In this document: positions 1 to 64,000 of the stretch, piece by piece
Position numbering within the stretch: the stretch's first letter is position 1
How the letters are laid out: every line of letters starts with the position of its first letter
Assembly: GCA_947382625.1 (NCBI GenBank)
Contig: CANDAG010000006.1
Location: 62,001-126,000 of the forward strand
Direction: 5' to 3'
Length of the DNA: 64,000 bases
From: an uncultured Lachnospiraceae bacterium
GTDB taxonomy: Bacteria > Bacillota > Clostridia > Lachnospirales > Lachnospiraceae
Notes under the pieces: generated by a model
Told to the model about the DNA's origin: nothing
What the model saw: the letters and a program-made list of their open reading frames with translations, nothing else
Database searches by the model: none
Translations under genes and position numbers: made by a program

Positions 1-150
1 TATGGGATCACAGAGGCCTGTATGGAACAGGCAACGCAATCCCATATGCCCTTTGCCGGGACAGTTCTTTTAGGCTATGGGGCTTTGGAAGAGCAGGAGC
101 TGAAAGAGGGGATCGGACGGATCAAAAAAGCATGGAGTGCCTGGTTATAA
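1..150 (+). CDS. C-terminal fragment of a MocR-type (GntR/aminotransferase) regulator, cut by window start
   Basis: The frame is open from base 1 and ends at the TAA at 148-150, giving the last 49 residues of a protein. The tail contains LLGYGALEEQELKEGI followed by RIKKAW, which resembles the end of the fold-type I PLP aminotransferase domain found in MocR/PdxR-type GntR regulators (usual pattern: LLGfg.L.eeel.eGi..La.aw). The catalytic lysine and the N-terminal DNA-binding domain lie outside the window, so a plain class-I aminotransferase cannot be excluded. The stop codon lies inside the terminator hairpin that follows. Confidence 0.55.
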   Translation, partial: YGITEACMEQATQSHMPFAGTVLLGYGALEEQELKEGIGRIKKAWSAWL

Positions 151-168
151 GAGACACTCCATGCTTTT
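126..168 (+). terminator. Intrinsic terminator overlapping the stop of the first gene
   Basis: A perfect 14-bp inverted repeat has arms at 126-139 and 155-168 (AAAAGCATGGAGTG / CACTCCATGCTTTT) around a 15-nt loop. The 3' arm ends in four T. It spans the TAA at 148-150 and probably ends transcription of the upstream regulator. Confidence 0.75.
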
Positions 169-171
169 AGT

Positions 172-209
172 CATTCAGCTGGTACGCGAAGCGTGGCAGT
201 CTTTGATCA
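172..209. repeat. Dispersed GC-rich hairpin element, copy 1
   Basis: The segment contains AGCTGGTACGCGAAGCGTGG followed by a TTTGATCA end. It resembles the intergenic hairpin family whose better copies lie at 753-792, 7034-7070 and 33704-33742. It lies between the terminator at 126-168 and the end of the minus-strand gene at 232. Confidence 0.5.
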
Positions 210-231
210 ATAAGACGATACGCTAAGGGTA

Positions 232-729
232 TTATTCGTTGTTTTTGTCATCATCAAAGAATTCCTCTACCGTTCCGGTGGCGGCTTCGGTTTCTTCGGA
301 AGGATTTTCGGAGGAGACACTGTCATCGGATGCTGTCTCTTCTTCCTCTGCCTCTGCTTCTTCTGATTCTTTGTTGAGGGCGGTCAGATCTGTGAAGTTG
401 GTTTCGTGGGATACCTGGTTTTCGGTAACGGATTTGACAGTATCCTTCACCTGCTGGACGGAATCTGCAATGACCTCCTTGGCCTTATGGAAAGCTTCTG
501 TGGCAAAGGCCTCTGCCCGGTCCAGGTTCAGGGAAACATAAGAGCGTTCCTTTGTCATGCTGACATCATCGTCAAGATCTTCGCTGAAGTCATCAAAATC
601 ATCATCCCCGTCCGCATCGTGGGCAGGGACAGGAGTACCTTCTTTCGACTTTAAGTAATAATAGGTGCTATAGGCGGCAGCACCGGCAACAGCGGAGAGA
701 AGTAAAAATTTTCCAAATTTTCTGGACAT
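232..729 (-). CDS. Acidic membrane-anchored protein of unknown function
   Basis: I do not recognise this 165-residue protein. Residues about 8-26 (FLLLSAVAGAAAYSTYYYL) form one membrane segment after a short basic start (MSRKFGK). A D/E-rich stretch (about 38-54) follows, then a helical middle with AEAFATEAFHKAKEVIADSV that could form an amphipathic helix, and a strongly acidic Ser/Glu tail. The layout (N-terminal anchor plus long amphipathic/charged tail) is reminiscent of YtxH-type stress proteins, but no motif proves it. The start has an AAAGGAGCAC ribosome binding site on the minus strand. A sigma-A-like promoter is visible upstream at 858-886. Confidence 0.7.
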   Translation of the reverse strand: MSRKFGKFLLLSAVAGAAAYSTYYYLKSKEGTPVPAHDADGDDDFDDFSEDLDDDVSMTKERSYVSLNLDRAEAFATEAFHKAKEVIADSVQQVKDTVKSVTENQVSHETNFTDLTALNKESEEAEAEEEETASDDSVSSENPSEETEAATGTVEEFFDDDKNNE

Positions 730-752
730 AAAAGTGCTCCTTTCGGTTATTC

Positions 753-792
753 ATCAATAAGCCGGCCCGCGGCAGCGTTACGGCGTTTGATC
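753..792. repeat. Dispersed GC-rich hairpin element, copy 2
   Basis: The element begins ATCAATAAGCCGG and ends CGGCGTTTGAT, so its termini (ATCAA...TTGAT) and inner arms are complementary. It lies in the 5' leader of the minus-strand gene 232-729, between its promoter and its ribosome binding site, so it would be transcribed as a hairpin. Confidence 0.65.
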
Positions 793-857
793 ATATCATT
801 AATATCTTAATACTATTTTGCAGAATTGAAAAGAGAATATGTATAAAAAATATATAA

Positions 858-886
858 AATCTAAATACAATATGTGGTAGAGTCAA
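858..886 (-). promoter_or_regulatory. Sigma-A-type promoter for the acidic membrane protein
   Basis: Read on the minus strand, TTGACT (881-886) is separated by 17 nt from TAGATT (858-863). The region is AT-rich and lies about 130 bp upstream of the start at 729. No expression evidence is available. Confidence 0.45.
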
Positions 887-962
887 AAAAAGTCGCTACT
901 AGTTTCCTCCGGCACGTTGAAGAAGAATCGTAAATATGCTATATTTAATTTCGACTGATAAG

Positions 963-1000
963 GTCAACGATTGACAAATGATTCCTATATAAGATTTGTA
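963..1000 (+). promoter_or_regulatory. Promoter region of the TetR gene with a small palindrome
   Basis: TTGACA at 971-976 is a consensus -35 box; a weak -10 (TTTGTA, 995-1000) follows after 18 nt. The -35 overlaps the inverted repeat GTCAA-CGA-TTGAC (963-975). A palindrome here fits autoregulation by the TetR protein encoded just downstream, but the palindrome is short and this is inference. Confidence 0.4.
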
Positions 1001-1020
1001 TGCAGAGACGGAGGGGTGCC

Positions 1021-1635
1021 ATGAATGAAAAATTTTTTGATCTGAAAAAGGAAAAGCAGGACAGAATGATAAATGGGGCTCTGAAGGTATTTGCATCAAG
1101 CGGCTACGCCCACGCCAGCACGGATGAGATCGTGAAGGAAGCGGGGATCAGCAAGGGACTTTTGTTCCACTATTTCATCAGTAAGCTGGGGCTTTACGTT
1201 TTTGTTTATGACTACAGTGTCAGATACCTTATGCTGGAGCTTTCTACCGGGGTTTCAGCGGAGGAGTCGGATTATTTTGAGCTTCTTCTGCAGATCAAGC
1301 AGGCCCAGCTCAAGGCCATGAAAAATTATCCTTATATGCTGCAGTTCTTAAATAAGAGCAGGGAGGAGAACGTGGGAGAGGTTCTCATAGAGACGGAGGA
1401 CAAGCGGTCTCTCCTGCCGGGACAGTATGAGGAGATCATGGGACGGGCTGACCTGGCAAGATTCAGGAAGGATGCCGATGCGGCGAAGGTGGCAAGGATA
1501 CTGGAGTTTACCATGGATGGGATCATGACAGAGCAGCTTCGGGGCGGCAGCTTCCAGCCGGAGCTCTATTACGAAGAGGTGGCGCAGTATCTGCAGATGA
1601 TGAAAAGGCTCTGTTATAATGAACGTCAAAAATAA
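1021..1635 (+). CDS. TetR/AcrR family transcriptional regulator
   Basis: This 204-residue protein has an N-terminal helix-turn-helix: ALKVFASSGYAHASTDEIVKEAGISKGLLFHYF at about 20-52 matches the TetR pattern (turn G, 'ISKGLLFHYF' recognition helix). The C-terminal ligand-binding half is not diagnostic of a ligand. I chose the ATG at 1021 rather than the in-frame ATG at 1000, because GGAGGGG lies 5-11 nt upstream of 1021 and the seven extra residues (MQRRRGA) are not TetR-like. The next gene, a DUF6062 protein, follows after 39 nt and is likely co-transcribed and possibly controlled by this regulator. Confidence 0.9.
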   Translation: MNEKFFDLKKEKQDRMINGALKVFASSGYAHASTDEIVKEAGISKGLLFHYFISKLGLYVFVYDYSVRYLMLELSTGVSAEESDYFELLLQIKQAQLKAMKNYPYMLQFLNKSREENVGEVLIETEDKRSLLPGQYEEIMGRADLARFRKDADAAKVARILEFTMDGIMTEQLRGGSFQPELYYEEVAQYLQMMKRLCYNERQK

Positions 1636-1674
1636 TTTTTAATACATATATATGCGAGAAGGAGAGGGAAGGTC

Positions 1675-2436
1675 ATGAAAGAAAAGCTATATACGATACC
1701 GATGAATGATGCGATCAATGCGGGGGAGGAATGTCCTTTCTGTTATATAGAGAGGGAAGTGGAGCAGGATCTTCTGGATTTTGTGCTGGGCTCGGGCTCC
1801 TCTTACATGGAAAGTGATGTGAGGGAGGCCACCGATAAGGCAGGCTTTTGCAGGCAGCACTTCAAGAAGATGTTTGATTACGGCAACACGCTAGGAAACG
1901 GGTGGATCTTAAAAACCCATTATATGCAGACGATCCGGGAAATGAAGGAGGAATTCGGGAAGTTTACTCCTTCCAAATCCACCTTGATGGGCAAATTCAA
2001 AAAGAACACAGAAAGAGAAAATCCCATCGGGATCTGGGTGCAGGAGAAGGAAAAATCCTGCTATATCTGTAAGCGCTTCGCGGATACCTATGAGAGATAT
2101 CTGGACACCTTTTTCCATATGTACAAGACAGATGAGGAATTCAGGAGCAAGATTGCCGCAAGCAAGGGGTTCTGCCTTTCCCATTTCGGAGACCTGTGCG
2201 AATATTCCGACAAAAAATTAAATGATAAGGAAAAGAAGGAATTTTATCCTGCCATGTTTGCGCTTATGGAGAAGAACATGGACCGGCTCCAGGAGGATGT
2301 TTCCTGGCTGGTGGAAAAATTTGACTACCTCAACAAGGATGCAGACTGGAAAAACTCAAAGGATGCTGTGGAAAGGGGAATGCAAAAGCTCAAAGGGGGC
2401 TATCCGGCAGATCCGCCTTATAAGATGAATAAATAA
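1675..2436 (+). CDS. DUF6062 family protein with two CxxC...CxxH modules
   Basis: This 253-residue cytosolic protein resembles the DUF6062 family of Clostridia; its function is not known. Two similar modules are visible: C20-P-F-C23 with C59-R-Q-H62, and C129-Y-I-C132 with C167-L-S-H170. The spacing between the halves is nearly the same (35 and 34 residues), which suggests an internal duplication of a metal site, probably zinc (inference). The ribosome binding site is GAAGGAGAGGGAAGG, overlapping the spacer to the ATG. It sits 39 nt after the TetR gene in one likely operon. Confidence 0.8.
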   Translation: MKEKLYTIPMNDAINAGEECPFCYIEREVEQDLLDFVLGSGSSYMESDVREATDKAGFCRQHFKKMFDYGNTLGNGWILKTHYMQTIREMKEEFGKFTPSKSTLMGKFKKNTERENPIGIWVQEKEKSCYICKRFADTYERYLDTFFHMYKTDEEFRSKIAASKGFCLSHFGDLCEYSDKKLNDKEKKEFYPAMFALMEKNMDRLQEDVSWLVEKFDYLNKDADWKNSKDAVERGMQKLKGGYPADPPYKMNK

Positions 2437-2462
2437 GGGCACCATGGCCCGGGAAGCATGCG

Positions 2463-2494
2463 GGCAGCTCGTGAAGCGGGCTGTCCGCATTGAA
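2463..2494. repeat. Dispersed GC-rich hairpin element, diverged copy
   Basis: GGCAGCTCGTGAAGCGGGCTGTC folds into a stem of about 8 bp with a short loop and resembles the CTGGCTCGC/GCGGGCCAG arms of the better copies. The ATCAATAA end is not preserved, but TTGAAT follows. It lies between the converging DUF6062 gene and spoVAC and may end transcription of both. Confidence 0.4.
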
Positions 2495-2523
2495 TCTGTC
2501 CTGCAGAACGCAGCAGTGTTGGA

Positions 2524-3003
2524 TCAGAGCCAGCCTAAGCATTTCCCGGCCCAGTAGATAAGCCCCAGTACCCAGCTTGTAAAGATCCCATAGAGGATCA
2601 CAGGCCCTGCGATGGTAAAGATTTTACAGCCGATCCCGAATACCTGCCCTTCCTTTTTGAATTCTACGGCAGGGGCGGCTACGGAATTGGCAAAGCCTGT
2701 GATGGGTACCAGGGCACCGGCTCCGCCGAACTTAACAATGGAAGAATAAAGGTTAAATCCTGTTAAAAGAACGCTGGTCAGCACAAGGATGAGGGAACAG
2801 AAGCTTCCTGCCATGTCCTGATCCATGCCCAGCTGCTGCTTTGCAAAGGTAAGCAGCCCCTGCCCTATGGTGCAGATGACGCCTCCTGTGATAAATGCCT
2901 TGAGCATTTGCAGATACAGATTGTGGGTAGGGGTTATTTTCTTTACATACTCTTTATAGTCTTTTTCCAGATCAAGTTGCTGCCTGCTTTTTGGTTCGTT
3001 CAT
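2524..3003 (-). CDS. spoVAC: Stage V sporulation protein AC
   Basis: SpoVAC is an inner spore-membrane subunit of the SpoVA channel that moves Ca-dipicolinate during sporulation and germination. The 159-residue product has a charged N-terminus (about 1-30) and four to five membrane helices. It carries the family signatures FITGGVICTIGQGL, FGGAGALVPITGFANSV and EGQVFGIGCKIFTIAGPVI. Length matches the B. subtilis protein (about 150). It stands alone on the minus strand, away from spoVAD (5942), spoVAAB (16673) and spoVAE (30559). A near-consensus sigma-G promoter lies at 3043-3072, and AGGAGGGA precedes the ATG. Confidence 0.93.
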   Translation of the reverse strand: MNEPKSRQQLDLEKDYKEYVKKITPTHNLYLQMLKAFITGGVICTIGQGLLTFAKQQLGMDQDMAGSFCSLILVLTSVLLTGFNLYSSIVKFGGAGALVPITGFANSVAAPAVEFKKEGQVFGIGCKIFTIAGPVILYGIFTSWVLGLIYWAGKCLGWL

Positions 3004-3042
3004 GAATCCCTCCTGTTTTCTCCGATGTTTAAAAGATGGGTT

Positions 3043-3072
3043 TAGTATGCGTGCAAAAGAAAAAAATATACA
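3043..3072 (-). promoter_or_regulatory. Sigma-G-like promoter of spoVAC
   Basis: On the minus strand TGTATA (3067-3072), a 17-nt spacer and CATACTA (3043-3049) closely match the forespore sigma-G consensus (TGAATA / CATACTA). It lies 40 bp upstream of the start codon. Forespore expression of spoVA genes by sigma-G is established in Bacillus; its use here is inferred. Confidence 0.75.
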
Positions 3073-3104
3073 TAAAATATGTCCTGCATAACCATCTGCT
3101 GTTC

Positions 3105-3133
3105 TTGTAGATTTAAAGCGAATATGATAGAAT
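3105..3133 (+). promoter_or_regulatory. Sigma-A-type promoter of the MBOAT/SGNH operon
   Basis: TTGTAG (3105-3110), a 17-nt spacer and TAGAAT (3128-3133) lie about 30 bp upstream of the MBOAT start. The region is divergent with the spoVAC promoter. Confidence 0.5.
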
Positions 3134-3164
3134 AAAAAGCACGACAGTAAGGCGGGGAAATGTG

Positions 3165-4541
3165 ATGGCAGGTTTTTCTGAATTGGGATTTTTATTTCGG
3201 CTTTTGCCGGTTTTTTTGATCATATATTTCGCGGTGCCTGCAAGGCACAGAGAAAGCATCCTGCTCCTGGAGAGCTTTATTTTTTATGCTTTTGGGGAGC
3301 CTGTATTTGTTCTGTTGCTTATTGGTACCACTGCATTAAACTACTATCTGGGTGAGAAGATCTGGAAGCCGGGAGGCGTTCCCTGTATCTATGACCGGCA
3401 GATCAGAAGGCGGAAGGTCTTTTTACGATGTGCTGTAGGGATGGATGTGGGGATCCTTGCGGTCTTTAAGTGTCTTTCTGTGTTTGTGGACAGCGCATTG
3501 CTGCCCCTAGGCCTTAGCTTTTATATTTTTAAGATGATCTCCTACCAGATCGATATGTACCGGCAGGAGATATCCGATAAGCCGGGATGGAGGCAGACGG
3601 CTCTTTATTTTATGCTGTTTCCCCAGGTGAGCTCCGGTCCCATCATGCGGTACGCAGAGGGAGGCTTTGGAAGCGGAAGGCAGAGGAGCCTTAAAGGACT
3701 TGAGGACGGACTCAAATACTTTACGGCAGGGCTGGGGATGAAGGTGCTTCTGGCAGACCGGCTGGCGATCCTCTGGAATGATCTGCAGATGATCGGGTTT
3801 CAGAGCATTTCCACTCCCCTGGCGTGGCTGGGAGCAGCAGGGTTTTCTCTGCAGCTGTATTTTGACTTTTGGGGATATTCTCTGATGGCATCGGGGCTGA
3901 TGGTGATGCTGGGCTATCCCTTTATCCTGAATTTCAACGATCCCTATGCCTCAAGGAGTATCTCTGAGTTTTACAGAAGATGGCATGTGACGCTGGGAAA
4001 GTGGTTCCGGAATTATATATATATCCCTCTTGGAGGGAGCCGCTGCGATAAGAAGCGGATGGTACTTAACCTGGCCATCGTCTGGCTGCTTACCGGGATC
4101 TGGCATGGAAGCGGCATGAATTATCTGCTGTGGGGCGGCGTGGTAGGACTTCTTATCATCCTTGAAAAAACGGTGTATGGTAAATACCTGCAGAAAATAC
4201 CGGTACTTGGGAATGTATATGTTCTGCTGCTGATCCCGCTGACATGGGTGGTCTTTGCGGTTACGGATTTAGGACAGCTGGGGATTTATTTCGGCCGCCT
4301 GTTTCCCATACTCGGAGGAGCAGGGATTGCCGTAAACCGGCAGGACATCGCAAGGTATCTGCAGAGCTACAGCATTTATTTTATCGCAGGCGTCAGCCTC
4401 TGTATTCCTGCCATGAACCGTTTTTGGATCAAACATAAGGATCATCCGTTGGTGGTGATCCTGCTTGTGATCGTTTTCTGGATGTCCGTTTATATGCAGT
4501 CCAATAGTGCGGGAAATCCGTTTATGTATTTGAAATTTTAG
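3165..4541 (+). CDS. MBOAT family membrane-bound O-acyltransferase (AlgI/DltB-like)
   Basis: The 458-residue multi-pass membrane protein belongs to the MBOAT family, which moves acyl groups from the cytosol to extracytoplasmic glycans. Diagnostic parts are PLGLSFYIFKMISYQID, FPQVSSGPIMRY, the motif RRWHVTLGKWFRNYIYIPLGG (about residues 274-294) and the catalytic-histidine segment LLTGIWHGSGMNYLLWG. About 10-12 membrane segments are visible. GTG (3162) and ATG (3165) are adjacent; I prefer ATG, with GGCGGGGA six nt upstream. The SGNH protein 15 nt downstream is the expected partner, as in AlgI/AlgJ or PatA/PatB pairs, so the pair probably O-acetylates a cell-surface polymer; the target is unknown. 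Confidence 0.9.
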   Translation: MAGFSELGFLFRLLPVFLIIYFAVPARHRESILLLESFIFYAFGEPVFVLLLIGTTALNYYLGEKIWKPGGVPCIYDRQIRRRKVFLRCAVGMDVGILAVFKCLSVFVDSALLPLGLSFYIFKMISYQIDMYRQEISDKPGWRQTALYFMLFPQVSSGPIMRYAEGGFGSGRQRSLKGLEDGLKYFTAGLGMKVLLADRLAILWNDLQMIGFQSISTPLAWLGAAGFSLQLYFDFWGYSLMASGLMVMLGYPFILNFNDPYASRSISEFYRRWHVTLGKWFRNYIYIPLGGSRCDKKRMVLNLAIVWLLTGIWHGSGMNYLLWGGVVGLLIILEKTVYGKYLQKIPVLGNVYVLLLIPLTWVVFAVTDLGQLGIYFGRLFPILGGAGIAVNRQDIARYLQSYSIYFIAGVSLCIPAMNRFWIKHKDHPLVVILLVIVFWMSVYMQSNSAGNPFMYLKF

Positions 4542-4556
4542 ATAAAAGGTGTTTAA

Positions 4557-5852
4557 ATGACAACAAAGATAAAGAAACTGTTCAAGAAGTGCCCTTTTTT
4601 GATTCTTCTTGTGAGTACAGGGCTCCTTTTTTCGCTGATAGGGCTCTATGGTCAAAAAAATGTATATGCCGGACAGGAATATGATCCGCTTAAGGAACCG
4701 GCGCTGGCAGTGATGTTCAAGGGATGGAAGCAGGATATCTATCCATGGCAGATATTTGACAGGGAAAGTATGCAGGTGATGGCTTCCGGTGAAGGAAATG
4801 CCGGCGGGGAGGATGTCATGGATCAGGAGGATCCGGAAGCACCAAAGGATACGGATGCGGCTCTGACTGCCGAAGATGAAGCTCAGAGCAGCGGGGAGGC
4901 GGAAGAGTCGGGAAATCCCGGTAGCGGAGATCCTGAAGAGGGAACGGATGCTGACGCCGACGGGGCGGAAGCCGATCATGAAGCCCAGGAACGCCCACAG
5001 CCGGATTCCGGCAGTGGCCAGGGGAACGTGCCGGATGAAGGTAATGCATCGGAAGAAAGTAACGTGCCGGAGACAGGTAGCGTGCCGGAAGGTGATAACG
5101 GATCGGAAGAAAGTCCTGCACCGGGGGAAGGTGATGCGTCCCGGGAGAGCAAAGAGCCGTTGCCGCCCATAGAGCCTTTGAGAGAAAGCACCCGGGAAGA
5201 GTATTTAAACCATATATCGGCGGATATCTACGGTGATGCAGGAGTGAAGCGGGCGGCGGAATACGAGTTTACACAGGTGGATGAGAGTTATTTTGACGAC
5301 GCTCTGTTTATCGGGGATTCAAGAACGGTAGGGCTTCGGGATTATACAGATCTGTCGGAGCATGCGGACTTTTATTGTGAGACATCTTTAACGATCCAGA
5401 AGATGCTGGAGGAGAATTTCCCGGGGCTTGGAACCATTGAAGAGGCTCTTGCAAAGAAAGAGTATGGCAAAATTTATATCATGTTAGGCATCAATGAGCT
5501 TGGGGTGGGCACCACAGAGGATTTCATGGAGAAATATACGGAGGGGGTTGCTTTTCTCCGTGAGAAGGAGCCGGAGGCAAAGATTTTTATCCAGGGGATC
5601 ATGCGGGTAACCGGAAAGAAAAACAGTACCGATGCTATTTTTAACAACAGCAATATCAATGCGAGGAATAATGCCATAGCCACTCTGGCGGATAACGAAC
5701 ACATTTTTTATATCGATGTAAATGAAGTGGTCTGCGACGAGGAGGGGAATTTAAATTCTGAATATACCTTTGACCAGCTCCATCTTTTGGGGGTATACGA
5801 CGATCTGTGGAAGCAGTTTCTGCTCTCCCACGGAGTAGTGACGGAGGAATGA
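4557..5852 (+). CDS. Membrane-anchored SGNH hydrolase-type acyltransferase with acidic stalk
   Basis: The 431-residue protein starts with a basic stretch and one membrane segment (about 12-32). A low-complexity acidic stalk (about 80-205) follows, with repeated units such as GNVPDEGNASEESNVPE and SGEAEESG. The C-terminal SGNH domain has the catalytic serine in FIGDSRT (S255), the glycine/asparagine block in MLGINELG, and the Asp-His pair in DQLH (D406, H409). It is 15 nt behind the MBOAT gene and most likely completes acyl transfer outside the membrane, like AlgJ/AlgX or PatB. The stalk probably spans the cell wall. An esterase role is the alternative. Confidence 0.85.
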   Translation: MTTKIKKLFKKCPFLILLVSTGLLFSLIGLYGQKNVYAGQEYDPLKEPALAVMFKGWKQDIYPWQIFDRESMQVMASGEGNAGGEDVMDQEDPEAPKDTDAALTAEDEAQSSGEAEESGNPGSGDPEEGTDADADGAEADHEAQERPQPDSGSGQGNVPDEGNASEESNVPETGSVPEGDNGSEESPAPGEGDASRESKEPLPPIEPLRESTREEYLNHISADIYGDAGVKRAAEYEFTQVDESYFDDALFIGDSRTVGLRDYTDLSEHADFYCETSLTIQKMLEENFPGLGTIEEALAKKEYGKIYIMLGINELGVGTTEDFMEKYTEGVAFLREKEPEAKIFIQGIMRVTGKKNSTDAIFNNSNINARNNAIATLADNEHIFYIDVNEVVCDEEGNLNSEYTFDQLHLLGVYDDLWKQFLLSHGVVTEE

Positions 5853-5941
5853 TCCAAAAGCTGACCCAAAATGAATAAAAATCTTTCGATGAGAAAAACT
5901 ATAGCAAATGTCAGAATACTATTTTGAATTGGGAGGTTTTT

Positions 5942-6979
5942 ATGGAAAAAACAGTGGGAGCGATCTTTGAGCAGGGAAGCCGGAGTATCAAGATACCGGT
6001 ACCGGTTTATATAAGAGCAAGCGCATCAGTGGCAGGAACCAAGGAGGGGCAGGGCCCCTTTGGCGACAGCTTTGATATGGTAGGTAAGGATGACAAATTC
6101 GGGTGCGATACCTGGGAGGAGGCGGAGAGCACTCTGCAGAAGGAGGCTCTTTCTCTTGCCATCGGAAAGTCAGGACTGAAAAATAAGGATATTAAATATC
6201 TGTTTGCCGGAGATCTGCTTGGGCAGTCCATTGCCAGCAGCTTTGGCCTTAGTTCTTTTCAGATCCCGTTGATCGGGATGTACGGAGCCTGTTCCACCTG
6301 CGGGCTTACACTTTCCATGGCATCCATGCTGATCGCAGGGGGGATGGCGGAGCATGCGGCCTGTGTGACCTCCAGCCATTTTGCCAGTGCGGAAAAGGAG
6401 TTCCGTTTCCCTTTGGGATATGGAAATCAAAGGCCTCTTTCAGCCACCTGGACGGTGACAGGAAGCGGGGCGTTTATTTTAAGCAGTGTAAAGAGTGACA
6501 GTGACAGAGCCATGATCGACGGGCTTACCATAGGAAAGATCGTGGATTTCGGGCTGAAGGATTCTATGAATATGGGGGCATGCATGGCGCCTGCGGCGGC
6601 AGATACGATCTATGAGCATCTGGTGGATTTTGACCGGAAGCCTTCAGATTATGATAAGATCATTACAGGAGACCTGGGGAGTGTAGGCCAGAAGGCCCTC
6701 TGGGATATGATGAGAGAAAAAGGAATGGATATCTCCAGAGTGCATATGGACTGCGGGATGGAGATTTATGACCAGAGCCAGGACGCCCATGCAGGAGGAA
6801 GCGGCTGCGGCTGCAGCGCTGTCACCCTTTCTGCCTATGTGCTCAGGCAGATGGAGGAAGGGAAGTGGAAGAGAGTCTTGTTTGTGCCTACAGGAGCCCT
6901 TCTGTCCAAAACCAGCTTTAATGAAGGACAGAGCATTCCCGGCATTGCGCACGGGGTGGAGCTGGTAAGCTGCAGATAA
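5942..6979 (+). CDS. spoVAD: Stage V sporulation protein AD
   Basis: SpoVAD is the soluble, thiolase-fold subunit of the SpoVA channel that binds dipicolinic acid on the spore membrane. The 345-residue product matches the family along its length, for example IPVPVYIRASASVAGTKEGQGP near the start (about 20-41), DLLGQSIASSF, GMYGACSTCG (thiolase-like cysteine loop) and HAGGSGCGCSA. I use ATG at 5942 with TTGGGAGG upstream rather than the earlier in-frame TTG (5924). A sigma-G-like -10 (AATACTA, 5915-5921) is present, but its -35 is weak. No other spoVA gene is adjacent, although in Bacillus spoVAD sits in the spoVA operon. Confidence 0.95.
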   Translation: MEKTVGAIFEQGSRSIKIPVPVYIRASASVAGTKEGQGPFGDSFDMVGKDDKFGCDTWEEAESTLQKEALSLAIGKSGLKNKDIKYLFAGDLLGQSIASSFGLSSFQIPLIGMYGACSTCGLTLSMASMLIAGGMAEHAACVTSSHFASAEKEFRFPLGYGNQRPLSATWTVTGSGAFILSSVKSDSDRAMIDGLTIGKIVDFGLKDSMNMGACMAPAAADTIYEHLVDFDRKPSDYDKIITGDLGSVGQKALWDMMREKGMDISRVHMDCGMEIYDQSQDAHAGGSGCGCSAVTLSAYVLRQMEEGKWKRVLFVPTGALLSKTSFNEGQSIPGIAHGVELVSCR

Positions 6980-6990
6980 CGGGATGATTA

Positions 6991-7036
6991 TGGTTTATAG
7001 TAAACGGCAAATTTATTTGCCATTTACTATAAACCA
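6991..7036. repeat. AT-rich hairpin element next to a GC-rich hairpin
   Basis: Two 22-bp arms (6991-7012 and 7015-7036) differ at one position and are separated by TT. The arm contains TATAGTAAACGGCAAAT. A very similar arm (TATAGTGAATGGCAAAT) forms the hairpin at 12467-12508, and a related one lies at 44319-44382. It follows spoVAD and could end its transcript, although no T-run follows. Confidence 0.7.
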
Positions 7037-7070
7037 ATAAGCTGGTTCACGGAGCGAGTCAGCGTTTGAT
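7034..7070. repeat. Dispersed GC-rich hairpin element, copy 3
   Basis: CCAATAAGCTGGTTCAC, GGAGC and GAGTCAGCGTTTGAT follow directly on the AT-rich hairpin, sharing its last bases. The inner arms CTGGTTC/GAGTCAG pair with one G-T. It lies about 60 bp upstream of the aminopeptidase gene. Confidence 0.65.
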
Positions 7071-7133
7071 TTTGAAGGTATAAAAGAGATCTGCAGTATT
7101 TGGGCAGGCTTGGAAAGGAACAGGTGATCTGAA

Positions 7134-8402
7134 ATGAAAAAAGAGTTTTTTGAGGGAAACAGGAGAGAATTATACCGGCAAATGAAAAAGAACTCATTGC
7201 TGGTCATGTTTTCCGGCACAGAGGTCCGCAAGACCAACGATGAGTATTATCCTTTTTATACCAACCGCAATTTTCTTTACCTTACAGGGCTGGACAGCAA
7301 GGAATTCGTGCTGCTGGCAAGGAAGGATGACGGGGGAGCGGTGGAGGAGAAGATCTACATACTGCCGCCGGATCTTTTGAAGGAGCGCTGGACGGGAGAA
7401 CGGCTGAAGCCGGAGCAGGTGCAGCAGCTTTCGGGTATTTCACAGGTGGCCTTTGTCAGCGAGTTTGAGATGGATTTCCATAAGCTTGCAGGTACCGGAA
7501 ATTATAAGCATCTGTACCTGGATCTTTACCGGGCGGAGCCCTGGGACAGGGACGAGCCTGCACACCGGATGCTGAAGAGAGTTTCTTCCGATCATCCTTT
7601 TCTTCGGATCGAAAATGCCAACGCCATTGTCCGAAGACTGCGTACCATCAAGCAGCCCTGCGAGATCGCGGCCATGAAGGAGGCAGAGAAGATCACCTGC
7701 GAGGGGATCACCTCCATGATGAAGGCTTCAAGGCCGGGAATGTATGAATATCAGTACAAGGCGATCTTTGATTACATATTGGGACAGTACGGCCCTCAGG
7801 GACCGGCCTTCCCATCCATTATTTCCGCCGGAAAAAATAATTTCTGTATCCATTATTATGCTTACAGAGGACAGGCCTTAGACGGTGATATGGTACTCAA
7901 CGATGTGGGGGCGTGGCATGACTATCTGATGAACGATGTGTCCCGGGGATGGCCCTGCAATGGAAAATATAACGAAAGACAAAGACTTCTGTATGAATGC
8001 GCGCTTGATACCTCCAACCACATGTTCAGCATCATTAAGCCCGGCATGGCCATGAAGGATGTGGACGGAGAAGCAAGGCGTTATAATGCGGGCCTGTTAA
8101 AGGAAGCCGGCGTGCTGAAGGATGTGAGCGAGATCGGAACCTATATGTGGCATGGCGGCGCCCATCACGTAGGGTTTGATGTGCATGATGTGGTGGAAAC
8201 GCCGGAGGTCATCGCACCCGGCATGGTATTCTGCGTGGATATCGGAATCTATCATGAGGAGTGGGGCATCGGCTTTCGGGTAGAGGATAACTGTCTGGTG
8301 ACAGAGGAAGGCTGTGAGAATCTTTCCGCCATCACCCCGAGAACCATAGAAGAGATCGAGGATACCATGCAGAAGGGCTTTGTACCGGGGATAGGAGGAT
8401 GA
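7134..8402 (+). CDS. M24 family aminopeptidase P-like protein
   Basis: The 422-residue protein has an AMP_N domain (about 1-130: YYPFYTNRNFLYLTGLDSKEFVLL) and an M24 pita-bread domain. Metal ligands are recognisable in VLNDVGAWHDYLMNDVSR (two Asp), HGGAHHVGFDVHD (His) and IGFRVEDN (Glu). The fourth motif is unusual: where the family has 'EPG', this protein has FCVDIGIYHEEW, replacing one metal-binding glutamate by aspartate near residue 369. Activity may differ from a true Xaa-Pro aminopeptidase. It overlaps the EutH-like permease gene by 4 nt (ATGA), which implies coupled translation and perhaps peptide or amine handling. Confidence 0.88.
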   Translation: MKKEFFEGNRRELYRQMKKNSLLVMFSGTEVRKTNDEYYPFYTNRNFLYLTGLDSKEFVLLARKDDGGAVEEKIYILPPDLLKERWTGERLKPEQVQQLSGISQVAFVSEFEMDFHKLAGTGNYKHLYLDLYRAEPWDRDEPAHRMLKRVSSDHPFLRIENANAIVRRLRTIKQPCEIAAMKEAEKITCEGITSMMKASRPGMYEYQYKAIFDYILGQYGPQGPAFPSIISAGKNNFCIHYYAYRGQALDGDMVLNDVGAWHDYLMNDVSRGWPCNGKYNERQRLLYECALDTSNHMFSIIKPGMAMKDVDGEARRYNAGLLKEAGVLKDVSEIGTYMWHGGAHHVGFDVHDVVETPEVIAPGMVFCVDIGIYHEEWGIGFRVEDNCLVTEEGCENLSAITPRTIEEIEDTMQKGFVPGIGG

Positions 8403-9466
8403 ACCGGATATTAATGCTGATCATGGCGGCAGGAGCGTTAGCCGGCGGGATTGACAGGATCAGGGGAAATAAGCATGGATACGGGCAGAAATTTGAAGAG
8501 GGCTTTCTGCTCCTGGGGCCTACGGCTATGTCCATGGCGGGGATGATCTGTCTGGCTCCTGTGCTGGCAGATGTCCTTGGGCTGGTGATCGTCCCCCTGT
8601 ACCGGGCCATAGGAGTGGATCCTGCCATGTTTGGAAGTCTGCTCGCCATTGATATGGGCGGCTACCAGCTGGCGAAGGAGCTTGCGGCTGATGCAGGGGT
8701 TGGAAGCTATGCCGGGATTGTTGCGGCGGCGATCTTTGGCTGTACCCTGGTTTTTACCATACCGGTAGGTATGGGAATGATCAGAAAAGAGGAGCGCCCT
8801 GTTTTTGCAAGGGGGATCATGCTGGGGCTGGTGACTATGCCTGTGGGACTCACTGTGGGAGGCCTGCTTGCAGGGCTTTCTTTTGGGATGTGCCTGCGGC
8901 AGAATCTTCCGGTATATGCCCTTGCGCTGTTGCTCCTCACAGGCCTTAGTTTGATCCCGGAAAGAATGATCAGGGGGTTTTGCATTCTGGCGGATGGGAT
9001 CAAGGTGGTGATCACAGCAGGGCTGATGCTTGCAGCGGTAGAGTCCATGTGCGGCCTTGAGCTGATCAGAGGAATGGCGCCTCTTGGGGAGGCCATGGAG
9101 GTGGTGTCCTCTATTGGCATCGTGATGTTGGGCAGCCTTCCTGCGGCAGAGTTTTTGCGCCGGGTGCTCTCAAAGCCCTTTGCCCGTCTGGGAGAGCGGC
9201 TGGGTATGAAAGGGGAGAGTATGACGGGAATGCTGATCGGTCTGGTAAGCGTACTCCCCGCCCTGTCCATGTATAAGGACATGGATGAGAAAGGAAAGGT
9301 GGTCAGCAGTGCCTTTCTGGTAAGCGGAGCCAGTCTGCTTGCCGCCCACATGGGGTTTGCCATGAGTACGGAGCCGGATATGGTGGGAGCGTTGCTTGGA
9401 GGAAAGCTGAGCGGAGCCCTTGCGGCGGCTTCGCTGGCAGTCTGGATGGAGAGAAGGCGCAGATGA
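8399..9466 (+). CDS. EutH-like (ethanolamine) permease
   Basis: The 355-residue protein has about 10 membrane helices and the EutH hallmarks GNKHGYGQKFEEGFLLLGPTA, APVLADVLG and DPAMFGSLLAIDMGGYQLA near the N-terminus. EutH imports ethanolamine in microcompartment clusters. No other eut gene is in the window; instead the gene is translationally coupled to the M24 peptidase before it. The substrate is therefore uncertain; an amine or product linked to the peptidase is possible. Confidence 0.82.
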   Translation: MNRILMLIMAAGALAGGIDRIRGNKHGYGQKFEEGFLLLGPTAMSMAGMICLAPVLADVLGLVIVPLYRAIGVDPAMFGSLLAIDMGGYQLAKELAADAGVGSYAGIVAAAIFGCTLVFTIPVGMGMIRKEERPVFARGIMLGLVTMPVGLTVGGLLAGLSFGMCLRQNLPVYALALLLLTGLSLIPERMIRGFCILADGIKVVITAGLMLAAVESMCGLELIRGMAPLGEAMEVVSSIGIVMLGSLPAAEFLRRVLSKPFARLGERLGMKGESMTGMLIGLVSVLPALSMYKDMDEKGKVVSSAFLVSGASLLAAHMGFAMSTEPDMVGALLGGKLSGALAAASLAVWMERRRR

Positions 9467-9538
9467 GAGGCCGCCCTTCCGGAGCAGATAAGAAGTGGAA
9501 CCATGTTGAAATATCATATAAAAAGAAAGGAAGAAAAA

Positions 9539-10165
9539 ATGAGATTTTTATTTCAGGGAGATTCGATCACGGATGCGGGAAGAGGGGATTATGAAAGCCC
9601 GCGGGCCACAGGAAACGGCTATCCCCGCCTGTTAGAGGCAGATCTGACCTTTTGCCTTAAGGAGAGCGAGGTACTCAACTGTGGCATCAGCGGCAACCGG
9701 GTGGTGGATCTGCTGGCCAGATGGAAAAAAGACTGTCTGAATCTGAAGCCTGATGTACTCACCATCTTGATCGGAGTGAACGATGTGTGGCATGAATTAG
9801 GCGACAGAAACGGAGTGAGAGCAGACCTTTTCGAGGAGGTTTACCGCCTGCTGCTTAAAGAAACCCTTGCTGCCCTGCCGGATTGTAAGGTCATTTTGAT
9901 GGGCGCTTATGTCATCCACGGACCGGCAACGGACGAAGCATGGGAGGTATTCAGCAGTGAGGTAAAGGCCCGCAGGGACATTACGGCTAAGCTGGCGGAG
10001 GAATTCGGACTGGGATTTGTGGATCTGCAGCAGGCCTTTGAGGAGGCGCTGAAGGGCGTACCGGAGAGCCATCTCAGCGAGGATGGCGTTCATCCTACGG
10101 CAGCAGGCCATAAGCTGATCGCAGAGACCTGGAAGAAAAAAGCAGGGGAAATGGGGGTATTATGA
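9539..10165 (+). CDS. SGNH/GDSL-type esterase
   Basis: This 208-residue cytosolic protein has all SGNH blocks: FQGDSITDAG (serine at about residue 8), NCGISGN (glycine), LIGVNDVW (asparagine) and DGVHPTAAGH (Asp-His). No signal peptide is visible, so it acts inside the cell, probably removing acyl groups from imported sugars. I start at ATG 9539 after AAAGGAAG; the ATG at 9503 would add a basic 12-residue lead. The following esterase gene overlaps it by 4 nt. Confidence 0.9.
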   Translation: MRFLFQGDSITDAGRGDYESPRATGNGYPRLLEADLTFCLKESEVLNCGISGNRVVDLLARWKKDCLNLKPDVLTILIGVNDVWHELGDRNGVRADLFEEVYRLLLKETLAALPDCKVILMGAYVIHGPATDEAWEVFSSEVKARRDITAKLAEEFGLGFVDLQQAFEEALKGVPESHLSEDGVHPTAAGHKLIAETWKKKAGEMGVL

Positions 10166-11001
10166 AATTTGAAAAGCATCAGGTAGCAGGGGAGGGTTCC
10201 CAGGAGTATGCGGCTCTGTATACTTATTTACTGGATGACTCTCCGGAGCTTGCAATACAGGAACGTCCCATGGTCATTGTCTGCCCGGGAGGCGGCTATG
10301 AATGGACTTCCGACAGGGAGGCGGAGATCGTGGCCATGCAGTTTCTTTCCTTTGGCTACCATGCGGCCGTGCTGCGTTATTCGGTGGCACCGTCGGTCTA
10401 TCCTGCGGCTGTTTTAGAGCTGGGCCGGGCAATCTGCCTGATCCGGGAGCATGCCGGGGAGTGGAAGGTAAACAGGGATCAGATCGTGGTCAGCGGTTTT
10501 TCCGCAGGCGGCCATATGGTGGCAAGCTATTGTGTGGCCTGGAATCAGAAGTGGATGGCAGAAAAGCTTTCTGTCTCCAATAAGCAGCTAAAGCCCAATG
10601 GACTGATCCTGGGCTACCCGGTGATCACATCGGGAGAGTATGCCCATCACGGCTCCATCGAAAATCTGCTGGGGAAGGAGTATGAGGACAGAAAGGAAGA
10701 GATGTCCCTGGAAAACCTTGTAAATGAGGATATGCCCAGAACCTTTATATGGCATACCTTTGAGGATGATCTGGTTCCGGTACAGAATTCCCTTCTCATG
10801 GTAAACGCCCTGACCGCTCATCATATTCCTACAGAATTCCATATGTTTGAAAAGGGAGGACACGGGCTTTCTCTAGCAAACAAAACCTCCCAGTCATCAA
10901 GCGGCTTCGGGATCCAGCCGGGATGTGAGAAATGGACAGAGCTGGTGCATTTGTGGATGGAGAGATTATGTATCACAGAAAATCAAGATTACAAAGCTTA
11001 G
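10162..11001 (+). CDS. Alpha/beta hydrolase, acetyl-esterase-like
   Basis: The 279-residue protein is an alpha/beta hydrolase of the esterase/lipase (BD-FAE, xylan acetylesterase-like) group. It has the oxyanion segment VIVCPGGGYEWTS, the nucleophile elbow GFSAGG (serine about 114), an acid residue in TFEDDLVPV and the histidine in EKGGHGLSLA. The start overlaps the SGNH gene by ATGA. The two enzymes together suggest intracellular de-acetylation of plant or host glycans. The 3' end overlaps the next gene by 34 nt. Confidence 0.88.
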   Translation: MKFEKHQVAGEGSQEYAALYTYLLDDSPELAIQERPMVIVCPGGGYEWTSDREAEIVAMQFLSFGYHAAVLRYSVAPSVYPAAVLELGRAICLIREHAGEWKVNRDQIVVSGFSAGGHMVASYCVAWNQKWMAEKLSVSNKQLKPNGLILGYPVITSGEYAHHGSIENLLGKEYEDRKEEMSLENLVNEDMPRTFIWHTFEDDLVPVQNSLLMVNALTAHHIPTEFHMFEKGGHGLSLANKTSQSSSGFGIQPGCEKWTELVHLWMERLCITENQDYKA

Positions 11002-12467
11002 CTATATTGATGTTGGACTGCATCTGCATTACCATCAGTCTGATGATCGCCAACTACATAAGGAACGGCAGTTTTTTCCGCAGCGATAATGACCGTATGG
11101 ATTTTGGCCTTTTGCTGGTAGCCAGCCTTACGGTATTCCTTGCCATGAACCTGCTTCGGAATACCAACCGGAATATGTTTCTGCGGGGGCCTCTGCACGA
11201 GGTGGTGCATATCATACAGAGCAATCTGTTCATGTTTGCCGGTGCGGCGGTGATCCTGTATTTTCTGAATGTGCTGGACGCCTATTCCCGTCTGGCGTTC
11301 TTCTATTTCCTTCTGCTTGACTGTTGTATGATGTTTGGCGTCCATCAGCTCTGGAAAAAGATGTTGCCTGTACTCTATCGGAGATTGGGAGAGGTAAGAA
11401 GGCTTCTGGTGGTGGCAGATGAAATTTATGCCTCTGATCTGGTGCAGGATCTGAAAAATATGAAGGATTTCAGCTATGAGGTGACGGGGATCGTTCTTGC
11501 AGGAGAGGATATTGCGCAGAAAAATAAAAATGCTGACTTAAAGACAGAGATTAGAAAAACAGAGGGAGAAAAGCTACCGAATCCCAATGGAAGCAGATTG
11601 GAAAGCTTTGAAGGAATCCCGGTGGTCTCCGGTTGGGAAGGGCTGGTGGATTACTGTAAGGGAGCTTCCCTGGACGAGGTGATCATTGCAGTGGGCGGCG
11701 ATAAGAAAAAGAAGATTCTGGCAGATATGGAGCTTTTGGCGGAGATGGGGATCACTATCCACTATCAGATCCCCGTTCCCGAGCTTTATGGAGCAAGACA
11801 GAAGGTTCTCTCCCAGTTCGGACGGTTCTATACCGTGACCTATGCCAACCGTGTGGCACCGGTGGGACAGCTGCTGTTAAAGCGGATCCTTGATATATGC
11901 GGGGCTTTGGCCGGATGTGTGGTTTTGGCGGTCCTTACAGTGATCCTGGGACCTCTGATCAAATTAGAGTCGCCGGGGCCTGTGTTCTTTTCACAGAAAA
12001 GGGTAGGGCGCAATGGACGTATTTTCAAAATGTATAAGTTCCGCTCTATGTATGCAGACGCTGAGGAACGCAAGAAAGAGCTGATGAAGCAGAATGAAAT
12101 GAACGGTCTGATGTTTAAAATAGAAAATGATCCCCGGATCACGAAGATCGGACGGTTTCTGCGAAAGACCAGCCTGGATGAATTTCCTCAGTTTATCAAC
12201 ATCTTAAAGAGCGACATGTCCCTGGTAGGCACAAGGCCGCCCACACTGGATGAGTTCGCCCAGTACAGCCCTTACCATAAGAAACGCTTAAGCTTCCGTC
12301 CGGGGCTCACCGGCATGTGGCAGGTAGGCGGCAGAAGTGAGATCACAGATTTCGAGGAGATCGTCCGGCTGGATGTGGAATATATCGATAACTGGTCTTT
12401 TATGCTGGACGTAAAGATTTTGCTCAAGACGGTGCTGGAGGTGTTGAAGGGAAGCGGGGCAAAGTAA
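10968..12467 (+). CDS. Polyprenyl-phosphate sugar phosphotransferase (WbaP/WcaJ-like)
   Basis: The 499-residue enzyme attaches the first sugar phosphate to undecaprenyl phosphate for exopolysaccharide or capsule synthesis. It has four N-terminal membrane helices (about 8-135), a nucleotide-binding CoA_binding-like middle, a re-entrant membrane helix (ILDICGALAGCVVLAVLTVI) and the catalytic bac_transf domain. That domain shows SPGPVFFSQKRVGRNGRIFKMYKFRSM, DEFPQFINILKSDMSLVGTRPP and LSFRPGLTGMWQV. I start at ATG 10968 (GGAGAG upstream) rather than 10932. No polymerase or flippase genes are nearby, so the polymer cannot be named. Confidence 0.9.
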   Translation: MYHRKSRLQSLAILMLDCICITISLMIANYIRNGSFFRSDNDRMDFGLLLVASLTVFLAMNLLRNTNRNMFLRGPLHEVVHIIQSNLFMFAGAAVILYFLNVLDAYSRLAFFYFLLLDCCMMFGVHQLWKKMLPVLYRRLGEVRRLLVVADEIYASDLVQDLKNMKDFSYEVTGIVLAGEDIAQKNKNADLKTEIRKTEGEKLPNPNGSRLESFEGIPVVSGWEGLVDYCKGASLDEVIIAVGGDKKKKILADMELLAEMGITIHYQIPVPELYGARQKVLSQFGRFYTVTYANRVAPVGQLLLKRILDICGALAGCVVLAVLTVILGPLIKLESPGPVFFSQKRVGRNGRIFKMYKFRSMYADAEERKKELMKQNEMNGLMFKIENDPRITKIGRFLRKTSLDEFPQFINILKSDMSLVGTRPPTLDEFAQYSPYHKKRLSFRPGLTGMWQVGGRSEITDFEEIVRLDVEYIDNWSFMLDVKILLKTVLEVLKGSGAK

Positions 12468-12508
12468 GATATAGTGAATGGCAAATTATCCTGTCGTTTA
12501 CGATATCT
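12467..12508. repeat. AT-rich hairpin element, second copy
   Basis: Arms at 12467-12483 and 12492-12508 pair imperfectly. The 5' arm contains TATAGTGAATGGCAAAT, almost the same as the arm at 6991-7012. A remnant of the GC-rich element (GGAAGCGCGGCAGTGGTTTGA) follows at 12509-12529. It starts at the stop codon of the sugar phosphotransferase gene. Confidence 0.55.
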
Positions 12509-12573
12509 GGAAGCGCGGCAGTGGTTTGAAGGGCATCTGGTTTGTAGCGATGTATTAAAAAAAGAGGTGACAA

Positions 12574-14154
12574 ATGCGCAGGAAATTTAACACAGATGGA
12601 TATTGCGATCCGGAATTTAACTATATGGTTGATTTGTCCGGACGGCTGAAAGAGATTAAAGCGATGGTGGATGAAGAAAAATATTTCGTCATCAATAGAG
12701 CCAGACAGTATGGAAAGACCACAACGTTGAATGCTCTGGCAGCTTACCTTGGAGAAGAATATGATGTAATCAATCTGGATTTTCAGGGGATCAGTTATGC
12801 AGATTTTAAGACAGAACAAAGCTTTGTCGCAGCATTTTCGAGACAGGTATTAATGTGCGCGGAAAATGTGCCGGAAAATGTAAGGGCAGAGTTGGAGGCA
12901 TACGCGTCAGGTACAATGAAAGAAGCAACTCTGTCAGTATTATTTTTTTCATTGCAAAGGCTATGTATGCAGGCGAAAAAAAAGACAGTTCTGATCATTG
13001 ATGAGGTTGATTCGGCTGCCAATAATCAGGTGTTTATAGATTTCCTTGCACAGCTGCGTTTTTATTATATGCAAAGAAGAAAAAAACGGACTTTTCAATC
13101 AGTGATACTTGCCGGTGTCTGTGATGTCCGTAATATCAGAAGAAAAATACGGTCTGATGAAGAACATGGACAGAATAGCCCGTGGAATATTGCAGCAGAT
13201 TTCGACATCAATATGAGCTTTACCAAAGAAGATATTGACGGTATGCTAAAAGAATATGAAGCAGATTATCAGACAGGGATGAATACAGATGAGATAGCAA
13301 CACTGATTTTTGATTATACTGCCGGCTATCCTTTTTTAGTTTCGCGATTATGCAAGGTAATGGATGAAAAAATAGAAGACGGAGTGACGTTTACAGATAA
13401 GAAAAGTGTATGGACCAGAAGAGGATTTTTAGAAGCTGAAAAGATAGTCGTAAAAGAGAATAATACGTTATACCAATCCCTGACAGAAAAACTGAGTCGT
13501 TATTCTCAGCTGCGGACGGTGCTTTATGAGTTACTTTTCACGGGCAAACCGATTCCGTATGTAGCCACAAATGATTATATCCAGATTGCAGAAATGTTCG
13601 GGATGATCAGGAATGAAAAGGATTCGGCAGTTATTTCTAACCGGATATTTGAGACGGTGCTTTATAATTTTTTTATTTCCGAAGAATTTGCTACAAACGG
13701 GATGTATAAAGTAGCTGTACAGGAAAAGAACCAGTTTATTGTCGGAGGGTATTTGGATGTAAAAAAGATACTGGAAAAATTCGTAGAGACCTTTGACTAT
13801 CTGTATGGTGGGCAGAATGATGCTTTTCTGGAGGAAGTAGGCAGACGTTATTTCCTTTTGTTTCTCAAACCGATCATAAATGGAATCGGAAATTATAGCA
13901 TAGAACCTGAAACCCGAAACAATGAACGCATGGATCTGGTTATTTATTACAGAGGGGAGCAATATATTTGCGAACTAAAAATTTGGAGAGGAAACGCGTA
14001 TCATGAACGCGGCGAGGCACAGCTTTCGGCATACCTTGATTATTTTCATCTGAAAAAAGGGTATATGCTAAGCTTTAATTTTAATAAGAAAAAAGAAATT
14101 GGTGTTAAGGAACTCATGATTGGAGATAAAGTGCTGATAGAGGCAGTGGTATAG
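12574..14154 (+). CDS. AAA family ATPase with C-terminal PD-(D/E)XK-like domain
   Basis: The 526-residue protein has an N-terminal P-loop (RARQYGKTTTLNAL, about 43-56), a Walker B (TVLIIDEVD, about 136-144) and a C-terminal nuclease-like core: MDLVIYY, then EQYICELKIWRG (D-x-ExK pattern, about 452-470). Proteins of this AAA-like group are common, often multi-copy, in Clostridia and have no settled function; a link to mobile or defence DNA is possible. The gene is visibly more AT-rich than its neighbours and interrupts a polysaccharide/mannosidase run, which suggests insertion by transfer. The ribosome binding site is AAAGAGGTGA. Confidence 0.8.
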   Translation: MRRKFNTDGYCDPEFNYMVDLSGRLKEIKAMVDEEKYFVINRARQYGKTTTLNALAAYLGEEYDVINLDFQGISYADFKTEQSFVAAFSRQVLMCAENVPENVRAELEAYASGTMKEATLSVLFFSLQRLCMQAKKKTVLIIDEVDSAANNQVFIDFLAQLRFYYMQRRKKRTFQSVILAGVCDVRNIRRKIRSDEEHGQNSPWNIAADFDINMSFTKEDIDGMLKEYEADYQTGMNTDEIATLIFDYTAGYPFLVSRLCKVMDEKIEDGVTFTDKKSVWTRRGFLEAEKIVVKENNTLYQSLTEKLSRYSQLRTVLYELLFTGKPIPYVATNDYIQIAEMFGMIRNEKDSAVISNRIFETVLYNFFISEEFATNGMYKVAVQEKNQFIVGGYLDVKKILEKFVETFDYLYGGQNDAFLEEVGRRYFLLFLKPIINGIGNYSIEPETRNNERMDLVIYYRGEQYICELKIWRGNAYHERGEAQLSAYLDYFHLKKGYMLSFNFNKKKEIGVKELMIGDKVLIEAVV

Positions 14155-14189
14155 CCATCCCAAAATAGTAAAGAAAGGAAACGGATTTT

Positions 14190-15473
14190 ATGAAGATACC
14201 AGAAATTCTTCAAAAACAGGCGGCAGCGCTGGAGGAGTACTACAATGTTCATTACAAGCCGTTGGCTCCTCTTGCAAAGCAGTGTTTTTTGAACACAATA
14301 GAAACTACGGTCAGGGAGCTGGCAGATGGCAGCTATTTCGTTATTACCGGGGATATTCCCGCCATGTGGCTTAGGGATTCTGCAGCCCAGGTGCGGCCTT
14401 ATGTGCGGTTTGCCGGGGAGGATGAAGAGCTGCAGGCGATTTTGGAGAGCGTGATCGAAAAGCAGGCGGAGCTGGTGTGCATCGATCCCTACGCCAATGC
14501 TTTTAACGAAAGTGCAAGCGGTGCAACCGCGGGATATGAGGATGAGACCAGACTAAACGATCATGTGTGGGAGCGCAAGTACGAGGTGGATTCTCTCTGC
14601 GCCCCTCTTTACCTGGGATATACCTATTGGAAGATGACAGGGATCAGCAGGATCTTTACGGAAACCTTCCATGATATGCTGGTGCATATTGCCGGGATCT
14701 TCAGATTAGAGCAGAACCACGAAAAGTCGGACTACTTTTTCCGGCGTTATCATTGTATGAAATCTGATACCTTGCCCTGTAAGGGAAAAGGCCGTCCTGT
14801 GAACCTTACGGGGATGACATGGTCAGGCTTCCGTCCTTCAGATGACAGCTGTAAATTTGGATATCTGATCCCCTCCAATATGATGGCAGTTACCGCTCTT
14901 AGATATGGAGAGCAGATCTGTCGGGAGTGCTACCGGGATGAGATTTTGGCAGAAGAGTGTCATGAGCTTGCAGAGGAGATCCTGGACGGCATTATGGCTT
15001 ATGGTATTGTAGATCATCCGAAATACGGAAAAATTTATGCCTATGAGACGGATGGCTTTGGAAATTATAACCTGATGGATGACGCCAATTCCCCCAGCCT
15101 TCTGGCAATGCCTTATCTGGACTTCTGCAGCAGGGAGGACGGGCTGTATCAAAATACAAGAAGGTTTGTCCTGTCCGGGGATAATCCCTATTTTTATGAA
15201 GGCAAAATGGCAAAGGGGGTAGGAAGCCCCCACACACCGCCGGGCTTTGTGTGGCATATCGGCATTGTGATGCAGGCTCTCACCTCCTCTGACCGCGTGG
15301 AGATCATGGATTGCCTTAAGATGCTGGCAGACACTCATGCGGGAACCAATTACATGCATGAGGGATTTGATCCGGATGCTCCCGAGAGGTTTACCAGATC
15401 CTGGTTTGCCTGGGCAAATACCCTGTTTGCGGAGCTTTTGGTGAATTTGATGGAAGAAGGATTTTTTGAGTAA
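14190..15473 (+). CDS. GH125 exo-alpha-1,6-mannosidase
   Basis: The 427-residue protein shows GH125 (former DUF1237) features: YFVITGDIPAMWLRDSAAQ (about 48-66), DPYANAFNESASG, HVWERKYEVDSLCAPL and SPHTPPGFVWHIGIVMQAL. GH125 enzymes are metal-independent inverting mannosidases that trim alpha-1,6-linked mannose from N-glycans or yeast mannan. No signal peptide is present, so it works on imported oligosaccharides. It likely cooperates with the GH38 and GH130 enzymes encoded at 58285-62355. The start has AAGAAAGGAAACGG upstream. Confidence 0.92.
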   Translation: MKIPEILQKQAAALEEYYNVHYKPLAPLAKQCFLNTIETTVRELADGSYFVITGDIPAMWLRDSAAQVRPYVRFAGEDEELQAILESVIEKQAELVCIDPYANAFNESASGATAGYEDETRLNDHVWERKYEVDSLCAPLYLGYTYWKMTGISRIFTETFHDMLVHIAGIFRLEQNHEKSDYFFRRYHCMKSDTLPCKGKGRPVNLTGMTWSGFRPSDDSCKFGYLIPSNMMAVTALRYGEQICRECYRDEILAEECHELAEEILDGIMAYGIVDHPKYGKIYAYETDGFGNYNLMDDANSPSLLAMPYLDFCSREDGLYQNTRRFVLSGDNPYFYEGKMAKGVGSPHTPPGFVWHIGIVMQALTSSDRVEIMDCLKMLADTHAGTNYMHEGFDPDAPERFTRSWFAWANTLFAELLVNLMEEGFFE

Positions 15474-15502
15474 GGGATGCAATTTGGAGCAAGGGGTATA
15501 AA

Positions 15503-16585
15503 ATGAAGTTGAAAAAAGCAGTAAAACGGATCATTTTTATTTTATTGGTACTGGTGATCATTTTTGGTGTCTATGCCTTCTATGTTTTCAGGACTTATTA
15601 TCGTCTGCCGGACAAATTGACTCTGGAGGTCAAAAGGAGCGGTGAGAACAATACTTTTCAGGAGGACTTTAGGGTAGAGTCAGGCGGCGCCTACTTTATT
15701 ATGACCTACAATATAGGCTTTGGCGCCTATCAGAAGGATTACAGCTTCTTTATGGACGGGGGCAAATCCTCCTGGGGAAAGGATAAGGAGAGCGTGATGG
15801 CGGCAGTCTGCGGAATGGGAGAGATCGTCAGTACCGTAAATCCTGATTTTGTTCTGCTGCAGGAGGTGGATCTGGATGGCACCCGCTCTTATCATGTGGA
15901 TGAGCTGGCGCTGATCAATCAGTTTATTAAGGGATATTATTATGACACGGCCCAGGATTATGATTCCCCTTTTTTGTTCTTTCCTCCCTGGGAGCCCCAT
16001 GGAGCTAATAAGAGCTGTCTGGTCACCTATTCACGGGCGGAGATCACTGACGCCATGCGAAGGAGTCTTCCGATATCGGAGTCCTTCAGTAAGCTGGTAG
16101 ATCTGGACAGATGCTATTCCATCTCCAGGATCCCTGCAGAAGACGGCAGGCAGCTGTGTATCTATAACGTGCATACCTCCGCTTACGGCGGCAGTGACGA
16201 AATCCGGCAGGCACAGCTTTCCATGCTCTACGGGGATATGGAGGCGGATTATAAAAAGGGAAATTATGTGATCTGCGGCGGAGATTTTAACCATAATCTG
16301 AAAACAGACGGCGGAGAGAATGCACCGGAGTGGGCGTATCCTTTTCCGCGGGAAACCCTGCCGGAGGGCTTCCATATGGCCATAGACGGGGTGGAGGGAA
16401 AGGATATTGCCCATAACAGCTGCCGGAGCGCCGAGACACCCTATGATGAGGAGACCACCTATACGGTTACTCTGGACGGATTTATTGTTTCCGACAATGT
16501 GCGTGTCAATTATTATCAGAATATGGACTGGGGATATGAATTTTCGGACCACGATCCGGTTTTGATGCAGTTTATCCTGGATTAG
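15503..16585 (+). CDS. Membrane-anchored endonuclease/exonuclease/phosphatase family protein
   Basis: The 360-residue protein has a basic start and one membrane helix (about 9-29), so the catalytic domain should lie outside. EEP motifs are YNIGFGA, VLLQEVD (metal-binding Glu), NVHTSAYGG, GGDFNHN (Asp/Asn) and FSDHDPVLM (Asp-His). The family includes DNases, sphingomyelinases and inositol phosphatases; the substrate cannot be read from the motifs. It follows GH125 by 29 nt and is probably co-transcribed. Confidence 0.85.
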   Translation: MKLKKAVKRIIFILLVLVIIFGVYAFYVFRTYYRLPDKLTLEVKRSGENNTFQEDFRVESGGAYFIMTYNIGFGAYQKDYSFFMDGGKSSWGKDKESVMAAVCGMGEIVSTVNPDFVLLQEVDLDGTRSYHVDELALINQFIKGYYYDTAQDYDSPFLFFPPWEPHGANKSCLVTYSRAEITDAMRRSLPISESFSKLVDLDRCYSISRIPAEDGRQLCIYNVHTSAYGGSDEIRQAQLSMLYGDMEADYKKGNYVICGGDFNHNLKTDGGENAPEWAYPFPRETLPEGFHMAIDGVEGKDIAHNSCRSAETPYDEETTYTVTLDGFIVSDNVRVNYYQNMDWGYEFSDHDPVLMQFILD

Positions 16586-16595
16586 GATAAGGGGG

Positions 16596-16625
16596 CGAAT
16601 AGTTCCGTTTTTTTAAGCCATACTA
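16596..16625 (+). promoter_or_regulatory. Sigma-G-like promoter of spoVAA-spoVAB
   Basis: CGAATA (16596-16601), a 17-nt spacer and CATACTA (16619-16625) match the sigma-G pattern seen also upstream of spoVAC and spoVAE. It lies 48 bp before the spoVAA start. Confidence 0.75.
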
Positions 16626-16672
16626 TTAGTCATACCAAGATAAGCCGCAGGCTTTCAGGTTGGGGAAAGGAC

Positions 16673-17311
16673 ATGATTACCGGTATGGCGAACACAGTTT
16701 TATATTTAAAAGCAGAACAGAATGCGGAGGTGATGGAAGAGCGTGTGAGCGTGAAGGACATCGCCTCCGTTTATTGTGCAGATCGGGCGGTATGCGTTAA
16801 GGCAGAGTCTCTGACGGTATATAAATTCAGTGAAAAGGACAGAAAGCGACAGGTGATCAGTATCTTAAAGGTGATCGAGCTGATCGAAAAGGAGTGTCAG
16901 GGAGTCACCGTTGAGAGTCTGGGAGAAAATGCGATATTGATCGAGCTGGTCAATGTAGACAGGCATAAGGGATTTCTCCAGTGGCTGAAGCTGACGTTCG
17001 TGTCGGCGGTCAGTTTCTTTGGAACCGGCTTTACCATTATGGCTTTTCACAATGACATCAGCATCAACAGGATATTTTCCCATGTATATGAGCTGGTGAT
17101 GGGATATCCGTCGGATGGATACAGTATTTTGGAGGTCTCCTATTCCATTGGGCTGGCTATAGGCATTATCCTGTTTTTTAATCATATCGGAGGCAGAAGG
17201 ATCACCAAGGATCCTACCCCTATTGAGGTAGAGATGAGAGTTTATGAGACAGATGTGAATAAGGCTCTCATCGAGACGGCAGACAGGGAGGGGAAGACCA
17301 TAGATGTTTGA
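16673..17311 (+). CDS. spoVAA: Stage V sporulation protein AA
   Basis: SpoVAA is part of the spore inner-membrane SpoVA complex. The 212-residue product has a soluble N-terminal half starting MANTVLYLKAEQ with the strand-rich segment VSVKDIASVYCAD, then two C-terminal membrane helices (about 105-122 and 155-172: SYSIGLAIGIILFFNHIGG). This order fits SpoVAA. It overlaps spoVAB by 8 nt. The ATG at 16673 is close to its AAAGG; the in-frame ATG at 16685 is the alternative start. Confidence 0.82.
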   Translation: MITGMANTVLYLKAEQNAEVMEERVSVKDIASVYCADRAVCVKAESLTVYKFSEKDRKRQVISILKVIELIEKECQGVTVESLGENAILIELVNVDRHKGFLQWLKLTFVSAVSFFGTGFTIMAFHNDISINRIFSHVYELVMGYPSDGYSILEVSYSIGLAIGIILFFNHIGGRRITKDPTPIEVEMRVYETDVNKALIETADREGKTIDV

Positions 17312-17813
17312 GAATGCAGAGCTTTTAAAGCAGATCTTTATGGGAGTATGCGGACTGAGCTTCGGCCTCCTTGCATCCGCGGGAGTCTTTACCGTGCTTG
17401 TGTCTGTGGGTCTGATCCCCCGGTTTGCAGGAAAAATGCATGTGGCAAAAAAGGTGTTCGTGCTGGAGGAGGCCGTGGTATTCGGCACTCTTTTTGGAGG
17501 CTTTTTAAGCGTTTTTTCTGAATACGGCCATTTGGGAGGCTTTATCCTCTCAAGACAGGTATTTGGAGAAAATACAGTGCTGATCTGGAAATGGATCGGC
17601 AGCAGTCTGTTGGTCCTCTGGGGAATCTTTGCAGGGATGTTTGTGGGCTGCCTGGCACTTGCTATTGCAGAGATGCTGAATTCAATCCCTATTTTTGCCC
17701 GCCGGATCGGCTTCAGGCACGGGCTGGGACTGGCGATCGGGGCAGCCGCCTTCGGAAAGCTTTTGGGAAGCCTTATTTACTTTGCGAAGGGGATTTATAT
17801 GTCGGGCTTTTAG
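17304..17813 (+). CDS. spoVAB: Stage V sporulation protein AB
   Basis: The 169-residue, four-helix membrane protein has SpoVAB features: GLSFGLLASAGVFTVLVSVGLIPR, LEEAVVFGTLFGG, and GCLALAIAEMLNSIPIFARR near the C-terminal helix. It is translated with spoVAA (8-nt overlap) from the sigma-G-like promoter at 16596-16625. spoVAC, spoVAD and spoVAE are elsewhere in the window. Confidence 0.88.
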   Translation: MFENAELLKQIFMGVCGLSFGLLASAGVFTVLVSVGLIPRFAGKMHVAKKVFVLEEAVVFGTLFGGFLSVFSEYGHLGGFILSRQVFGENTVLIWKWIGSSLLVLWGIFAGMFVGCLALAIAEMLNSIPIFARRIGFRHGLGLAIGAAAFGKLLGSLIYFAKGIYMSGF

Positions 17814-17842
17814 ATCAATAAGGTGATTTGCTTTTGATGGTA

Positions 17843-17871
17843 TTGAAAAATCCTTCCATTCCGATTACAAT
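17843..17871 (+). promoter_or_regulatory. Sigma-A-type promoter for the 17902-20021 gene run
   Basis: TTGAAA (17843-17848), a 17-nt spacer and TACAAT (17866-17871) lie 31 bp before the small gene at 17902. The preceding bases (17816-17838, ATCAATAAG...TTTTGAT) look like a shortened remnant of the dispersed hairpin. Confidence 0.6.
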
Positions 17872-17901
17872 AGATGCAGGCAGAGGAAAGGCGGGAAAGA
17901 G

Positions 17902-18132
17902 ATGCGGCAGATGGAATTTAAAATGGAACGTCCGGGGCTTCTTAAGGAAGGAGACGAGATCACAGTGACGGAAGGACTGCTTCCCAGTAATTATTATTAT
18001 ACCATTGACCCATCCCTTGCCATGTCAGGAAATATTCCTTTCAGGGAAAGGATGCTTGCCAGAAACGGACGGGTGGTGAGCATCATCGAAAACGAGAGAG
18101 GATTTTATGTAACTGCGGAATTCGATGAATAG
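17902..18132 (+). CDS. Small protein of unknown function (76 aa)
   Basis: I do not recognise this 76-residue protein. It is predicted soluble, with no signal peptide or membrane helix. Its pattern (ERPGLLKEGDEITVTEGLLPSNYYY, then RERMLARNGRVVSIIENERGFYVTAEFDE) alternates short strands and loops, like a small beta-barrel. It has its own promoter at 17843-17871 and AGGAAAGGCGGGAAAGAG upstream. RidA follows 61 nt later and may be in the same transcript. Confidence 0.65.
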   Translation: MRQMEFKMERPGLLKEGDEITVTEGLLPSNYYYTIDPSLAMSGNIPFRERMLARNGRVVSIIENERGFYVTAEFDE

Positions 18133-18193
18133 GCAACGGACAGTAAACTGTCCTTATGTCGGCAACAGACAGCAACAGAACAAGGAGGAAGAG

Positions 18194-18568
18194 ATGTTAA
18201 CAAAAGTATCTACAGAAAAAGCGCCGGCGGCGATCGGACCTTATTCTCAGGGGATCATTGCAAATAATTTTCTGTTTGCATCAGGCCAGATCCCGATCGT
18301 GCCTGAAACAGGAGAGGTTGCACAGGGGGATATCACCGTGCAGGCCGGGCAGGTCATGAAGAATGTGGGAGAGGTGCTTGCGGCGGCAGGAACAGATTTT
18401 GAAAATGTGGTAAAGACCACCTGCTTTTTGGCCGACATGGCTGATTTTGCTGCGTTTAACAGTGTTTATGAGAAATACTTCACAGGAAAGCCGGCCAGGA
18501 GCTGTGTTGCAGTGAAGGAGCTTCCCAAGGGCGTATTGTGTGAGGTTGAGGTCATTGCGGCAGTATGA
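18194..18568 (+). CDS. ridA: RidA family enamine/imine deaminase
   Basis: RidA hydrolyses reactive 2-aminoacrylate and related imines made by PLP enzymes. The 124-residue product has the family pattern: AAIGPYSQGIIANNFLFASGQIP, VVKTTCFLADM, FAAFNSVYEKYF and PARSCVAVKELPKGVLCEVEVIA, including the substrate-binding Arg in PARS and Glu near the C-terminus. I start at ATG 18194 after AAGGAGGAAGAG; the longer frame from 18125 has no ribosome binding site. It overlaps the kinase-like gene by 4 nt. Confidence 0.93.
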   Translation: MLTKVSTEKAPAAIGPYSQGIIANNFLFASGQIPIVPETGEVAQGDITVQAGQVMKNVGEVLAAAGTDFENVVKTTCFLADMADFAAFNSVYEKYFTGKPARSCVAVKELPKGVLCEVEVIAAV

Positions 18569-19074
18569 GTAATGTAATATTGATCGGGATGCCGGGGGCG
18601 GGGAAAAGCACCGTAGGAGTGGTGCTTGCCAAGAAGCTGGGGTACAGGTTTCTTGACTCCGACCTGGTGATCCAGGAAAAATGCAGGAAACTGCTTTACC
18701 AGCTCATAGACGAGCGGGGCGAAGCAGGTTTTCTTATGCTCGAAAATGAGATCAACGCGGGAATCCGGGGGGATAAAATGGTGATCGCCACAGGCGGCAG
18801 CGCTGTTTATGGAAAAGAGGCCATGGCTCACTTTAAGGAGATCGGAAGGATCGTTTATCTGAGCCTTCCCTATGCGGAACTGGAAGAGAGGCTTGGAGAT
18901 CTCCATGAGCGGGGAGTGGTGATCAAAGAGGGAAGCACCCTCCGGGATCTGTATGAGGAAAGGACAGTGCTTTACGAGAAATATGCGGATATCACAATAG
19001 ACTGCAGCGGCAGGAATATCCGGAGTATCGTGGAGGAAATCAGTAGCAGTCCGGGGAGATCAAAACGCATATGA
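18565..19074 (+). CDS. Shikimate-kinase-like P-loop kinase
   Basis: The 169-residue protein has the AroK fold: Walker A GMPGAGKST (8-16), D31-S-D33, the glycine loop ATGGS (75-79), and a C-terminal LRDLYEERTVLYEKYADI resembling the shikimate kinase lid/helix. Two shikimate-contact positions differ from AroK: the 'FR' arginine is replaced by FL (L57) and the third glycine of GGG is serine (S79). It may therefore phosphorylate another small molecule. It is translationally coupled to RidA before and to the EamA transporter after, not to aromatic-pathway genes. Confidence 0.75.
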   Translation: MSNVILIGMPGAGKSTVGVVLAKKLGYRFLDSDLVIQEKCRKLLYQLIDERGEAGFLMLENEINAGIRGDKMVIATGGSAVYGKEAMAHFKEIGRIVYLSLPYAELEERLGDLHERGVVIKEGSTLRDLYEERTVLYEKYADITIDCSGRNIRSIVEEISSSPGRSKRI

Positions 19075-20021
19075 AAAAAATATTATTACTGTTAACGGCG
19101 CTGATCTGGGGCGTGGCCTTTGTATCCCAAAGTGTGGGAATGGATTATATGGGGCCCTTTACCTTTAACGGTGCAAGGTTTCTTATGGGCAGTGCAGTGC
19201 TGCTCCCGGTGATAGTCTTCCGAAGAAAAAGGGCTGCCCGGAGGGAAGCAGAGAGAGTGGAAAGCAGTGCGGTGACGGAAAGCAGGCCAGCATCAGAAAG
19301 CGGGACTGCAGCCGGTAAGACCGCCGTCATCGGCGGCATCTGTTGCGGCCTTGCCCTTTGTCCGGCTGCCCTTTTTCAGCAGTTTGGCATTATGTATACC
19401 ACTGTCGGAAAAGCAGGATTTATTACGACTCTTTATATTATCATAGTTCCTGTGATCGGGATTTTCATGAAAAAGAAGCCCGGCGCCAGGATCTGGGCGG
19501 GAGCTGTGCTGGCGGCCTTCGGCTTTTATCTGCTCTGTATGAAGGAAGGGTTTACCCTGAGCAGAGGAGACGCTCTGGTGTTTATCGGAGCTATTTTGTT
19601 TTCCATACATATTTTAGTGATCGACTACTTTTCTCCAAAGGCGGACGGGGTGGAGATTTCCTGCATCCAGTTTTTGACTGCGGGAGTCATTAGCAGTATC
19701 CTTGCATTTGTATTCGAAAAGCCGGAGCTTTCCGGGATGATAGATGGAATTATCCCTCTTGCCTATGCGGGAATCCTTTCTTCCGGCGTGGCTTATACCC
19801 TTCAGGTGATCGGACAGCGGGATACGGATCCGGCGGTGGCCTCCCTTCTGCTTTCCATGGAATCCGTGTTTTCGCTGCTGGCAGGCTGGGTGATCCTGGG
19901 ACAGGCGTTAAGCGTAAGAGAGCTTGCCGGATGCGGACTGGTATTTGGGGCAGTGATCCTGGTACAGCTTCCTGAAGGCAAAAGGTCCCGGGGAGAAAAG
20001 GGACAGTCCGGGAAAGCCTGA
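19071..20021 (+). CDS. EamA/DMT family transporter
   Basis: The 316-residue protein has ten membrane helices in two EamA repeats. The first begins LLLTALIWGVAFVSQSVGMDYMGPFTFNGARF; the second includes GDALVFIGAILFSIHILVIDYF and ends with VASLLLSMESVFSLLAGWVILGQ, typical of drug/metabolite exporters. A basic, Ser/Glu-rich loop lies at about 45-80. The start overlaps the kinase-like gene by 4 nt. The substrate is unknown. Confidence 0.9.
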   Translation: MKKILLLLTALIWGVAFVSQSVGMDYMGPFTFNGARFLMGSAVLLPVIVFRRKRAARREAERVESSAVTESRPASESGTAAGKTAVIGGICCGLALCPAALFQQFGIMYTTVGKAGFITTLYIIIVPVIGIFMKKKPGARIWAGAVLAAFGFYLLCMKEGFTLSRGDALVFIGAILFSIHILVIDYFSPKADGVEISCIQFLTAGVISSILAFVFEKPELSGMIDGIIPLAYAGILSSGVAYTLQVIGQRDTDPAVASLLLSMESVFSLLAGWVILGQALSVRELAGCGLVFGAVILVQLPEGKRSRGEKGQSGKA

Positions 20022-20154
20022 TAAAGTCTGAAAAAGCCTGAAGAAGTCAAAATAGTGCAATAAAGAGTCAAGCAGGGGCAAGAATTTTTTCATTACAGAT
20101 AATATAATGTAAGGAAAAGAAGCGCAAAAGGGTGGAGCGAGAGGAGGATATGTT

Positions 20155-22443
20155 TTGTTCGGAAAGCTGAAAAATTATCAGGTATCAGGCGGAAGGGTCA
20201 CTTTTGAGTTCGAGGGAAGCGATGGACTAAAGCCCTGTGTGGAGGTGATCACCGATACCATTTTTAACGTGTTTGTAGATTATGACGGTCTGGGCCACAG
20301 GAGCAGGGCAATAGAAGAAGGATTCGGAGAACAGGCTGTTTTTGGGCAGCTGCCTCAGAAAGAAGCGGAAACAGAAGTGAAAAAAGAGGGATCCGCAGTT
20401 GTTATCCGCAGTAAGAAGGTGACTGCAAAGGTCAATGACGGATTCGCCGTAGATTTTTATGACAGGGAGGGCAATCCCTTAAGTCTTGCCTGGCGGGGGG
20501 AACGCAAAGAAAAGACCGGTCTTTCCGAGAGGGAGCTTGCCATGCTGGCCGGAGAAGGCCATGCCATATCCGGAAAGACAAAGGAGATCCGGGCAGAGGA
20601 GCGCAGAAGCCTGGACAGGGAAGACTGCATTTACGGTCTGGGTGATAAGACGGGATTTTTAAATAAGAGACATTATGAATATGTGATGTGGAATTCCGAT
20701 ATTCCGGATCCTCATGAGGATAATTTCAAGTCACTGTATAAGAGCATTCCCTTTATGCTTGTGCTGAAGCAGAAGGGAGTCTATGGTATTTTCTTTGACA
20801 ATCACTGTAAGTCCTTTTTTGATCTTGGAAAAGAAAGCGAGGACTACTACGTGTTTGGGGCAGAGGAGGGGAATCTTGACTACTACTTTATCGGCGGAGA
20901 TTCTCTGAAGGATGTGATCTCGGATTATACAGCCATGACCGGACGGGCCCCCATGCAACAGCTGTGGACCTTAGGCTACCATCAGTCCCGGTGGGGCTAC
21001 GAATCGGAGGAGAAGATCCGGGAGGTGGCAGAGGGACTGCGCAGGAATAATCTGCCCTGTGATTGTATCCACTTTGATATTGATTATATGGACAATTACA
21101 AGGTCTTTACATGGAATAAGGAAACCTATCAGGACGAGAAAAAGGTCATATCCGACCTGAAGGATATGGGGATCAAGGCGGTTACCATCATTGACCCGGG
21201 CGTGAAGGTGGAAAAGGACTACTATGTCTATGAGGAAGGCGTAGCTCAGGACTTCTTTGCCAGGGATACTGAGGGAGACATTTATGTCAATGCAGTATGG
21301 CCCGGAGACGCGGTATTTCCTGATTTCGGGAATCCTAAAGTGCGCCACTGGTGGGCTGAAAAGCAGAAATATCTTATCGATCTGGGAGTATCCGGCGTGT
21401 GGAATGACATGAATGAACCGGCAAGCTTCCGGGGACCTTTGCCGGACGATGTGGTCTTTACAGATGAGGACAGACCGGCGCCTCACTCTCAGATCCATAA
21501 TATTTATGGACACAATATGGCAAAGTCTACCTATGAGGGCTGGAAGGAGTACGCCGGCAAAAGACCCTTTGTGATCACGCGGGCCTGCTATAGCGGCTCT
21601 CAGAAATATACCACTGCATGGACAGGAGATAATCATAGTATCTGGTCTCATATCCGTATGATGATCCCTCAGATCTGTAACCTTGGTATGTCGGGCATGA
21701 ACTTTGTGGGCGCTGATGTGGGAGGCTTCGGAAGCGACGCCACACCGGAGCTGTTTGCAAGGTGGATCCAGGCGGGATGCTTTATGCCTCTTTTCAGAGA
21801 CCACTGCGCATTAGGCGGCAGACGCCAGGAACCCTGGCAGTTCGGTGAGGAGGTTCTTGCCATCAGCAAAAAATATATGGATCTGCGTTACGAGCTGCTT
21901 CCTTATTTATATGATCTGATGCATGAGACGGAGATGACCGGTATTCCCATGGTCCGTCCGCTGGTATTGGAGTATGAGGCGGATGAGAATGTAAGGAACC
22001 GGAATGACGAGTTTATGCTGGGAGATCGGATGCTGATCGCTCCGGTAGTGGAGCAGGGGGCGAGAGAGCGGATGGTTTACCTTCCGGAAGGGATCTGGTA
22101 TGATTACTGGACGGGAGAACGCAGGGAAGGCGGGAGCTTTTTTGTGAAGGAAGCGCCTCTCGATGTGTGCCCTGTTTATGTAAAGGCGGGAGCCGTGATC
22201 CCTAAATATCCGGTCCGGCTGCATGTAGGAGAGGATAAGGATGATCTGCTGATCCTGGAGGCTTATCCCGGGGAAGGAACCTACGGACATTATCAGGATA
22301 ACGGCCAGGACTTCGGATACCGGCAGGGTGAATTCAACGAATATAAGATTTCCAACCGGAACGGAGAAGTGACGGTGGAAAAGCAGCACCAGGGATATCG
22401 GGATTACGGGAAGATAGAGGTGGTAAGGAGATTTTTTGGGTAA
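20155..22443 (+). CDS. GH31 alpha-glucosidase
   Basis: The 762-residue cytosolic enzyme is a GH31 retaining alpha-glycosidase, likely cleaving alpha-linked glucosides. Nucleophile D418 lies in GVWNDMNEPASF and the acid/base D492 in TAWTGDNHSIWSH; GRAPMQQLWTLGYHQSRWGY is also diagnostic. There is no signal peptide. The start is TTG at 20155, seven nt after GAGGAGG; the nearby ATG at 20150 is out of frame. No transporter is adjacent, so the gene is probably a single unit. A TATAAT (20103-20108) with weak -35 may be its promoter. Confidence 0.93.
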   Translation: MFGKLKNYQVSGGRVTFEFEGSDGLKPCVEVITDTIFNVFVDYDGLGHRSRAIEEGFGEQAVFGQLPQKEAETEVKKEGSAVVIRSKKVTAKVNDGFAVDFYDREGNPLSLAWRGERKEKTGLSERELAMLAGEGHAISGKTKEIRAEERRSLDREDCIYGLGDKTGFLNKRHYEYVMWNSDIPDPHEDNFKSLYKSIPFMLVLKQKGVYGIFFDNHCKSFFDLGKESEDYYVFGAEEGNLDYYFIGGDSLKDVISDYTAMTGRAPMQQLWTLGYHQSRWGYESEEKIREVAEGLRRNNLPCDCIHFDIDYMDNYKVFTWNKETYQDEKKVISDLKDMGIKAVTIIDPGVKVEKDYYVYEEGVAQDFFARDTEGDIYVNAVWPGDAVFPDFGNPKVRHWWAEKQKYLIDLGVSGVWNDMNEPASFRGPLPDDVVFTDEDRPAPHSQIHNIYGHNMAKSTYEGWKEYAGKRPFVITRACYSGSQKYTTAWTGDNHSIWSHIRMMIPQICNLGMSGMNFVGADVGGFGSDATPELFARWIQAGCFMPLFRDHCALGGRRQEPWQFGEEVLAISKKYMDLRYELLPYLYDLMHETEMTGIPMVRPLVLEYEADENVRNRNDEFMLGDRMLIAPVVEQGARERMVYLPEGIWYDYWTGERREGGSFFVKEAPLDVCPVYVKAGAVIPKYPVRLHVGEDKDDLLILEAYPGEGTYGHYQDNGQDFGYRQGEFNEYKISNRNGEVTVEKQHQGYRDYGKIEVVRRFFG

Positions 22444-22488
22444 AAAGTAAAAAAGGCAAAAACAAAACCATAAGTTTAAGATAATTCC

Positions 22489-22518
22489 TTGACGTGAACC
22501 CTTCCGGTAGCGTAGAAT
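22489..22518 (+). promoter_or_regulatory. Sigma-A-type promoter of the FecR-NHL-FecR cluster
   Basis: TTGACG (22489-22494), an 18-nt spacer and TAGAAT (22513-22518) precede the first FecR-domain gene by about 45 bp. The three genes that follow are spaced 25 and 16 nt apart and share this promoter. Confidence 0.55.
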
Positions 22519-22560
22519 AAAAGGTACTATTTTGCGCGGACAAGTATGGGGAGGGAGATA

Positions 22561-24108
22561 ATGAGGATAAAGGAAGTCAGGCAGCGGGGCATGAGCACTG
22601 CCGGGAAGAGATTTCACGGCAGGTGCATGCTGTTTGCAGGCGCGGCCGGCGTATTGCTTCTGGTACAGAATGTATTGCCGGCTGCGGCAGAGGATTCTGC
22701 CACAGCTGCCGTGATGCAGTTAATGAAAACAGAAGGGGATGTGTCTGTTTCTAACAGTTCGGGAAGAGGCATATCCCTTATTAAAAATATGAATTTATAT
22801 AACGGATACCGCACTGCGACAGAGGAAGAGAGCTATGCGTGGATTAATTTGGACAGTGAAAAGCTGGCTAAATTAGATGCTGTCAGCGAGGCGGAGATCC
22901 GCAAAAGCGGGAAGAAGCTGGAGCTCCTTTTGGACTCCGGCAATCTTTTTTTTAATGTGACAGAGGATCTGGAGGAGGATGAGACCCTTAACATCCGCAC
23001 GTCTACTATGGTGATGGGCATAAGAGGAACCAGCGGATGGGTTCAGGTGATAGACAGATATCATTCCCGGGTTTATCTGTTGGAGGGAGAAGTGACCTGT
23101 GTTGTATCTGATCCGTTGACGGGACAGGCTAAGACTACCGTTCTGAAAAGCGGCGAGATGGCAGAGTTCGTGGTCTATCCCGGAGAGCAGGAAACGGATA
23201 GATGCGATATTATAAGGCGGGGATATTCGGAAGGCGAAATTCCCGGAATGGTGTTGGAGGAATTGTCAGGAAATGATCTTCTGTGTCGGAAGATACAGGA
23301 TGCTTCCGGCATGGATGTGATGAGCTATGCAGCAGAGGCGAAGACGCGTCTGACCGGGGATCAGGAAGCAATGAGACAGAAACTGTCAGTGATCCGCGGT
23401 CTTTTAGAGGAGCAGGAGAATTATATTTCCAGGGATCCGGTGTGGGAAGCGGGAAATGAGTACCCACGGGTATCCCCGGAAGGAACGCCATCTTCCTCTC
23501 CCGGCGGGAACGGATATTATCCGGAAGGGGGACAAGGAGATACCGGATCGGGAGGCAGAGCAGGCTATGAGCAAGGAATAGAAACCGGAAATGAAACCGG
23601 TCCGGGAGTCAATGCAGGGGCAGGAACGAACCCGGGAAATAATACGGCTCCGGGATTGGATACACCCGCAGACGATTCCAATGATACGGATACGCCTGTT
23701 GCGGCAGCAACATCCGCACCGACTGCTGCAGTGACACCGGCACCTACAGCTACAGCAACATCTGTACCTACAGCAGCGCCCACGCCGACTGCTACAGCGG
23801 TACCTGCCGCCACGCCGACGCCTCCTGCCAATACGGTAACTCTTACAGGGGATGCTGCGAACCCGGTAACAGTGGATGACGTGAAAAAGGCATTTGAAAA
23901 TGGCGCCGGTCAGGTGGTGGTAGACGGACCTCTGACAGTGGAATCACCGAATCCGGACGGTTCGGTCTCTTTTGAGATTCCGGAGGGTGGTGAACTTATT
24001 GTAAACGGTGATCTGACGGTCGTATCCGGTTCGGAGGTTGTCGTGAATGGCTCCCTGGAGGTGGAGGGAGACCTGATCAACGACGGAGAGATCATAATAG
24101 GGGAGTAA
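22561..24108 (+). CDS. Secreted FecR-domain protein with Thr/Pro-rich linker
   Basis: The 515-residue protein has a signal sequence (about 18-43, ending LPAAAEDS), then a FecR domain (about 50-205). Visible FecR parts are MKTEGDVSVSN, RTATEEESYAWINLD, LELLLDSGNLFFNV, NIRTSTMVMGIRGTSG and VYLLEGEVTC. A Pro/Thr/Ala linker (about 378-425) precedes a small strand-rich tail that ends in repeated 'VNGxLxVxG' units. No LPXTG or extra membrane helix is seen, so the anchor is unclear. It is paralogous to the protein at 25185-29129. I prefer ATG 22561 (GGGGAGGGAG upstream) over 22546. Confidence 0.8.
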   Translation: MRIKEVRQRGMSTAGKRFHGRCMLFAGAAGVLLLVQNVLPAAAEDSATAAVMQLMKTEGDVSVSNSSGRGISLIKNMNLYNGYRTATEEESYAWINLDSEKLAKLDAVSEAEIRKSGKKLELLLDSGNLFFNVTEDLEEDETLNIRTSTMVMGIRGTSGWVQVIDRYHSRVYLLEGEVTCVVSDPLTGQAKTTVLKSGEMAEFVVYPGEQETDRCDIIRRGYSEGEIPGMVLEELSGNDLLCRKIQDASGMDVMSYAAEAKTRLTGDQEAMRQKLSVIRGLLEEQENYISRDPVWEAGNEYPRVSPEGTPSSSPGGNGYYPEGGQGDTGSGGRAGYEQGIETGNETGPGVNAGAGTNPGNNTAPGLDTPADDSNDTDTPVAAATSAPTAAVTPAPTATATSVPTAAPTPTATAVPAATPTPPANTVTLTGDAANPVTVDDVKKAFENGAGQVVVDGPLTVESPNPDGSVSFEIPEGGELIVNGDLTVVSGSEVVVNGSLEVEGDLINDGEIIIGE

Positions 24109-24133
24109 ACGGTAAGAAGATAAGGGGATAGAC

Positions 24134-25168
24134 ATGGAAGAGAAGAAGACAGAGTTATCAAAGAAACAGCTGATCATAGGAAGTGCCGTGCTGGCAGTGA
24201 TCATTTGTCTGGCGGTTTGCCTGATCGTATTTTTGAAAAGACCGGAAGAACCTGCCATGGAAGCGGTAAGCACGCAGAATGGTACGGTATCACAGGCCAG
24301 TATTGTGGACATTATGTGCGAGCCGAGCGGGATCGTGGCTATGGAAGACGGATCTCTATTGATCACAGATGCCTACGATAAAGTGATCCTGCAGCTGAAG
24401 GATGGGGTAAGCAGCATATATGCCGGTGGAGAAACCGTAGAGGATGTTTACGGACAGCCTGTGGGAGGATATAATGATTCGGTTTCTGAGGAAAGCTTTT
24501 TCAGGAGTTTATGGGCAATCGCTCCTTTCCTGGAAGGATATGCAGTCTCAGATCCGGAAAATGATGTAGTCCGATATGTGGATGCCAATCTGGTACAGAC
24601 CTTAAACGGAAGCACCAGTGAGGATCTGGATATGACAGATATGGGATGGGTGGCCTTTCATCACCCCACTGGCCTTGCATCGGATGAAGAGGGAAATCTT
24701 TATATTTCGGATACGCTGGAGGGAGCTGTCAGAAGGGTAACTCCGGAAGGGGATGTGACCACCTTTGCATCGGAGCTTACAGAGCCTATGGGTCTTTGTT
24801 GGAAGGAAGGAGTGCTGTACATAGCAGAGACCGGCGCAAACCGGATCGTGAAGGTGGAAGAGGGGCAAAAAACAGTAGTTGCCGGAAGCGGCGTCGAGGG
24901 AATGGAAGACGGCCCTGCAGGCCGGGCTTCATTTTCGGTTCCTCAGGGGCTTACAGTGGATGAACAGGGAGCGATCTATGTCTCAGACACAGGCAACAGT
25001 GCGATACGCAAAATACAGAATGATGAGGTTTCTACTCTTCTGGCAAGAAATGTGGATGATATCGAGTCCTTCACTCCGGTTTCCCCCAGAGGATTGTTGG
25101 CGGACGGAAAAAGACTTTATGTTTGCGATACTTTTGCACAGAAGGTCTTTGTGATATCCATGGATTGA
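24134..25168 (+). CDS. Membrane-anchored NHL-repeat beta-propeller protein
   Basis: The 344-residue protein has one N-terminal membrane helix (about 12-34) followed by an extracellular beta-propeller. NHL-type blades are visible as repeated motifs: PTGLASDEEGNLYISDT, GLCWKEGVLYIAETGANRIVKV, PQGLTVDEQGAIYVSDTGNSAIRKI and RGLLADGKRLYVCDT. NHL propellers bind proteins or ligands; nothing shows catalysis. The gene lies between two FecR-domain genes with short spacers, so a common surface complex is likely. Confidence 0.85.
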   Translation: MEEKKTELSKKQLIIGSAVLAVIICLAVCLIVFLKRPEEPAMEAVSTQNGTVSQASIVDIMCEPSGIVAMEDGSLLITDAYDKVILQLKDGVSSIYAGGETVEDVYGQPVGGYNDSVSEESFFRSLWAIAPFLEGYAVSDPENDVVRYVDANLVQTLNGSTSEDLDMTDMGWVAFHHPTGLASDEEGNLYISDTLEGAVRRVTPEGDVTTFASELTEPMGLCWKEGVLYIAETGANRIVKVEEGQKTVVAGSGVEGMEDGPAGRASFSVPQGLTVDEQGAIYVSDTGNSAIRKIQNDEVSTLLARNVDDIESFTPVSPRGLLADGKRLYVCDTFAQKVFVISMD

Positions 25169-25184
25169 AAGTAGAGGGATCAGC

Positions 25185-28100
25185 ATGAACAGACGATTGC
25201 TTATCAGCCGAATCGTATCCCTGATGGCCTGTACTGCTCTGTGGGCGGCAGGCGTAACGCCGGTTAAGGCATCAGAAGAGGCGGAGAATGGCGGAAAAAT
25301 ACAACTGGCAGAGACGGAAGGGGATGTAGAGGTCTCAAACGCCTGGGGAGAAGGGATTCCATGGGTTTCTGATGCAGAGCCTGGGAATGGAGACCGGGTC
25401 ACCACACAGGAGGGAAGCTGTCTCCGTCTGAAAATAGGAAACGCAGGCGCTGCAAAGCTGGACGCCCAAAGCAACGCAGAATTTCGGACTCTGGGAGACA
25501 AAGAGGAGATTCTGCTGGGATCAGGCGGTCTGTACTTTGATCTTCGGGGGAAGGAGATCAATGTCCGTACATCCACGGCGGCGCTGAGTATAAAAGACGC
25601 CTGTGGTTTCCTGAAAGCAACGGACAGGGAGCATACGTTGATCCTCCTTTTATCCGGGGAAGGACGGTGCAGTGTGACCGACCCGGTATCGGGGCAGGTG
25701 AAATCGGAAGCCTTACATAGCGGCGATCTGGCGGAGTGTGTAGTTTATCCTGAAAACCAGGAAGGGGATAAGTGTGATATTCTCCTGCAAAAAGGTACAA
25801 AAGAGGATGTGGACGGCTTTGTGCTGACGGAGCTGATCGGGGATGCACCGCTCCTTGAAAGGATTGCGGAGACATCCGGTATTGATCTGTCCGATTCGGC
25901 GCAGGATGCAGGGGACCGGCTGGAGGAAGAGAAAGAGCCGGAGGAAGAGACCGCTGCTTCTTTGCTCCTGGAGGATTGGAAAGGATTAAATTCCTTTTCC
26001 GGGTTCTACAGGGAGGAAGGATTGGCGGAAGGAGCGCTGCCCTCGGTTTGGCCGGTTGATTCTGACCTTATTCCGGCTTTCAAAGAAGGAATAAATCCCG
26101 GATACGCACCGGAGACAGCTCCGGAAACAGGATCGGGGGCAGATCAGAGCGGGGAATCCGGTGCGGAATCAATTCCTGCAGCACCCGGAGGAAGTCTGGC
26201 ACCGGAGCCGGTTCCTACAGCACCCGGAGGAAGTCTGACACCGGAGCCGGTTCCTACAGTACCCGGAGGAAGTCTGACACCGGAGCCAATTCCTACAGTA
26301 CCTGGAGGAAGCCTGACACCGACACCAGCGCCCACAGCAGGCCCGGAGCAGGAGCAGAGTCCCGCGCCTACACAGGCGCCTGAAGAAGGTCCCGACGTTT
26401 CCCAGACGGAGGCTAAGACGCTGGTGATAAAAGGGATTGCAAGAAATAACGGGACGATCAGAGTCAAAGAAAAAGGACAGATCACTCTGGTCAATGCGTT
26501 TACCAATGAGAGTGTGGGTGAGATCCACAATGAAGGTCAGATGACCTTTGAAAAGGAATTTTCCAATCTGGAGATCGGCCGGCTATATAACGATGGAACG
26601 ATCGATCTGAAGGAAGCCTTGTATAATGAGAGCCTGATCTGTAATAATGGGGAGATTGTCGGAGAGAGTGTGATCAACAGATCAATATCGCCGTCCGGTC
26701 AGCACCAGGATATGGATGAAAGCATGGTGCAGGATAAGGGTGGGATCATATCAAGAGGGAAGATTTCTGATCTGGTCCAGGAGGACGGGATGGTATATGT
26801 ACCGGGCGGTACCATTGATAAGTATACGCAGAGTAAAGGCTGGGTGCGGTTGGGAGGTGAAGCAGACTCCGACCTGTATATTGCGGATTTTGAACAGACC
26901 GGTGACCGGGCGTATACTACGGTACTTGGTGGTGAAATTCAGAATTTTGTCCAGAGCGGAAATGGTGTAACCTATATTGAGGGCGGAAGGATTTCCCGGT
27001 ATGAGCAGTATGGCGAAACGACACTGACAGAGGGCACAATTTCCCAATATCGGCAAAAAGACGGGGAAGCATATCTGGTAAATTCGGGAAGCGGCGCAAG
27101 GGTGACAGACGGTTATGAGATGACCGGCGGTGTGCTGATCATGTCTGGCGGAACATTGGAGGCAGGAAGCTCCGATGCGGCGTTGACGGTAAAGCTGCAG
27201 GGAAGGGATATGTCCGAAGGCGCAAGGGAGCATGTTGAAATCTCTGGGGGAACCTTAGATGGAACCGGCTCCGGCAAAAAGGCGATTAAGCTTATTTCCG
27301 GTGACATTGATATTAGTTCGGGGTATGAGCAGACAAGTCTGGATCTGCTATATGCTGTAAAGAAGGAGAGACAGAACGAGTCTTATTATGGCCCGGTGAC
27401 GATCAAGGCAGATGAGGCATTTGATACGCTTGACGTAGCCGGAGAGGGGGCATGGTTTGTATCTATGGGAACAAACCAGTTTGGCAGCCAGAAGGCGGAG
27501 AGCGGTACCTGCCATGGCGTTCCTCCGGTTTACGTGTGGAAGAAGGGGACGGATGCAGTCTATCTGGGATGTGTAAGCGACAGCTTTGAAAGTGTGGGAG
27601 AGCGTGTGCAGGGCGGGGACACCATTACGCTCCGGGATGATATCTCTTCGCCGAATGGTCTTAATGTATATGGATCAGGAAGTCAGGATGCTCCTGTCAT
27701 TCTGGAGCTGAATGGCCACACGGTAGGGGTGGATATGTCTTTCAGATCTGATAATGGGGACGTTTTTTGGACGATTAACGGGCCGGGAACAATCAGCGGC
27801 GAGATATACAACAATAATTATAGAGGAACTATCAGAATTGAAGACAGCGTTTTAAACGGAACGCTCCAAAATGTTCAGGGGACAGCATCCGTTGTTAATA
27901 GCGAGCTGGGAGAAAATGGTATTATTTGGAATCAGGATAATATAGAGATTACAAACAGTGTTCTGAACGGAGAAATCGAGAATTCAATGAAAGGTGTAAG
28001 CATGACCATTGATAACAGTGGGCTGTCTGAAACCTCCCATGTATTGATCAAAAATGGTATTGATTATGAGGGCAGCTTTCATTTGGGGACGGATTTAAAG

Positions 28101-29129
28101 ATTATAGGAGGAAAGTACTGCAATAAAGGGAATACGGAGAGCGGGGCTTCTGCTTACAGCAATATTATCCTGCAGGGAAGAGGCAAGCTGACGATAGGGG
28201 GCGGTGCTAAGCTGACAGGACTGGAGCAAAGCCAGGAGATGAGGGATAGTCTGATCTATATGTATGGAGAGGAGTATGGTCTTCGCTCCATGGGAGCGGA
28301 TGTAATGATTAAGAACGCCGAGATTGACGGCGGGCAAAGCCCTGCCATAGGCGGAAGCGGAAATTTGATCGTTGGGGAAGGTGCATCTATTCATACGGAT
28401 GGTCTCTGTGCTCTGTACCTTACCAGAGAAGGTGGAGATCTGGTATTAAACTCTGAAGCCGAAATTTTTAATGCCGCCGCCGCTCCGGTCATAATTGTTG
28501 AAGCAATAACATCCGATCCTGGCGATGACTATCTCAAGGCGCCTTTTAATCAACCCATCAAAGCAAAGCTGTGGTCTGCAGAGCCAAATGGCGTGGTTTT
28601 GCGGGACGGTGATGTAGATTATAGGGTTGAGGAGACCGGGGATGGATACTGGCAGCTGGTAAAAGTAGAATATGATGAAAACGGCAATGTCATCTCTGCG
28701 GTATCTGAAGAAGAAGCCCTGCTTCTTGAGGATGCGGAGCTTATCAAACCGGAAAGCCTTACGGATCAGGAGAACAAAGAACCTGAAAAAGTAACAGAAC
28801 CTGACGGTATGGAAGGACCCAGGGATCCGGAAAGTTCCGATCAGACAGAGGCGGAGGGCGAGGAAAACCCTGATGAAACTAAGGAGCCGTCAGGATCGGA
28901 AAATTCATCAGAACCAGGAAACGATTCAGGCTCGGGGAACGTGTCAGAACCAGGAAATACCTCGGGCTCGGAGAGCGCATCAGAAGAAGGAGACCGGTCG
29001 GAGCCGGAAGAACCATCGAAGCCGGAGGCACCGTCTGAACCGGAGGAGCCGTTAATACCATCGAAGCCGATGGATCCGGAGGAGGAAGAAATTCCGGATC
29101 CGGAGGGAGGAGAAGAGGGATCGGTCTGA
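25185..29129 (+). CDS. Giant secreted FecR-domain/beta-repeat protein
   Basis: The 1314-residue protein has a signal peptide (1-29, ending PVKA), a FecR domain (about 35-210) clearly paralogous to the one at 22561, and Pro-rich repeats (about 333-384). A long strand-rich region (about 410-1150) follows, with many 'NGTI', 'NNGEI', 'GGTI' steps typical of a beta-helix. The tail is acidic Ser/Glu/Pro-rich. Its FecR domain has lost the GIRGT motif (here ALSIKDACG). No sorting signal is seen. It is probably a large surface or matrix protein; the role is unknown. Confidence 0.8.
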   Translation: MNRRLLISRIVSLMACTALWAAGVTPVKASEEAENGGKIQLAETEGDVEVSNAWGEGIPWVSDAEPGNGDRVTTQEGSCLRLKIGNAGAAKLDAQSNAEFRTLGDKEEILLGSGGLYFDLRGKEINVRTSTAALSIKDACGFLKATDREHTLILLLSGEGRCSVTDPVSGQVKSEALHSGDLAECVVYPENQEGDKCDILLQKGTKEDVDGFVLTELIGDAPLLERIAETSGIDLSDSAQDAGDRLEEEKEPEEETAASLLLEDWKGLNSFSGFYREEGLAEGALPSVWPVDSDLIPAFKEGINPGYAPETAPETGSGADQSGESGAESIPAAPGGSLAPEPVPTAPGGSLTPEPVPTVPGGSLTPEPIPTVPGGSLTPTPAPTAGPEQEQSPAPTQAPEEGPDVSQTEAKTLVIKGIARNNGTIRVKEKGQITLVNAFTNESVGEIHNEGQMTFEKEFSNLEIGRLYNDGTIDLKEALYNESLICNNGEIVGESVINRSISPSGQHQDMDESMVQDKGGIISRGKISDLVQEDGMVYVPGGTIDKYTQSKGWVRLGGEADSDLYIADFEQTGDRAYTTVLGGEIQNFVQSGNGVTYIEGGRISRYEQYGETTLTEGTISQYRQKDGEAYLVNSGSGARVTDGYEMTGGVLIMSGGTLEAGSSDAALTVKLQGRDMSEGAREHVEISGGTLDGTGSGKKAIKLISGDIDISSGYEQTSLDLLYAVKKERQNESYYGPVTIKADEAFDTLDVAGEGAWFVSMGTNQFGSQKAESGTCHGVPPVYVWKKGTDAVYLGCVSDSFESVGERVQGGDTITLRDDISSPNGLNVYGSGSQDAPVILELNGHTVGVDMSFRSDNGDVFWTINGPGTISGEIYNNNYRGTIRIEDSVLNGTLQNVQGTASVVNSELGENGIIWNQDNIEITNSVLNGEIENSMKGVSMTIDNSGLSETSHVLIKNGIDYEGSFHLGTDLKIIGGKYCNKGNTESGASAYSNIILQGRGKLTIGGGAKLTGLEQSQEMRDSLIYMYGEEYGLRSMGADVMIKNAEIDGGQSPAIGGSGNLIVGEGASIHTDGLCALYLTREGGDLVLNSEAEIFNAAAAPVIIVEAITSDPGDDYLKAPFNQPIKAKLWSAEPNGVVLRDGDVDYRVEETGDGYWQLVKVEYDENGNVISAVSEEEALLLEDAELIKPESLTDQENKEPEKVTEPDGMEGPRDPESSDQTEAEGEENPDETKEPSGSENSSEPGNDSGSGNVSEPGNTSGSESASEEGDRSEPEEPSKPEAPSEPEEPLIPSKPMDPEEEEIPDPEGGEEGSV
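26181..26336 (+). repeat. Four tandem 39-bp coding repeats
   Basis: Four units of 39 bp (starting 26181, 26220, 26259 and 26298) encode APGGSLxPEPVPT-like 13-residue steps in the giant FecR protein. The third and fourth units are slightly diverged. Such repeats can vary in number between strains. Confidence 0.85.
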
Positions 29130-29137
29130 TAGAAAAC

Positions 29138-29166
29138 CCCCGCAGCAAAGCTGCGGGGAATTTTTT
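29138..29166. terminator. Intrinsic terminator between converging genes
   Basis: CCCCGCAG (29138-29145), a 5-nt loop and CTGCGGGG (29151-29158) are followed by AATTTTTT. On the other strand the stem is followed by TTTTCT, so it may serve both the FecR cluster and the convergent ATPase gene, whose stop lies at its edge. Confidence 0.9.
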
Positions 29167-30376
29167 AATATTCACTACTCAGCAGAAAATCAGCAACATG
29201 TATGGTCTTGATCCCTTCGTAATTGCCTCCTGCAAAGGCGTCTGTCCGTAACACATATTTGGGGTAGTTATCCCGGATATCGAGAAGTCTGCCGTATTCA
29301 CGCTGCTCGGTTTCGGGAGAGAGGATCTTTTGGGCTACTTGGATATACAGCTTATTCTCCTGCTTTACGGCAATGAAATCTATCTCTGTGTGGTCAAACT
29401 TACCAACGTATACCGTATATCCACGACGCAGCAATTCCAGATAGATCACATTTTCCAGCATAGCGGCCACGCTGTCTGATGAATACCCCAACGCACTGTA
29501 ACGCAGCGATGGGTCGGCCAGATAGAATTTCTCCTGAGTTTTTAAAATTTCTTTCCCCTGTATGTCGAAGCGGGAACAGCGGTGGAGGATGTAGGCGCTT
29601 TCCAGCCTGCTAAGATAGCTGTAAACTGTTTCGTTATCAATGGCGCGATTTTCGCTCTTAAGATACTTAGAAACAGAAGCGGCGGAAAAAGTCCGTCCAA
29701 CATTGTCAAAAGAGAACTTTACGATACGCTCCAGCTGATCTACCTTGCGGATTTGATTACGTCTTACAATGTCTGTGAAAATTGTTGAATTGTAAATATC
29801 CTTAACGATGGTGTAGGCTTCGTCCGGCGTATATTTCTGCAGATGAACGGCAGGGAAACCACCGAGCCGCAGATAATTTGCAAGCTCTGTATGCGGATCA
29901 AGCACTTCCGCGTAGTGCTTCCGAAAGGTCATATATTCAGAAAAAGATAAGGGATAAATGCGGAATGTAATATACCGCCCTGTCAGATAAGTAGATATTT
30001 CTGAGGACATCATCCGTGAATTCGAGCCGGTCACATAGATATCCACATCATAGTCTGTCATGAGAGAGTTTACAACCTTCTCCCATGACTTTACTTCCTG
30101 TATTTCATCCAGGAAGAGGTAAGTTTTGCCGTCCAAAAACAAATGCTGCTTTAAGTGTGTAAATAATGCTTTTGCTGTCTTTATATCTTCATATTCCAAA
30201 GAATCAAAGCTATAATACAATATATGATCGCTGCTGATCCCGCGTTCTTTCAGTTCATCGATCAGCATTTTTAAAATAGTTGATTTCCCGCAGCGACGGA
30301 TGCCGGTCAGGATTTTCACAAACGGTGTATTCACATAGGTCATTATTTTATCAATATAGATGGGTCTCTTGATCAT
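29165..30376 (-). CDS. AAA_14/DUF4143-type ATP-binding protein
   Basis: The 403-residue protein has a Walker A (GIRRCGKSTIL, about 24-34), Walker B (YLFLDEIQEVKSWEKVV, about 89-105), a sensor segment VTGSNSRMMSSEISTYLTGRY and PLSFSEY, then a DUF4143 C-terminal half with a nuclease-like core (VGKFDHTEIDFIAVKQENKLYIQVA). These ATPases are frequent in gut Firmicutes and have no established role. I start at the ATG at 30376, preceded by GGAGGTATC on the minus strand, rather than at 30430. It sits convergent to the FecR cluster and divergent from spoVAE. Confidence 0.85.
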   Translation of the reverse strand: MIKRPIYIDKIMTYVNTPFVKILTGIRRCGKSTILKMLIDELKERGISSDHILYYSFDSLEYEDIKTAKALFTHLKQHLFLDGKTYLFLDEIQEVKSWEKVVNSLMTDYDVDIYVTGSNSRMMSSEISTYLTGRYITFRIYPLSFSEYMTFRKHYAEVLDPHTELANYLRLGGFPAVHLQKYTPDEAYTIVKDIYNSTIFTDIVRRNQIRKVDQLERIVKFSFDNVGRTFSAASVSKYLKSENRAIDNETVYSYLSRLESAYILHRCSRFDIQGKEILKTQEKFYLADPSLRYSALGYSSDSVAAMLENVIYLELLRRGYTVYVGKFDHTEIDFIAVKQENKLYIQVAQKILSPETEQREYGRLLDIRDNYPKYVLRTDAFAGGNYEGIKTIHVADFLLSSEY

Positions 30377-30490
30377 AAAAGATACCTCCATTTCTACTGA
30401 TAGCATATCGCATTTCTTTTTTAATATCAATACTTTTTAGGGATATAACCGCAAAACTCAAAATCCGGAATTCCGGGAGGAATTTCTGGC

Positions 30491-30520
30491 CGAATAATTC
30501 AATTTATAATGCAAATAATA
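30491..30520 (+). promoter_or_regulatory. Sigma-G-like promoter of spoVAE
   Basis: CGAATA (30491-30496), a 17-nt spacer and AATAATA (30514-30520) follow the same pattern as the promoter of spoVAA (CGAATA-N17-CATACTA). The -10 is less perfect. It lies 38 bp before the start. Confidence 0.6.
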
Positions 30521-30558
30521 ATCCATGAAAACGATTCTTGCAAAGGTAGGAGGTTATC

Positions 30559-30915
30559 ATGGATTATTTTAATGCATTTTGGGTAGGCGGCCTGATCTGT
30601 GCTCTGGTTCAGATCTTAATGGAAAAGACGAAGATGATGCCCGGTCGGATCATGGTGCTCTTGGTGTGCACAGGGGCGGTGCTGGGGGCGCTTGGATGGT
30701 ATCAGCCCTTTGTGGATTTCGCAGGGGCAGGGGCTTCGGTGCCTCTCCTTGGCTTTGGCAATGTGCTGATGAAGGGAGTTAAGGAGGCTGTGGATCAGGA
30801 AGGCTTTATGGGGCTGTTTTCCGGCGGCTTTAAGGCGGGTGCTGTGGGGACTTCCGCGGCGCTGGTCTTCGGATATCTGGCCAGTCTTGTGTTTAATCCA
30901 AGGATGAAGAAATAA
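30559..30915 (+). CDS. spoVAE: Stage V sporulation protein AE
   Basis: The 118-residue membrane protein matches SpoVAE (the SpoVAEb type): FWVGGLICALVQILMEKTKMMPGRI, GAVLGALGWYQPFVDFAGAGASVPLLGFGN and MGLFSGGFKAGAVGTSAALVFGYL. Three to four helices are visible. Like SpoVAC it has the GAGA-VP-GF-N motif, since the two subunits are related. It stands alone with its own sigma-G-like promoter and an AGGAGG ribosome binding site. Confidence 0.93.
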   Translation: MDYFNAFWVGGLICALVQILMEKTKMMPGRIMVLLVCTGAVLGALGWYQPFVDFAGAGASVPLLGFGNVLMKGVKEAVDQEGFMGLFSGGFKAGAVGTSAALVFGYLASLVFNPRMKK

Positions 30916-30919
30916 AAAG

Positions 30920-30948
30920 TTGTTCTTTTCCCGTTTCGTGAGTATAAT
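30920..30948 (+). promoter_or_regulatory. Sigma-A-type promoter of the Xaa-Pro aminopeptidase gene
   Basis: TTGTTC (30920-30925), a 17-nt spacer and TATAAT (30943-30948) lie just after the spoVAE stop and about 115 bp before the ATG at 31063. The intervening leader contains a copy of the GC-rich hairpin. Confidence 0.65.
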
Positions 30949-30984
30949 GTGAATGTGAGCGTAATAAGAAGATACAATAGTTCC

Positions 30985-31024
30985 TGATCAACAGGCTGTC
31001 ATACAAATGTGGCAGCGTTTGATG
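30985..31024. repeat. Dispersed hairpin element, copy in a 5' leader
   Basis: TGATCAACAGGCTGTCATAC and GTGGCAGCGTTTGATGG share the ATCAA and GCGTTTGAT ends of the family. It lies within the leader of the aminopeptidase gene and contains the upstream in-frame GTG (31009) that I reject as a start. Confidence 0.5.
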
Positions 31025-31062
31025 GTAAACCGAAAATTACAGCAACAGAAAAGAGGAAAAAA

Positions 31063-32850
31063 ATGATACGGGAAAGAATAAGTAAACTGAGAGAAAGTAT
31101 GAAAGCCGCCGGGATCGACTGTTATCTGATACCTACGTCAGATTATCATGACAGCGAATATGTCAGCGGCTTTTTCCGCGTGAGAGCCTTTTTCAGCGGC
31201 TTTACAGGCTCGGCCGGAACATTGGTGGTAACCCGGGAGGAAGCGGCCCTTTTTACGGACGGAAGATATTTTATCCAGGCGGAAAAGCAGCTTTCCGGCA
31301 CAGGGATCCGTCTGATGAAGATTGGGGAGCCGGAGGTTCCTACGTTGGAGGATTATCTGGAGCAGAAGCTGGGAGAGGGAGAGAGCCTTGGCTTTGACGG
31401 CAGAGTGGTGAAGGCTGAGAGCGCTGCAGAATACGAGGAGATGCTGGAGAAGAAGCTGGGAAGGCTGATCTGGGATAAGGATCTTGCAGATGGCATCTGG
31501 GAGGATCGCCCGGCGTTGGAGCACCAGCCCATCAGTATTTTAAAGGAGTGCTACAGCGGGGAGAGTACAGCCTCCAAGATCGCCAGGGTCAGGGAAAAGA
31601 TGAAGGAAGAGGAAGCCACCATGCATATCCTCACTTCTCTGGATGATATTGCCTGGCTTCTGAATATCCGGGGCAATGATGTGGAGAGCTGTCCCCTGGT
31701 GCTTGCCTATGCGGTGGTTATGGAGGATGAGGTTCTGCTTTTTGCGGAGAGAAGTGCCTGTGGGGAAGAGGTTTTAAGCTATTTTGCAGAAAACGGGATC
31801 ACCCTTCGGCCTTATGGCGAGTTTTATGATTATGTGGCTTCTATCTATGAGGAGCGGGTTCTGCTTTGCTTAAACCGGGTCAATTGTCGGGTGAAAAAGG
31901 AGTTGGGAGATGATGTGGAGATCATTGACAGGTCCAATCCGAGTACGTTGATGAAGGCGGTGAAGAATCCGGTGGAGATGGAGAATCTGCGGAAGTCTCA
32001 TTTGAAGGACGGGGTTGCAGTCACTCATTTTATGTATTGGCTGAAAAAGAACATCGGAAAGCTTCCCATGACGGAGATCAGCGCATCGGATCGGTTAGAG
32101 GCCTTCAGACGTGAGCAGGAAGGCTTTATAGAGCCCAGCTTTTCCACAATCTGTGCCTATGGCGCTAATGGAGCTATCGTTCACTACAGTGCGACCCCGG
32201 AGAATAATTCCGAGCTTCATCCGGAGGGGCTTTTAGTGGTGGACAGCGGCGGCCATTATCCGGAGGGGACCACAGATATTACCAGAACCTTTGCTTTAGG
32301 ACCTCTTACCGACGAGATGAAAAAGCACTTTACCCTGGTGCTGCGGGCGATGCTGAATCTGAAGAACACGAAATTCCTTTATGGCTGCAGAGGACTGAAT
32401 CTGGATGTGCGTGCCAGAGAGGTTTTGTGGGAGTATGGGCTTGATTATAAGCACGGAACAGGCCACGGGGTAGGGTATCTTTTGAATGTACATGAAGGCC
32501 CTAATGGTTTCCGGTGGAGACTGCTCTCGGAGCACGAGGAGAATGCGGTGCTGGAGGAAGGAATGGTTACCTCCGACGAGCCCGGGCTTTACATAGAGGG
32601 AAGTCATGGGATCCGGATTGAAAACGAGATCCTTTGCCGGAAGGGAGAGGAAAACGAGTACGGTCAGTTTATGTATTTTGAGGATCTGACCTGTGTGCCC
32701 ATTGATCTGGACGCTGTGGAGACCGCTCTTTTGGAGGAAAAAGACCGGCAGAGGCTGAATGCATATCATAAGGAAGTGTTTGAAAAAATTTCCCCTTATT
32801 TTGAGGGAGAGGAGCTTGAATGGCTTAAGGAAGCCACCAGAGAGGTGTAA
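31063..32850 (+). CDS. Xaa-Pro aminopeptidase (aminopeptidase P, M24B)
   Basis: The 595-residue cytosolic metallopeptidase removes the first residue before proline. Domains in order: Creatinase_N (about 1-130), a second creatinase-like domain (to about 300), the M24 catalytic domain and a C-terminal extension (about 530-595) as in large eukaryote-like aminopeptidase P. Metal ligands appear in VVDSGGHYPEGTTDITRTF (two Asp), TGHGVGYLLNVHEGP (His), SDEPGLYIEG and IRIENE (two Glu), all intact. I use ATG 31063 with AAGAGGAAAAAA upstream, because the GTG at 31009 lies in a repeat. HAD-IIA follows by 2 nt. Confidence 0.92.
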   Translation: MIRERISKLRESMKAAGIDCYLIPTSDYHDSEYVSGFFRVRAFFSGFTGSAGTLVVTREEAALFTDGRYFIQAEKQLSGTGIRLMKIGEPEVPTLEDYLEQKLGEGESLGFDGRVVKAESAAEYEEMLEKKLGRLIWDKDLADGIWEDRPALEHQPISILKECYSGESTASKIARVREKMKEEEATMHILTSLDDIAWLLNIRGNDVESCPLVLAYAVVMEDEVLLFAERSACGEEVLSYFAENGITLRPYGEFYDYVASIYEERVLLCLNRVNCRVKKELGDDVEIIDRSNPSTLMKAVKNPVEMENLRKSHLKDGVAVTHFMYWLKKNIGKLPMTEISASDRLEAFRREQEGFIEPSFSTICAYGANGAIVHYSATPENNSELHPEGLLVVDSGGHYPEGTTDITRTFALGPLTDEMKKHFTLVLRAMLNLKNTKFLYGCRGLNLDVRAREVLWEYGLDYKHGTGHGVGYLLNVHEGPNGFRWRLLSEHEENAVLEEGMVTSDEPGLYIEGSHGIRIENEILCRKGEENEYGQFMYFEDLTCVPIDLDAVETALLEEKDRQRLNAYHKEVFEKISPYFEGEELEWLKEATREV

Positions 32851-32852
32851 AA

Positions 32853-33689
32853 ATGTGCATATCTGAAAAAATGTACATACCTGAGACAGATACCGATGTA
32901 CAGGGGATTTTGAAAAGGATCAACTGCTTTGCGCTGGATATGGACGGAACCGTCTATCTGGGAGAGCGGTGGATCGAAGGAGCCGTAGATTTCCTTAAAG
33001 CAGTGGAGCAGGCAGGGAAAAAATATGTATTCCTGACCAATAATTCATCCAAAAACCCGGAAGCCTATATTGAAAAGCTGGTAAGGATGGGGCTTAAGAT
33101 CGGGGCGGAGCAGATCGTTACCTCCGGTATGGCCACCATCGACTATCTGCAGAAGAATTTCCCGGGGAAAAAGGTGTTTCTCCTTGGAAATGAGCTTTTG
33201 AAGGAGGAATTTTCACAGGCAGGGATTCTGTTGGATGAGAAAGCTCCCGAGGTAGTGGCTGTGGGTTTTGATACGTCCCTTACCTATGAAAAAATGTGCA
33301 GGGTCTGCGATCTGGTAAGGGAAGGTCTTCCCTACATTTCCACCCATCCTGATTTTAACTGCCCGACAGAGACCGGTTTTATTCCGGATGCGGGAGCCAT
33401 CCATGCCTTTATCCATGCTTCCGCCTTCCGATATCCGGATGTGGTGATCGGGAAGCCCAACGGACTTATTATGGATTTCCTGGCGCAGAGAGCAGGAACC
33501 CGGAAGGAGGAAACCGCCATGGTGGGAGATCGGCTTTATACAGACGTGGCAGCAGGGGTGAACAACGGATATACAGGGATCCTGGTGCTCAGCGGGGAAG
33601 CAGGATTAGAGGATGTGAAGAGCTCGGAGGTGATCCCTCATCTGATATTTTCTTCGGTGAAGGAGATGATCCCCTTTTTGCAGGAGTAA
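32853..33689 (+). CDS. HAD-IIA family sugar-phosphate phosphatase (NagD-like)
   Basis: The 278-residue enzyme has the HAD motifs: ALDMDGTVYLG (nucleophile Asp in DMDGT), FLTNNSSKN (motif II), IGKPNGLIMDFL (motif III lysine) and AMVGDRLYTDVAAG (motif IV). The class IIA cap fits NagD/phosphoglycolate-type phosphatases. Substrates of such enzymes are small sugar or nucleotide phosphates; which one is not clear. The start codon lies 2 nt behind the aminopeptidase stop, so the two are translated together. Confidence 0.9.
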   Translation: MCISEKMYIPETDTDVQGILKRINCFALDMDGTVYLGERWIEGAVDFLKAVEQAGKKYVFLTNNSSKNPEAYIEKLVRMGLKIGAEQIVTSGMATIDYLQKNFPGKKVFLLGNELLKEEFSQAGILLDEKAPEVVAVGFDTSLTYEKMCRVCDLVREGLPYISTHPDFNCPTETGFIPDAGAIHAFIHASAFRYPDVVIGKPNGLIMDFLAQRAGTRKEETAMVGDRLYTDVAAGVNNGYTGILVLSGEAGLEDVKSSEVIPHLIFSSVKEMIPFLQE

Positions 33690-33703
33690 AGCATGACAGT
33701 GTT

Positions 33704-33742
33704 TGAGCAATAAGCTGGCTCGCAAAGCGGGCCAGCGTTTGC
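33704..33742. repeat. Dispersed GC-rich hairpin element, well-preserved copy
   Basis: AGCAATAAGCTGGCTCGC, AAA and GCGGGCCAGCGTTTGCT form a 9-bp stem (CTGGCTCGC/GCGGGCCAG, one G-T) with outer complementary ends. It lies between the HAD gene and addB, 20 bp before the addB start. Confidence 0.75.
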
Positions 33743-33761
33743 TGAGAAGAGGGCAAAAGCT

Positions 33762-36700
33762 ATGGGATTACAGTTTGTTTTCGGCGGTTCGGGGGCAGGA
33801 AAAAGCAGACAATTGCATAAGACTATTGTGGAATGGGCGAGGAAGGAGCCCAGGCGTAATTTTCTCTATCTGGTGCCGGATCAGTTCACCATGCAGACCC
33901 AGGTAGACCTGGTCAATGCCAGCGACTGTGGCGGGATCATGAATATTGATGTACTCAGCTTCGGTCGTCTGACCCATCGGATCTTTGAAGAGACAGGCTG
34001 TGGCAGAGAGCCGGTTCTGGACGATACCGGCAAGAGTCTGGTGCTCCGGAAGGTGGCGGCATCCCTGAAGGATCAGATGCCTGTTATCGGCAAAAATTTA
34101 AACAAGATCGGCTATATCCATGAGGTAAAGTCGGCAATCTCTGAATTTATGCAGTACGGGATCAGCGCAGGTCAGGTGGGAGAACTGGCGGAATTTGCCA
34201 AAGGCCGGGGAGCTCTTCATTATAAGCTGAAGGACCTGGAGGTTATTTATCAGGGCTTTGTGGAGTACATACAGGATCGGTTCATCACCACGGAGGAAAC
34301 CTTAGAGCTGCTTACCAGAGCCGTGGCAAAATCTCATATTATCAGGGGAAGCGTTATGGTTTTTGACGGCTTTACGGGCTTTACCCCTATCCAATACCGG
34401 CTGATCAGAGAACTGCTTGGGTTGACTGAAAGGGTCATCGTTTCCATAACAATTGATATTCATGAGGATCCCTTTCGTATGGGAGGAGAGCAGGAGCTGT
34501 TTTATCTGAGCAAAAAGACAGTGAAGGATCTGTGCCGTCTGTGCAATGACCTGCCGGAGCGTAGCCTGCAGTCTGAGGGGCAGAGGGCAAGAGAAAAGGA
34601 TGTTTACCTGAAAAGCAGCCCTCTTCCCAGATTTCGTGATAACAGGGAGATGGCTCATTTAGAGCAGCAGCTCTTCCGGTATCCTTTGCGGCCTTATGAG
34701 GAAGAGCCCGGGAGCATTCATATGACAGAAGCTTTGAATCCGTCGCAGGAGGTGCGGCAGGTATGTATTCAGATCAAAAAGCTGGTGTTGGAGGAAGATT
34801 TTTGTTACCGGGACATTGCAGTGGTAACAGGTGATATGGAAACCTATGGGGACTATTTTGAGCGGGAAGCTTTAGTGTATGATATCCCGGTTTTTCTGGA
34901 CAGAACACGGGGGCTTTTGCTGAATCCTTTTATTGAATATATCAGAAGCGCCCTGAAAATGGTGCTTTTTGACTTTTCCTATGAGAGCGTCTTTCACTAT
35001 CTGCGGTGCGGTCTTGCGGATTTTGAGACAGAGGAGATTGACCGTCTTGAGAATTATGTTCTGGCATTTGGCATTAAGGGAAAACGGAAATGGAGCCAGA
35101 TGTTCACGAGAAAATTAAATTCATATTTAATAATATCGGGCGTTCCTGAAGAGGATATGGAGGATGAAGCGGCAAGGCAACAGCGTCTTTTAGAGCAGCT
35201 TGACCAGACCAGGGAACGGCTGATGGCGCAGATCGCCCCTCTTCTGGAAAAGAAAGAAAACGCCGGGGAAATGGTGCGGATGCTGTATGATTTCATTGTG
35301 GCGGGAAGGATCCAGGAAAAGCTCTGCGGCTTTGCGGAATTTTTCAGAGAGCAGGGGGAGCCTGAGAAGGCCAGGGAGTATGATCAGATCTATCGGCTGG
35401 TCATGGAGCTGTTAGAGCAGATCATGGGGCTTTTAAAGGAGGAGCCCATGAGTCTTTCGGAGTTTGCGGACATTCTGGATGCCGGCTTCGGGGAGATCGA
35501 GGTGGGTATCATACCGGGAAGCGTGGACCGGGTAGTAGTGGGAGATATGGAGAGAAGCCGGTTAAAGCAGGTGAAGGTACTGTTCTTTTTGGGCGTAAAT
35601 GACGGAAATATTCCGGGGAACAGCAGTAAGGGCGGTATCATCTCAGATATTGACCGGGAATTTCTACAGCAGTCGGAGTTTGAGCTGGCCCCTACCCCCC
35701 GTCAGCAAATGTATATCCAAAGGCTTTATCTCTACATGAATATGACCAAGCCCTCTCAGAGATTGTATCTGTCTTATGCGCGGATGAGCGCTCAGGGAAA
35801 AAGCATCCGCCCTTCTTATCTGATCGATATGATGCAGAAGCTGTTTCCTGCCCTGAAAATCAAACGCTACCATGCTTCGCAAGGCAGCATCTTGGATGAA
35901 AATACATCTGTTATTAAATCTGCATTTGATCAGATCGTGGGGAAAAAGGACGGCCTTGCACTGCTGGCCGGAGAGCTTCGGGAATATGCCGCCGGCAGGG
36001 AGGGAGCCTTAAGCGATGAAGAACTGGGTTGTTTTTACAGACTTTATAAGGAGGATCGAGAGTTTGGCGGTTATGCGGAGAAGCTGGAGGAGGCGGCCTT
36101 TGCCAGATACGAACACAAGCCTCTGGTAAAGGCGGTGGCTAAGGCTTTGTATGGCGCCGTATTGGAAAACAGTGTAAGCCGGTTGGAGCGGTATGCCGCC
36201 TGTGCTTATTCACATTTCCTGCAATATGGCCTGATGCTTAAAGAACGGGATGAATACAGCTTTGAGCAGGCTGACCTCGGCAATATTTTTCATCAGGTGC
36301 TGGAGCTCTTTGCAGGAAAACTTGCAGAAAATGATCTGACCTGGTTCGACTTTACGGATGAAGAAGGGGACGCGCTTTTAAAGGAGGCCTTAGACGCCTG
36401 CACCATGGCTTACGGGGAAACGGTGCTCTATAGTAATGCACGGTATGAATATATGGTGGAGCGTATGTACCGGATTTTGAAAAGAACCGTGAGAACTCTT
36501 AGGGCTCAGCTGAGGGAGGGGTCTTTTGTGCCATCCTCCTTTGAGATGAGCTTTTCAAGGGTCGAAAAGCTGGAGGCTGTGAATATCGCCCTGTCAGGAC
36601 AGGAAAAGATGCGGCTTAAGGGACGGATCGACAGGATCGATACCTGTGAGGATGAGGAACATATTTATGTGAAGGTGATCGACTATAAATCCGGTAATAA

Positions 36701-37319
36701 GAAGTTCGATCTGGCCGCCCTTTATTATGGCCTGCAGCTTCAGCTGGTGGTTTATATGAATGTGGCGGCGGAGATTACCGCCAGAGAGCATCCTGAAAAA
36801 GAGGTGGTGCCTGCGGCGCTTCTCTATTATCATGTCAGCGACCCTATGATACGGACGGAGGAGATCAGGACTCCCGAGGAGATTAATGAGGAGATATTAA
36901 AGGAGTTATGTACCGCAGGGATCGTCAGTGAAGACGAAAAGATCGTCAGTCTTCTGGATAAGAATTTTACGGATAAATCCCGGGTGATACCCGTAGAACG
37001 GAAAAAGGACGGTACCTTCTCCGCCCGTTCCGGCGTGATGGGAAAGGAGGACTATGAGACCGTCTCCAGGTTTGTGAGTCATAAGATCCGTCAGCTGGGA
37101 CAGGAGATCCTCTCAGGAAACATTGCAGTGAATCCCTGCCAGCAGGGAACCATGCAGGCGTGCACCTATTGCGCCTTCCGGGGCGTCTGTGATTTTGAGG
37201 AGCGGGTGCCGGGGTATGATATGCGGCTCCTTAGAGGGGGCTCTAAGGATGATCTGCTTCTTAAGATGCGCAATGAATTGGAGGAGATCGGAGAACAGGA
37301 GGAGAGCTATGGCGATTAG
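33762..37319 (+). CDS. addB: AddB subunit of the AddAB helicase-nuclease
   Basis: AddAB resects double-strand breaks for RecA-mediated repair. The 1185-residue AddB has an N-terminal P-loop (FVFGGSGAGKSRQL, about 6-18), the inactivated helicase core and a C-terminal RecB-type nuclease with GRIDRID and VKVIDYKSG. It also has the four Cys of the iron-sulfur staple: one in YAACAYSHF (about 812), three in CQQGTMQACTYCAFRGVC near the end. Length matches the family (about 1150). ATG at 33762 lies after AGAAGAGGG. It overlaps addA by 11 nt. Confidence 0.95.
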   Translation: MGLQFVFGGSGAGKSRQLHKTIVEWARKEPRRNFLYLVPDQFTMQTQVDLVNASDCGGIMNIDVLSFGRLTHRIFEETGCGREPVLDDTGKSLVLRKVAASLKDQMPVIGKNLNKIGYIHEVKSAISEFMQYGISAGQVGELAEFAKGRGALHYKLKDLEVIYQGFVEYIQDRFITTEETLELLTRAVAKSHIIRGSVMVFDGFTGFTPIQYRLIRELLGLTERVIVSITIDIHEDPFRMGGEQELFYLSKKTVKDLCRLCNDLPERSLQSEGQRAREKDVYLKSSPLPRFRDNREMAHLEQQLFRYPLRPYEEEPGSIHMTEALNPSQEVRQVCIQIKKLVLEEDFCYRDIAVVTGDMETYGDYFEREALVYDIPVFLDRTRGLLLNPFIEYIRSALKMVLFDFSYESVFHYLRCGLADFETEEIDRLENYVLAFGIKGKRKWSQMFTRKLNSYLIISGVPEEDMEDEAARQQRLLEQLDQTRERLMAQIAPLLEKKENAGEMVRMLYDFIVAGRIQEKLCGFAEFFREQGEPEKAREYDQIYRLVMELLEQIMGLLKEEPMSLSEFADILDAGFGEIEVGIIPGSVDRVVVGDMERSRLKQVKVLFFLGVNDGNIPGNSSKGGIISDIDREFLQQSEFELAPTPRQQMYIQRLYLYMNMTKPSQRLYLSYARMSAQGKSIRPSYLIDMMQKLFPALKIKRYHASQGSILDENTSVIKSAFDQIVGKKDGLALLAGELREYAAGREGALSDEELGCFYRLYKEDREFGGYAEKLEEAAFARYEHKPLVKAVAKALYGAVLENSVSRLERYAACAYSHFLQYGLMLKERDEYSFEQADLGNIFHQVLELFAGKLAENDLTWFDFTDEEGDALLKEALDACTMAYGETVLYSNARYEYMVERMYRILKRTVRTLRAQLREGSFVPSSFEMSFSRVEKLEAVNIALSGQEKMRLKGRIDRIDTCEDEEHIYVKVIDYKSGNKKFDLAALYYGLQLQLVVYMNVAAEITAREHPEKEVVPAALLYYHVSDPMIRTEEIRTPEEINEEILKELCTAGIVSEDEKIVSLLDKNFTDKSRVIPVERKKDGTFSARSGVMGKEDYETVSRFVSHKIRQLGQEILSGNIAVNPCQQGTMQACTYCAFRGVCDFEERVPGYDMRLLRGGSKDDLLLKMRNELEEIGEQEESYGD

Positions 37320-40300
37320 TTTTACTGAGGATCAGCAGAAGGTCATTACACTCAGGGACAGAAATCTTCTGGTATCCGCCGCTGCCGGCTCGGGAAAGAC
37401 GGCGGTCCTGGTGGAAAGGATCATCCGTATGATAACGGACCACCAGCATCCTGTGGATATCGACAGGCTTCTGGTGGTGACCTTTACCAATGCGGCGGCG
37501 GCGGAGATGAGAGAGAGGATCAGTCTTGCCATCAATAAGCTGCTTCTGGAGGAGGGGAAAAATGTGCACCTTCAGAAGCAGGCGTCCCTTTTACATAATG
37601 CTCAGATCACTACCATTGACAGCTTCTGTCTTTTCATTATCCGAAACAATTTTAATGATATCGGCCTTGACCCGGGCTTTCGGGTGGCGGATGAGGGCGA
37701 GCTCAGGCTCCTTAAGCAGGATGTGATGCAGGAGCTTTTGGAGGAGAGGTACCAGGAAAAGGATCCGCGTTTTTTGAGCTGTGTGGAATATTTCACGGGA
37801 GGCAGCAATGATAATCTGCTGAAGGAATATATAGGGAAGCTGTATGAATTTTCCATGAGCTGTCCCTGGCCGGAAGACTGGATCAGTCAATGCATAGAGG
37901 AGTATAAAATAACGGATGAGAGCCAATGGGAGGAAAGCGCCTGGTGCAGATATGTGGTTTCTTATATCCGGACTGTGGTAAAGGAATGCATCAGCGATAT
38001 AAAGCTTGCTATCCGTATCGTGCAAAGGCCTGACGGCCCCTATATGTATGGGGAAACCCTGGAAAAGGAAGAGGAAATGTTAAATCATATCTTAAGATAT
38101 GAGAACCTTCGGGGATTGCAGGAAGCCTTCGAGACCATCTCCTTTGGAAGGCTGCCCTCCAAAAAGGATGATTCCGTGAATTCTCTTGCCAGGGAAAAGG
38201 TACAGCAGCTGCGCAAAAATATCAAGAAGCAGTTAGAAGAGATCAGATCATCATTTCTGCTGTTATCTCCGGAGCAGGCCGCAGATCGGATGAAAAAGGC
38301 CGCCCCCTTTGTGGAGGAGCTTTTGGGGCTGGTCCTGGCCTTCAAGGAGCGCCTGGATGAATGGAAGCGACGTGAAAATCTCATTGATTTCCATGATATG
38401 GAGCATTTTGCACTGCAGATTTTGCTGAAGAGGACAGAAGATCCGATGCAGGATGCAGAAGGCAAGACAACAGCGGCTTTGGCTCAAAGCACGGAAGACG
38501 AGACTTCAGAGAACCTGATGCAGACTCCGGGATATGTGCCATCTCCTGCGGCTTTAGAATACCGGCAGTTTTTTAAGGAGATCCTCATCGATGAGTATCA
38601 GGACAGCAATCAGGTACAGGAGCTGATACTGCAAAGCATTTCCGGTGAGGCAGAGGGGTGCTATAACCGTTTTATGGTGGGGGATGTAAAGCAGAGTATT
38701 TATAAGTTCAGGCAGGCCCGCCCGGAATTGTTTATGGAAAAATACGGGCGTTATTCCACGGCGGATGGTCAGTGTCAGCGTATCGATCTGCACAAAAACT
38801 TCCGCAGCCGTCCTCAGGTGCTTGACAGTGTGAACCGGCTGTTTGAGAGGATCATGAGAGCGGATCTCGGAGGCGTGGAGTACGATGCAGAGGCAGCTCT
38901 CTATCAGGGGGCGGATTTTCCGGAAGATCCCCGGGACCCATCCGCCTATGATACAGAGTATCTGATCATCGAAAAGTCAGAGGATTCTTCCCGGACAGCC
39001 AGAGAGCAGGAGGCAGCGGCAATCGCCCGTAAAATAAAGGATCTGTACGAGAATATGCGAGTGACTGATGCGGTCAGCAGGAAGCTGCGTCCGGTGAAGT
39101 ACAGCGATATGGTGATCCTTCTGCGGACTACCTCCGGATGGGCAGAGGAGTTTAAGAGCGTTCTGGAGAAGGAGGGGATCCCGGCCTATGTGGCATCCCG
39201 TACCGGATACTTTCAGGCGGTGGAGGTTAAGACTCTGCTGCAGTTTCTCAGGGTAATTGACAATCCTCTGCAGGATATCCCTCTTTACGGAACGCTGAAA
39301 TCCTTCTTCGGAGGGTTTTCCCAGGAGGAAGTGGCGCTGATCAGGGGACAAAAAAAAGCTGATTTATTATATGATGATTTAACAACTTATAGCGGCCCGT
39401 TAAAAGAAAAAATACAGATGTTCTTGAATCGGCTGTCCGGTTACAGACAAAAAACAGCCTACACTCCTATTCACAAGCTGATCCGGGAAATTCTGTGGGA
39501 TACCGGCTATTTGGACTATGTTTCTGCATGCTCCGGGGGAGAGCAGCGCAGAGCCAATGTGGAAATGCTGCTGACCCGGGCCGCTGCCTTTGAGAATACA
39601 AGCTATTATGGACTCTTCCACTTCCTCAGATATATTGAACAGCTGGAGAAATATGAAGTGGATTATGGTCTTGCGGACGTGCTGGATGAAAATGCGGATG
39701 TGGTACGGATCATGAGCATTCACAAGAGCAAGGGTCTCGAATTTCCTGTCTGCTTTGTGGCAGGATTGGCGAAAAGATTCAATATGCAGGATATCAACAG
39801 CGGAATGATCGCGGACGTGGATATGGGGATCGGCGTGGATTATGTGGACAGCGGGTTGCGGATCAGGAGTAATACGCTGAAGAAGAAGGCGGTCGCACTT
39901 AAAATGAGACATGACCTGTTGGGGGAGGAGCTGCGGGTGCTGTATGTGGCTATGACCAGGGCAAAGGAAAAGCTGATCTTAACGGCTCTTACTCCTTCTG
40001 TTTCAAAATTCCGGGAAGAATTAGAACAAAAACAGGAATTCCAGGAGCTTCAGGAGCCGGGAGCTGGGGTTTCCTTTTCGGTTCTTTCAGGCGCTTTGTC
40101 CTGTCTGGATTTTATTTCTCCCTGCCTTGATCTGACGGTGAAATTTGTAGAACCGACGGATATCCTGCAAAAAGATGTAGACTCTGCCGTACAGGAAATG
40201 AGAAGAAGGCAGAAGCTGTTTGACGATACGGTGAAGAAAAATGAATTGACTGATAAAGATAATGAATTAGTGTCGAAGCTGTCAAAACAAATGTCACTTA

Positions 40301-41058
40301 CCTACTCTTACCAGTATCTCTCCAATCTCTTCGTGAAGACATCTGTGTCAGAGCTGAAGAAAAAGGCTATGCATGATTTACCAAATCAGTCAATAGAGGG
40401 TGTTTTGACTTCAGAAGCATCAAAGGGAGGGACTTCCCTGGAGCAGGCGTTTACGGGAAAGCTTTTTGAGGAACGGGAGGTAGTTCCTTACATTCCGTCA
40501 TTTTTGAAGGAGGAAGAAGCGCTTTCCGGCACGGACAGAGGAAGCGCTTATCATAAGGTAATGGAGTTGCTTGACTTTCAAAGGATCCTGGAAGCAAAGA
40601 AGGGCAAGGAGCGTGAGGTGCAGATCGATGTTCAGCTTGACCGGTTCGAGGCAGAAGGGCTTTTGAGTTCTCAGTGGCGAAAAAGTATCTTTCTTCCAAA
40701 GCTGGCAGGCTTTTTTGACAGTTCACTTGCTTTTCGGATGAGCCGGGCAAAGGAGGCCGGAAAGCTTCACAGGGAACAGCCCTTTGTGCTGGGCCTTCCG
40801 GCAAGCCGTCTCGGGGAGGAATTTCCGGAAAAAGAACAGGTGTTGATCCAGGGGATCATCGATGTGTTTTTTGAGGAGGATCAAAAAATAATTGTTGCGG
40901 ATTACAAAACAGATGTTGTTAAAACACCGGAGGAGCTGACGGGGAGGTATCGGGTACAGCTGGATTACTACGCAGAGGCTCTTGAGCGGTTGACCGGAAA
41001 AGAGGTTACGGAGAAAATCCTGTATTCTTTTGCTCTTGGAAAAGAGATTCTGGTATAA
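37309..41058 (+). CDS. addA: AddA subunit of the AddAB helicase-nuclease
   Basis: The 1249-residue UvrD-type helicase/nuclease shows motif I AAAGSGKTAVL (about 19-29), motif II ILIDEYQDSNQ, motif III VGDVKQSIYKFRQARP, VRIMSIHKSKGLEFP (motif V), LRVLYVAMTRAKEKLIL (motif VI) and a C-terminal nuclease core IIVADYKTDVV. The start at ATG 37309 overlaps the addB end by 11 nt, with GGAGGAG just upstream; an earlier in-frame start inside addB is unlikely. The two genes form an operon. Confidence 0.95.
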   Translation: MAISFTEDQQKVITLRDRNLLVSAAAGSGKTAVLVERIIRMITDHQHPVDIDRLLVVTFTNAAAAEMRERISLAINKLLLEEGKNVHLQKQASLLHNAQITTIDSFCLFIIRNNFNDIGLDPGFRVADEGELRLLKQDVMQELLEERYQEKDPRFLSCVEYFTGGSNDNLLKEYIGKLYEFSMSCPWPEDWISQCIEEYKITDESQWEESAWCRYVVSYIRTVVKECISDIKLAIRIVQRPDGPYMYGETLEKEEEMLNHILRYENLRGLQEAFETISFGRLPSKKDDSVNSLAREKVQQLRKNIKKQLEEIRSSFLLLSPEQAADRMKKAAPFVEELLGLVLAFKERLDEWKRRENLIDFHDMEHFALQILLKRTEDPMQDAEGKTTAALAQSTEDETSENLMQTPGYVPSPAALEYRQFFKEILIDEYQDSNQVQELILQSISGEAEGCYNRFMVGDVKQSIYKFRQARPELFMEKYGRYSTADGQCQRIDLHKNFRSRPQVLDSVNRLFERIMRADLGGVEYDAEAALYQGADFPEDPRDPSAYDTEYLIIEKSEDSSRTAREQEAAAIARKIKDLYENMRVTDAVSRKLRPVKYSDMVILLRTTSGWAEEFKSVLEKEGIPAYVASRTGYFQAVEVKTLLQFLRVIDNPLQDIPLYGTLKSFFGGFSQEEVALIRGQKKADLLYDDLTTYSGPLKEKIQMFLNRLSGYRQKTAYTPIHKLIREILWDTGYLDYVSACSGGEQRRANVEMLLTRAAAFENTSYYGLFHFLRYIEQLEKYEVDYGLADVLDENADVVRIMSIHKSKGLEFPVCFVAGLAKRFNMQDINSGMIADVDMGIGVDYVDSGLRIRSNTLKKKAVALKMRHDLLGEELRVLYVAMTRAKEKLILTALTPSVSKFREELEQKQEFQELQEPGAGVSFSVLSGALSCLDFISPCLDLTVKFVEPTDILQKDVDSAVQEMRRRQKLFDDTVKKNELTDKDNELVSKLSKQMSLTYSYQYLSNLFVKTSVSELKKKAMHDLPNQSIEGVLTSEASKGGTSLEQAFTGKLFEEREVVPYIPSFLKEEEALSGTDRGSAYHKVMELLDFQRILEAKKGKEREVQIDVQLDRFEAEGLLSSQWRKSIFLPKLAGFFDSSLAFRMSRAKEAGKLHREQPFVLGLPASRLGEEFPEKEQVLIQGIIDVFFEEDQKIIVADYKTDVVKTPEELTGRYRVQLDYYAEALERLTGKEVTEKILYSFALGKEILV

Positions 41059-41070
41059 GAAGCGGGATTG

Positions 41071-41079
41071 TGATATAAT
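41071..41079 (+). promoter_or_regulatory. Extended -10 promoter before the ECF transporter leader
   Basis: TGA-TATAAT (41071-41079) is a perfect -10 with the TGn extension, placed 13 bp after the addA stop. A -35 is not clear, which extended -10 promoters tolerate. Transcription would begin at about 41086 and include the structured leader. Confidence 0.5.
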
Positions 41080-41084
41080 AAGAA

Positions 41085-41196
41085 GCGCACTGATGTGCGC
41101 GTAGGTCGTAAGGATGAACCCACCTGCGGTGGGTCCCTCCTTGCGACATATAATGAAGCGTGCAGGTTACTGCAATAGTATGAGGAGGTACATATC
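41085..41196 (+). other. Structured 5' leader of the ECF operon, unclassified
   Basis: The 112-nt leader contains a small hairpin (GCGCAC at 41085-41090, GTGCGC at 41095-41100) and a long two-part stem. GTCGTAAGGA (41105-41114) pairs with TCCTTGCGAC (41138-41147) and the inner ACCCACC (41118-41124) with GGTGGGT (41128-41134). Unpaired bases AGCGTGCAGGTTACTGCA follow before AGGAGG. ECF vitamin transporters are often riboswitch-controlled, but I cannot match this to a known class (FMN, TPP, THF or cobalamin cores are not visible). Confidence 0.45.
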
Positions 41197-41748
41197 ATGA
41201 AACTGAAGTTTGGTATCAAGGAAGTAGTTGCGATCGGTGTCGGAACAGCATTATTTGTGGCGTTGACAGAGATCCAGATCCCTACGGGCATCCCCAACAC
41301 TTATCTGCAGCCGCGTATGGCGGTGATGGCCTTTCTGGCAGCTGTGTTTGGTCCCATTGTAGGCGCAGTAGTAGGATTTCTGGGACATGCTCTTGGTGAT
41401 GCAATGTTCTACGGCAGCGTGTGGTGGAGCTGGGTGTTCCCTGATGGTCTGGTGGGTCTTATCATTGGTCTGTTCGCAGCCAAATATGCCATCAAAGAGG
41501 GAGGCTTTGGCAAAAAGGCGATCATTCTTTTCAACGTCGCTCAGATCGTGGCCAACGCCATCGCCTGGATCGCTCTTGCTCCTATCCTTGACATTGTGAT
41601 CTATGCCGAGCCTACGGACAAGCTTCTTGTTCAGGGGGCAGGCGCTTTCCTTGGAAACATTCTCATTGTGGGAATTTTGGGAACGTTGCTCTGCGCAGGC
41701 TATTCCAAGATCGGAGCCAAATCATCAAGCCTTTCCAAAGAGGATTAA
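41197..41748 (+). CDS. ECF transporter S component (UPF0397 family)
   Basis: The 183-residue membrane protein is the substrate-binding subunit of an energy-coupling-factor transporter. It has five to six helices and UPF0397 features: VVAIGVGTALFVALTEIQIP, QPRMAVMAFLAAVFGPIVG, VGFLGHALGDAMFYGSVWWSWVF and GLVGLIIGLF. Family members are commonly named riboflavin-type S components, but the vitamin is not proven. It heads an S-A-T operon: the ATPase gene begins 3 nt after its stop. Confidence 0.85.
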   Translation: MKLKFGIKEVVAIGVGTALFVALTEIQIPTGIPNTYLQPRMAVMAFLAAVFGPIVGAVVGFLGHALGDAMFYGSVWWSWVFPDGLVGLIIGLFAAKYAIKEGGFGKKAIILFNVAQIVANAIAWIALAPILDIVIYAEPTDKLLVQGAGAFLGNILIVGILGTLLCAGYSKIGAKSSSLSKED

Positions 41749-41751
41749 TGC

Positions 41752-43488
41752 ATGGAACCTATGATCGAGTTCAAGGATTTTTCGTTTAAATACCGTGCTC
41801 AGAAGGAACCGACTCTCCGGGATATCAACCTTAAGATCATGCCCGGGGAGAAGGTTCTGATCGTAGGGCCTTCCGGTTCCGGAAAATCCACCCTTGCCCA
41901 TTGTGTCAACGGTCTGGTGCCCTTTTCCTACAGCGGGGATATTACAGGCACTCTCAGGATCGGAGGCAAAAACCCGGCGGACTTAGGTCTGTTTGGCCTG
42001 TCCAAGATCGTGGGGACAGTGCTGCAGGATACAGATGGGCAGTTTATCGGTTTGACTGTGGCAGAGGATATTGCCTTTGCCCTTGAAAATGACAATGTGC
42101 CCCAGGAGGATATGTTTGTCAAGGTAGACGAGATCGCGGAGCTGGTGGACGTCAAAAAGCTTCTGGAGAATGCGCCAAGAGAGCTTTCCGGGGGACAGAA
42201 GCAGAGGGTTTCCATGGCAGGAGTGATGGTAGATGACGTGGATATCCTTCTTTTTGACGAACCCCTGGCCAATCTGGATCCGGCCACAGGAAAGCGTGCC
42301 ATCGACCTGATCGACCAGATCCAGAAGAAAAAGAAGACTACTATCCTTATTATAGAGCACCGTCTGGAGGATGCTCTTTATCGGGATGTGGACAGGATCA
42401 TTGTGGTGGGGGAGGGACGGATCGTGGCAGACACCACGCCGGATCAGCTTCTGGTAACGGATGTACTGAAGGAGCAGGGCATCCGGGAGCCTCTCTATAT
42501 CACCGCCATCAAGCATGCGGGCTGTCAGATCCATGCAGAGGATAAGCCCATGCACATGGAAACCATGAAGATGGATCGTTACAGGGATAAGGTGAGAGAC
42601 TGGTTTGACCGGACAGAAGGAAAAGCGGCAAGACCAGAGGCTCCTTCAGCGCTTAAGGTAGAGGATCTGTATTTTTCCTATGTGGAGGGAAGGCCTATCC
42701 TTCAGCATATTCATTTTGATATCAAAAAAGGAGAGATGGTCAGCATCGTGGGCAAAAACGGTGCAGGCAAATCCACCCTTTCCAATCTGATCTGCGGTTT
42801 TTATAAGCCCACCAGAGGAACCATCTTCTTAAACGGAAAAGATGTGGCGCCCCTGTCGATCAAAGAGAGGGGAGAAAAGATAGGTCTGGTAATGCAAAGT
42901 CCCAATCAGATGATCTCAAAGCCTATGATCTTTGACGAGGTGGCGCTGGGGCTGACGGTAAGAGGGGTCCCGGAGGAGGAAATCAAAGAGAGAGTGTATC
43001 GGACACTGAAGATCTGCGGTCTTTATCCTTTCAGAAACTGGCCTGTATCGGCGCTTAGCTTCGGGCAAAAAAAGAGAGTGTCCATTGCGTCCATACTGGT
43101 GATGGATCCGGAGGTTATGATCCTGGATGAGCCTACCGCGGGGCAGGATTACCGGCATTATACGGAGATCATGGAGTTTCTGAAGGAGATCAATGAGACC
43201 CTGGGGATCACCATTATCATGATCACTCATGACATGCATCTGATGCTGGAATATACGGACAGGGCTATTGTAATTGCGGACGGACATCTGATCGCCGACG
43301 ATACCCCTGCTAAGGTTCTGACCAATGAGACCATCGCCGATAAAGCATATCTGAAAAAGACATCCCTTTATGATCTGGCCCTTGGATGCGGGATCGATAA
43401 CCCTTCAGAGTTTGCGGAGCGGTTTATTGCATACGAGCGGGAGAAGAAAAAAGAAACAGCTTTGGCAGAGGAGAAGACAGATGGCTAA
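41752..43488 (+). CDS. ECF transporter double ATPase (EcfA1-A2 fusion)
   Basis: The 578-residue protein fuses two ABC ATPase domains that power the ECF transporter. Domain 1 has Walker A GPSGSGKST, signature ELSGGQKQRVSMAG and Walker B ILLFDEPLANLDP. Domain 2 has GKNGAGKST, an altered signature ALSFGQKKRVS (S-F-G-Q) and VMILDEPTAGQD. The linker (about 250-300) contains the DUF3744-type spacer found in this fused subfamily. Its 3' end overlaps ecfT by 8 nt. Confidence 0.93.
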   Translation: MEPMIEFKDFSFKYRAQKEPTLRDINLKIMPGEKVLIVGPSGSGKSTLAHCVNGLVPFSYSGDITGTLRIGGKNPADLGLFGLSKIVGTVLQDTDGQFIGLTVAEDIAFALENDNVPQEDMFVKVDEIAELVDVKKLLENAPRELSGGQKQRVSMAGVMVDDVDILLFDEPLANLDPATGKRAIDLIDQIQKKKKTTILIIEHRLEDALYRDVDRIIVVGEGRIVADTTPDQLLVTDVLKEQGIREPLYITAIKHAGCQIHAEDKPMHMETMKMDRYRDKVRDWFDRTEGKAARPEAPSALKVEDLYFSYVEGRPILQHIHFDIKKGEMVSIVGKNGAGKSTLSNLICGFYKPTRGTIFLNGKDVAPLSIKERGEKIGLVMQSPNQMISKPMIFDEVALGLTVRGVPEEEIKERVYRTLKICGLYPFRNWPVSALSFGQKKRVSIASILVMDPEVMILDEPTAGQDYRHYTEIMEFLKEINETLGITIIMITHDMHLMLEYTDRAIVIADGHLIADDTPAKVLTNETIADKAYLKKTSLYDLALGCGIDNPSEFAERFIAYEREKKKETALAEEKTDG

Positions 43489-44308
43489 AATATTATCATA
43501 TGAAGAAAAGGATACATGGATCCATCGGCTAAGCGGTGTGACCAAGCTGATTTTTTTTCTGCTGTGGTGTCTGACCAGTATGCTGACCTATGATACCAGA
43601 ATACTGGTGACCATGGTTGTTTTGGCGTTGATCATATTTAAGATATCCCGGACAGAATGGAAGCAGGTGGGAGCGGTTTTTAAGCTGGTTCTGGTGTTCC
43701 TTGTATTTAATGTGTTTGCCATATACATTTTTTCCCCGGATCAGGGAACTGCCGTCTATGGAACCAGAACCGTGCTTTTTCATATTGCGGGACGTTATGA
43801 TGTGACGAAGGAGCTGCTTTTTTATGAGCTGAACGTGGTGATCAAATATTTCACGGTGATCCCGGCCGTGTTCATGTTCCTGGTGACCACCAATCCCAGT
43901 GAATTCGCGGCTTCCCTGAACAAAATAGGTGTTAGCTACAATATAGGCTATGCCATCTCCATTGCCCTTCGGTATATTCCGGATGTGCAGGGAGAATTTA
44001 CCAAGATCAAGCATGCCCAGGAGGCCAGAGGGATTGAGATGTCCGGAAAGGCTTCCTTGATCAGCCGTATCAAAAATACTTCGACCATTATCTTCCCGCT
44101 GATCTTTTCCAGTATGGACCGGATCGACGTGGTCAGCAATGCCATGGAGCTTCGGGGCTACGGAAAGCACAAGAAGAGAACCTGGTACATGGGAAAGAAG
44201 TTGCAGCGCAATGATTATCTGGCGATTGCCTTTACCGTGGCCTTCAGCGTGGTGGCGCTGGCGATCACCTTTGCGGATGGAAGCAGGTTTTATAATCCCT
44301 TTGTGTAG
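43481..44308 (+). CDS. ecfT: ECF transporter T component
   Basis: The 275-residue membrane protein couples the S component to the ATPases. It has five to six helices with the EcfT coupling motifs containing Ala-Arg-Gly: HAQEARGIEM and AMELRGYGKHKKRTWY. The ATG at 43481 overlaps the end of the ATPase gene by 8 nt. The product completes an S-A-T operon that ends at the hairpin at 44319-44382. Confidence 0.9.
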   Translation: MAKILSYEEKDTWIHRLSGVTKLIFFLLWCLTSMLTYDTRILVTMVVLALIIFKISRTEWKQVGAVFKLVLVFLVFNVFAIYIFSPDQGTAVYGTRTVLFHIAGRYDVTKELLFYELNVVIKYFTVIPAVFMFLVTTNPSEFAASLNKIGVSYNIGYAISIALRYIPDVQGEFTKIKHAQEARGIEMSGKASLISRIKNTSTIIFPLIFSSMDRIDVVSNAMELRGYGKHKKRTWYMGKKLQRNDYLAIAFTVAFSVVALAITFADGSRFYNPFV

Positions 44309-44318
44309 GGAAGAAGCA

Positions 44319-44382
44319 CATACAATGAACTGCCTGTAACTATTAGCCTGAAGGCTTCATAGTTACGGGCAGTTTGCTGTAT
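44319..44382. repeat. Long imperfect hairpin after the ECF operon
   Basis: Arms at 44319-44343 and 44359-44382 (containing AACTGCCTGTAACTAT and ATAGTTACGGGCAGTT) pair over about 24 bp with few mismatches. The loop holds AGCCTGAAGGCT. The arm is related to the AT-rich hairpins at 6991 and 12467 (TATAGTAAACGGCAAA). It could terminate the ECF transcript, but no T-run follows. Confidence 0.6.
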
Positions 44383-44414
44383 GCGGCATTTGTCATGACA
44401 GTCCTTTGTTTTTC

Positions 44415-44453
44415 CAATCAAACGCGGTCACGCCTCGCGAGCCGGCTTATTGG
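44415..44453. repeat. GC-rich hairpin element in reverse orientation, upstream of the recombinase
   Basis: CAATCAAACGCGGTCACGCC and TCGCGAGCCGGCTTATTGG read, on the minus strand, as CCAATAAGCCGGCTCGCG...CGCGTTTGATTG, matching the family. A second reverse-oriented copy lies at 45227-45263 on the other side of the recombinase gene, so together with the adjoining palindromes they form a direct repeat. Confidence 0.7.
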
Positions 44454-44454
44454 T

Positions 44455-44496
44455 AAAAAAGAGGTAACACAATGTATATTGTGTTACCTCTTTTTT
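44455..44496. repeat. Perfect 19-bp-arm palindrome (left site of recombinase cassette)
   Basis: Arms 44455-44473 and 44478-44496 (AAAAAAGAGGTAACACAAT and its complement) flank the centre GTAT. The shape is that of an intrinsic terminator. However, the inner part (44464-44496) recurs inverted at 45265-45297 with one mismatch in 33 bp, across the tyrosine recombinase gene. It is therefore also a candidate recombination site. Confidence 0.8.
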
Positions 44497-44595
44497 GTTA
44501 CGCTTAATATATCGGCAACCGGAGATAAAACTTTAGGGCTGAGAAAAATTTTTTTAAAATTTTATTTTATACTTATATTTTCAGGAGGAAAAAGC

Positions 44596-45189
44596 ATGAA
44601 TACGGCACAGCCAGTAAGAAATGCGGAGGATTTATACCGTTTTAAAGAGTACTACAGAGTAACCTGCCCAAATAAAAGAAACTACCTGCTGGTAGTGATG
44701 GGACTTAATACAGCGCTACGGATTTCAGATATCCTGAAGCTGCAATGGGATGATGTATATGATTTCGGGCGGCAGAGATACAAAGAGCATCTTTCCATCA
44801 CAGAGCAGAAGACGGATAAGAATTCTCTGATCTTTATGAACCATAATGTCCGGGAAGCCCTTATGGAGTACAGGCAATCCCTGGCAGAACAGGGGAGGGT
44901 GATCGAGGCCGGAGACTTTCTCTTTGAAAACAGCAGAGAGAAGGAGCATCCGATCTCGAGAATTCAGGCCTTCCGCATCATAAAAAAGGTGGCGGAGGCG
45001 TGTCAGCTAGACGGCGTGATCAGCTGTCATTCTCTGAGGAAAACCTTTGGCTATCACGCGTGGCAGCAGGGAATAAAACCGGCGCTTCTAATGAATATCT
45101 ATAATCATTCTTCTTTTCAGGTCACAGTCCGCTATCTTGGGATAGAGCAGGATGACAGGGACAATATTTTCAGGGATATCGATCTGTAA
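44596..45189 (+). CDS. FimB-like tyrosine recombinase
   Basis: The 197-residue protein is a small tyrosine recombinase made almost entirely of the catalytic domain. All catalytic residues are present: R42 (ALRISD), K72 (TEQKTDK), H145-x-x-R148 (CHSLRKTFGYHAW), H171 (NHSS) and Y180 (VRYLG). FimB/FimE-type recombinases of this size invert nearby promoter segments; XerC/D have a longer N-terminal domain. I start at ATG 44596 after AGGAGGAAAAA. It is flanked by palindromic repeats (44455-44496, 45265-45297) and lies upstream of csrA and flagellin. It could act locally or elsewhere. Confidence 0.88.
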   Translation: MNTAQPVRNAEDLYRFKEYYRVTCPNKRNYLLVVMGLNTALRISDILKLQWDDVYDFGRQRYKEHLSITEQKTDKNSLIFMNHNVREALMEYRQSLAEQGRVIEAGDFLFENSREKEHPISRIQAFRIIKKVAEACQLDGVISCHSLRKTFGYHAWQQGIKPALLMNIYNHSSFQVTVRYLGIEQDDRDNIFRDIDL

Positions 45190-45199
45190 GCTCTTATGC

Positions 45200-45263
45200 A
45201 TCAAACGCTCCTTACGGAGCTTATTGATCAAACGCCGCCACGCTTCAGGAGTCGGCTTATTGA
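45200..45263. repeat. Two tandem hairpin elements in reverse orientation
   Basis: Copy one (45200-45228) is short: ATCAAACGCTCC, TTACG, GAGCTTATTGAT. Copy two (45227-45263) is full length: ATCAAACGCCGCCACGC then TTCAGGAGTCGGCTTATTGAT. They share the bases at 45227-45228. The second precedes the AAAAAAGAGGTAACACAAT sequence exactly as the copy at 44415-44453 does. Confidence 0.7.
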
Positions 45264-45297
45264 TAAAAAAGAGGTAACACAATATACATTATGTTAC
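45260..45297 (+). promoter_or_regulatory. Right repeat of the recombinase cassette with overlapping promoter
   Basis: The near-palindrome GTAACACAAT-ATAC-ATTATGTTAC (45274-45297) is, on the opposite strand, the left site with one mismatch; extended to 45265 the match is 32 of 33. TTGATA (45260-45265), 17 nt and TATACA (45283-45288) form a plausible promoter for csrA and flagellin whose -35 box lies mostly inside the cassette. Promoter use and recombination are both inferred. Confidence 0.5.
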
Positions 45298-45348
45298 ATG
45301 GAACAGTATTTCGCAAAATGAGCCAAATATTCAAGGAGGAAAAACAAA

Positions 45349-45612
45349 ATGCTGAGAATGTCTGTAGCGGCTGAGGAATATCTGCTTCTGGGGGATGACA
45401 TAAAGATTGTTTTTCTGGGCGGCACCGGGAAGCATATGAGGATCATGATCGATGCGCCGAAGGAGGTCGATATTGTCAGAAGCAGTGTGCTTGAAAAGAA
45501 GATCACGGATCCGGAGCTGAAGGAAAAGCTTCCTAAATATTACAGAGCGCAGGAGCATCCGGAGAAGTATAAGAAGAAAAAGAATGTGATCATCACAAAA
45601 GGAAATCTTTAA
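45349..45612 (+). CDS. csrA: CsrA-like carbon storage/flagellin translation regulator
   Basis: The 87-residue protein matches CsrA in its core (LLLGDDIKIVFLGGTGKHMRIMIDAPKEVDIVRSSVLEKK), including the conserved Arg in IVRSSV that contacts RNA. CsrA binds GGA motifs in mRNA leaders, and in Bacillus it blocks hag translation. The N-terminal strand is odd: the usual LxLTRKxGE is LRMSVAAEE, losing an RNA-contacting Arg. A Lys-rich C-terminal tail (about 58-87) exceeds the usual length. Flagellin lies 136 nt downstream; no fliW is in the window. AAGGAGGAAAAA precedes the ATG. Confidence 0.82.
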   Translation: MLRMSVAAEEYLLLGDDIKIVFLGGTGKHMRIMIDAPKEVDIVRSSVLEKKITDPELKEKLPKYYRAQEHPEKYKKKKNVIITKGNL

Positions 45613-45701
45613 ATTCCTTAAAGGTAATAGACGGATGTGCAGGTTAGTTGTCAGGGCCCGGCAGAAAGCAGGCGCATCCGGTTTATTATAAAACCAAAAG
45701 C

Positions 45702-45740
45702 TATGCAAATGGATTTGCATAAAAATAAAACACATGGAGG
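45702..45740 (+). promoter_or_regulatory. Probable CsrA target sites in the flagellin leader
   Basis: A perfect 9-bp hairpin (TATGCAAAT at 45702-45710, ATTTGCATA at 45713-45721) presents GGA (45711-45713) at its tip. A second GGA lies in the Shine-Dalgarno (ATGGAGG, 45734-45740), 24 nt downstream. The layout matches the two-site hag leader known in B. subtilis, where CsrA covers the ribosome binding site. Confidence 0.6.
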
Positions 45741-45748
45741 TAAATACT

Positions 45749-46579
45749 ATGGTAGTACAACACAATTTAACAGCAATGAACTCTAACAGAATGTTAGGAC
45801 TGACAACCAAGACACAGGCTAAGTCCACAGAGAAGCTCTCATCCGGTTACAAGGTAAACCGTGCGGCAGACGATGCGGCAGGGCTTGCTATTTCCGAGAA
45901 GATGAGACGTCAGGTAAGAGGTCTTACCCAGGCTTCCTTAAATGCACAGGACGGCATCAGCGCAGTGCAGACAGCAGAAGGCGCGCTGAACGAAGTGCAT
46001 GACATGCTTCAGAGGATGAATGAGCTGGCTGTTAAGTCAGCAAACGGAACCAATCAGACGGAAGATCAGAGCTATATCCAGAAAGAGGTGGATGCCCTGA
46101 TTGACGAGATCGATCGTGTAGCAACAACTACAACGTTTAATGAGAGAAATCTTTTAGACGGTAGCTGGAGCGGTGGTATCGCTTTACAGGTAGGAGCCGA
46201 GGGGAACGATACCAATACCATTTCTGTGTCGGTTAATGCGATGAATGCATCAGGAATTTCAATCAATGGAATGAAGTCATCCGGCGTTGCATCCCAGACT
46301 GCAGCACAAAATTCCATTACAACGATCAAGAGAGCTTTAACTGCAATCAGCAAACAGCGTTCTGACTTAGGTGCGATCCAGAACCGGCTTGAGCATACGA
46401 TCAACAACCTGGATAACGTAGTTGAGAATACCACTGCAGCAGAGAGCCAGATCCGTGATACTGATATGGCAACTGAGATGGTTAAGTATTCCAACAACCA
46501 GATCCTTGCCCAGGCAGGTCAGGCAATGCTGGCTCAGGCCAATCAGGCCAATCAGGGCGTGCTGTCCTTACTTGGTTGA
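45749..46579 (+). CDS. hag: Flagellin
   Basis: The 276-residue filament protein starts MVVQHNLTAMNSNRMLG and has the full N-terminal D0/D1 region (KSTEKLSSGYKVNRAADDAAGLAISEKMR) and C-terminal D1/D0 (NQILAQAGQAMLAQANQ, ending GVLSLLG). The central variable domain is minimal, so this is a short Clostridia-type flagellin. I start at 45749 with TGGAGG upstream; the ATG at 45734 is part of that ribosome binding site. No other flagellar structural genes are in the window. Downstream glycosyltransferases probably decorate the filament. No clear sigma-28 promoter is seen. Confidence 0.96.
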   Translation: MVVQHNLTAMNSNRMLGLTTKTQAKSTEKLSSGYKVNRAADDAAGLAISEKMRRQVRGLTQASLNAQDGISAVQTAEGALNEVHDMLQRMNELAVKSANGTNQTEDQSYIQKEVDALIDEIDRVATTTTFNERNLLDGSWSGGIALQVGAEGNDTNTISVSVNAMNASGISINGMKSSGVASQTAAQNSITTIKRALTAISKQRSDLGAIQNRLEHTINNLDNVVENTTAAESQIRDTDMATEMVKYSNNQILAQAGQAMLAQANQANQGVLSLLG

Positions 46580-46602
46580 TCAGAGCTGTAAAACTACCAA
46601 TA

Positions 46603-46637
46603 GAAAAGGGGTTGGCGTTTGTCAACTCCTTTTTTTC
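46603..46637 (+). terminator. Intrinsic terminator of the flagellin gene
   Basis: AAGGGGTTG and CAACTCCTT pair (one G-T) around a short loop and are followed by a run of T (to 46636). Confidence 0.88.
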
Positions 46638-46642
46638 GCACA

Positions 46643-46667
46643 AGTGCGCCTGGCGGCGCACGTTTTT
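46643..46667 (+). terminator. Second terminator hairpin after flagellin
   Basis: AGTGCGCC-TGG-CGGCGCAC then GTTTTT forms a GC-rich hairpin with a T-run directly before the next gene's ribosome binding site. In tandem with 46603-46637 it separates the highly expressed flagellin gene from the glycosylation operon. Confidence 0.7.
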
Positions 46668-46681
46668 GATAGAGGGAAGCT

Positions 46682-47350
46682 ATGAGATTAAATGAACAAT
46701 ATCAGGAGCTGCTTCGTCTGGAAAAAGAGATTAACCACAGGCTGAAGTCCGGAACGGATTTTCAGAAGATTAAGGAGTTAATGCTGGATCTGGCCCGTGA
46801 TAAAGCATATTCCAGGCTGAAAACGAAAGAAAACCATCTGATCATGTTGGAGTGTTTTTTTACTATATGGTTAGCGGAAAAAAAGAAGCTGCCGGAACTG
46901 GGGATAGAGACGGATATTTTTTATCAGGTGTATGGACTTAAGGATATAGAACGGAAATATCGAAAGATCCAATACTGTGGTTTGCGGATAGAAAATGATC
47001 TGCCGGATGAATATTGTGAGCAGATAATAGAAGACCTTATGGACGAAAAAATAAGCGGTCTGGCAATCGGGAAAGTTGTTGTATTTGAGACCAAAAAGAG
47101 AGAAGACAATATTCTGCGTATTGCCCAATGGCTGAGACGGAAGGGAGATATTCTGAACGCTCTGTTGCTGGTACAGTATGGAAATGAGGCATTCCCGGAT
47201 CAGGAAAAGCTGTTGAGGGAGGAGGCTGAAATCTGGCTTTCAGGGCAGCAGGAGGAGAGAGCGGCAGAGCTTTTGAACAGAATCAGGAGCCTGTCACAGG
47301 AAACTCGAAAATCAAACAAAAAGATACGGCAGGTGGCAGGGGATGATTGA
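46682..47350 (+). CDS. Helical protein of unknown function at the head of the glycosylation operon
   Basis: I do not recognise this 222-residue protein. It is soluble and mostly helical, with YQELLRLEKEINHRLKSGTDFQ near the start and a C-terminal pattern (RIAQWLRRKGDILNALLLVQYGNEAFPDQEKLLREEAEIWLSGQQ) that looks like TPR-type helices. It overlaps the following glycosyltransferase by 8 nt, so it likely serves the same process, perhaps as a scaffold. GAGGGAAGCT precedes the ATG. Confidence 0.7.
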   Translation: MRLNEQYQELLRLEKEINHRLKSGTDFQKIKELMLDLARDKAYSRLKTKENHLIMLECFFTIWLAEKKKLPELGIETDIFYQVYGLKDIERKYRKIQYCGLRIENDLPDEYCEQIIEDLMDEKISGLAIGKVVVFETKKREDNILRIAQWLRRKGDILNALLLVQYGNEAFPDQEKLLREEAEIWLSGQQEERAAELLNRIRSLSQETRKSNKKIRQVAGDD

Positions 47351-49223
47351 CAGACACAAAATTTGTTTTGTTATATGTACTAATGATGAGCAGCAGCTTC
47401 AGGAATGTATGATGTATTTGAGTCTTTTGCACGTGCCGGAGGGGTATCAGACAGATGTGCTTACGGTGACAGATGCAGGGTCTTTGGCCTCGGGATATAA
47501 CACTGCAATGAGAGCGTCTGATGCAAAATACAAAATTTATCTTCATCAGGATACGTTCATTATAGACCCCTGTTTTCTTGATCATTTATTAAGGATTTTT
47601 AAAAGAGATACAAGGGTCGGTATGATCGGTATGGTAGGAGCAGAAAAGCTTTCCAAGGACGGCGTTATGTGGCATGAGAAACGATGTGGAAATTTTTATC
47701 GTCTGGAAGCGCTGATCAGGGAAGGGTTTGATAATATTGAGCACTTAAAGCGCGGATATAAAGAGGTGGAGGCTATTGACGGATTGTTAATGGCAACCCA
47801 GTATGATCTTCCGTGGAGGGAAGACATTTTTCGGGGATTCGATTTCTATGATATATCCCAATGTATGGAATTTCGGAGAGCGGGATATAAAATTGTGGTT
47901 CCTGCTCAGAAAACAGACTGGGTGATCCATGCCTGCGGAGCCCCTTCTTTTTGGAATTATAATGAAAACCGCGAAATATTACTCAGGGAATATCCTGAAA
48001 TCACAACATCATATCAGGATCGAAAGCGTATTTTATTTTTGCACAGCGAGCAGATCCATATGATCGGAATTCCTTTAGTCTTTACGCAGTTGGGGCATAA
48101 TGTGACGATACCTGCGGCTGAATTCACGTTGGAGGACAGCTCCAATGCAATCTGGCGTGACCAGGAGATGGTGGAAGAACTTTTGGAGGAGGGACATTAT
48201 GACCTGGTAGTTACTTATGATTTCAGCGAGGGGATGTCAAATGCCTGTCAGGCCTTTGGAATACCGTATTATGCATGGGTTTATGATTCGCCGCTTATGG
48301 ATCTGTACAGTAAGGCGGCATTGAATGAAGTGAACTATATCAGTGTATTTGACAGAAAGCAGTACGCAAGAATGAGCAGTCATGGATTACAACATTTGTT
48401 TTATCTGCCGCTGGCTCCGGAGACCGATAATTTTGGAATTGTTCGTATCGGAAAGCGGGATGAAAAGAAGTATGCCAATGATGTAACATTTGTAGGGCGT
48501 TTATATAATAATCGGGGATTTGAAGAAATTTTTGATGAAACCGGAAAAAAACATTTAGAAGAGGCGGAGCGGATCATACAGGAAATGGATTGTGTCTGGA
48601 GTGAAAATACCACTATTTTTGACAAGGCTTCAGATGAATTGATTTCCTATATGGAATCAAGATTGCCGAAGGAAACCTGGGATATGTGGAACATTGACAG
48701 GCGTTACTACTGTGAGAGTATGAGACTGGTACGGAAATGTAACGAAATAGAGAGGATCAAAATTCTGGAAACCCTGCAGAACAAGTTCTCGGTGGTGTTG
48801 TATGCTGATGATTCTGCAAAAAAAATCCTGAAAAATGTGACAGTCAGGCCATGGCTTGACTATGGACTTGAGATGCCTAAGGTATTTTATTTAAGCAAGA
48901 TAAACCTGAACATTACATCCAGAAGCATCGAAAGCGGGATTCCTCTTCGGGTTTGGGATGTATTGGCAGTGGGAGGCTTTTGCCTGACCAATTATCAGCC
49001 GGAGTTGGAGGAATATTTTGAGATAGGGAAAGATCTGGAGGTTTATCATAATCTTGAGGAACTGGAAGAAAAGATCGAATATTATCTGACCCATGAGGAA
49101 CAGAGGGTAAGGATTGCGATCAACGGTTATCAGAAGGTGCGGAAAGAGCATAGCTTGAAGATGCGGATGCAGACTGTGCTTGATGTGATTTTCGGGGAGA
49201 AGGAGAGCGCTTATGACTACTAA
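47343..49223 (+). CDS. Two-domain glycosyltransferase (GT2-like plus CgeB-like)
   Basis: The 626-residue protein has an N-terminal GT-A-like domain (about 1-225: ICFVICTNDEQQLQECMMYL, GSLASGYNTAMRASDAKYKIYLHQDTFI, VEAIDGLLMATQYD) and a C-terminal GT-B-like CgeB/DUF3880 domain (about 230-620). The latter shows HSEQIHMIGIPLVFTQLGHNV, YYAWVYDSPLMDLYS, DVTFVGRLYNNRG and a late IESGIPLRVWDVLAVGGFCLTNYQ segment. Such GTs flank flagellin genes in Clostridia and probably glycosylate the filament; sugars are unknown. It overlaps the next gene by 11 nt. Confidence 0.82.
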   Translation: MIDRHKICFVICTNDEQQLQECMMYLSLLHVPEGYQTDVLTVTDAGSLASGYNTAMRASDAKYKIYLHQDTFIIDPCFLDHLLRIFKRDTRVGMIGMVGAEKLSKDGVMWHEKRCGNFYRLEALIREGFDNIEHLKRGYKEVEAIDGLLMATQYDLPWREDIFRGFDFYDISQCMEFRRAGYKIVVPAQKTDWVIHACGAPSFWNYNENREILLREYPEITTSYQDRKRILFLHSEQIHMIGIPLVFTQLGHNVTIPAAEFTLEDSSNAIWRDQEMVEELLEEGHYDLVVTYDFSEGMSNACQAFGIPYYAWVYDSPLMDLYSKAALNEVNYISVFDRKQYARMSSHGLQHLFYLPLAPETDNFGIVRIGKRDEKKYANDVTFVGRLYNNRGFEEIFDETGKKHLEEAERIIQEMDCVWSENTTIFDKASDELISYMESRLPKETWDMWNIDRRYYCESMRLVRKCNEIERIKILETLQNKFSVVLYADDSAKKILKNVTVRPWLDYGLEMPKVFYLSKINLNITSRSIESGIPLRVWDVLAVGGFCLTNYQPELEEYFEIGKDLEVYHNLEELEEKIEYYLTHEEQRVRIAINGYQKVRKEHSLKMRMQTVLDVIFGEKESAYDY

Positions 49224-51411
49224 GGTTTTTCTTATGGTGTATCAGTTTGTTGAAATGATGCAATTAAATTTGAGCTGTCTGGAAGAACTATCCGGATTGA
49301 CTCATGGAGATATCCTCATCATAGATATGGGGGTAGATCGTGATGTAAAGGCGTGGCTGGAGGGGCAGAAGGAGTATGATTATATCTGCGCCGAAGGCCT
49401 GGAGGGGTATGGTGGGATTTTAAACACAGCTATCAATGAATTTTCTGTTTCGGAAAACATTTTTCTGCTGAATGCAAATCTGATCTGTCTGGGAGATTGT
49501 ATCAGACAGCTGGAAGAGATTTGTGAAAGAGAGGAAAAGGTCGGGGCGCTTATACCGGCCAATTTTGAGTCTGTCTGTCCGGAAAAAGCGGAAATAGGAA
49601 AAGCCATGGAGATGGCAGCAGCCAGAATCCCTGAATATAAAACGGCATACACAATAAAAATGCCTTATCAGTGCGTCTATATTAATCGCCGGTTTTGGGA
49701 TGAGACTGGTCGGATGGATGAGGCGCTTTTTCTCCCTGATAGTATTATGCTGGATTACTCATTCAGGGGGATACAGTCGAAATGGAAGTATTTATTGGCC
49801 TATGATGCACTGGTCTATGAATGCTATCCGCATACCGATATTTATACTGCTTTTTTGGGAATTAATGCGGATCGCGAAAGGATGAAAGAAAAATGGCACA
49901 TGAATTATTTTAATGAATTTCCCAATAAGGCTTTGATAAAAGAAATAAAACATCAAAGAGAGGAAATTTTTTCGGTATTAGAGGTTGGATGTGACTGCGG
50001 GGTCAACTTAATGCAGATTAAAAATGAATTTCCTGAGGCGAGACTATACGGTGTGGAAATCAATTTAAATGCTGCACAGATTGCAGGGGGATTCGCTGAA
50101 GTGATACCCGGAAATATTGAGGATCAGGATCTGCCTTATGCAGAGCAGTCGTTTGATTATATTATATTCGGGGATGTCCTGGAGCATTTGCGGAATCCGG
50201 AGAAAACCATCGTGTATTGCAGAAGATTTTTGAAGCCGCAGGGTAAAATCATAGCATCTATTCCCAATCTCATGCACTATACAGTACTGAGATCTCTTAT
50301 TGGCGGGAATTTTACTTATGAGGATACAGGGCTATTGGACAGAACTCATATTCACTTTTTTACCTATAATGAAATCCTGCGAATGTTTTTAAATGCCGGA
50401 TTTAAAGTAGACGCGTGCTCCTATACATTAATGTCAGATGTATCAGAGGAAGATGGACAGATTGTAGAAGGGCTGAAAAGTCTGGGAGGCTGCGACACAT
50501 TTACATATTTGGCTTATCAGTATCAGATAGTTGCAGAACTGGCAGAAAAGGCAGATGCGGAGAATTTTCTTCCGAAATTCCGATCGGATGAGGAAACGAT
50601 CCGCCTTATTGTGGAGGAGAAAAAATCGCTTGGGCGATTTGGGGACGGTGAATTTGCCATTGCCTTTGATATTCCCAGGCAGAAATTCCAAAGGACAGAT
50701 GCAAGGCTTCGGGATCGTATCCGTCAGGTGCTTACACAGACAGATAATAATGAATTATTAATTGGGATAGCCAATCATTATGGTGATCTGGAGCGCTATA
50801 ATGCCAGTGCTGTTTACGGGATCCAGAAGTATATGACTGATGAAACCAGAGGGCAGCATATGAGTCTGCTTTCGCCGGACAGAATATATTCAGATACTTA
50901 TATGACAAGGCCCTATGTGATCTATAAAGATGTGTTTACGGATGCACCCGGGAAGAGATTCGATGGTCTTAAGAAGATTTGGAAAGGGAAACACATCATA
51001 ATAGCAGAAGGTGCGCAGACGAGACTTGGGGTGGGAAATGATTTGTTTGCAAATGCGGCATCTGTCAGGAGAATTTTGGCACCGGCCACCAGTTCTTTTG
51101 ACAGATATGATGATATTCTTGCAAAATGCATGGAATGTCATGCATCTGCAGATCTTTTTTTGCTTGCGATAGGTCCGTCTTCCGGTGTGCTTGCTTATGA
51201 TTTATCGAAACGGGGGATTCAGGCAGTGGATGTAGGACATATTGATATGGAATATGAATGGTTTCTGGCAGGAAGGGGAGTCAGAGTTCCAGTGCCGGGT
51301 AAGTATAACAATGAGGTGGTCAACGGTGATCAGGTATGTGATGCCAACCTGCCAAAGGAGTATTATCAGGAAATTATTGCAGATCTTTCATCGGAGTCAA
51401 ATACTGTATAA
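49213..51411 (+). CDS. Three-domain glycosyltransferase-methyltransferase-GT-D fusion
   Basis: The 732-residue protein appears to join an N-terminal GT-A-like domain (about 1-225), a SAM methyltransferase (about 255-400: FSVLEVGCDCGVNLMQIKNEFPEARLYGVEIN, FDYIIFGDVLEHLRNPE) and a C-terminal GT-D (DUF1792) domain. The last (about 450-732) shows KKSLGRFGDGEFAIAFDI and IAEGAQTRLGVGNDLF. GT-D enzymes add glucose or related sugars to bacterial glycoproteins. The layout suggests one protein builds and methylates a flagellin glycan. It is the third gene of the operon. Confidence 0.78.
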   Translation: MTTKVFLMVYQFVEMMQLNLSCLEELSGLTHGDILIIDMGVDRDVKAWLEGQKEYDYICAEGLEGYGGILNTAINEFSVSENIFLLNANLICLGDCIRQLEEICEREEKVGALIPANFESVCPEKAEIGKAMEMAAARIPEYKTAYTIKMPYQCVYINRRFWDETGRMDEALFLPDSIMLDYSFRGIQSKWKYLLAYDALVYECYPHTDIYTAFLGINADRERMKEKWHMNYFNEFPNKALIKEIKHQREEIFSVLEVGCDCGVNLMQIKNEFPEARLYGVEINLNAAQIAGGFAEVIPGNIEDQDLPYAEQSFDYIIFGDVLEHLRNPEKTIVYCRRFLKPQGKIIASIPNLMHYTVLRSLIGGNFTYEDTGLLDRTHIHFFTYNEILRMFLNAGFKVDACSYTLMSDVSEEDGQIVEGLKSLGGCDTFTYLAYQYQIVAELAEKADAENFLPKFRSDEETIRLIVEEKKSLGRFGDGEFAIAFDIPRQKFQRTDARLRDRIRQVLTQTDNNELLIGIANHYGDLERYNASAVYGIQKYMTDETRGQHMSLLSPDRIYSDTYMTRPYVIYKDVFTDAPGKRFDGLKKIWKGKHIIIAEGAQTRLGVGNDLFANAASVRRILAPATSSFDRYDDILAKCMECHASADLFLLAIGPSSGVLAYDLSKRGIQAVDVGHIDMEYEWFLAGRGVRVPVPGKYNNEVVNGDQVCDANLPKEYYQEIIADLSSESNTV

Positions 51412-51426
51412 TAAAGGGAGTAGAGA

Positions 51427-52578
51427 ATGAGAATACTGCTGTTCCATGGGGCAATTGATCCCTTAAATCATTTTACCGATCATGCAAAAGAATTCCTGGA
51501 AAAAATCGGATGCGAAATATTTGTGTGTACTTTACCGCCGACAAAACAGGAGACAGTGGCTCTGGGAAAGTTTTTTCAGAGAGGCATACATGCTGTCTTT
51601 ATGTATGATGGCATTGGGATGTGTTTTAAAGAGATCTATGACTGCCTGAAGATTCCGGTGGTAAATATTTTGGCAGACCACCCTATGACATTCAGACATT
51701 GCATGGAAGCACCACCGCAGAAGTATATTCAGTTCTCTCCTGATGAAAAGCATGTGGAATTTGTCCGGAAATATTGGAATATCAGGCAATCTTTTTTCCT
51801 GCCGCATATGGGAACCGCGCCAATAGTAAAAGATGGGAACCGCCCGATAGCATTGCTGTTTTCCGGGACTTGCTGGCCTTTTGACAGATTGATGGATACT
51901 ATAAGACAGGCGGATGAGTGCTATGGTGGAGGAGGTATATTTTTTGATATGATAGATTATATGCTTATGGATCACCATATTACGATTGAGGAAGCGTGTA
52001 GTATCGTATTGAAAGATAAAAATATAGCTCTATCGTCTAAGGAATTTACAGAAGTGCTGATATATGCAAAAGCAGTAGATGAATATGTCAGGATGTACTA
52101 CAGAGACAGAGCGGTCAGGACAATTCTGGAGGCGGGTATGGATATTACAGTGATCGGAGTAAATTGGGATAAGTCTGATCTGATGAATTATCCCAATTTT
52201 CATTGGATCGGCTCTATGCCTTTTGGTGATGTATTTCAGTATATGAGTAAAAGTAAGGTTGTTTTGAATGTAATGCCATGGTTTAAAGCCGGGTCTCATG
52301 AGAGAATTTTCAACACCTTACTCTCAGGCGCATGCCCCATATCAGATAAAAGCCAGTGGCTGGAACGTGAATTTATCAACAAAAAGGAAATTATATACTA
52401 TAATCTGGACAAGATAGAAGATCTTCCGGAAAAGATTGCCACACTTCTGAAAGATGATGATCTGCGGGAAGAGATTGTCAGAAGAGGACAGGAAAAAGTG
52501 ATCCGGAAGTATAGCACTGCAAATGTGATAGGGGAGGCACTGCAAAGGGTTATTGATATCTACTATCCGGAAATATAA
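51427..52578 (+). CDS. CgeB-like glycosyltransferase
   Basis: The 383-residue protein resembles the CgeB/Glyco_trans_1_2 group: DHPMTFRHCMEAPPQKYIQFSPDEKHVEFV in the N-terminal half, then IGVNWDKSDLMNYPNFHWIGSMPFGDVFQYMSKSKVVLNVMPWFKAGSHERIFNTLLSGACPISDK in the nucleotide-sugar-binding half (about 235-320). No membrane segment is visible. It follows the fusion gene by 15 nt, ends the operon, and is probably the third glycosyltransferase of flagellin modification. Confidence 0.85.
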   Translation: MRILLFHGAIDPLNHFTDHAKEFLEKIGCEIFVCTLPPTKQETVALGKFFQRGIHAVFMYDGIGMCFKEIYDCLKIPVVNILADHPMTFRHCMEAPPQKYIQFSPDEKHVEFVRKYWNIRQSFFLPHMGTAPIVKDGNRPIALLFSGTCWPFDRLMDTIRQADECYGGGGIFFDMIDYMLMDHHITIEEACSIVLKDKNIALSSKEFTEVLIYAKAVDEYVRMYYRDRAVRTILEAGMDITVIGVNWDKSDLMNYPNFHWIGSMPFGDVFQYMSKSKVVLNVMPWFKAGSHERIFNTLLSGACPISDKSQWLEREFINKKEIIYYNLDKIEDLPEKIATLLKDDDLREEIVRRGQEKVIRKYSTANVIGEALQRVIDIYYPEI

Positions 52579-52584
52579 TTTTTT

Positions 52585-52627
52585 AGGTCGAGTAGATAGG
52601 CCCGGCAAGGGCATATCTACTCGGCCT
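52585..52627. terminator. Hairpin ending the glycosylation operon
   Basis: AGGTCGAGTAGAT (52585-52597) pairs with ATCTACTCGGCCT (52615-52627) with one G-T, and the loop holds a GCCC/GGGC mini-stem. There is no T-run after it, so termination may be weak. A small hairpin ATAGTT/AACTAT follows at 52635-52652. Confidence 0.6.
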
Positions 52628-52708
52628 GATACATAGTTCGCAGCAACTATAAGTTAAAGGCGAAGCAAAGATTCATCAAGGTTTCATTTCTTTTTTTATG
52701 GGATATGC

Positions 52709-52714
52709 TATAAT
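52709..52714 (+). promoter_or_regulatory. -10 box of the Uma2 gene
   Basis: A perfect TATAAT lies 38 nt upstream of the TTG start at 52752. The -35 is unclear in the T-rich stretch before it. Transcription would begin near 52721, after the ATG at 52716, which supports the downstream TTG start. Confidence 0.5.
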
Positions 52715-52751
52715 GAAAGAGCACAGAAAAAGTAAGGAAGGAAGTGATTCT

Positions 52752-53312
52752 TTGGAACCAGCATTAGCACAGGAAAAAGTCTACACAATCGATGATATCT
52801 ATGCCCTCCCAGACGGGGAACGCGCAGAGCTGATTGATGGTCAGATTTATTACATGGCGCCGCCAGGCCGAAAACATCAGGATATTTCAGGAGAGCTCTT
52901 TGGTATTATTCGGGAATACATTAAAGAAAAAGATGGCACATGCAGACCTTATATTTCACCATTTGCGGTATTCTTAAGTGAAAATGACAAGAACTATGTT
53001 GAGCCGGATATCAGTGTCATATGTGATAATGGTAAACTCAATGACAAGGGATGTGTAGGTGCACCTGATTGGATTATAGAAATTGTGTCCCCAGGCAGCA
53101 GACGAATGGATTATTTTACAAAACTTTTTAAATATCGTACTGCTGGTGTCAGAGAATACTGGATAGTGGATCCGGAAAAAAACCGTATTCTTGTTTATAA
53201 CTTTGAATCTGAGAATACGGGTGATTATACTTTTTCTGATTCTGTAAAGGCGGGAATATATGACGATTTGTATATTGATTTTTCTGATATTGCCAAATTG
53301 CTGAATATGTAA
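52752..53312 (+). CDS. Uma2 family (DUF820) putative endonuclease
   Basis: The 186-residue protein has the Uma2 PD-(D/E)XK-like core: YALPDGERAELIDGQIYYM, VEPDISVICD (catalytic Asp), WIIEIVSPGS (Glu) and VREYWIVDPEKN. The family is widely dispersed and often associated with mobile regions; its function is not established. I use the TTG at 52752 (eight nt after AAGGAAGGAAG) because the upstream ATGs lie within or before the promoter. Its converging neighbour is the LacI regulator. Confidence 0.82.
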   Translation: MEPALAQEKVYTIDDIYALPDGERAELIDGQIYYMAPPGRKHQDISGELFGIIREYIKEKDGTCRPYISPFAVFLSENDKNYVEPDISVICDNGKLNDKGCVGAPDWIIEIVSPGSRRMDYFTKLFKYRTAGVREYWIVDPEKNRILVYNFESENTGDYTFSDSVKAGIYDDLYIDFSDIAKLLNM

Positions 53313-53319
53313 AAATGAA

Positions 53320-53371
53320 GGGGCTGTCTTCCTGATCTGATGTAGTGAAAATTACAGGAAAGACAAGCCCC
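53320..53371. terminator. Hairpin between converging Uma2 and LacI genes
   Basis: GGGGCTGTCTTCCTG (53320-53334) pairs with CAGGAAAGACAAGCCCC (53355-53371) with two bulges. It lies between two stop codons and may terminate both transcripts. Confidence 0.65.
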
Positions 53372-53395
53372 GGATTTATCTTTATAGTACCTTGT

Positions 53396-54415
53396 TCAGA
53401 ATCTGATAATAGAGGGTTTGATAAAGGTCAGTTCATCGGGCGCATTGGGATGGCTGGTACGAAACAGCAGCTGCATGGCTACCCGTTTGCCCAGCAGTCC
53501 GGTTGGAACATTAGCCGTGATAATGCGGCCGGAAACATTGGTATATTCGTCCGTGTTGTCGAATCCGGTTAAGGTGACAGGGTGCGGCGGCTTGTGTGTA
53601 CTTTCGTCCAGATATTGCTGGACAAAATGAGCCACAAAGTCACTGGCGCATACAAAGGCAGTGGGCCAGCTGGTCAGTCCGTCCAGGAACAAGGATATTT
53701 CCTTATCATAGGAAAAAATGCCGATACGGTCGATCAGGCAGCGCTCCGGACGGACAGGAAGGTTATATCTGTCCATGCCGTCGCAATAGCCCAGGTAACG
53801 CTCCTTGTTTGTCTGGGCATAGTTGATATCCCCAATAAAACCGATATCTTTATGGCCTTTTAAGATCAGGGATTCGGTGATTTCCGATACGGTGCGGTAG
53901 CCTTCTATCAGGATCAGGTCTCCGTGCAGCTTGCGGTCTGTTAAAGTAGGGATGGTATCAAGGAAAACCTTCGGCAGCGGAAGGTCGTTTACCATGCCTA
54001 ATATGACAGGGTCGTAAACATTCACGATGACAATGCCGGATAATGTGCCGGCTGAGAGAACAGGAGGCAGAGCGAAATCTTTTGTATAAGAGGAAGGCAC
54101 ATATAGATACAGAAGATTAATGCTGTACTCTGAAAGCTCCTGCGCCATGCGGTGGATGATGCCGGTCCAGAAGAAAGAGGACTCGGGTCTTGACACCACA
54201 AGGGCGACCGTGCGTGTCTCGTGTACAGCCGACGGAGAGGCGGGTGTCTGGATCGCCTGATAAGGGATTTTGTTATATCCCAGTTCTTTTGCCTTTTCGA
54301 AAATCGTTTCCCGGAGTGAATCTGAAACCCCAGCCTGATTGTTAAATGCTTTGCTGACAGTGACTCTGGAAATGTTGAGGGCGTCAGCGATATCTTTCAT
54401 CGTAATCTTTTCCAT
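53396..54415 (-). CDS. LacI family transcriptional regulator
   Basis: The 339-residue regulator has the LacI helix-turn-helix ITMKDIADALNISRVTVSKAFNNQAGVSD at residues 4-32, then a periplasmic-binding-protein-like effector domain (VALVVSRPESSFFWTGIIH, KDIGFIGDINYAQTNKERYLGY, FVCASDFVAHFVQQYL, VTLTGFDNTDEY). I start at the ATG at 54415 (MEKITM); the longer frame from a GTG at 54466 lacks a ribosome binding site. It is divergent from the ABC/GH130/GH38 operon and most likely represses it until a mannoside signal appears. Confidence 0.92.
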   Translation of the reverse strand: MEKITMKDIADALNISRVTVSKAFNNQAGVSDSLRETIFEKAKELGYNKIPYQAIQTPASPSAVHETRTVALVVSRPESSFFWTGIIHRMAQELSEYSINLLYLYVPSSYTKDFALPPVLSAGTLSGIVIVNVYDPVILGMVNDLPLPKVFLDTIPTLTDRKLHGDLILIEGYRTVSEITESLILKGHKDIGFIGDINYAQTNKERYLGYCDGMDRYNLPVRPERCLIDRIGIFSYDKEISLFLDGLTSWPTAFVCASDFVAHFVQQYLDESTHKPPHPVTLTGFDNTDEYTNVSGRIITANVPTGLLGKRVAMQLLFRTSHPNAPDELTFIKPSIIRF

Positions 54416-54821
54416 AATGCTTCTCTGTTCTTTCTCGTTTTTGAGGAATGATTTCGTCGTTTCCACTTATTCTGTTTTCAGTATAACATAATCCACAAGA
54501 AAAAACAACAAATTTGTTTACAAATGTTAACATATCATTTTAAAGTTTCTAACTTTACATGTGTTTTGTTTGAAATTTCATAAAAAGTGTTTATGAATTA
54601 AATCTTATGAAGATGAAAGCATGTGTAAACTTAATATTTGTAAATAAAAAAGGCCTAAAAAGTGGCTTAAAAGAATGTTTTGTAAGAAAATGTATACAAT
54701 AAAATGGATTATTTTAAAAAAACTCTAATAATGTTGCAAATATAGGTTGACATTTATGTTAATTAATGTTAAATATATATTAACAAAAATAAATAAAATA
54801 TAAACAAAGGAGGTAAAGAGA
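54416..54821. promoter_or_regulatory. AT-rich divergent control region of LacI and ABC operon
   Basis: This 406-bp region has no gene. A strong promoter for the ABC operon is visible: TTGACA (54747-54752), 17 nt, TAAATA (54770-54775). GTTAA-N7-TTAAC (54768-54784) overlaps the -10 and is a candidate operator. AACAAATTTGTT (54507-54518), followed by TTTACAAATGTTAACA, is a second palindrome near the LacI start. Several TGTTAA/TTAACA half sites recur in between. The rest is A/T-rich and holds nothing else I recognise. Confidence 0.6.
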
Positions 54822-55805
54822 ATGGAAAGGAACAAAACGCTTGAAAGGGGAAAGCGGCTTGGCGGAAAATTCAGGAAAAAGCGCTGGTCTAAGGATGATA
54901 CGGAGCTTTTTCTGCTTTCGTTGCCTACATTGCTATGGTTTTTGACTTTTTCGTATCTGCCCATGTTCGGCATAATCATAGCATTCAAGGTCTATAAGCT
55001 CTCACCCGGGGGACATGGTTTTATCTATAACCTGTTACACAGTGACTGGGCCGGGATCGGGAACTTCAAGTACTTCTTCACATCGAATGCGTTTTCAATG
55101 CTGCTCCGGAACACGATCCTTTACAACATTGCATTTATCATTATCAGTGCCAGTGTTGCAGTAGGAGGGGCGCTGATGCTGAGCAGCATGAGGAACAAAC
55201 GCGGTTCAAAGGTGTATCAGACGATGATGTTTCTGCCTTACTTCATGTCATGGGTAGTGATCAGCTATTTTGTTTACGCCCTGCTCACACCGGAAAGAGG
55301 TTATGTTAACGGGATCCTCACTTCTCTGGGAAGAGAAAGGATCATGTGGTATCAGGAGAAAAAGTACTGGCCGTTTATCATCGTATTCCTCAATACCTGG
55401 AAGGGTATGGGATATGGAATGGTGCTTTATCTGGCAAGTATTACCGGGATCGATCCCTCGCTTTATGAGGCGGCAGTGATGGACGGCGCCACCAGAGCGC
55501 AGCAGGCAAGGCATATTACGCTTCCTGCTATTAAACCGGTTTTCGTTATGATGTTGATCTTAGACTGCGGTAAGATCTTTAACTCGGATTTCGGCCTTTT
55601 CTACCAGGTAACAGGTCAGCTGCCGGCATCCCTGTACACGACTGCATCAACCTTTGATACATATATTTACATGGCGATCCAATCCTCGGCTCCCATCGGA
55701 CAGACGGCGGCAGCGTCTTTCTTCCAGGCGATCTGCAGCTGCGGCACGATCTTATTGGCGAACTGGGTCGTAAGCAAAATTGACAATGAGAACAGGCTTA
55801 TATAG
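54822..55805 (+). CDS. ABC transporter permease (LplB/UgpA-like)
   Basis: The 327-residue permease has six membrane helices and the EAA loop EAAVMDGATRAQQARHITLPAI (about 216-237). It belongs to the carbohydrate uptake (CUT1) family, LplB branch. A long basic N-terminus (about 1-25) precedes helix one. With the second permease and the lipoprotein it forms an oligosaccharide importer; the ATPase (usually a shared MsmK-type) is not in the window. AAAGGAGG precedes the ATG. Confidence 0.92.
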   Translation: MERNKTLERGKRLGGKFRKKRWSKDDTELFLLSLPTLLWFLTFSYLPMFGIIIAFKVYKLSPGGHGFIYNLLHSDWAGIGNFKYFFTSNAFSMLLRNTILYNIAFIIISASVAVGGALMLSSMRNKRGSKVYQTMMFLPYFMSWVVISYFVYALLTPERGYVNGILTSLGRERIMWYQEKKYWPFIIVFLNTWKGMGYGMVLYLASITGIDPSLYEAAVMDGATRAQQARHITLPAIKPVFVMMLILDCGKIFNSDFGLFYQVTGQLPASLYTTASTFDTYIYMAIQSSAPIGQTAAASFFQAICSCGTILLANWVVSKIDNENRLI

Positions 55806-55820
55806 AAGGAGGTGCGCAAA

Positions 55821-56738
55821 GTGGCAAGAGAAGAAAAAAGCGGACAGTCATTGAATCAGATCAAGGTGTCCACTAATATCCTGTTTAATATCATTTTTCT
55901 GATCCTGGCAGTGATGTGTGTGATTCCGCTGTTGTTTGTATTTTCAATATCCATTACTGATGAGGAATCCATCAGGGTCAACGGGTATCAGCTGATACCT
56001 CAGGTACTTTCCGGTTCGGCGTACGGGTTCCTGTGGAATGAGCGTATGACCATCCTGCGGGCGGTATTCATGTCCGTTCTGGTCACAGTGGTAGGTACGG
56101 TGATCTCCATTGCACTGAACACATCCATGGGATATGTGGTTTCCAGAAGGAATTTCAAATTAAAGACTTTATACACATGGCTGCTTTTTATCCCTATGGT
56201 ATTTAGCGGCGGTATGCTGGCAAGCTATGTGGTGGTAAGCAATATTCTCGGACTTAATAATTCCATCTGGGCGCTGATACTGCCTCTCGCATGCTCCGCA
56301 TTCAGCGTTACGATCTGCCGGACGTTCTTCAGGACGACAGTACCGGATTCCATTATCGAATCCGCCAAGATCGACGGGGCGGGACAGTTCCGGATCTGGT
56401 CACAGATCGTACTGCCCATTTCCAAGCCGGTGATGGCAACCATCGGTATGTTCGCAGCCTTTGGCTATTGGAATGACTGGTTTCAGGCATCCCTGTACAT
56501 ACAGGACACCAAGCTGCAGACCCTGCAGTCCCTGCTGAATAATATGCAGAAAAATATCGAGTATATCGCAAATAATCCGTATGGCGGCCTTTCTTTACAG
56601 CAATACAGGTCTTCCATGCCCACTGAAAGTGTAAGAATGGCTATTGCGATCGTTATCATCGTGCCGATCGCGTGTACCTATCCGTTCTTCCAGAAATATT
56701 TTATTTCCGGATTGACGATAGGATCTGTTAAGGAATAA
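55821..56738 (+). CDS. ABC transporter permease (LplC/UgpE-like)
   Basis: The 305-residue second permease has six helices and an EAA-type loop (ESAKIDGAGQFRIWSQIVLPISKPV, about 184-208). N-terminal segment ILFNIIFLILAVMCVIPLLFVFSISITDEES is typical of the LplC branch. I start at GTG 55821, seven nt after AAGGAGGT; the GTG at 55812 lies within that site. It follows the first permease by 15 nt. Confidence 0.92.
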   Translation: MAREEKSGQSLNQIKVSTNILFNIIFLILAVMCVIPLLFVFSISITDEESIRVNGYQLIPQVLSGSAYGFLWNERMTILRAVFMSVLVTVVGTVISIALNTSMGYVVSRRNFKLKTLYTWLLFIPMVFSGGMLASYVVVSNILGLNNSIWALILPLACSAFSVTICRTFFRTTVPDSIIESAKIDGAGQFRIWSQIVLPISKPVMATIGMFAAFGYWNDWFQASLYIQDTKLQTLQSLLNNMQKNIEYIANNPYGGLSLQQYRSSMPTESVRMAIAIVIIVPIACTYPFFQKYFISGLTIGSVKE

Positions 56739-56779
56739 GAAAATCAGAATTCAAAGGAACTTAAAACAGGAGGATGATC

Positions 56780-58252
56780 ATGAAGTTAAAAAAAGTTTTA
56801 GCAATAGGAATCGCAGCAGCGCTGACAATGGGAGCATTGATCGGATGCGGAAACAGCGGGAGCACGTCGGGAGAGCAGGGAGGCAGCGGCTCCGGGGCGG
56901 CACAGGCAGACAGTGGGGAGATCGTGAACCTGAAATGGGTAACCATCGGAAACGGTATGCCTGAAAACTATGATTCATGGGTTGCCGGTGTGAATGAGTA
57001 TATCGGGGAAAAGATCGGCGTGAATCTGGAGATGGAAGTGATCCCCTGGGGAGATTGGGATAATCGCAGAAATATTATTATCAATACCAACGAACCTTAT
57101 GATATAATATTTGGTAACGGAAACAACTACATTGCAGATATTAATCTGGGCGCCTACTATGACATCACGGATATGCTCGATGAGAATATGCCGGGTCTGA
57201 AGGAGCTGATGCCGGAGAAGTACTGGGACGGTGTGAAGGTTAAGGACAGGATCTATGGTATTCCCACTTATAAGGACAGTTCTATTTCCAACTATGCGAT
57301 CTGGGATAAGGAGCTGGTGGATGAGTACAGTCTGGATATTGCATCCTTTACAGATCTGGGATCCATGACAGAGGTATTCGAAACCTTAAAGAGCGATAAA
57401 AATGATTACCCGGTTTATATTAAGAACGATGGTGTGTATTACATTTTTGACGTTTATGACCAGATCGGTGCAGGAACACAGATCCTTGGCGTGCGGTATG
57501 ACGATCAGGATGCGAAGGTGTGCTTTACACTGGAGGAGGAGGATATCTATTCCTCTCTTGAGGTTTTGCATGACTGGTATCAGAAGGGGATCATCAATCC
57601 TGATGCGTCCACATTGTCCGAGGCCCGTGTCTACAATATGTGGCGTGTAGCCCAGGGGTGGGAATCAGCCGGAATTACTTCCTGGGGACCGCAGATGGGC
57701 AAGGATGTTGTGGTACAGAAGGTAGGAGATACGATCCTTTCCAACGAAACGGTAAGAGGTTCCCTTAATATGGTTTCCATCAACACCAAGTATCCGGAGA
57801 AGTGCTTACAGTTTCTTGATATGGTAAATACGGATACAAAGCTCCGCGATATGTTCTATTATGGTGAGGAAGGCGTGAACTTTGAATATACCGAGGACGG
57901 AAAGGCACATAAGATCAACAATGACTGGGCCATGGCAGGATATACACAGGGTACCTTCTTTACGGTAACACAGGTTGACACAGATGAGTTTAACCAGTGG
58001 GACGAGATCAAGGCCCTGAACGAGCAGGCAGCATCTTCCGTTATGCTTGGGTTTACCTTTGATACTACGGAAGTAGCGGATAAGCTTGCAAACTGCCGTG
58101 AAATATGGCTGCGTTACCGCAGCGAGGTGATGACCGGCGTACAGGATCCGGCTGTGGCAGTACCTCAGATCAAGGAAGAGCTGATGAATGCGGGCTGGCA
58201 GGATGTAGTTGATGCCGCACAGAAACAGGTAGATGAATTTATGGGGAAATAA
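56780..58252 (+). CDS. Carbohydrate ABC transporter substrate-binding lipoprotein
   Basis: The 490-residue lipoprotein has a signal sequence with lipobox ALIGC (Cys about 23), a Gly/Ser linker (GNSGSTSGEQGGSGSG) and a family-1 solute-binding fold (EVIPWGDWDNRRNIIINTNEPYDIIFG, GIPTYKDSS). The C-terminal part resembles DUF3502 (NGSLNMVSIN-type core here RGSLNMVSINTKYPEKCLQFLDMVN). It captures oligosaccharide for the two permeases. The start is ATG 56780, six nt after AGGAGG. Confidence 0.93.
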   Translation: MKLKKVLAIGIAAALTMGALIGCGNSGSTSGEQGGSGSGAAQADSGEIVNLKWVTIGNGMPENYDSWVAGVNEYIGEKIGVNLEMEVIPWGDWDNRRNIIINTNEPYDIIFGNGNNYIADINLGAYYDITDMLDENMPGLKELMPEKYWDGVKVKDRIYGIPTYKDSSISNYAIWDKELVDEYSLDIASFTDLGSMTEVFETLKSDKNDYPVYIKNDGVYYIFDVYDQIGAGTQILGVRYDDQDAKVCFTLEEEDIYSSLEVLHDWYQKGIINPDASTLSEARVYNMWRVAQGWESAGITSWGPQMGKDVVVQKVGDTILSNETVRGSLNMVSINTKYPEKCLQFLDMVNTDTKLRDMFYYGEEGVNFEYTEDGKAHKINNDWAMAGYTQGTFFTVTQVDTDEFNQWDEIKALNEQAASSVMLGFTFDTTEVADKLANCREIWLRYRSEVMTGVQDPAVAVPQIKEELMNAGWQDVVDAAQKQVDEFMGK

Positions 58253-58284
58253 ACCCCCGCATCAGATGACAGGAGGTAACACTA

Positions 58285-59265
58285 TTGGCCAAAATAACAG
58301 GAGGGAATCTGCCGAATATGCCATGGCAGGAGCCGGGAGCTGAAACAAAGCTCCCGGTGTGGCGCTACAGTGCAAACCCTATCATAGACAGGTTTGCCAC
58401 AAAGAATTCCAACAGTATTTTTAACAGTGCAGTGGTTCCTTACAAGGACGGATTCGCAGGGGTGTTCCGCTGCGACAGCCGGTCGGTGAGTATGGACATT
58501 TTTGCCGGGTTCAGCAAGGACGGCGTTTGCTGGGAGATTTCGGACGAGCCGATCCAGTTTCAGGGAGCGGATCCTGAAATTGCGAAGAGGGACTATCGCT
58601 ATGATCCGAGAGTGTGCTTTATCGAGGACAGATACTATGTGACATGGTGCAATGGCTATGAGGGGTATCCCACTATCGGACTGGGATATACCTTTGATTT
58701 TAAGACCTTTTACCAGCTGGAAAATGCTTTCCTGCCCTTTAACCGTAATGGGGTTTTATTCCCCCGTAAGATCAGGGATAAGTATTATATGCTGAGCAGA
58801 CCCAGTGATAACGGGCATACCCCCTTCGGTGATATTTTTATCAGCGAGAGCCCGGATATGAAATACTGGGGATGTCACCGGCTGGTGATGAAAACGATCA
58901 AGGGAGACTACTCCGCGTGGCAGTCCACGAAGATCGGAGCGGGGGCTGTCCCCATTGAGACGGATGAGGGGTGGCTTCTGATCTATCACGGGGTGATCAA
59001 TACCTGCAACGGGTTTGTATACCGGATGGGATGTGCGCTGCTTGATTTAGAGGAGCCCTGGAAGGTAAAGAAGAGGACGAGAAACTATATTTTAGGTCCT
59101 CATGAGCTGTATGAGTGTGTAGGAGATGTGCCTAATGTGGTATTTCCCTGTGCAGCGCTGACGGATGCGGCCACAGGGAGGATCGCAATCTATTACGGGT
59201 GTGCAGATACGGTGACAGGGCTTGCTTTTACAACGGTAGACAGACTGATGGAGGCTATGGAATAG
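58285..59265 (+). CDS. GH130 beta-mannoside phosphorylase
   Basis: The 326-residue enzyme shows GH130 features: [48 protein letters not shown] (catalytic Asp in YDPR), [19 protein letters not shown] and [29 protein letters not shown]130 members phosphorolyse beta-linked mannose (Man-GlcNAc, Man-Glc or mannobiose). Beside a GH38 alpha-mannosidase, a Man-GlcNAc or N-glycan core substrate is plausible. The start is TTG 58285 after AGGAGGTAAC; no signal peptide. Confidence 0.9.
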
Positions 59266-59268
59266 GGT

Positions 59269-62200
59269 ATGCATTTTTTAGACAAGAGGGTTGGCGTGAT
59301 CTGCAATGAACTGAAAAAATTAAAGGTAAAGCAGAGATTCGTCATTGAGGACTGGAAATACAAGGAAGGAAACTATATCCACCCGGAGGACGCCGGGGCA
59401 GACCCGGCTCCCTGGGAGGCCTTTGACTGCCGGAATATGCACTGGTACGGCAAGGACCGTCATTACTGGTTTAAGACGGTTTATACTGTGCCGAAGGAGC
59501 TGAACGGAAAACGTATGTGGCTTCATGTGCGCACCCAGATCGATGAGTGGGATGACGCCAAGAACCCCCAGTTTCTTCTGTTCGTAAATGGCCAGGTGAC
59601 ACAGGGGATTGACATGAACCACAGAGATGTATTTCTGTGCCCTGAGGCCAGGGAAGGGGAAGAACTGGTTCTGGAGCTGCAGGCCTACACCGGGATACTG
59701 CATACGGAGTTTAACCTGATCGTGGAAATGCAGGAAGTAGATGACAAGATCGAAAAACTCTACTATGACTTATGGGTGCCGCTGGCAGCATTTTCCCGGA
59801 TGGAGGAGGATGACAAGAACCGCAGGGATATTCAGGAGATTCTGAACACAGCAGTGAATTTTCTGGATCTTAGGACGCCTTATTCGGAGGAGTTCTACAG
59901 GACACTGAAGGAAGCCTCCGATTACCTTGACCGGGCGCTTTACTCGGATATGTCCGGTTATAAGGATGTGATAGCCACCTGTATCGGGCATACCCATATA
60001 GACGTTGCCTGGTGGTGGACCGTGGAACAGACAAGAGAGAAGACAGGCCGAAGCTTTGCAACGGTTTTGAAGCTGATGGAGGAATATCCGAACTACAAAT
60101 TTATGTCAAGCCAGCCCCAACTGTATGCCTTTTTGAAGGAGCGTTATCCGGAATTATATGAAAAGGCGAAGGAACGGATCAGAGAAAAGCGCTGGGAGCC
60201 GGAAGGCGGCATGTGGGTGGAGGCAGACTGTAACCTGACCTCAGGAGAGTCTCTTGTCAGACAGTTTATGCATGGCAAACGCTTTTTTAAAGAAGAGTTT
60301 GGTGTAGATAACAGGATTCTCTGGCTGCCGGATGTGTTTGGCTATTCAGGAGCGCTTCCTCAGATCATGAAAAAGTGCGGGATCGACTATTTCATGACTA
60401 CCAAGCTGGCATGGAATCAGTTTAACAAGATTCCTTACGACACAATGATGTGGCGTGGGATTGACGGTACGGAGGTGCTGACCCACCTGATCACAACACT
60501 GGGGGTTAATCAGCCCATCAAGGATTTCTTTACCACCTACAACGGAATGCTCCATCCCGATGCCATCATGGGCGGCTGGGCGCGTTACCAGAACAAAGAT
60601 ATTAATAATGATATCCTGGTATCTTACGGATATGGAGACGGAGGCGGCGGCCCTACAAGAGAAATGCTAGAAACCTCTGTCCGTATGGAAAAGGGGATCA
60701 AAGGGATCCCGATGGTGAGACAGGAGTTTGCGCGCACTTATTTTGACGAGCTGAAGGAGCGGGTTGACGGAAATAAACGTCTGCCGGTATGGGAAGGTGA
60801 GTTTTATTTTGAATATCACAGAGGAACTCTCACCTCCATGGGAAGGAACAAGCGTTCCAACCGCAAGTCAGAGCTGGGCCTGATGGATCTGGAGCTTCTC
60901 GCGGTGATGGCAGAGCAGATGCTGGCTTATCCGGCAAAAGACCTGGATGCCATGTGGAAGCAGGTATTATTGAACCAGTTCCATGATATTCTGCCGGGGT
61001 CATCCATTCATGAAGTATACGAGGTGACAAAGGAAGAGTACAGCCGTCTGGCAGATCAGCTTGCCCAAATGAGCGGACAGCGCAGACGTGCTCTTGCAGG
61101 AGAGGGTGATGCAGTCACTGTCTTTAATACGGTTGGCTGGGACAGAGATGATATCGTAAATCTCGGTGTATTCGAGGGAGAGGCCCTTACCGATGAGACA
61201 GGGGCAGTGTATCCGGTACAGAAGACGGACAGCGGAAGTGTTGTTTTTGTGAGAAACCTCCCTTCTAAAGGATATAAAACCTTCCGGGCGGCTAAAGCGC
61301 CGGAAAAGAGAGTGCCTTTTACCTTGAACGGCAGATATGATCTGGAGACGCCCTTCTACCGGATTAAGCTGGATGAACAGGGAATGCTCACAAGTATTTA
61401 TGATAAGGAAAATGACAGAGAAGTGGTACAGGAGGGCAAACGTGCCAATCTGCTGAGAATGTACGAGGATAAACCCGTTTATTATGATAATTGGGATATC
61501 GATATCTTTTACACGGAGAAATACTGGGACGTGGACAATGTGGAGCAGATGGAATGGACGGAAGTGGGAGAAGTACGCGCAGTGCTTGAGATCACACGGA
61601 AGGCATCTAATTCCACCGTACATCAGAAGGTCATTTTTTATGCGGAGAGCCGCAGGATAGAGTTTGTTACTCATGTGGACTGGAAAGAGCACCAGACATT
61701 ACTGAAGGTCCATTTCCCGGTGGCAGTGCATACGGATGAGGCAACCTTTGATATTCAGTTTGGAAGCCTGACCAGAAAGACACACAGGAACACAAGCTGG
61801 GATGTGGCACGGTTTGAGAGCTGCGGGCAGAAATGGATGGATCTGTCGGAAGGGCATTATGGAGTTTCACTGCTCAATGACTGCAAATACGGGCATTCCG
61901 TACAGGATTCCAATATGGCGCTGACTCTGATCAAATCAGGCATAGAGCCGAATCCAACCGCAGACCAGGAAGAGCACGAGTTTACCTATGCCATCTATCC
62001 CCATGCGGAAGGATGGCGGGGGGCAGGTACAGTGGAGGAAGCCTATAAGCTGAACCAGCCGTTATCTGCTGAAACGGGGACGGAAGAAAAGGGGACTTAT
62101 TCCTTTGCATCGGTAACCCATGGCAATGTTGTTTTAGAGACGATCAAAAAAGCAGAGGACGGAGAGGGTACCGTGATCCGTATGTATGAGTCGGAGAATG

Positions 62201-62355
62201 CCCTGACGAAGACAAAGCTGACTGTGAATACGGCATTTGAGAAGGCCTATGTATGTAATCTGCTGGAGGAGATCGAAAGTGAAGCGGCAGTATCCGGAAA
62301 TGTGATCGATGTGACCTTAAAGCCCTATGAAGTGGTGACGGTATTGCTGAAGTAG
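59269..62355 (+). CDS. GH38 alpha-mannosidase
   Basis: The 1028-residue cytosolic metal-dependent alpha-mannosidase has the zinc motif GHTHIDVAWWW (H243, D245), nucleophile D355 in WLPDVFGYS and the zinc-binding His in NQFHDILPGSS, then the C-terminal beta domains. It lies 3 nt after GH130. With GH125 and GH130 it suggests breakdown of N-glycan or mannan oligosaccharides after uptake. The N-terminal 190 residues form a beta-sandwich common in larger GH38 enzymes. No signal peptide. Confidence 0.94.
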   Translation: MHFLDKRVGVICNELKKLKVKQRFVIEDWKYKEGNYIHPEDAGADPAPWEAFDCRNMHWYGKDRHYWFKTVYTVPKELNGKRMWLHVRTQIDEWDDAKNPQFLLFVNGQVTQGIDMNHRDVFLCPEAREGEELVLELQAYTGILHTEFNLIVEMQEVDDKIEKLYYDLWVPLAAFSRMEEDDKNRRDIQEILNTAVNFLDLRTPYSEEFYRTLKEASDYLDRALYSDMSGYKDVIATCIGHTHIDVAWWWTVEQTREKTGRSFATVLKLMEEYPNYKFMSSQPQLYAFLKERYPELYEKAKERIREKRWEPEGGMWVEADCNLTSGESLVRQFMHGKRFFKEEFGVDNRILWLPDVFGYSGALPQIMKKCGIDYFMTTKLAWNQFNKIPYDTMMWRGIDGTEVLTHLITTLGVNQPIKDFFTTYNGMLHPDAIMGGWARYQNKDINNDILVSYGYGDGGGGPTREMLETSVRMEKGIKGIPMVRQEFARTYFDELKERVDGNKRLPVWEGEFYFEYHRGTLTSMGRNKRSNRKSELGLMDLELLAVMAEQMLAYPAKDLDAMWKQVLLNQFHDILPGSSIHEVYEVTKEEYSRLADQLAQMSGQRRRALAGEGDAVTVFNTVGWDRDDIVNLGVFEGEALTDETGAVYPVQKTDSGSVVFVRNLPSKGYKTFRAAKAPEKRVPFTLNGRYDLETPFYRIKLDEQGMLTSIYDKENDREVVQEGKRANLLRMYEDKPVYYDNWDIDIFYTEKYWDVDNVEQMEWTEVGEVRAVLEITRKASNSTVHQKVIFYAESRRIEFVTHVDWKEHQTLLKVHFPVAVHTDEATFDIQFGSLTRKTHRNTSWDVARFESCGQKWMDLSEGHYGVSLLNDCKYGHSVQDSNMALTLIKSGIEPNPTADQEEHEFTYAIYPHAEGWRGAGTVEEAYKLNQPLSAETGTEEKGTYSFASVTHGNVVLETIKKAEDGEGTVIRMYESENALTKTKLTVNTAFEKAYVCNLLEEIESEAAVSGNVIDVTLKPYEVVTVLLK

Positions 62356-62397
62356 GATCTGTTTCTATTAGAGGATGAAAATCGAATAAAAAAAGAG

Positions 62398-62444
62398 GAT
62401 CGGCAGATCTTTCCTGCACTTTCAGGCAGGGAGGTCTGCCGATC
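62398..62444. terminator. Hairpin after the GH38 gene
   Basis: GATCGGCAGATC-TTTCCTGC (62398-62417) pairs with GCAGGGAGGTCTGCCGATC (62426-62444), with mismatches in the middle. A-rich sequence precedes and no T-run follows on the + strand, so it may act mainly as an mRNA end stabiliser. Confidence 0.5.
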
Positions 62445-62607
62445 TGCGTTGTATGGGCGGGTATGGCGAGAGCGTTTATAAAAGGCTCCCTGTTTTGGGT
62501 TTTGATCGAAAAGGGGATTTCACATACTCCTTAAAAGGATTATAATGGAAAATGAAATAAAATCCAATGGATCATAAATAAAAGGTGACAGGAAAGGATG
62601 GGTAAAA

Positions 62608-63258
62608 ATGGAAAGACCAGATGAGAAAATAACGCAGGAACAACAGGATAAGCTGACAAGGTATGGTGTCCTTAACCGGAATGTGAGGAGGGGAGAGATT
62701 CTTTTTACAGGCTCCTCTCTGATGGAGCAGTTCCCAATCAACGAGCTTTTGATGACAAACGGGATGGAGCAGGTGATCTACAACCGCGGGATCGGAGGCT
62801 TTACCACCAATGATATGCTGCGGCATATGGAGGAGATGGTATTTGGTACAGAGCCTTCCAGGATTTTTATCAATATCGGGACGAATGATATCGGAAGCCC
62901 GGACTATCAGCTGGAGGTGCTGATGAAAAACTATGAAAGGATTATTACCCTGATCAGGGAGCGGCTTCCGGAAACAGAGATTACCATGATGGCCTATTAT
63001 CCGGTCAATGAGACGGACAAGCTGCCGGATGAGGAATGGGCAAAGACCATGTTTGTCACCCGAACCAATGAAAATCTGAATATTGCCAATGCAGCCGTAG
63101 AGAAGCTGGCAGAAAAAATGGGATGCCGGTTTATCAACGTGAATCAGGGACTGACTGATGAGAACGGTAAGCTTAAAAAGGAATTTACCATTGAGGGCAT
63201 CCATATGTATGCCAACGGGTACCAGGTGGTGCTGGATAATCTGAAGAAATATTTATGA
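62608..63258 (+). CDS. SGNH/GDSL family hydrolase
   Basis: The 216-residue cytosolic protein has the SGNH blocks LFTGSSLMEQF (serine), NRGIGGFTTND (glycine), NIGTNDIG (asparagine) and IEGIHMYANGY. In the last the usual catalytic Asp is Glu (EGIH rather than DGxH), which may alter activity. It follows the GH38 gene after 252 nt and probably removes acyl groups from glycans taken up by the ABC operon. A TATAAT (62541-62546) suggests its own promoter. AGGAAAGG precedes the ATG. Confidence 0.85.
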   Translation: MERPDEKITQEQQDKLTRYGVLNRNVRRGEILFTGSSLMEQFPINELLMTNGMEQVIYNRGIGGFTTNDMLRHMEEMVFGTEPSRIFINIGTNDIGSPDYQLEVLMKNYERIITLIRERLPETEITMMAYYPVNETDKLPDEEWAKTMFVTRTNENLNIANAAVEKLAEKMGCRFINVNQGLTDENGKLKKEFTIEGIHMYANGYQVVLDNLKKYL

Positions 63259-63280
63259 TTTTTGTCTTCTTTGATTCATC

Positions 63281-63310
63281 TTGCTATTGCTTACCGATAT
63301 AAGGTATACT
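63281..63310 (+). promoter_or_regulatory. Sigma-A-type promoter of the terminal ATPase gene
   Basis: TTGCTA (63281-63286), an 18-nt spacer and TATACT (63305-63310) precede the ATG at 63343. Confidence 0.5.
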
Positions 63311-63342
63311 TAAAACGGAAAATGCAGAGAGGTGTTATCAGG

Positions 63343-64000
63343 ATGGTGGATGATATGAAAAAGAAGCTTCCAATTGGAATAGAGAATTTTGAAAAAATTC
63401 GTATGGAAGGTTTTTATTATACTGATAAAACAGGGCTTATCAGAGAGCTGCTGGATAACTGGGGAGAGGTCAATCTTTTCACCCGTCCCAGGCGGTTTGG
63501 GAAGTCTCTGAATATGAGCATGCTGAAAGCGTTCTTTGAGATCGGCTGCAAAAAAGAGCTTTTTGAGGGACTGGAAATTGCTCATGAAGAAGAAATCTGC
63601 CAGAAATATATGGGGCAGTTTCCGGTGATAGCAATATCCCTGAAGGGGGTAAAGGGGGATGACTATCCCACAGCCTGCGCCATGATGTGTTCTGTGATCA
63701 GAATGGAAGCCATGCGCTTTCAGTTCCTGCTTAAAAGCGACAGACTGACAGAGCAGGAGAAAAAGCTGTATGAGCAGCTCGTTGCGGTAGATGAGGCAGG
63801 ACGGGGAGGCTTATGGATGCCGGATTCCGTATTGATGGACAGTCTGAGAATCCTGTCCGTGTTACTGCAAAAGCATTATGGCCAAAAAGTGATCATACTG
63901 ATCGATGAATACGACGTACCGCTGGCGAAAGCAAATGACAGCGGCTATTATGAGCAGATGGTTTCCCTGATACGGAATCTGTTTGAACAGGGACTTAAGA
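63343..64000 (+). CDS. AAA-ATPase-like/DUF1703 protein, cut by window end
   Basis: The frame is open to base 64000 (219 residues). It begins with PIGIENFEKIRMEGFYYTDKT, then an altered P-loop (RPRRFGKSLNMSMLKAFFE, about 53-70) and a Walker B (VIILIDEYDVPLAKA, about 184-198), as in the AAA-ATPase_like plus DUF1703 family. These proteins usually end in a PD-(D/E)XK-like domain, which is outside the window. Function is not settled. AGAGAGGTG lies upstream of the ATG. It is the third standalone ATPase of this general kind in the window. Confidence 0.82.
   Translation, partial: MVDDMKKKLPIGIENFEKIRMEGFYYTDKTGLIRELLDNWGEVNLFTRPRRFGKSLNMSMLKAFFEIGCKKELFEGLEIAHEEEICQKYMGQFPVIAISLKGVKGDDYPTACAMMCSVIRMEAMRFQFLLKSDRLTEQEKKLYEQLVAVDEAGRGGLWMPDSVLMDSLRILSVLLQKHYGQKVIILIDEYDVPLAKANDSGYYEQMVSLIRNLFEQGLK

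Follow-up and report, generated by a model that had tools for sequence, protein, structure and literature searches.

In E. coli, the short tyrosine invertases FimB and FimE act on an invertible promoter. The fim recombinases adjoin the inverted segment and do not lie within it, as described in the accessible part of one paper (PMC2784873). In C. difficile, RecV switches are known for flgB and cwpV (PMC7446863, PMC2784873, PMC5903667), and for cwpV the accessible text places the promoter outside of the segment, does not place recV nearby and gives the terminator of the OFF state as a proposal (PMC2784873). The hin region of Salmonella carries the fljB promoter, which faces away in the default orientation, while the operon transcribed in the ON orientation makes FljB together with FljA, the repressor of fliC (PMC2652032, in excerpt); the recombinase lies within the segment (PMC2784873) and Hin is a serine recombinase (PMC3798978), according to the available portions of these sources. 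For Roseburia and Eubacterium, predicted sigma-28 promoters and csrA have been described at motility loci, together with three flagellin genes without an identified promoter, and the words 'recombinase', 'integrase' and 'phase' are absent from the accessible part of that flagellin paper (PMC3720852). Topic searches of an open-access library, judged by titles and abstract starts, brought up no description of the switch presented below.

The window analyzed here, a stretch of 64,000 nucleotides from an uncultured Lachnospiraceae bacterium, holds a locus that is very probably an invertible sigma-28-promoter switch carrying its own tyrosine recombinase and lying in the OFF state. This reading draws on the recombination sites, the identity of their cores, the promoter and its direction, the asymmetry of the terminators, the conservation of the locus and one clean reversed relative, all of which are legible in the sequences compared. 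The features of the locus, in coordinates of the window, are:

44417..44463 (second copy at about 45189/45227-45264), no strand: copy of a dispersed genomic repeat of ~46 bp, the origin of the direct repeat
44455..44496 (core part 44464-44487, centre GTAT), no strand: far recombination site, a perfect palindrome and, read leftward, a predicted intrinsic terminator (19-bp stem and U tract)
44509..44535 (read 44535->44509), minus strand: putative sigma-28 promoter TAAAGTTT-N11-GCCGATAT with 0 mismatches, within the segment, 5' of the recombinase and directed away from csrA
44596..45189, plus strand: tyrosine recombinase of 197 aa, with the family match spanning residues 11-181
45274..45297, no strand: csrA-proximal recombination site, centre ATAC (inverted GTAT), with a degenerate outer half and without a terminator-like fold
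45349..45612, plus strand: CsrA-like protein of 87 aa with R44 retained (PF02599, 60.7 bits, cut-off 27)
45702..45721, plus strand: GGA-loop hairpin TATGCAAATGGATTTGCATA in the flagellin leader, CsrA-site-like, fold no better than shuffles (z = -1.0)
45749..46579 (ORF listed from 45734), plus strand: alternative flagellin (PF00669/PF00700)
46644..46661, plus strand: terminator-like hairpin 3' of the flagellin
47343..52578, plus strand: three downstream genes of glycosyltransferase type

The inverted repeats of 33 nt that the initial annotation had pointed out were recovered at 44464-44496 and 45265-45297 with 97% identity (32/33), and the left site is indeed the perfect palindrome it had been taken for (44455-44496, arms of 19 bp around a 4-nt centre). 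The top inverted match of 26 nt around the recombinase gene was identical at 26/26 positions, shuffles of the flanks (n = 6) reached a maximum of 19, and the 24-nt palindrome occurs at just these two sites in the 4.18-Mb genome when up to three mismatches are allowed. Copies of a GC-rich hairpin had furthermore been described as a direct repeat: the match itself is real (44417-44487 and 45227-45297, 71 nt, 86% identity), but the hairpin turned out to be a dispersed repeat, with 51 places listed in the genome including the query itself (40 of 126 candidates scored). As the part of the direct repeat that does not belong to the site is this high-copy dispersed repeat, we regard the direct repeat at the locus as incidental and as lying outside the switch. 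The ~46-bp repeat forms a hairpin, is REP-like, and stands in tandem at several places in the genome.

The gene enclosed by the two sites encodes a tyrosine recombinase by its PF00589 match (75.1 bits, cut-off 27.1, 7.4e-21) and by its conserved R-K-H-R-H-Y residues. R42, K72, K75, H145, R148, H171, and Y180 are invariant in an alignment of 12 sequences, in agreement with the full catalytic set annotated before, the catalytic roles of R42, K72/K75, H145, R148, H171, and Y180 being those that we take these residues to have. Against the NCBIfam model for a tyrosine-type DNA invertase (NF007371) the protein scored 40.4 bits, under the cut-off of 222. Short relatives of the recombinase (about 40% identity) are encoded in Streptococcus phage Javan623 (L212), where the terminase gene follows a few genes later, and among the best 80 of the 92 relatives on viral contigs, two have a flagellin match (L227, L277). 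Two human-faecal sequences labelled Bacteriophage sp. carry csrA(-flagellin) switches and look like bacterial chromosome: L210 (MT837916.1), in the OFF state, and L211 (MT837633.1), which ends behind the gene.

Promoters were called by motif, using the sigma-28-like consensus TWAAGTWT-N11-KCCGATAW. With at most one mismatch, this consensus had five matches in the 4.18-Mb genome (in the window, at the main flagellin of contig C16, at a second switch on C25, and at C16:30745 and C51:11821) and the reversed-pattern control had 0. The match of the main flagellin has 0 mismatches and lies 178 nt ahead of its start; no match was found within 420 nt upstream of the csrA-linked flagellin at up to three mismatches. 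By its motif, then, the putative window promoter lies within the segment and is aimed at one of its ends, pointing directly into the left repeat. Read from this promoter, the RNA of the far site forms a 19-bp hairpin with a U tract behind it (-24.4 kcal/mol, z = -9.3); the fold of the csrA-side site, taken in the direction of csrA, is weak (-5.5 kcal/mol, z = -0.04). Since the promoter faces away from csrA and flagellin and into a left repeat with the form of a strong intrinsic terminator, we read the window as the OFF state, in which transcription from the promoter is expected to yield no more than a short RNA. Once the segment is inverted, the inner half-site, identical at both ends, would face the degenerate outer half, so that the terminator is not expected to form.

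In order to place the locus among its relatives, recombinase loci were gathered from named contigs (the best 80 of 568 relatives) and from additional genomes, resulting in 128 non-duplicate loci after removal of 53 duplicates, which left no two that were more than 96.2% identical. A site pair had to match at no fewer than 21/26 positions and to exceed ten flank shuffles, which was the case in 90/128 loci. Site pair, sigma-28-like promoter, and csrA target were found together in 83/128 loci, 81 of them OFF and 2 ON (79 OFF and 2 ON when the window and the doubtful L064 are set aside), which lends good support to the earlier proposal of a recombinase-carrying inversion switch ahead of csrA and flagellin. 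The OFF loci comprise 18 of architecture A, as in the window, and 63 of architecture B, where the promoter lies 3' of the recombinase; the genome of the window has another csrA-flagellin switch (G000:C25:5132-5707, L046), of architecture B and OFF. The remaining 45/128 loci, to which no state was assigned, have sites but no csrA or flagellin (7), csrA or flagellin but no pair (13), or neither (25). The repeats are mostly kept in relatives, contrary to the loss that had been named as evidence against a switch: a site pair above threshold is present in 83 of the 96 loci that have csrA or flagellin next to them. When the 13 pair-less loci were inspected by eye, weaker pairs were noted in L092 and L154, L136 and L164 seemed decayed, and L065 is cut by the contig start. 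A later batch added 13 loci: 3 complete ones, each of them OFF, L211, and 9 that lack a csrA/flagellin target.

The promoter has 0 mismatches in 38 of the 83 state-called loci, 1 in 32, 2 in 11, 3 in L132, and 4 in L064, a match so poor that the state call of L064 is unreliable. The median spacing is 20 nt from the promoter end to the faced site and 56 nt from the site to the csrA match. The far site is terminator-like in 82/83 loci and the csrA-side site in 8/83. Of the two sites, the far one is closer to a palindrome in 71 loci, equally close in 4, and less close in 8. The closest relative, L035, read base by base, has the OFF layout of the window and lacks the direct repeat. Seven isolate loci were picked, and all 6 with a state are OFF (L111 is without one). 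Roseburia porci, Butyribacter intestini and Lachnospiraceae GAM79, which are cultured carriers, have the OFF form in their assemblies. The recombinase genes of L092 (Roseburia faecis M72) and L211 are 98.7% identical and have the same orientation to csrA. L120 and L049, two of the 13 pair-less loci, show on inspection by eye a variant layout, a small segment whose two sites enclose the promoter but not the recombinase. In L128, a recombinase of the same kind with a site pair has a secreted-protein-like gene as its neighbour in place of csrA-flagellin.

Strand exchange by tyrosine recombinases requires a core that both sites share. In 81/83 loci, both sites have the same central 6–7 nt, taking as site pair the best inverted 26-nt match, a choice that favours core identity, and with the window's own row in this table in the wrong register, so that for the window core identity comes from its own repeat comparison; without the window and L064 the cores were identical in 79/81 loci, with 52 distinct ones. 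Over all loci, 54 distinct cores were counted, agreement between loci was limited to 209/3726 comparisons, and none of the 83 loci has a palindromic core. Identity within site pairs is about 1.00 at the centre and 0.57–0.74 at several neighbouring arm positions. Because strand exchange needs the shared core, such identical, locus-specific cores would be the expected trace of selection for inversion. The sites of these loci, the window included by its own repeats, are inverted and in 81/83 share an identical, non-palindromic core.

The comparison of relatives for either orientation, which had been suggested earlier, did reveal the reversed form (2/83: one clean, one decayed), but 81/83 loci are OFF and the OFF bias across loci is strong. 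The clean ON locus, L058, comes from a sheep rectum MAG: the degenerate side holds csrA and the far side the terminator, as in OFF loci, and the recombinase-promoter block is reversed, so that the promoter is aimed at csrA and flagellin. The same MAG holds a second copy (L077), which is OFF. L059 is reversed like L058 and is a weak ON example, with a csrA truncated to 59 aa and no flagellin match at the locus. L067, at one time considered a probable ON locus, was dropped owing to a run of N beside the segment and no csrA or flagellin found. None of the 63 loci of architecture B is ON (0/63), hence the ON form of this architecture is one that we infer.

The switch protein has the Pfam CsrA domain with R44 and falls short of canonical csrA, scoring below the cut-offs of the NCBIfam equivalogs (38.3 bits against 73 and 31.2 against 70.1); across 83 sequences, the conservation of R44 is 1.00. 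Three CsrA genes occur in the genome: the top-scoring copy shares contig C16 with the main flagellin, and each of the two switches holds one more. The switch-linked proteins have a C-terminal tail that the C16 copy lacks, and an HPEKY-like motif was seen in 24/84 sequences (the C16 copy included in the 84). Hairpins of CsrA-site type, defined by at least 6 pairs and a GGA inside a six-base loop, were found in 39/76 flagellin leaders, against an expectation of 0.4 (50 base shuffles of each leader), and 38/39 have the loop ANGGAT or ANGGAA, in presumed likeness to the CsrA consensus site. The main flagellin leader has GGA-loop hairpins too, which folded alone are not above shuffles (z = -1.4). 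It is possible, judging by these motifs, that the switch CsrA controls its own message, the main flagellin, or both. The downstream glycosyltransferase-type genes could possibly serve in flagellin glycosylation.

Several other explanations of the locus were weighed. The initial annotation had expected inversion to swap the -35 box of a sigma-70 promoter ahead of csrA, and the csrA-proximal site does overlap the hexamers read as -35 boxes, which a new segment end would alter. However, the scan of the plus strand from recombinase to csrA (45189-45349) listed no sigma-70-type site, a perfect sigma-28 match lies at the opposite segment end and faces away, a sigma-28-like promoter lies within the segment in the 83 state-called loci (at most one mismatch in 70), and the main flagellin of the genome likewise has a sigma-28 match; the -35 swap was given up as hardly credible. 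Excision of the recombinase between direct repeats, also raised before, or the insertion of a small mobile element beside csrA, would fit the 71-nt direct repeat (86%) and the presence of enzyme relatives in phages. This explanation is very unlikely, given that the direct repeat is a copy of the dispersed genomic repeat and is absent in L035, that the cores are non-palindromic and match in inverted order, and that the csrA neighbour and the promoter are kept in 83 loci.

If the palindromes were operators or terminators without any recombination, the terminator-like far site of 82/83 loci would be accounted for, but the core identity of two distant sites, their inverted order, and L058 would be left unexplained, and we give this view next to no weight. 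More serious, and still improbable, is a locked relic, in which the site pair was inherited, inversion became rare or was lost, and csrA-flagellin is silent in most strains. The 81/83 OFF loci, among them all 6 isolate loci with a state, the shared orientation of the two R. faecis sequences (L092, L211), and the decay of L059 speak in its favour, whereas the invariant catalytic residues in the 12-sequence alignment, the maintained leader hairpins and CsrA R44, and the reversed L058 speak against it, as do cores that are the same within and different between loci, which neutral decay would not preserve.

In the favoured reading, an invertible promoter switch, the recombinase would recombine the inverted sites GTAACACAAT-NNNN-ATTGTGTTAC across their short shared core and thereby flip about 0.8 kb. 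In the OFF state, the flagellar promoter would fire away from csrA-flagellin and immediately meet the far site acting as intrinsic terminator, while in the ON state after inversion it would read through the csrA-side site, whose outer half is predicted to be unable to complete a terminator, and csrA and the alternative flagellin would be transcribed together. The co-transcribed CsrA-like protein would then probably act on the GGA hairpin and the Shine-Dalgarno site of the flagellin mRNA. Inversion in this strain, the ensuing transcription, and the CsrA target are steps that we infer, and sigma-28 use and CsrA binding are predicted from motifs.

Flagellins of gut Lachnospiraceae are immune targets. 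As a tentative idea, which we hold to be somewhat less probable than its converse, the locus may be a convergent counterpart of hin-fljBA that is widespread in Lachnospiraceae: one flip would produce the alternative flagellin and a CsrA paralogue repressing the resident flagellin via GGA hairpins, commensals could in this way exchange their main immune target while the alternative stays silent by default, and the recombination site would serve as the OFF terminator. If so, a heritable switch that is OFF by default would help to explain why commensals have silent flagellin genes and express flagellins variably, and would represent convergent evolution with the phase variation of Salmonella. The orientation of the segment offers a marker readable in existing metagenomic reads, and it would be a compact design for a recombination site to act as an orientation-dependent terminator as well.

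Among the systems described in the sources introduced above, as far as their accessible parts go, the motility loci of Roseburia and Eubacterium belong to the same family of bacteria and have sigma-28 flagellins and csrA in common with this switch. A tyrosine recombinase, inverted repeats, flagellar genes (flgB), and silencing by a terminator (in the cwpV model) are shared with the RecV switches of C. difficile; unlike in cwpV, promoter and recombinase lie inside the segment and the target is csrA-flagellin, which sets the locus apart from the RecV type. E. coli FimB/FimE resemble it in being short tyrosine invertases of an invertible promoter, with a distant sequence match. Unlike in fim, as far as the available text describes it, the recombinase is situated inside the segment. 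The layout is like that of Salmonella hin-fljBA, in the portions of the accounts at hand, as the invertible segment holds the promoter of the alternative flagellin together with the recombinase and faces away by default; unlike there, the recombinase is a tyrosine and not a serine enzyme, which places the locus outside the serine invertases. A csrA-like gene precedes the flagellin and may have a FljA-like role, and the main leader has GGA hairpins that fold no better than shuffles. Compared with hin-fljBA as described in those portions, a CsrA-like protein encoded ahead of the flagellin replaces FljA, and the recombination site appears to double as a terminator.
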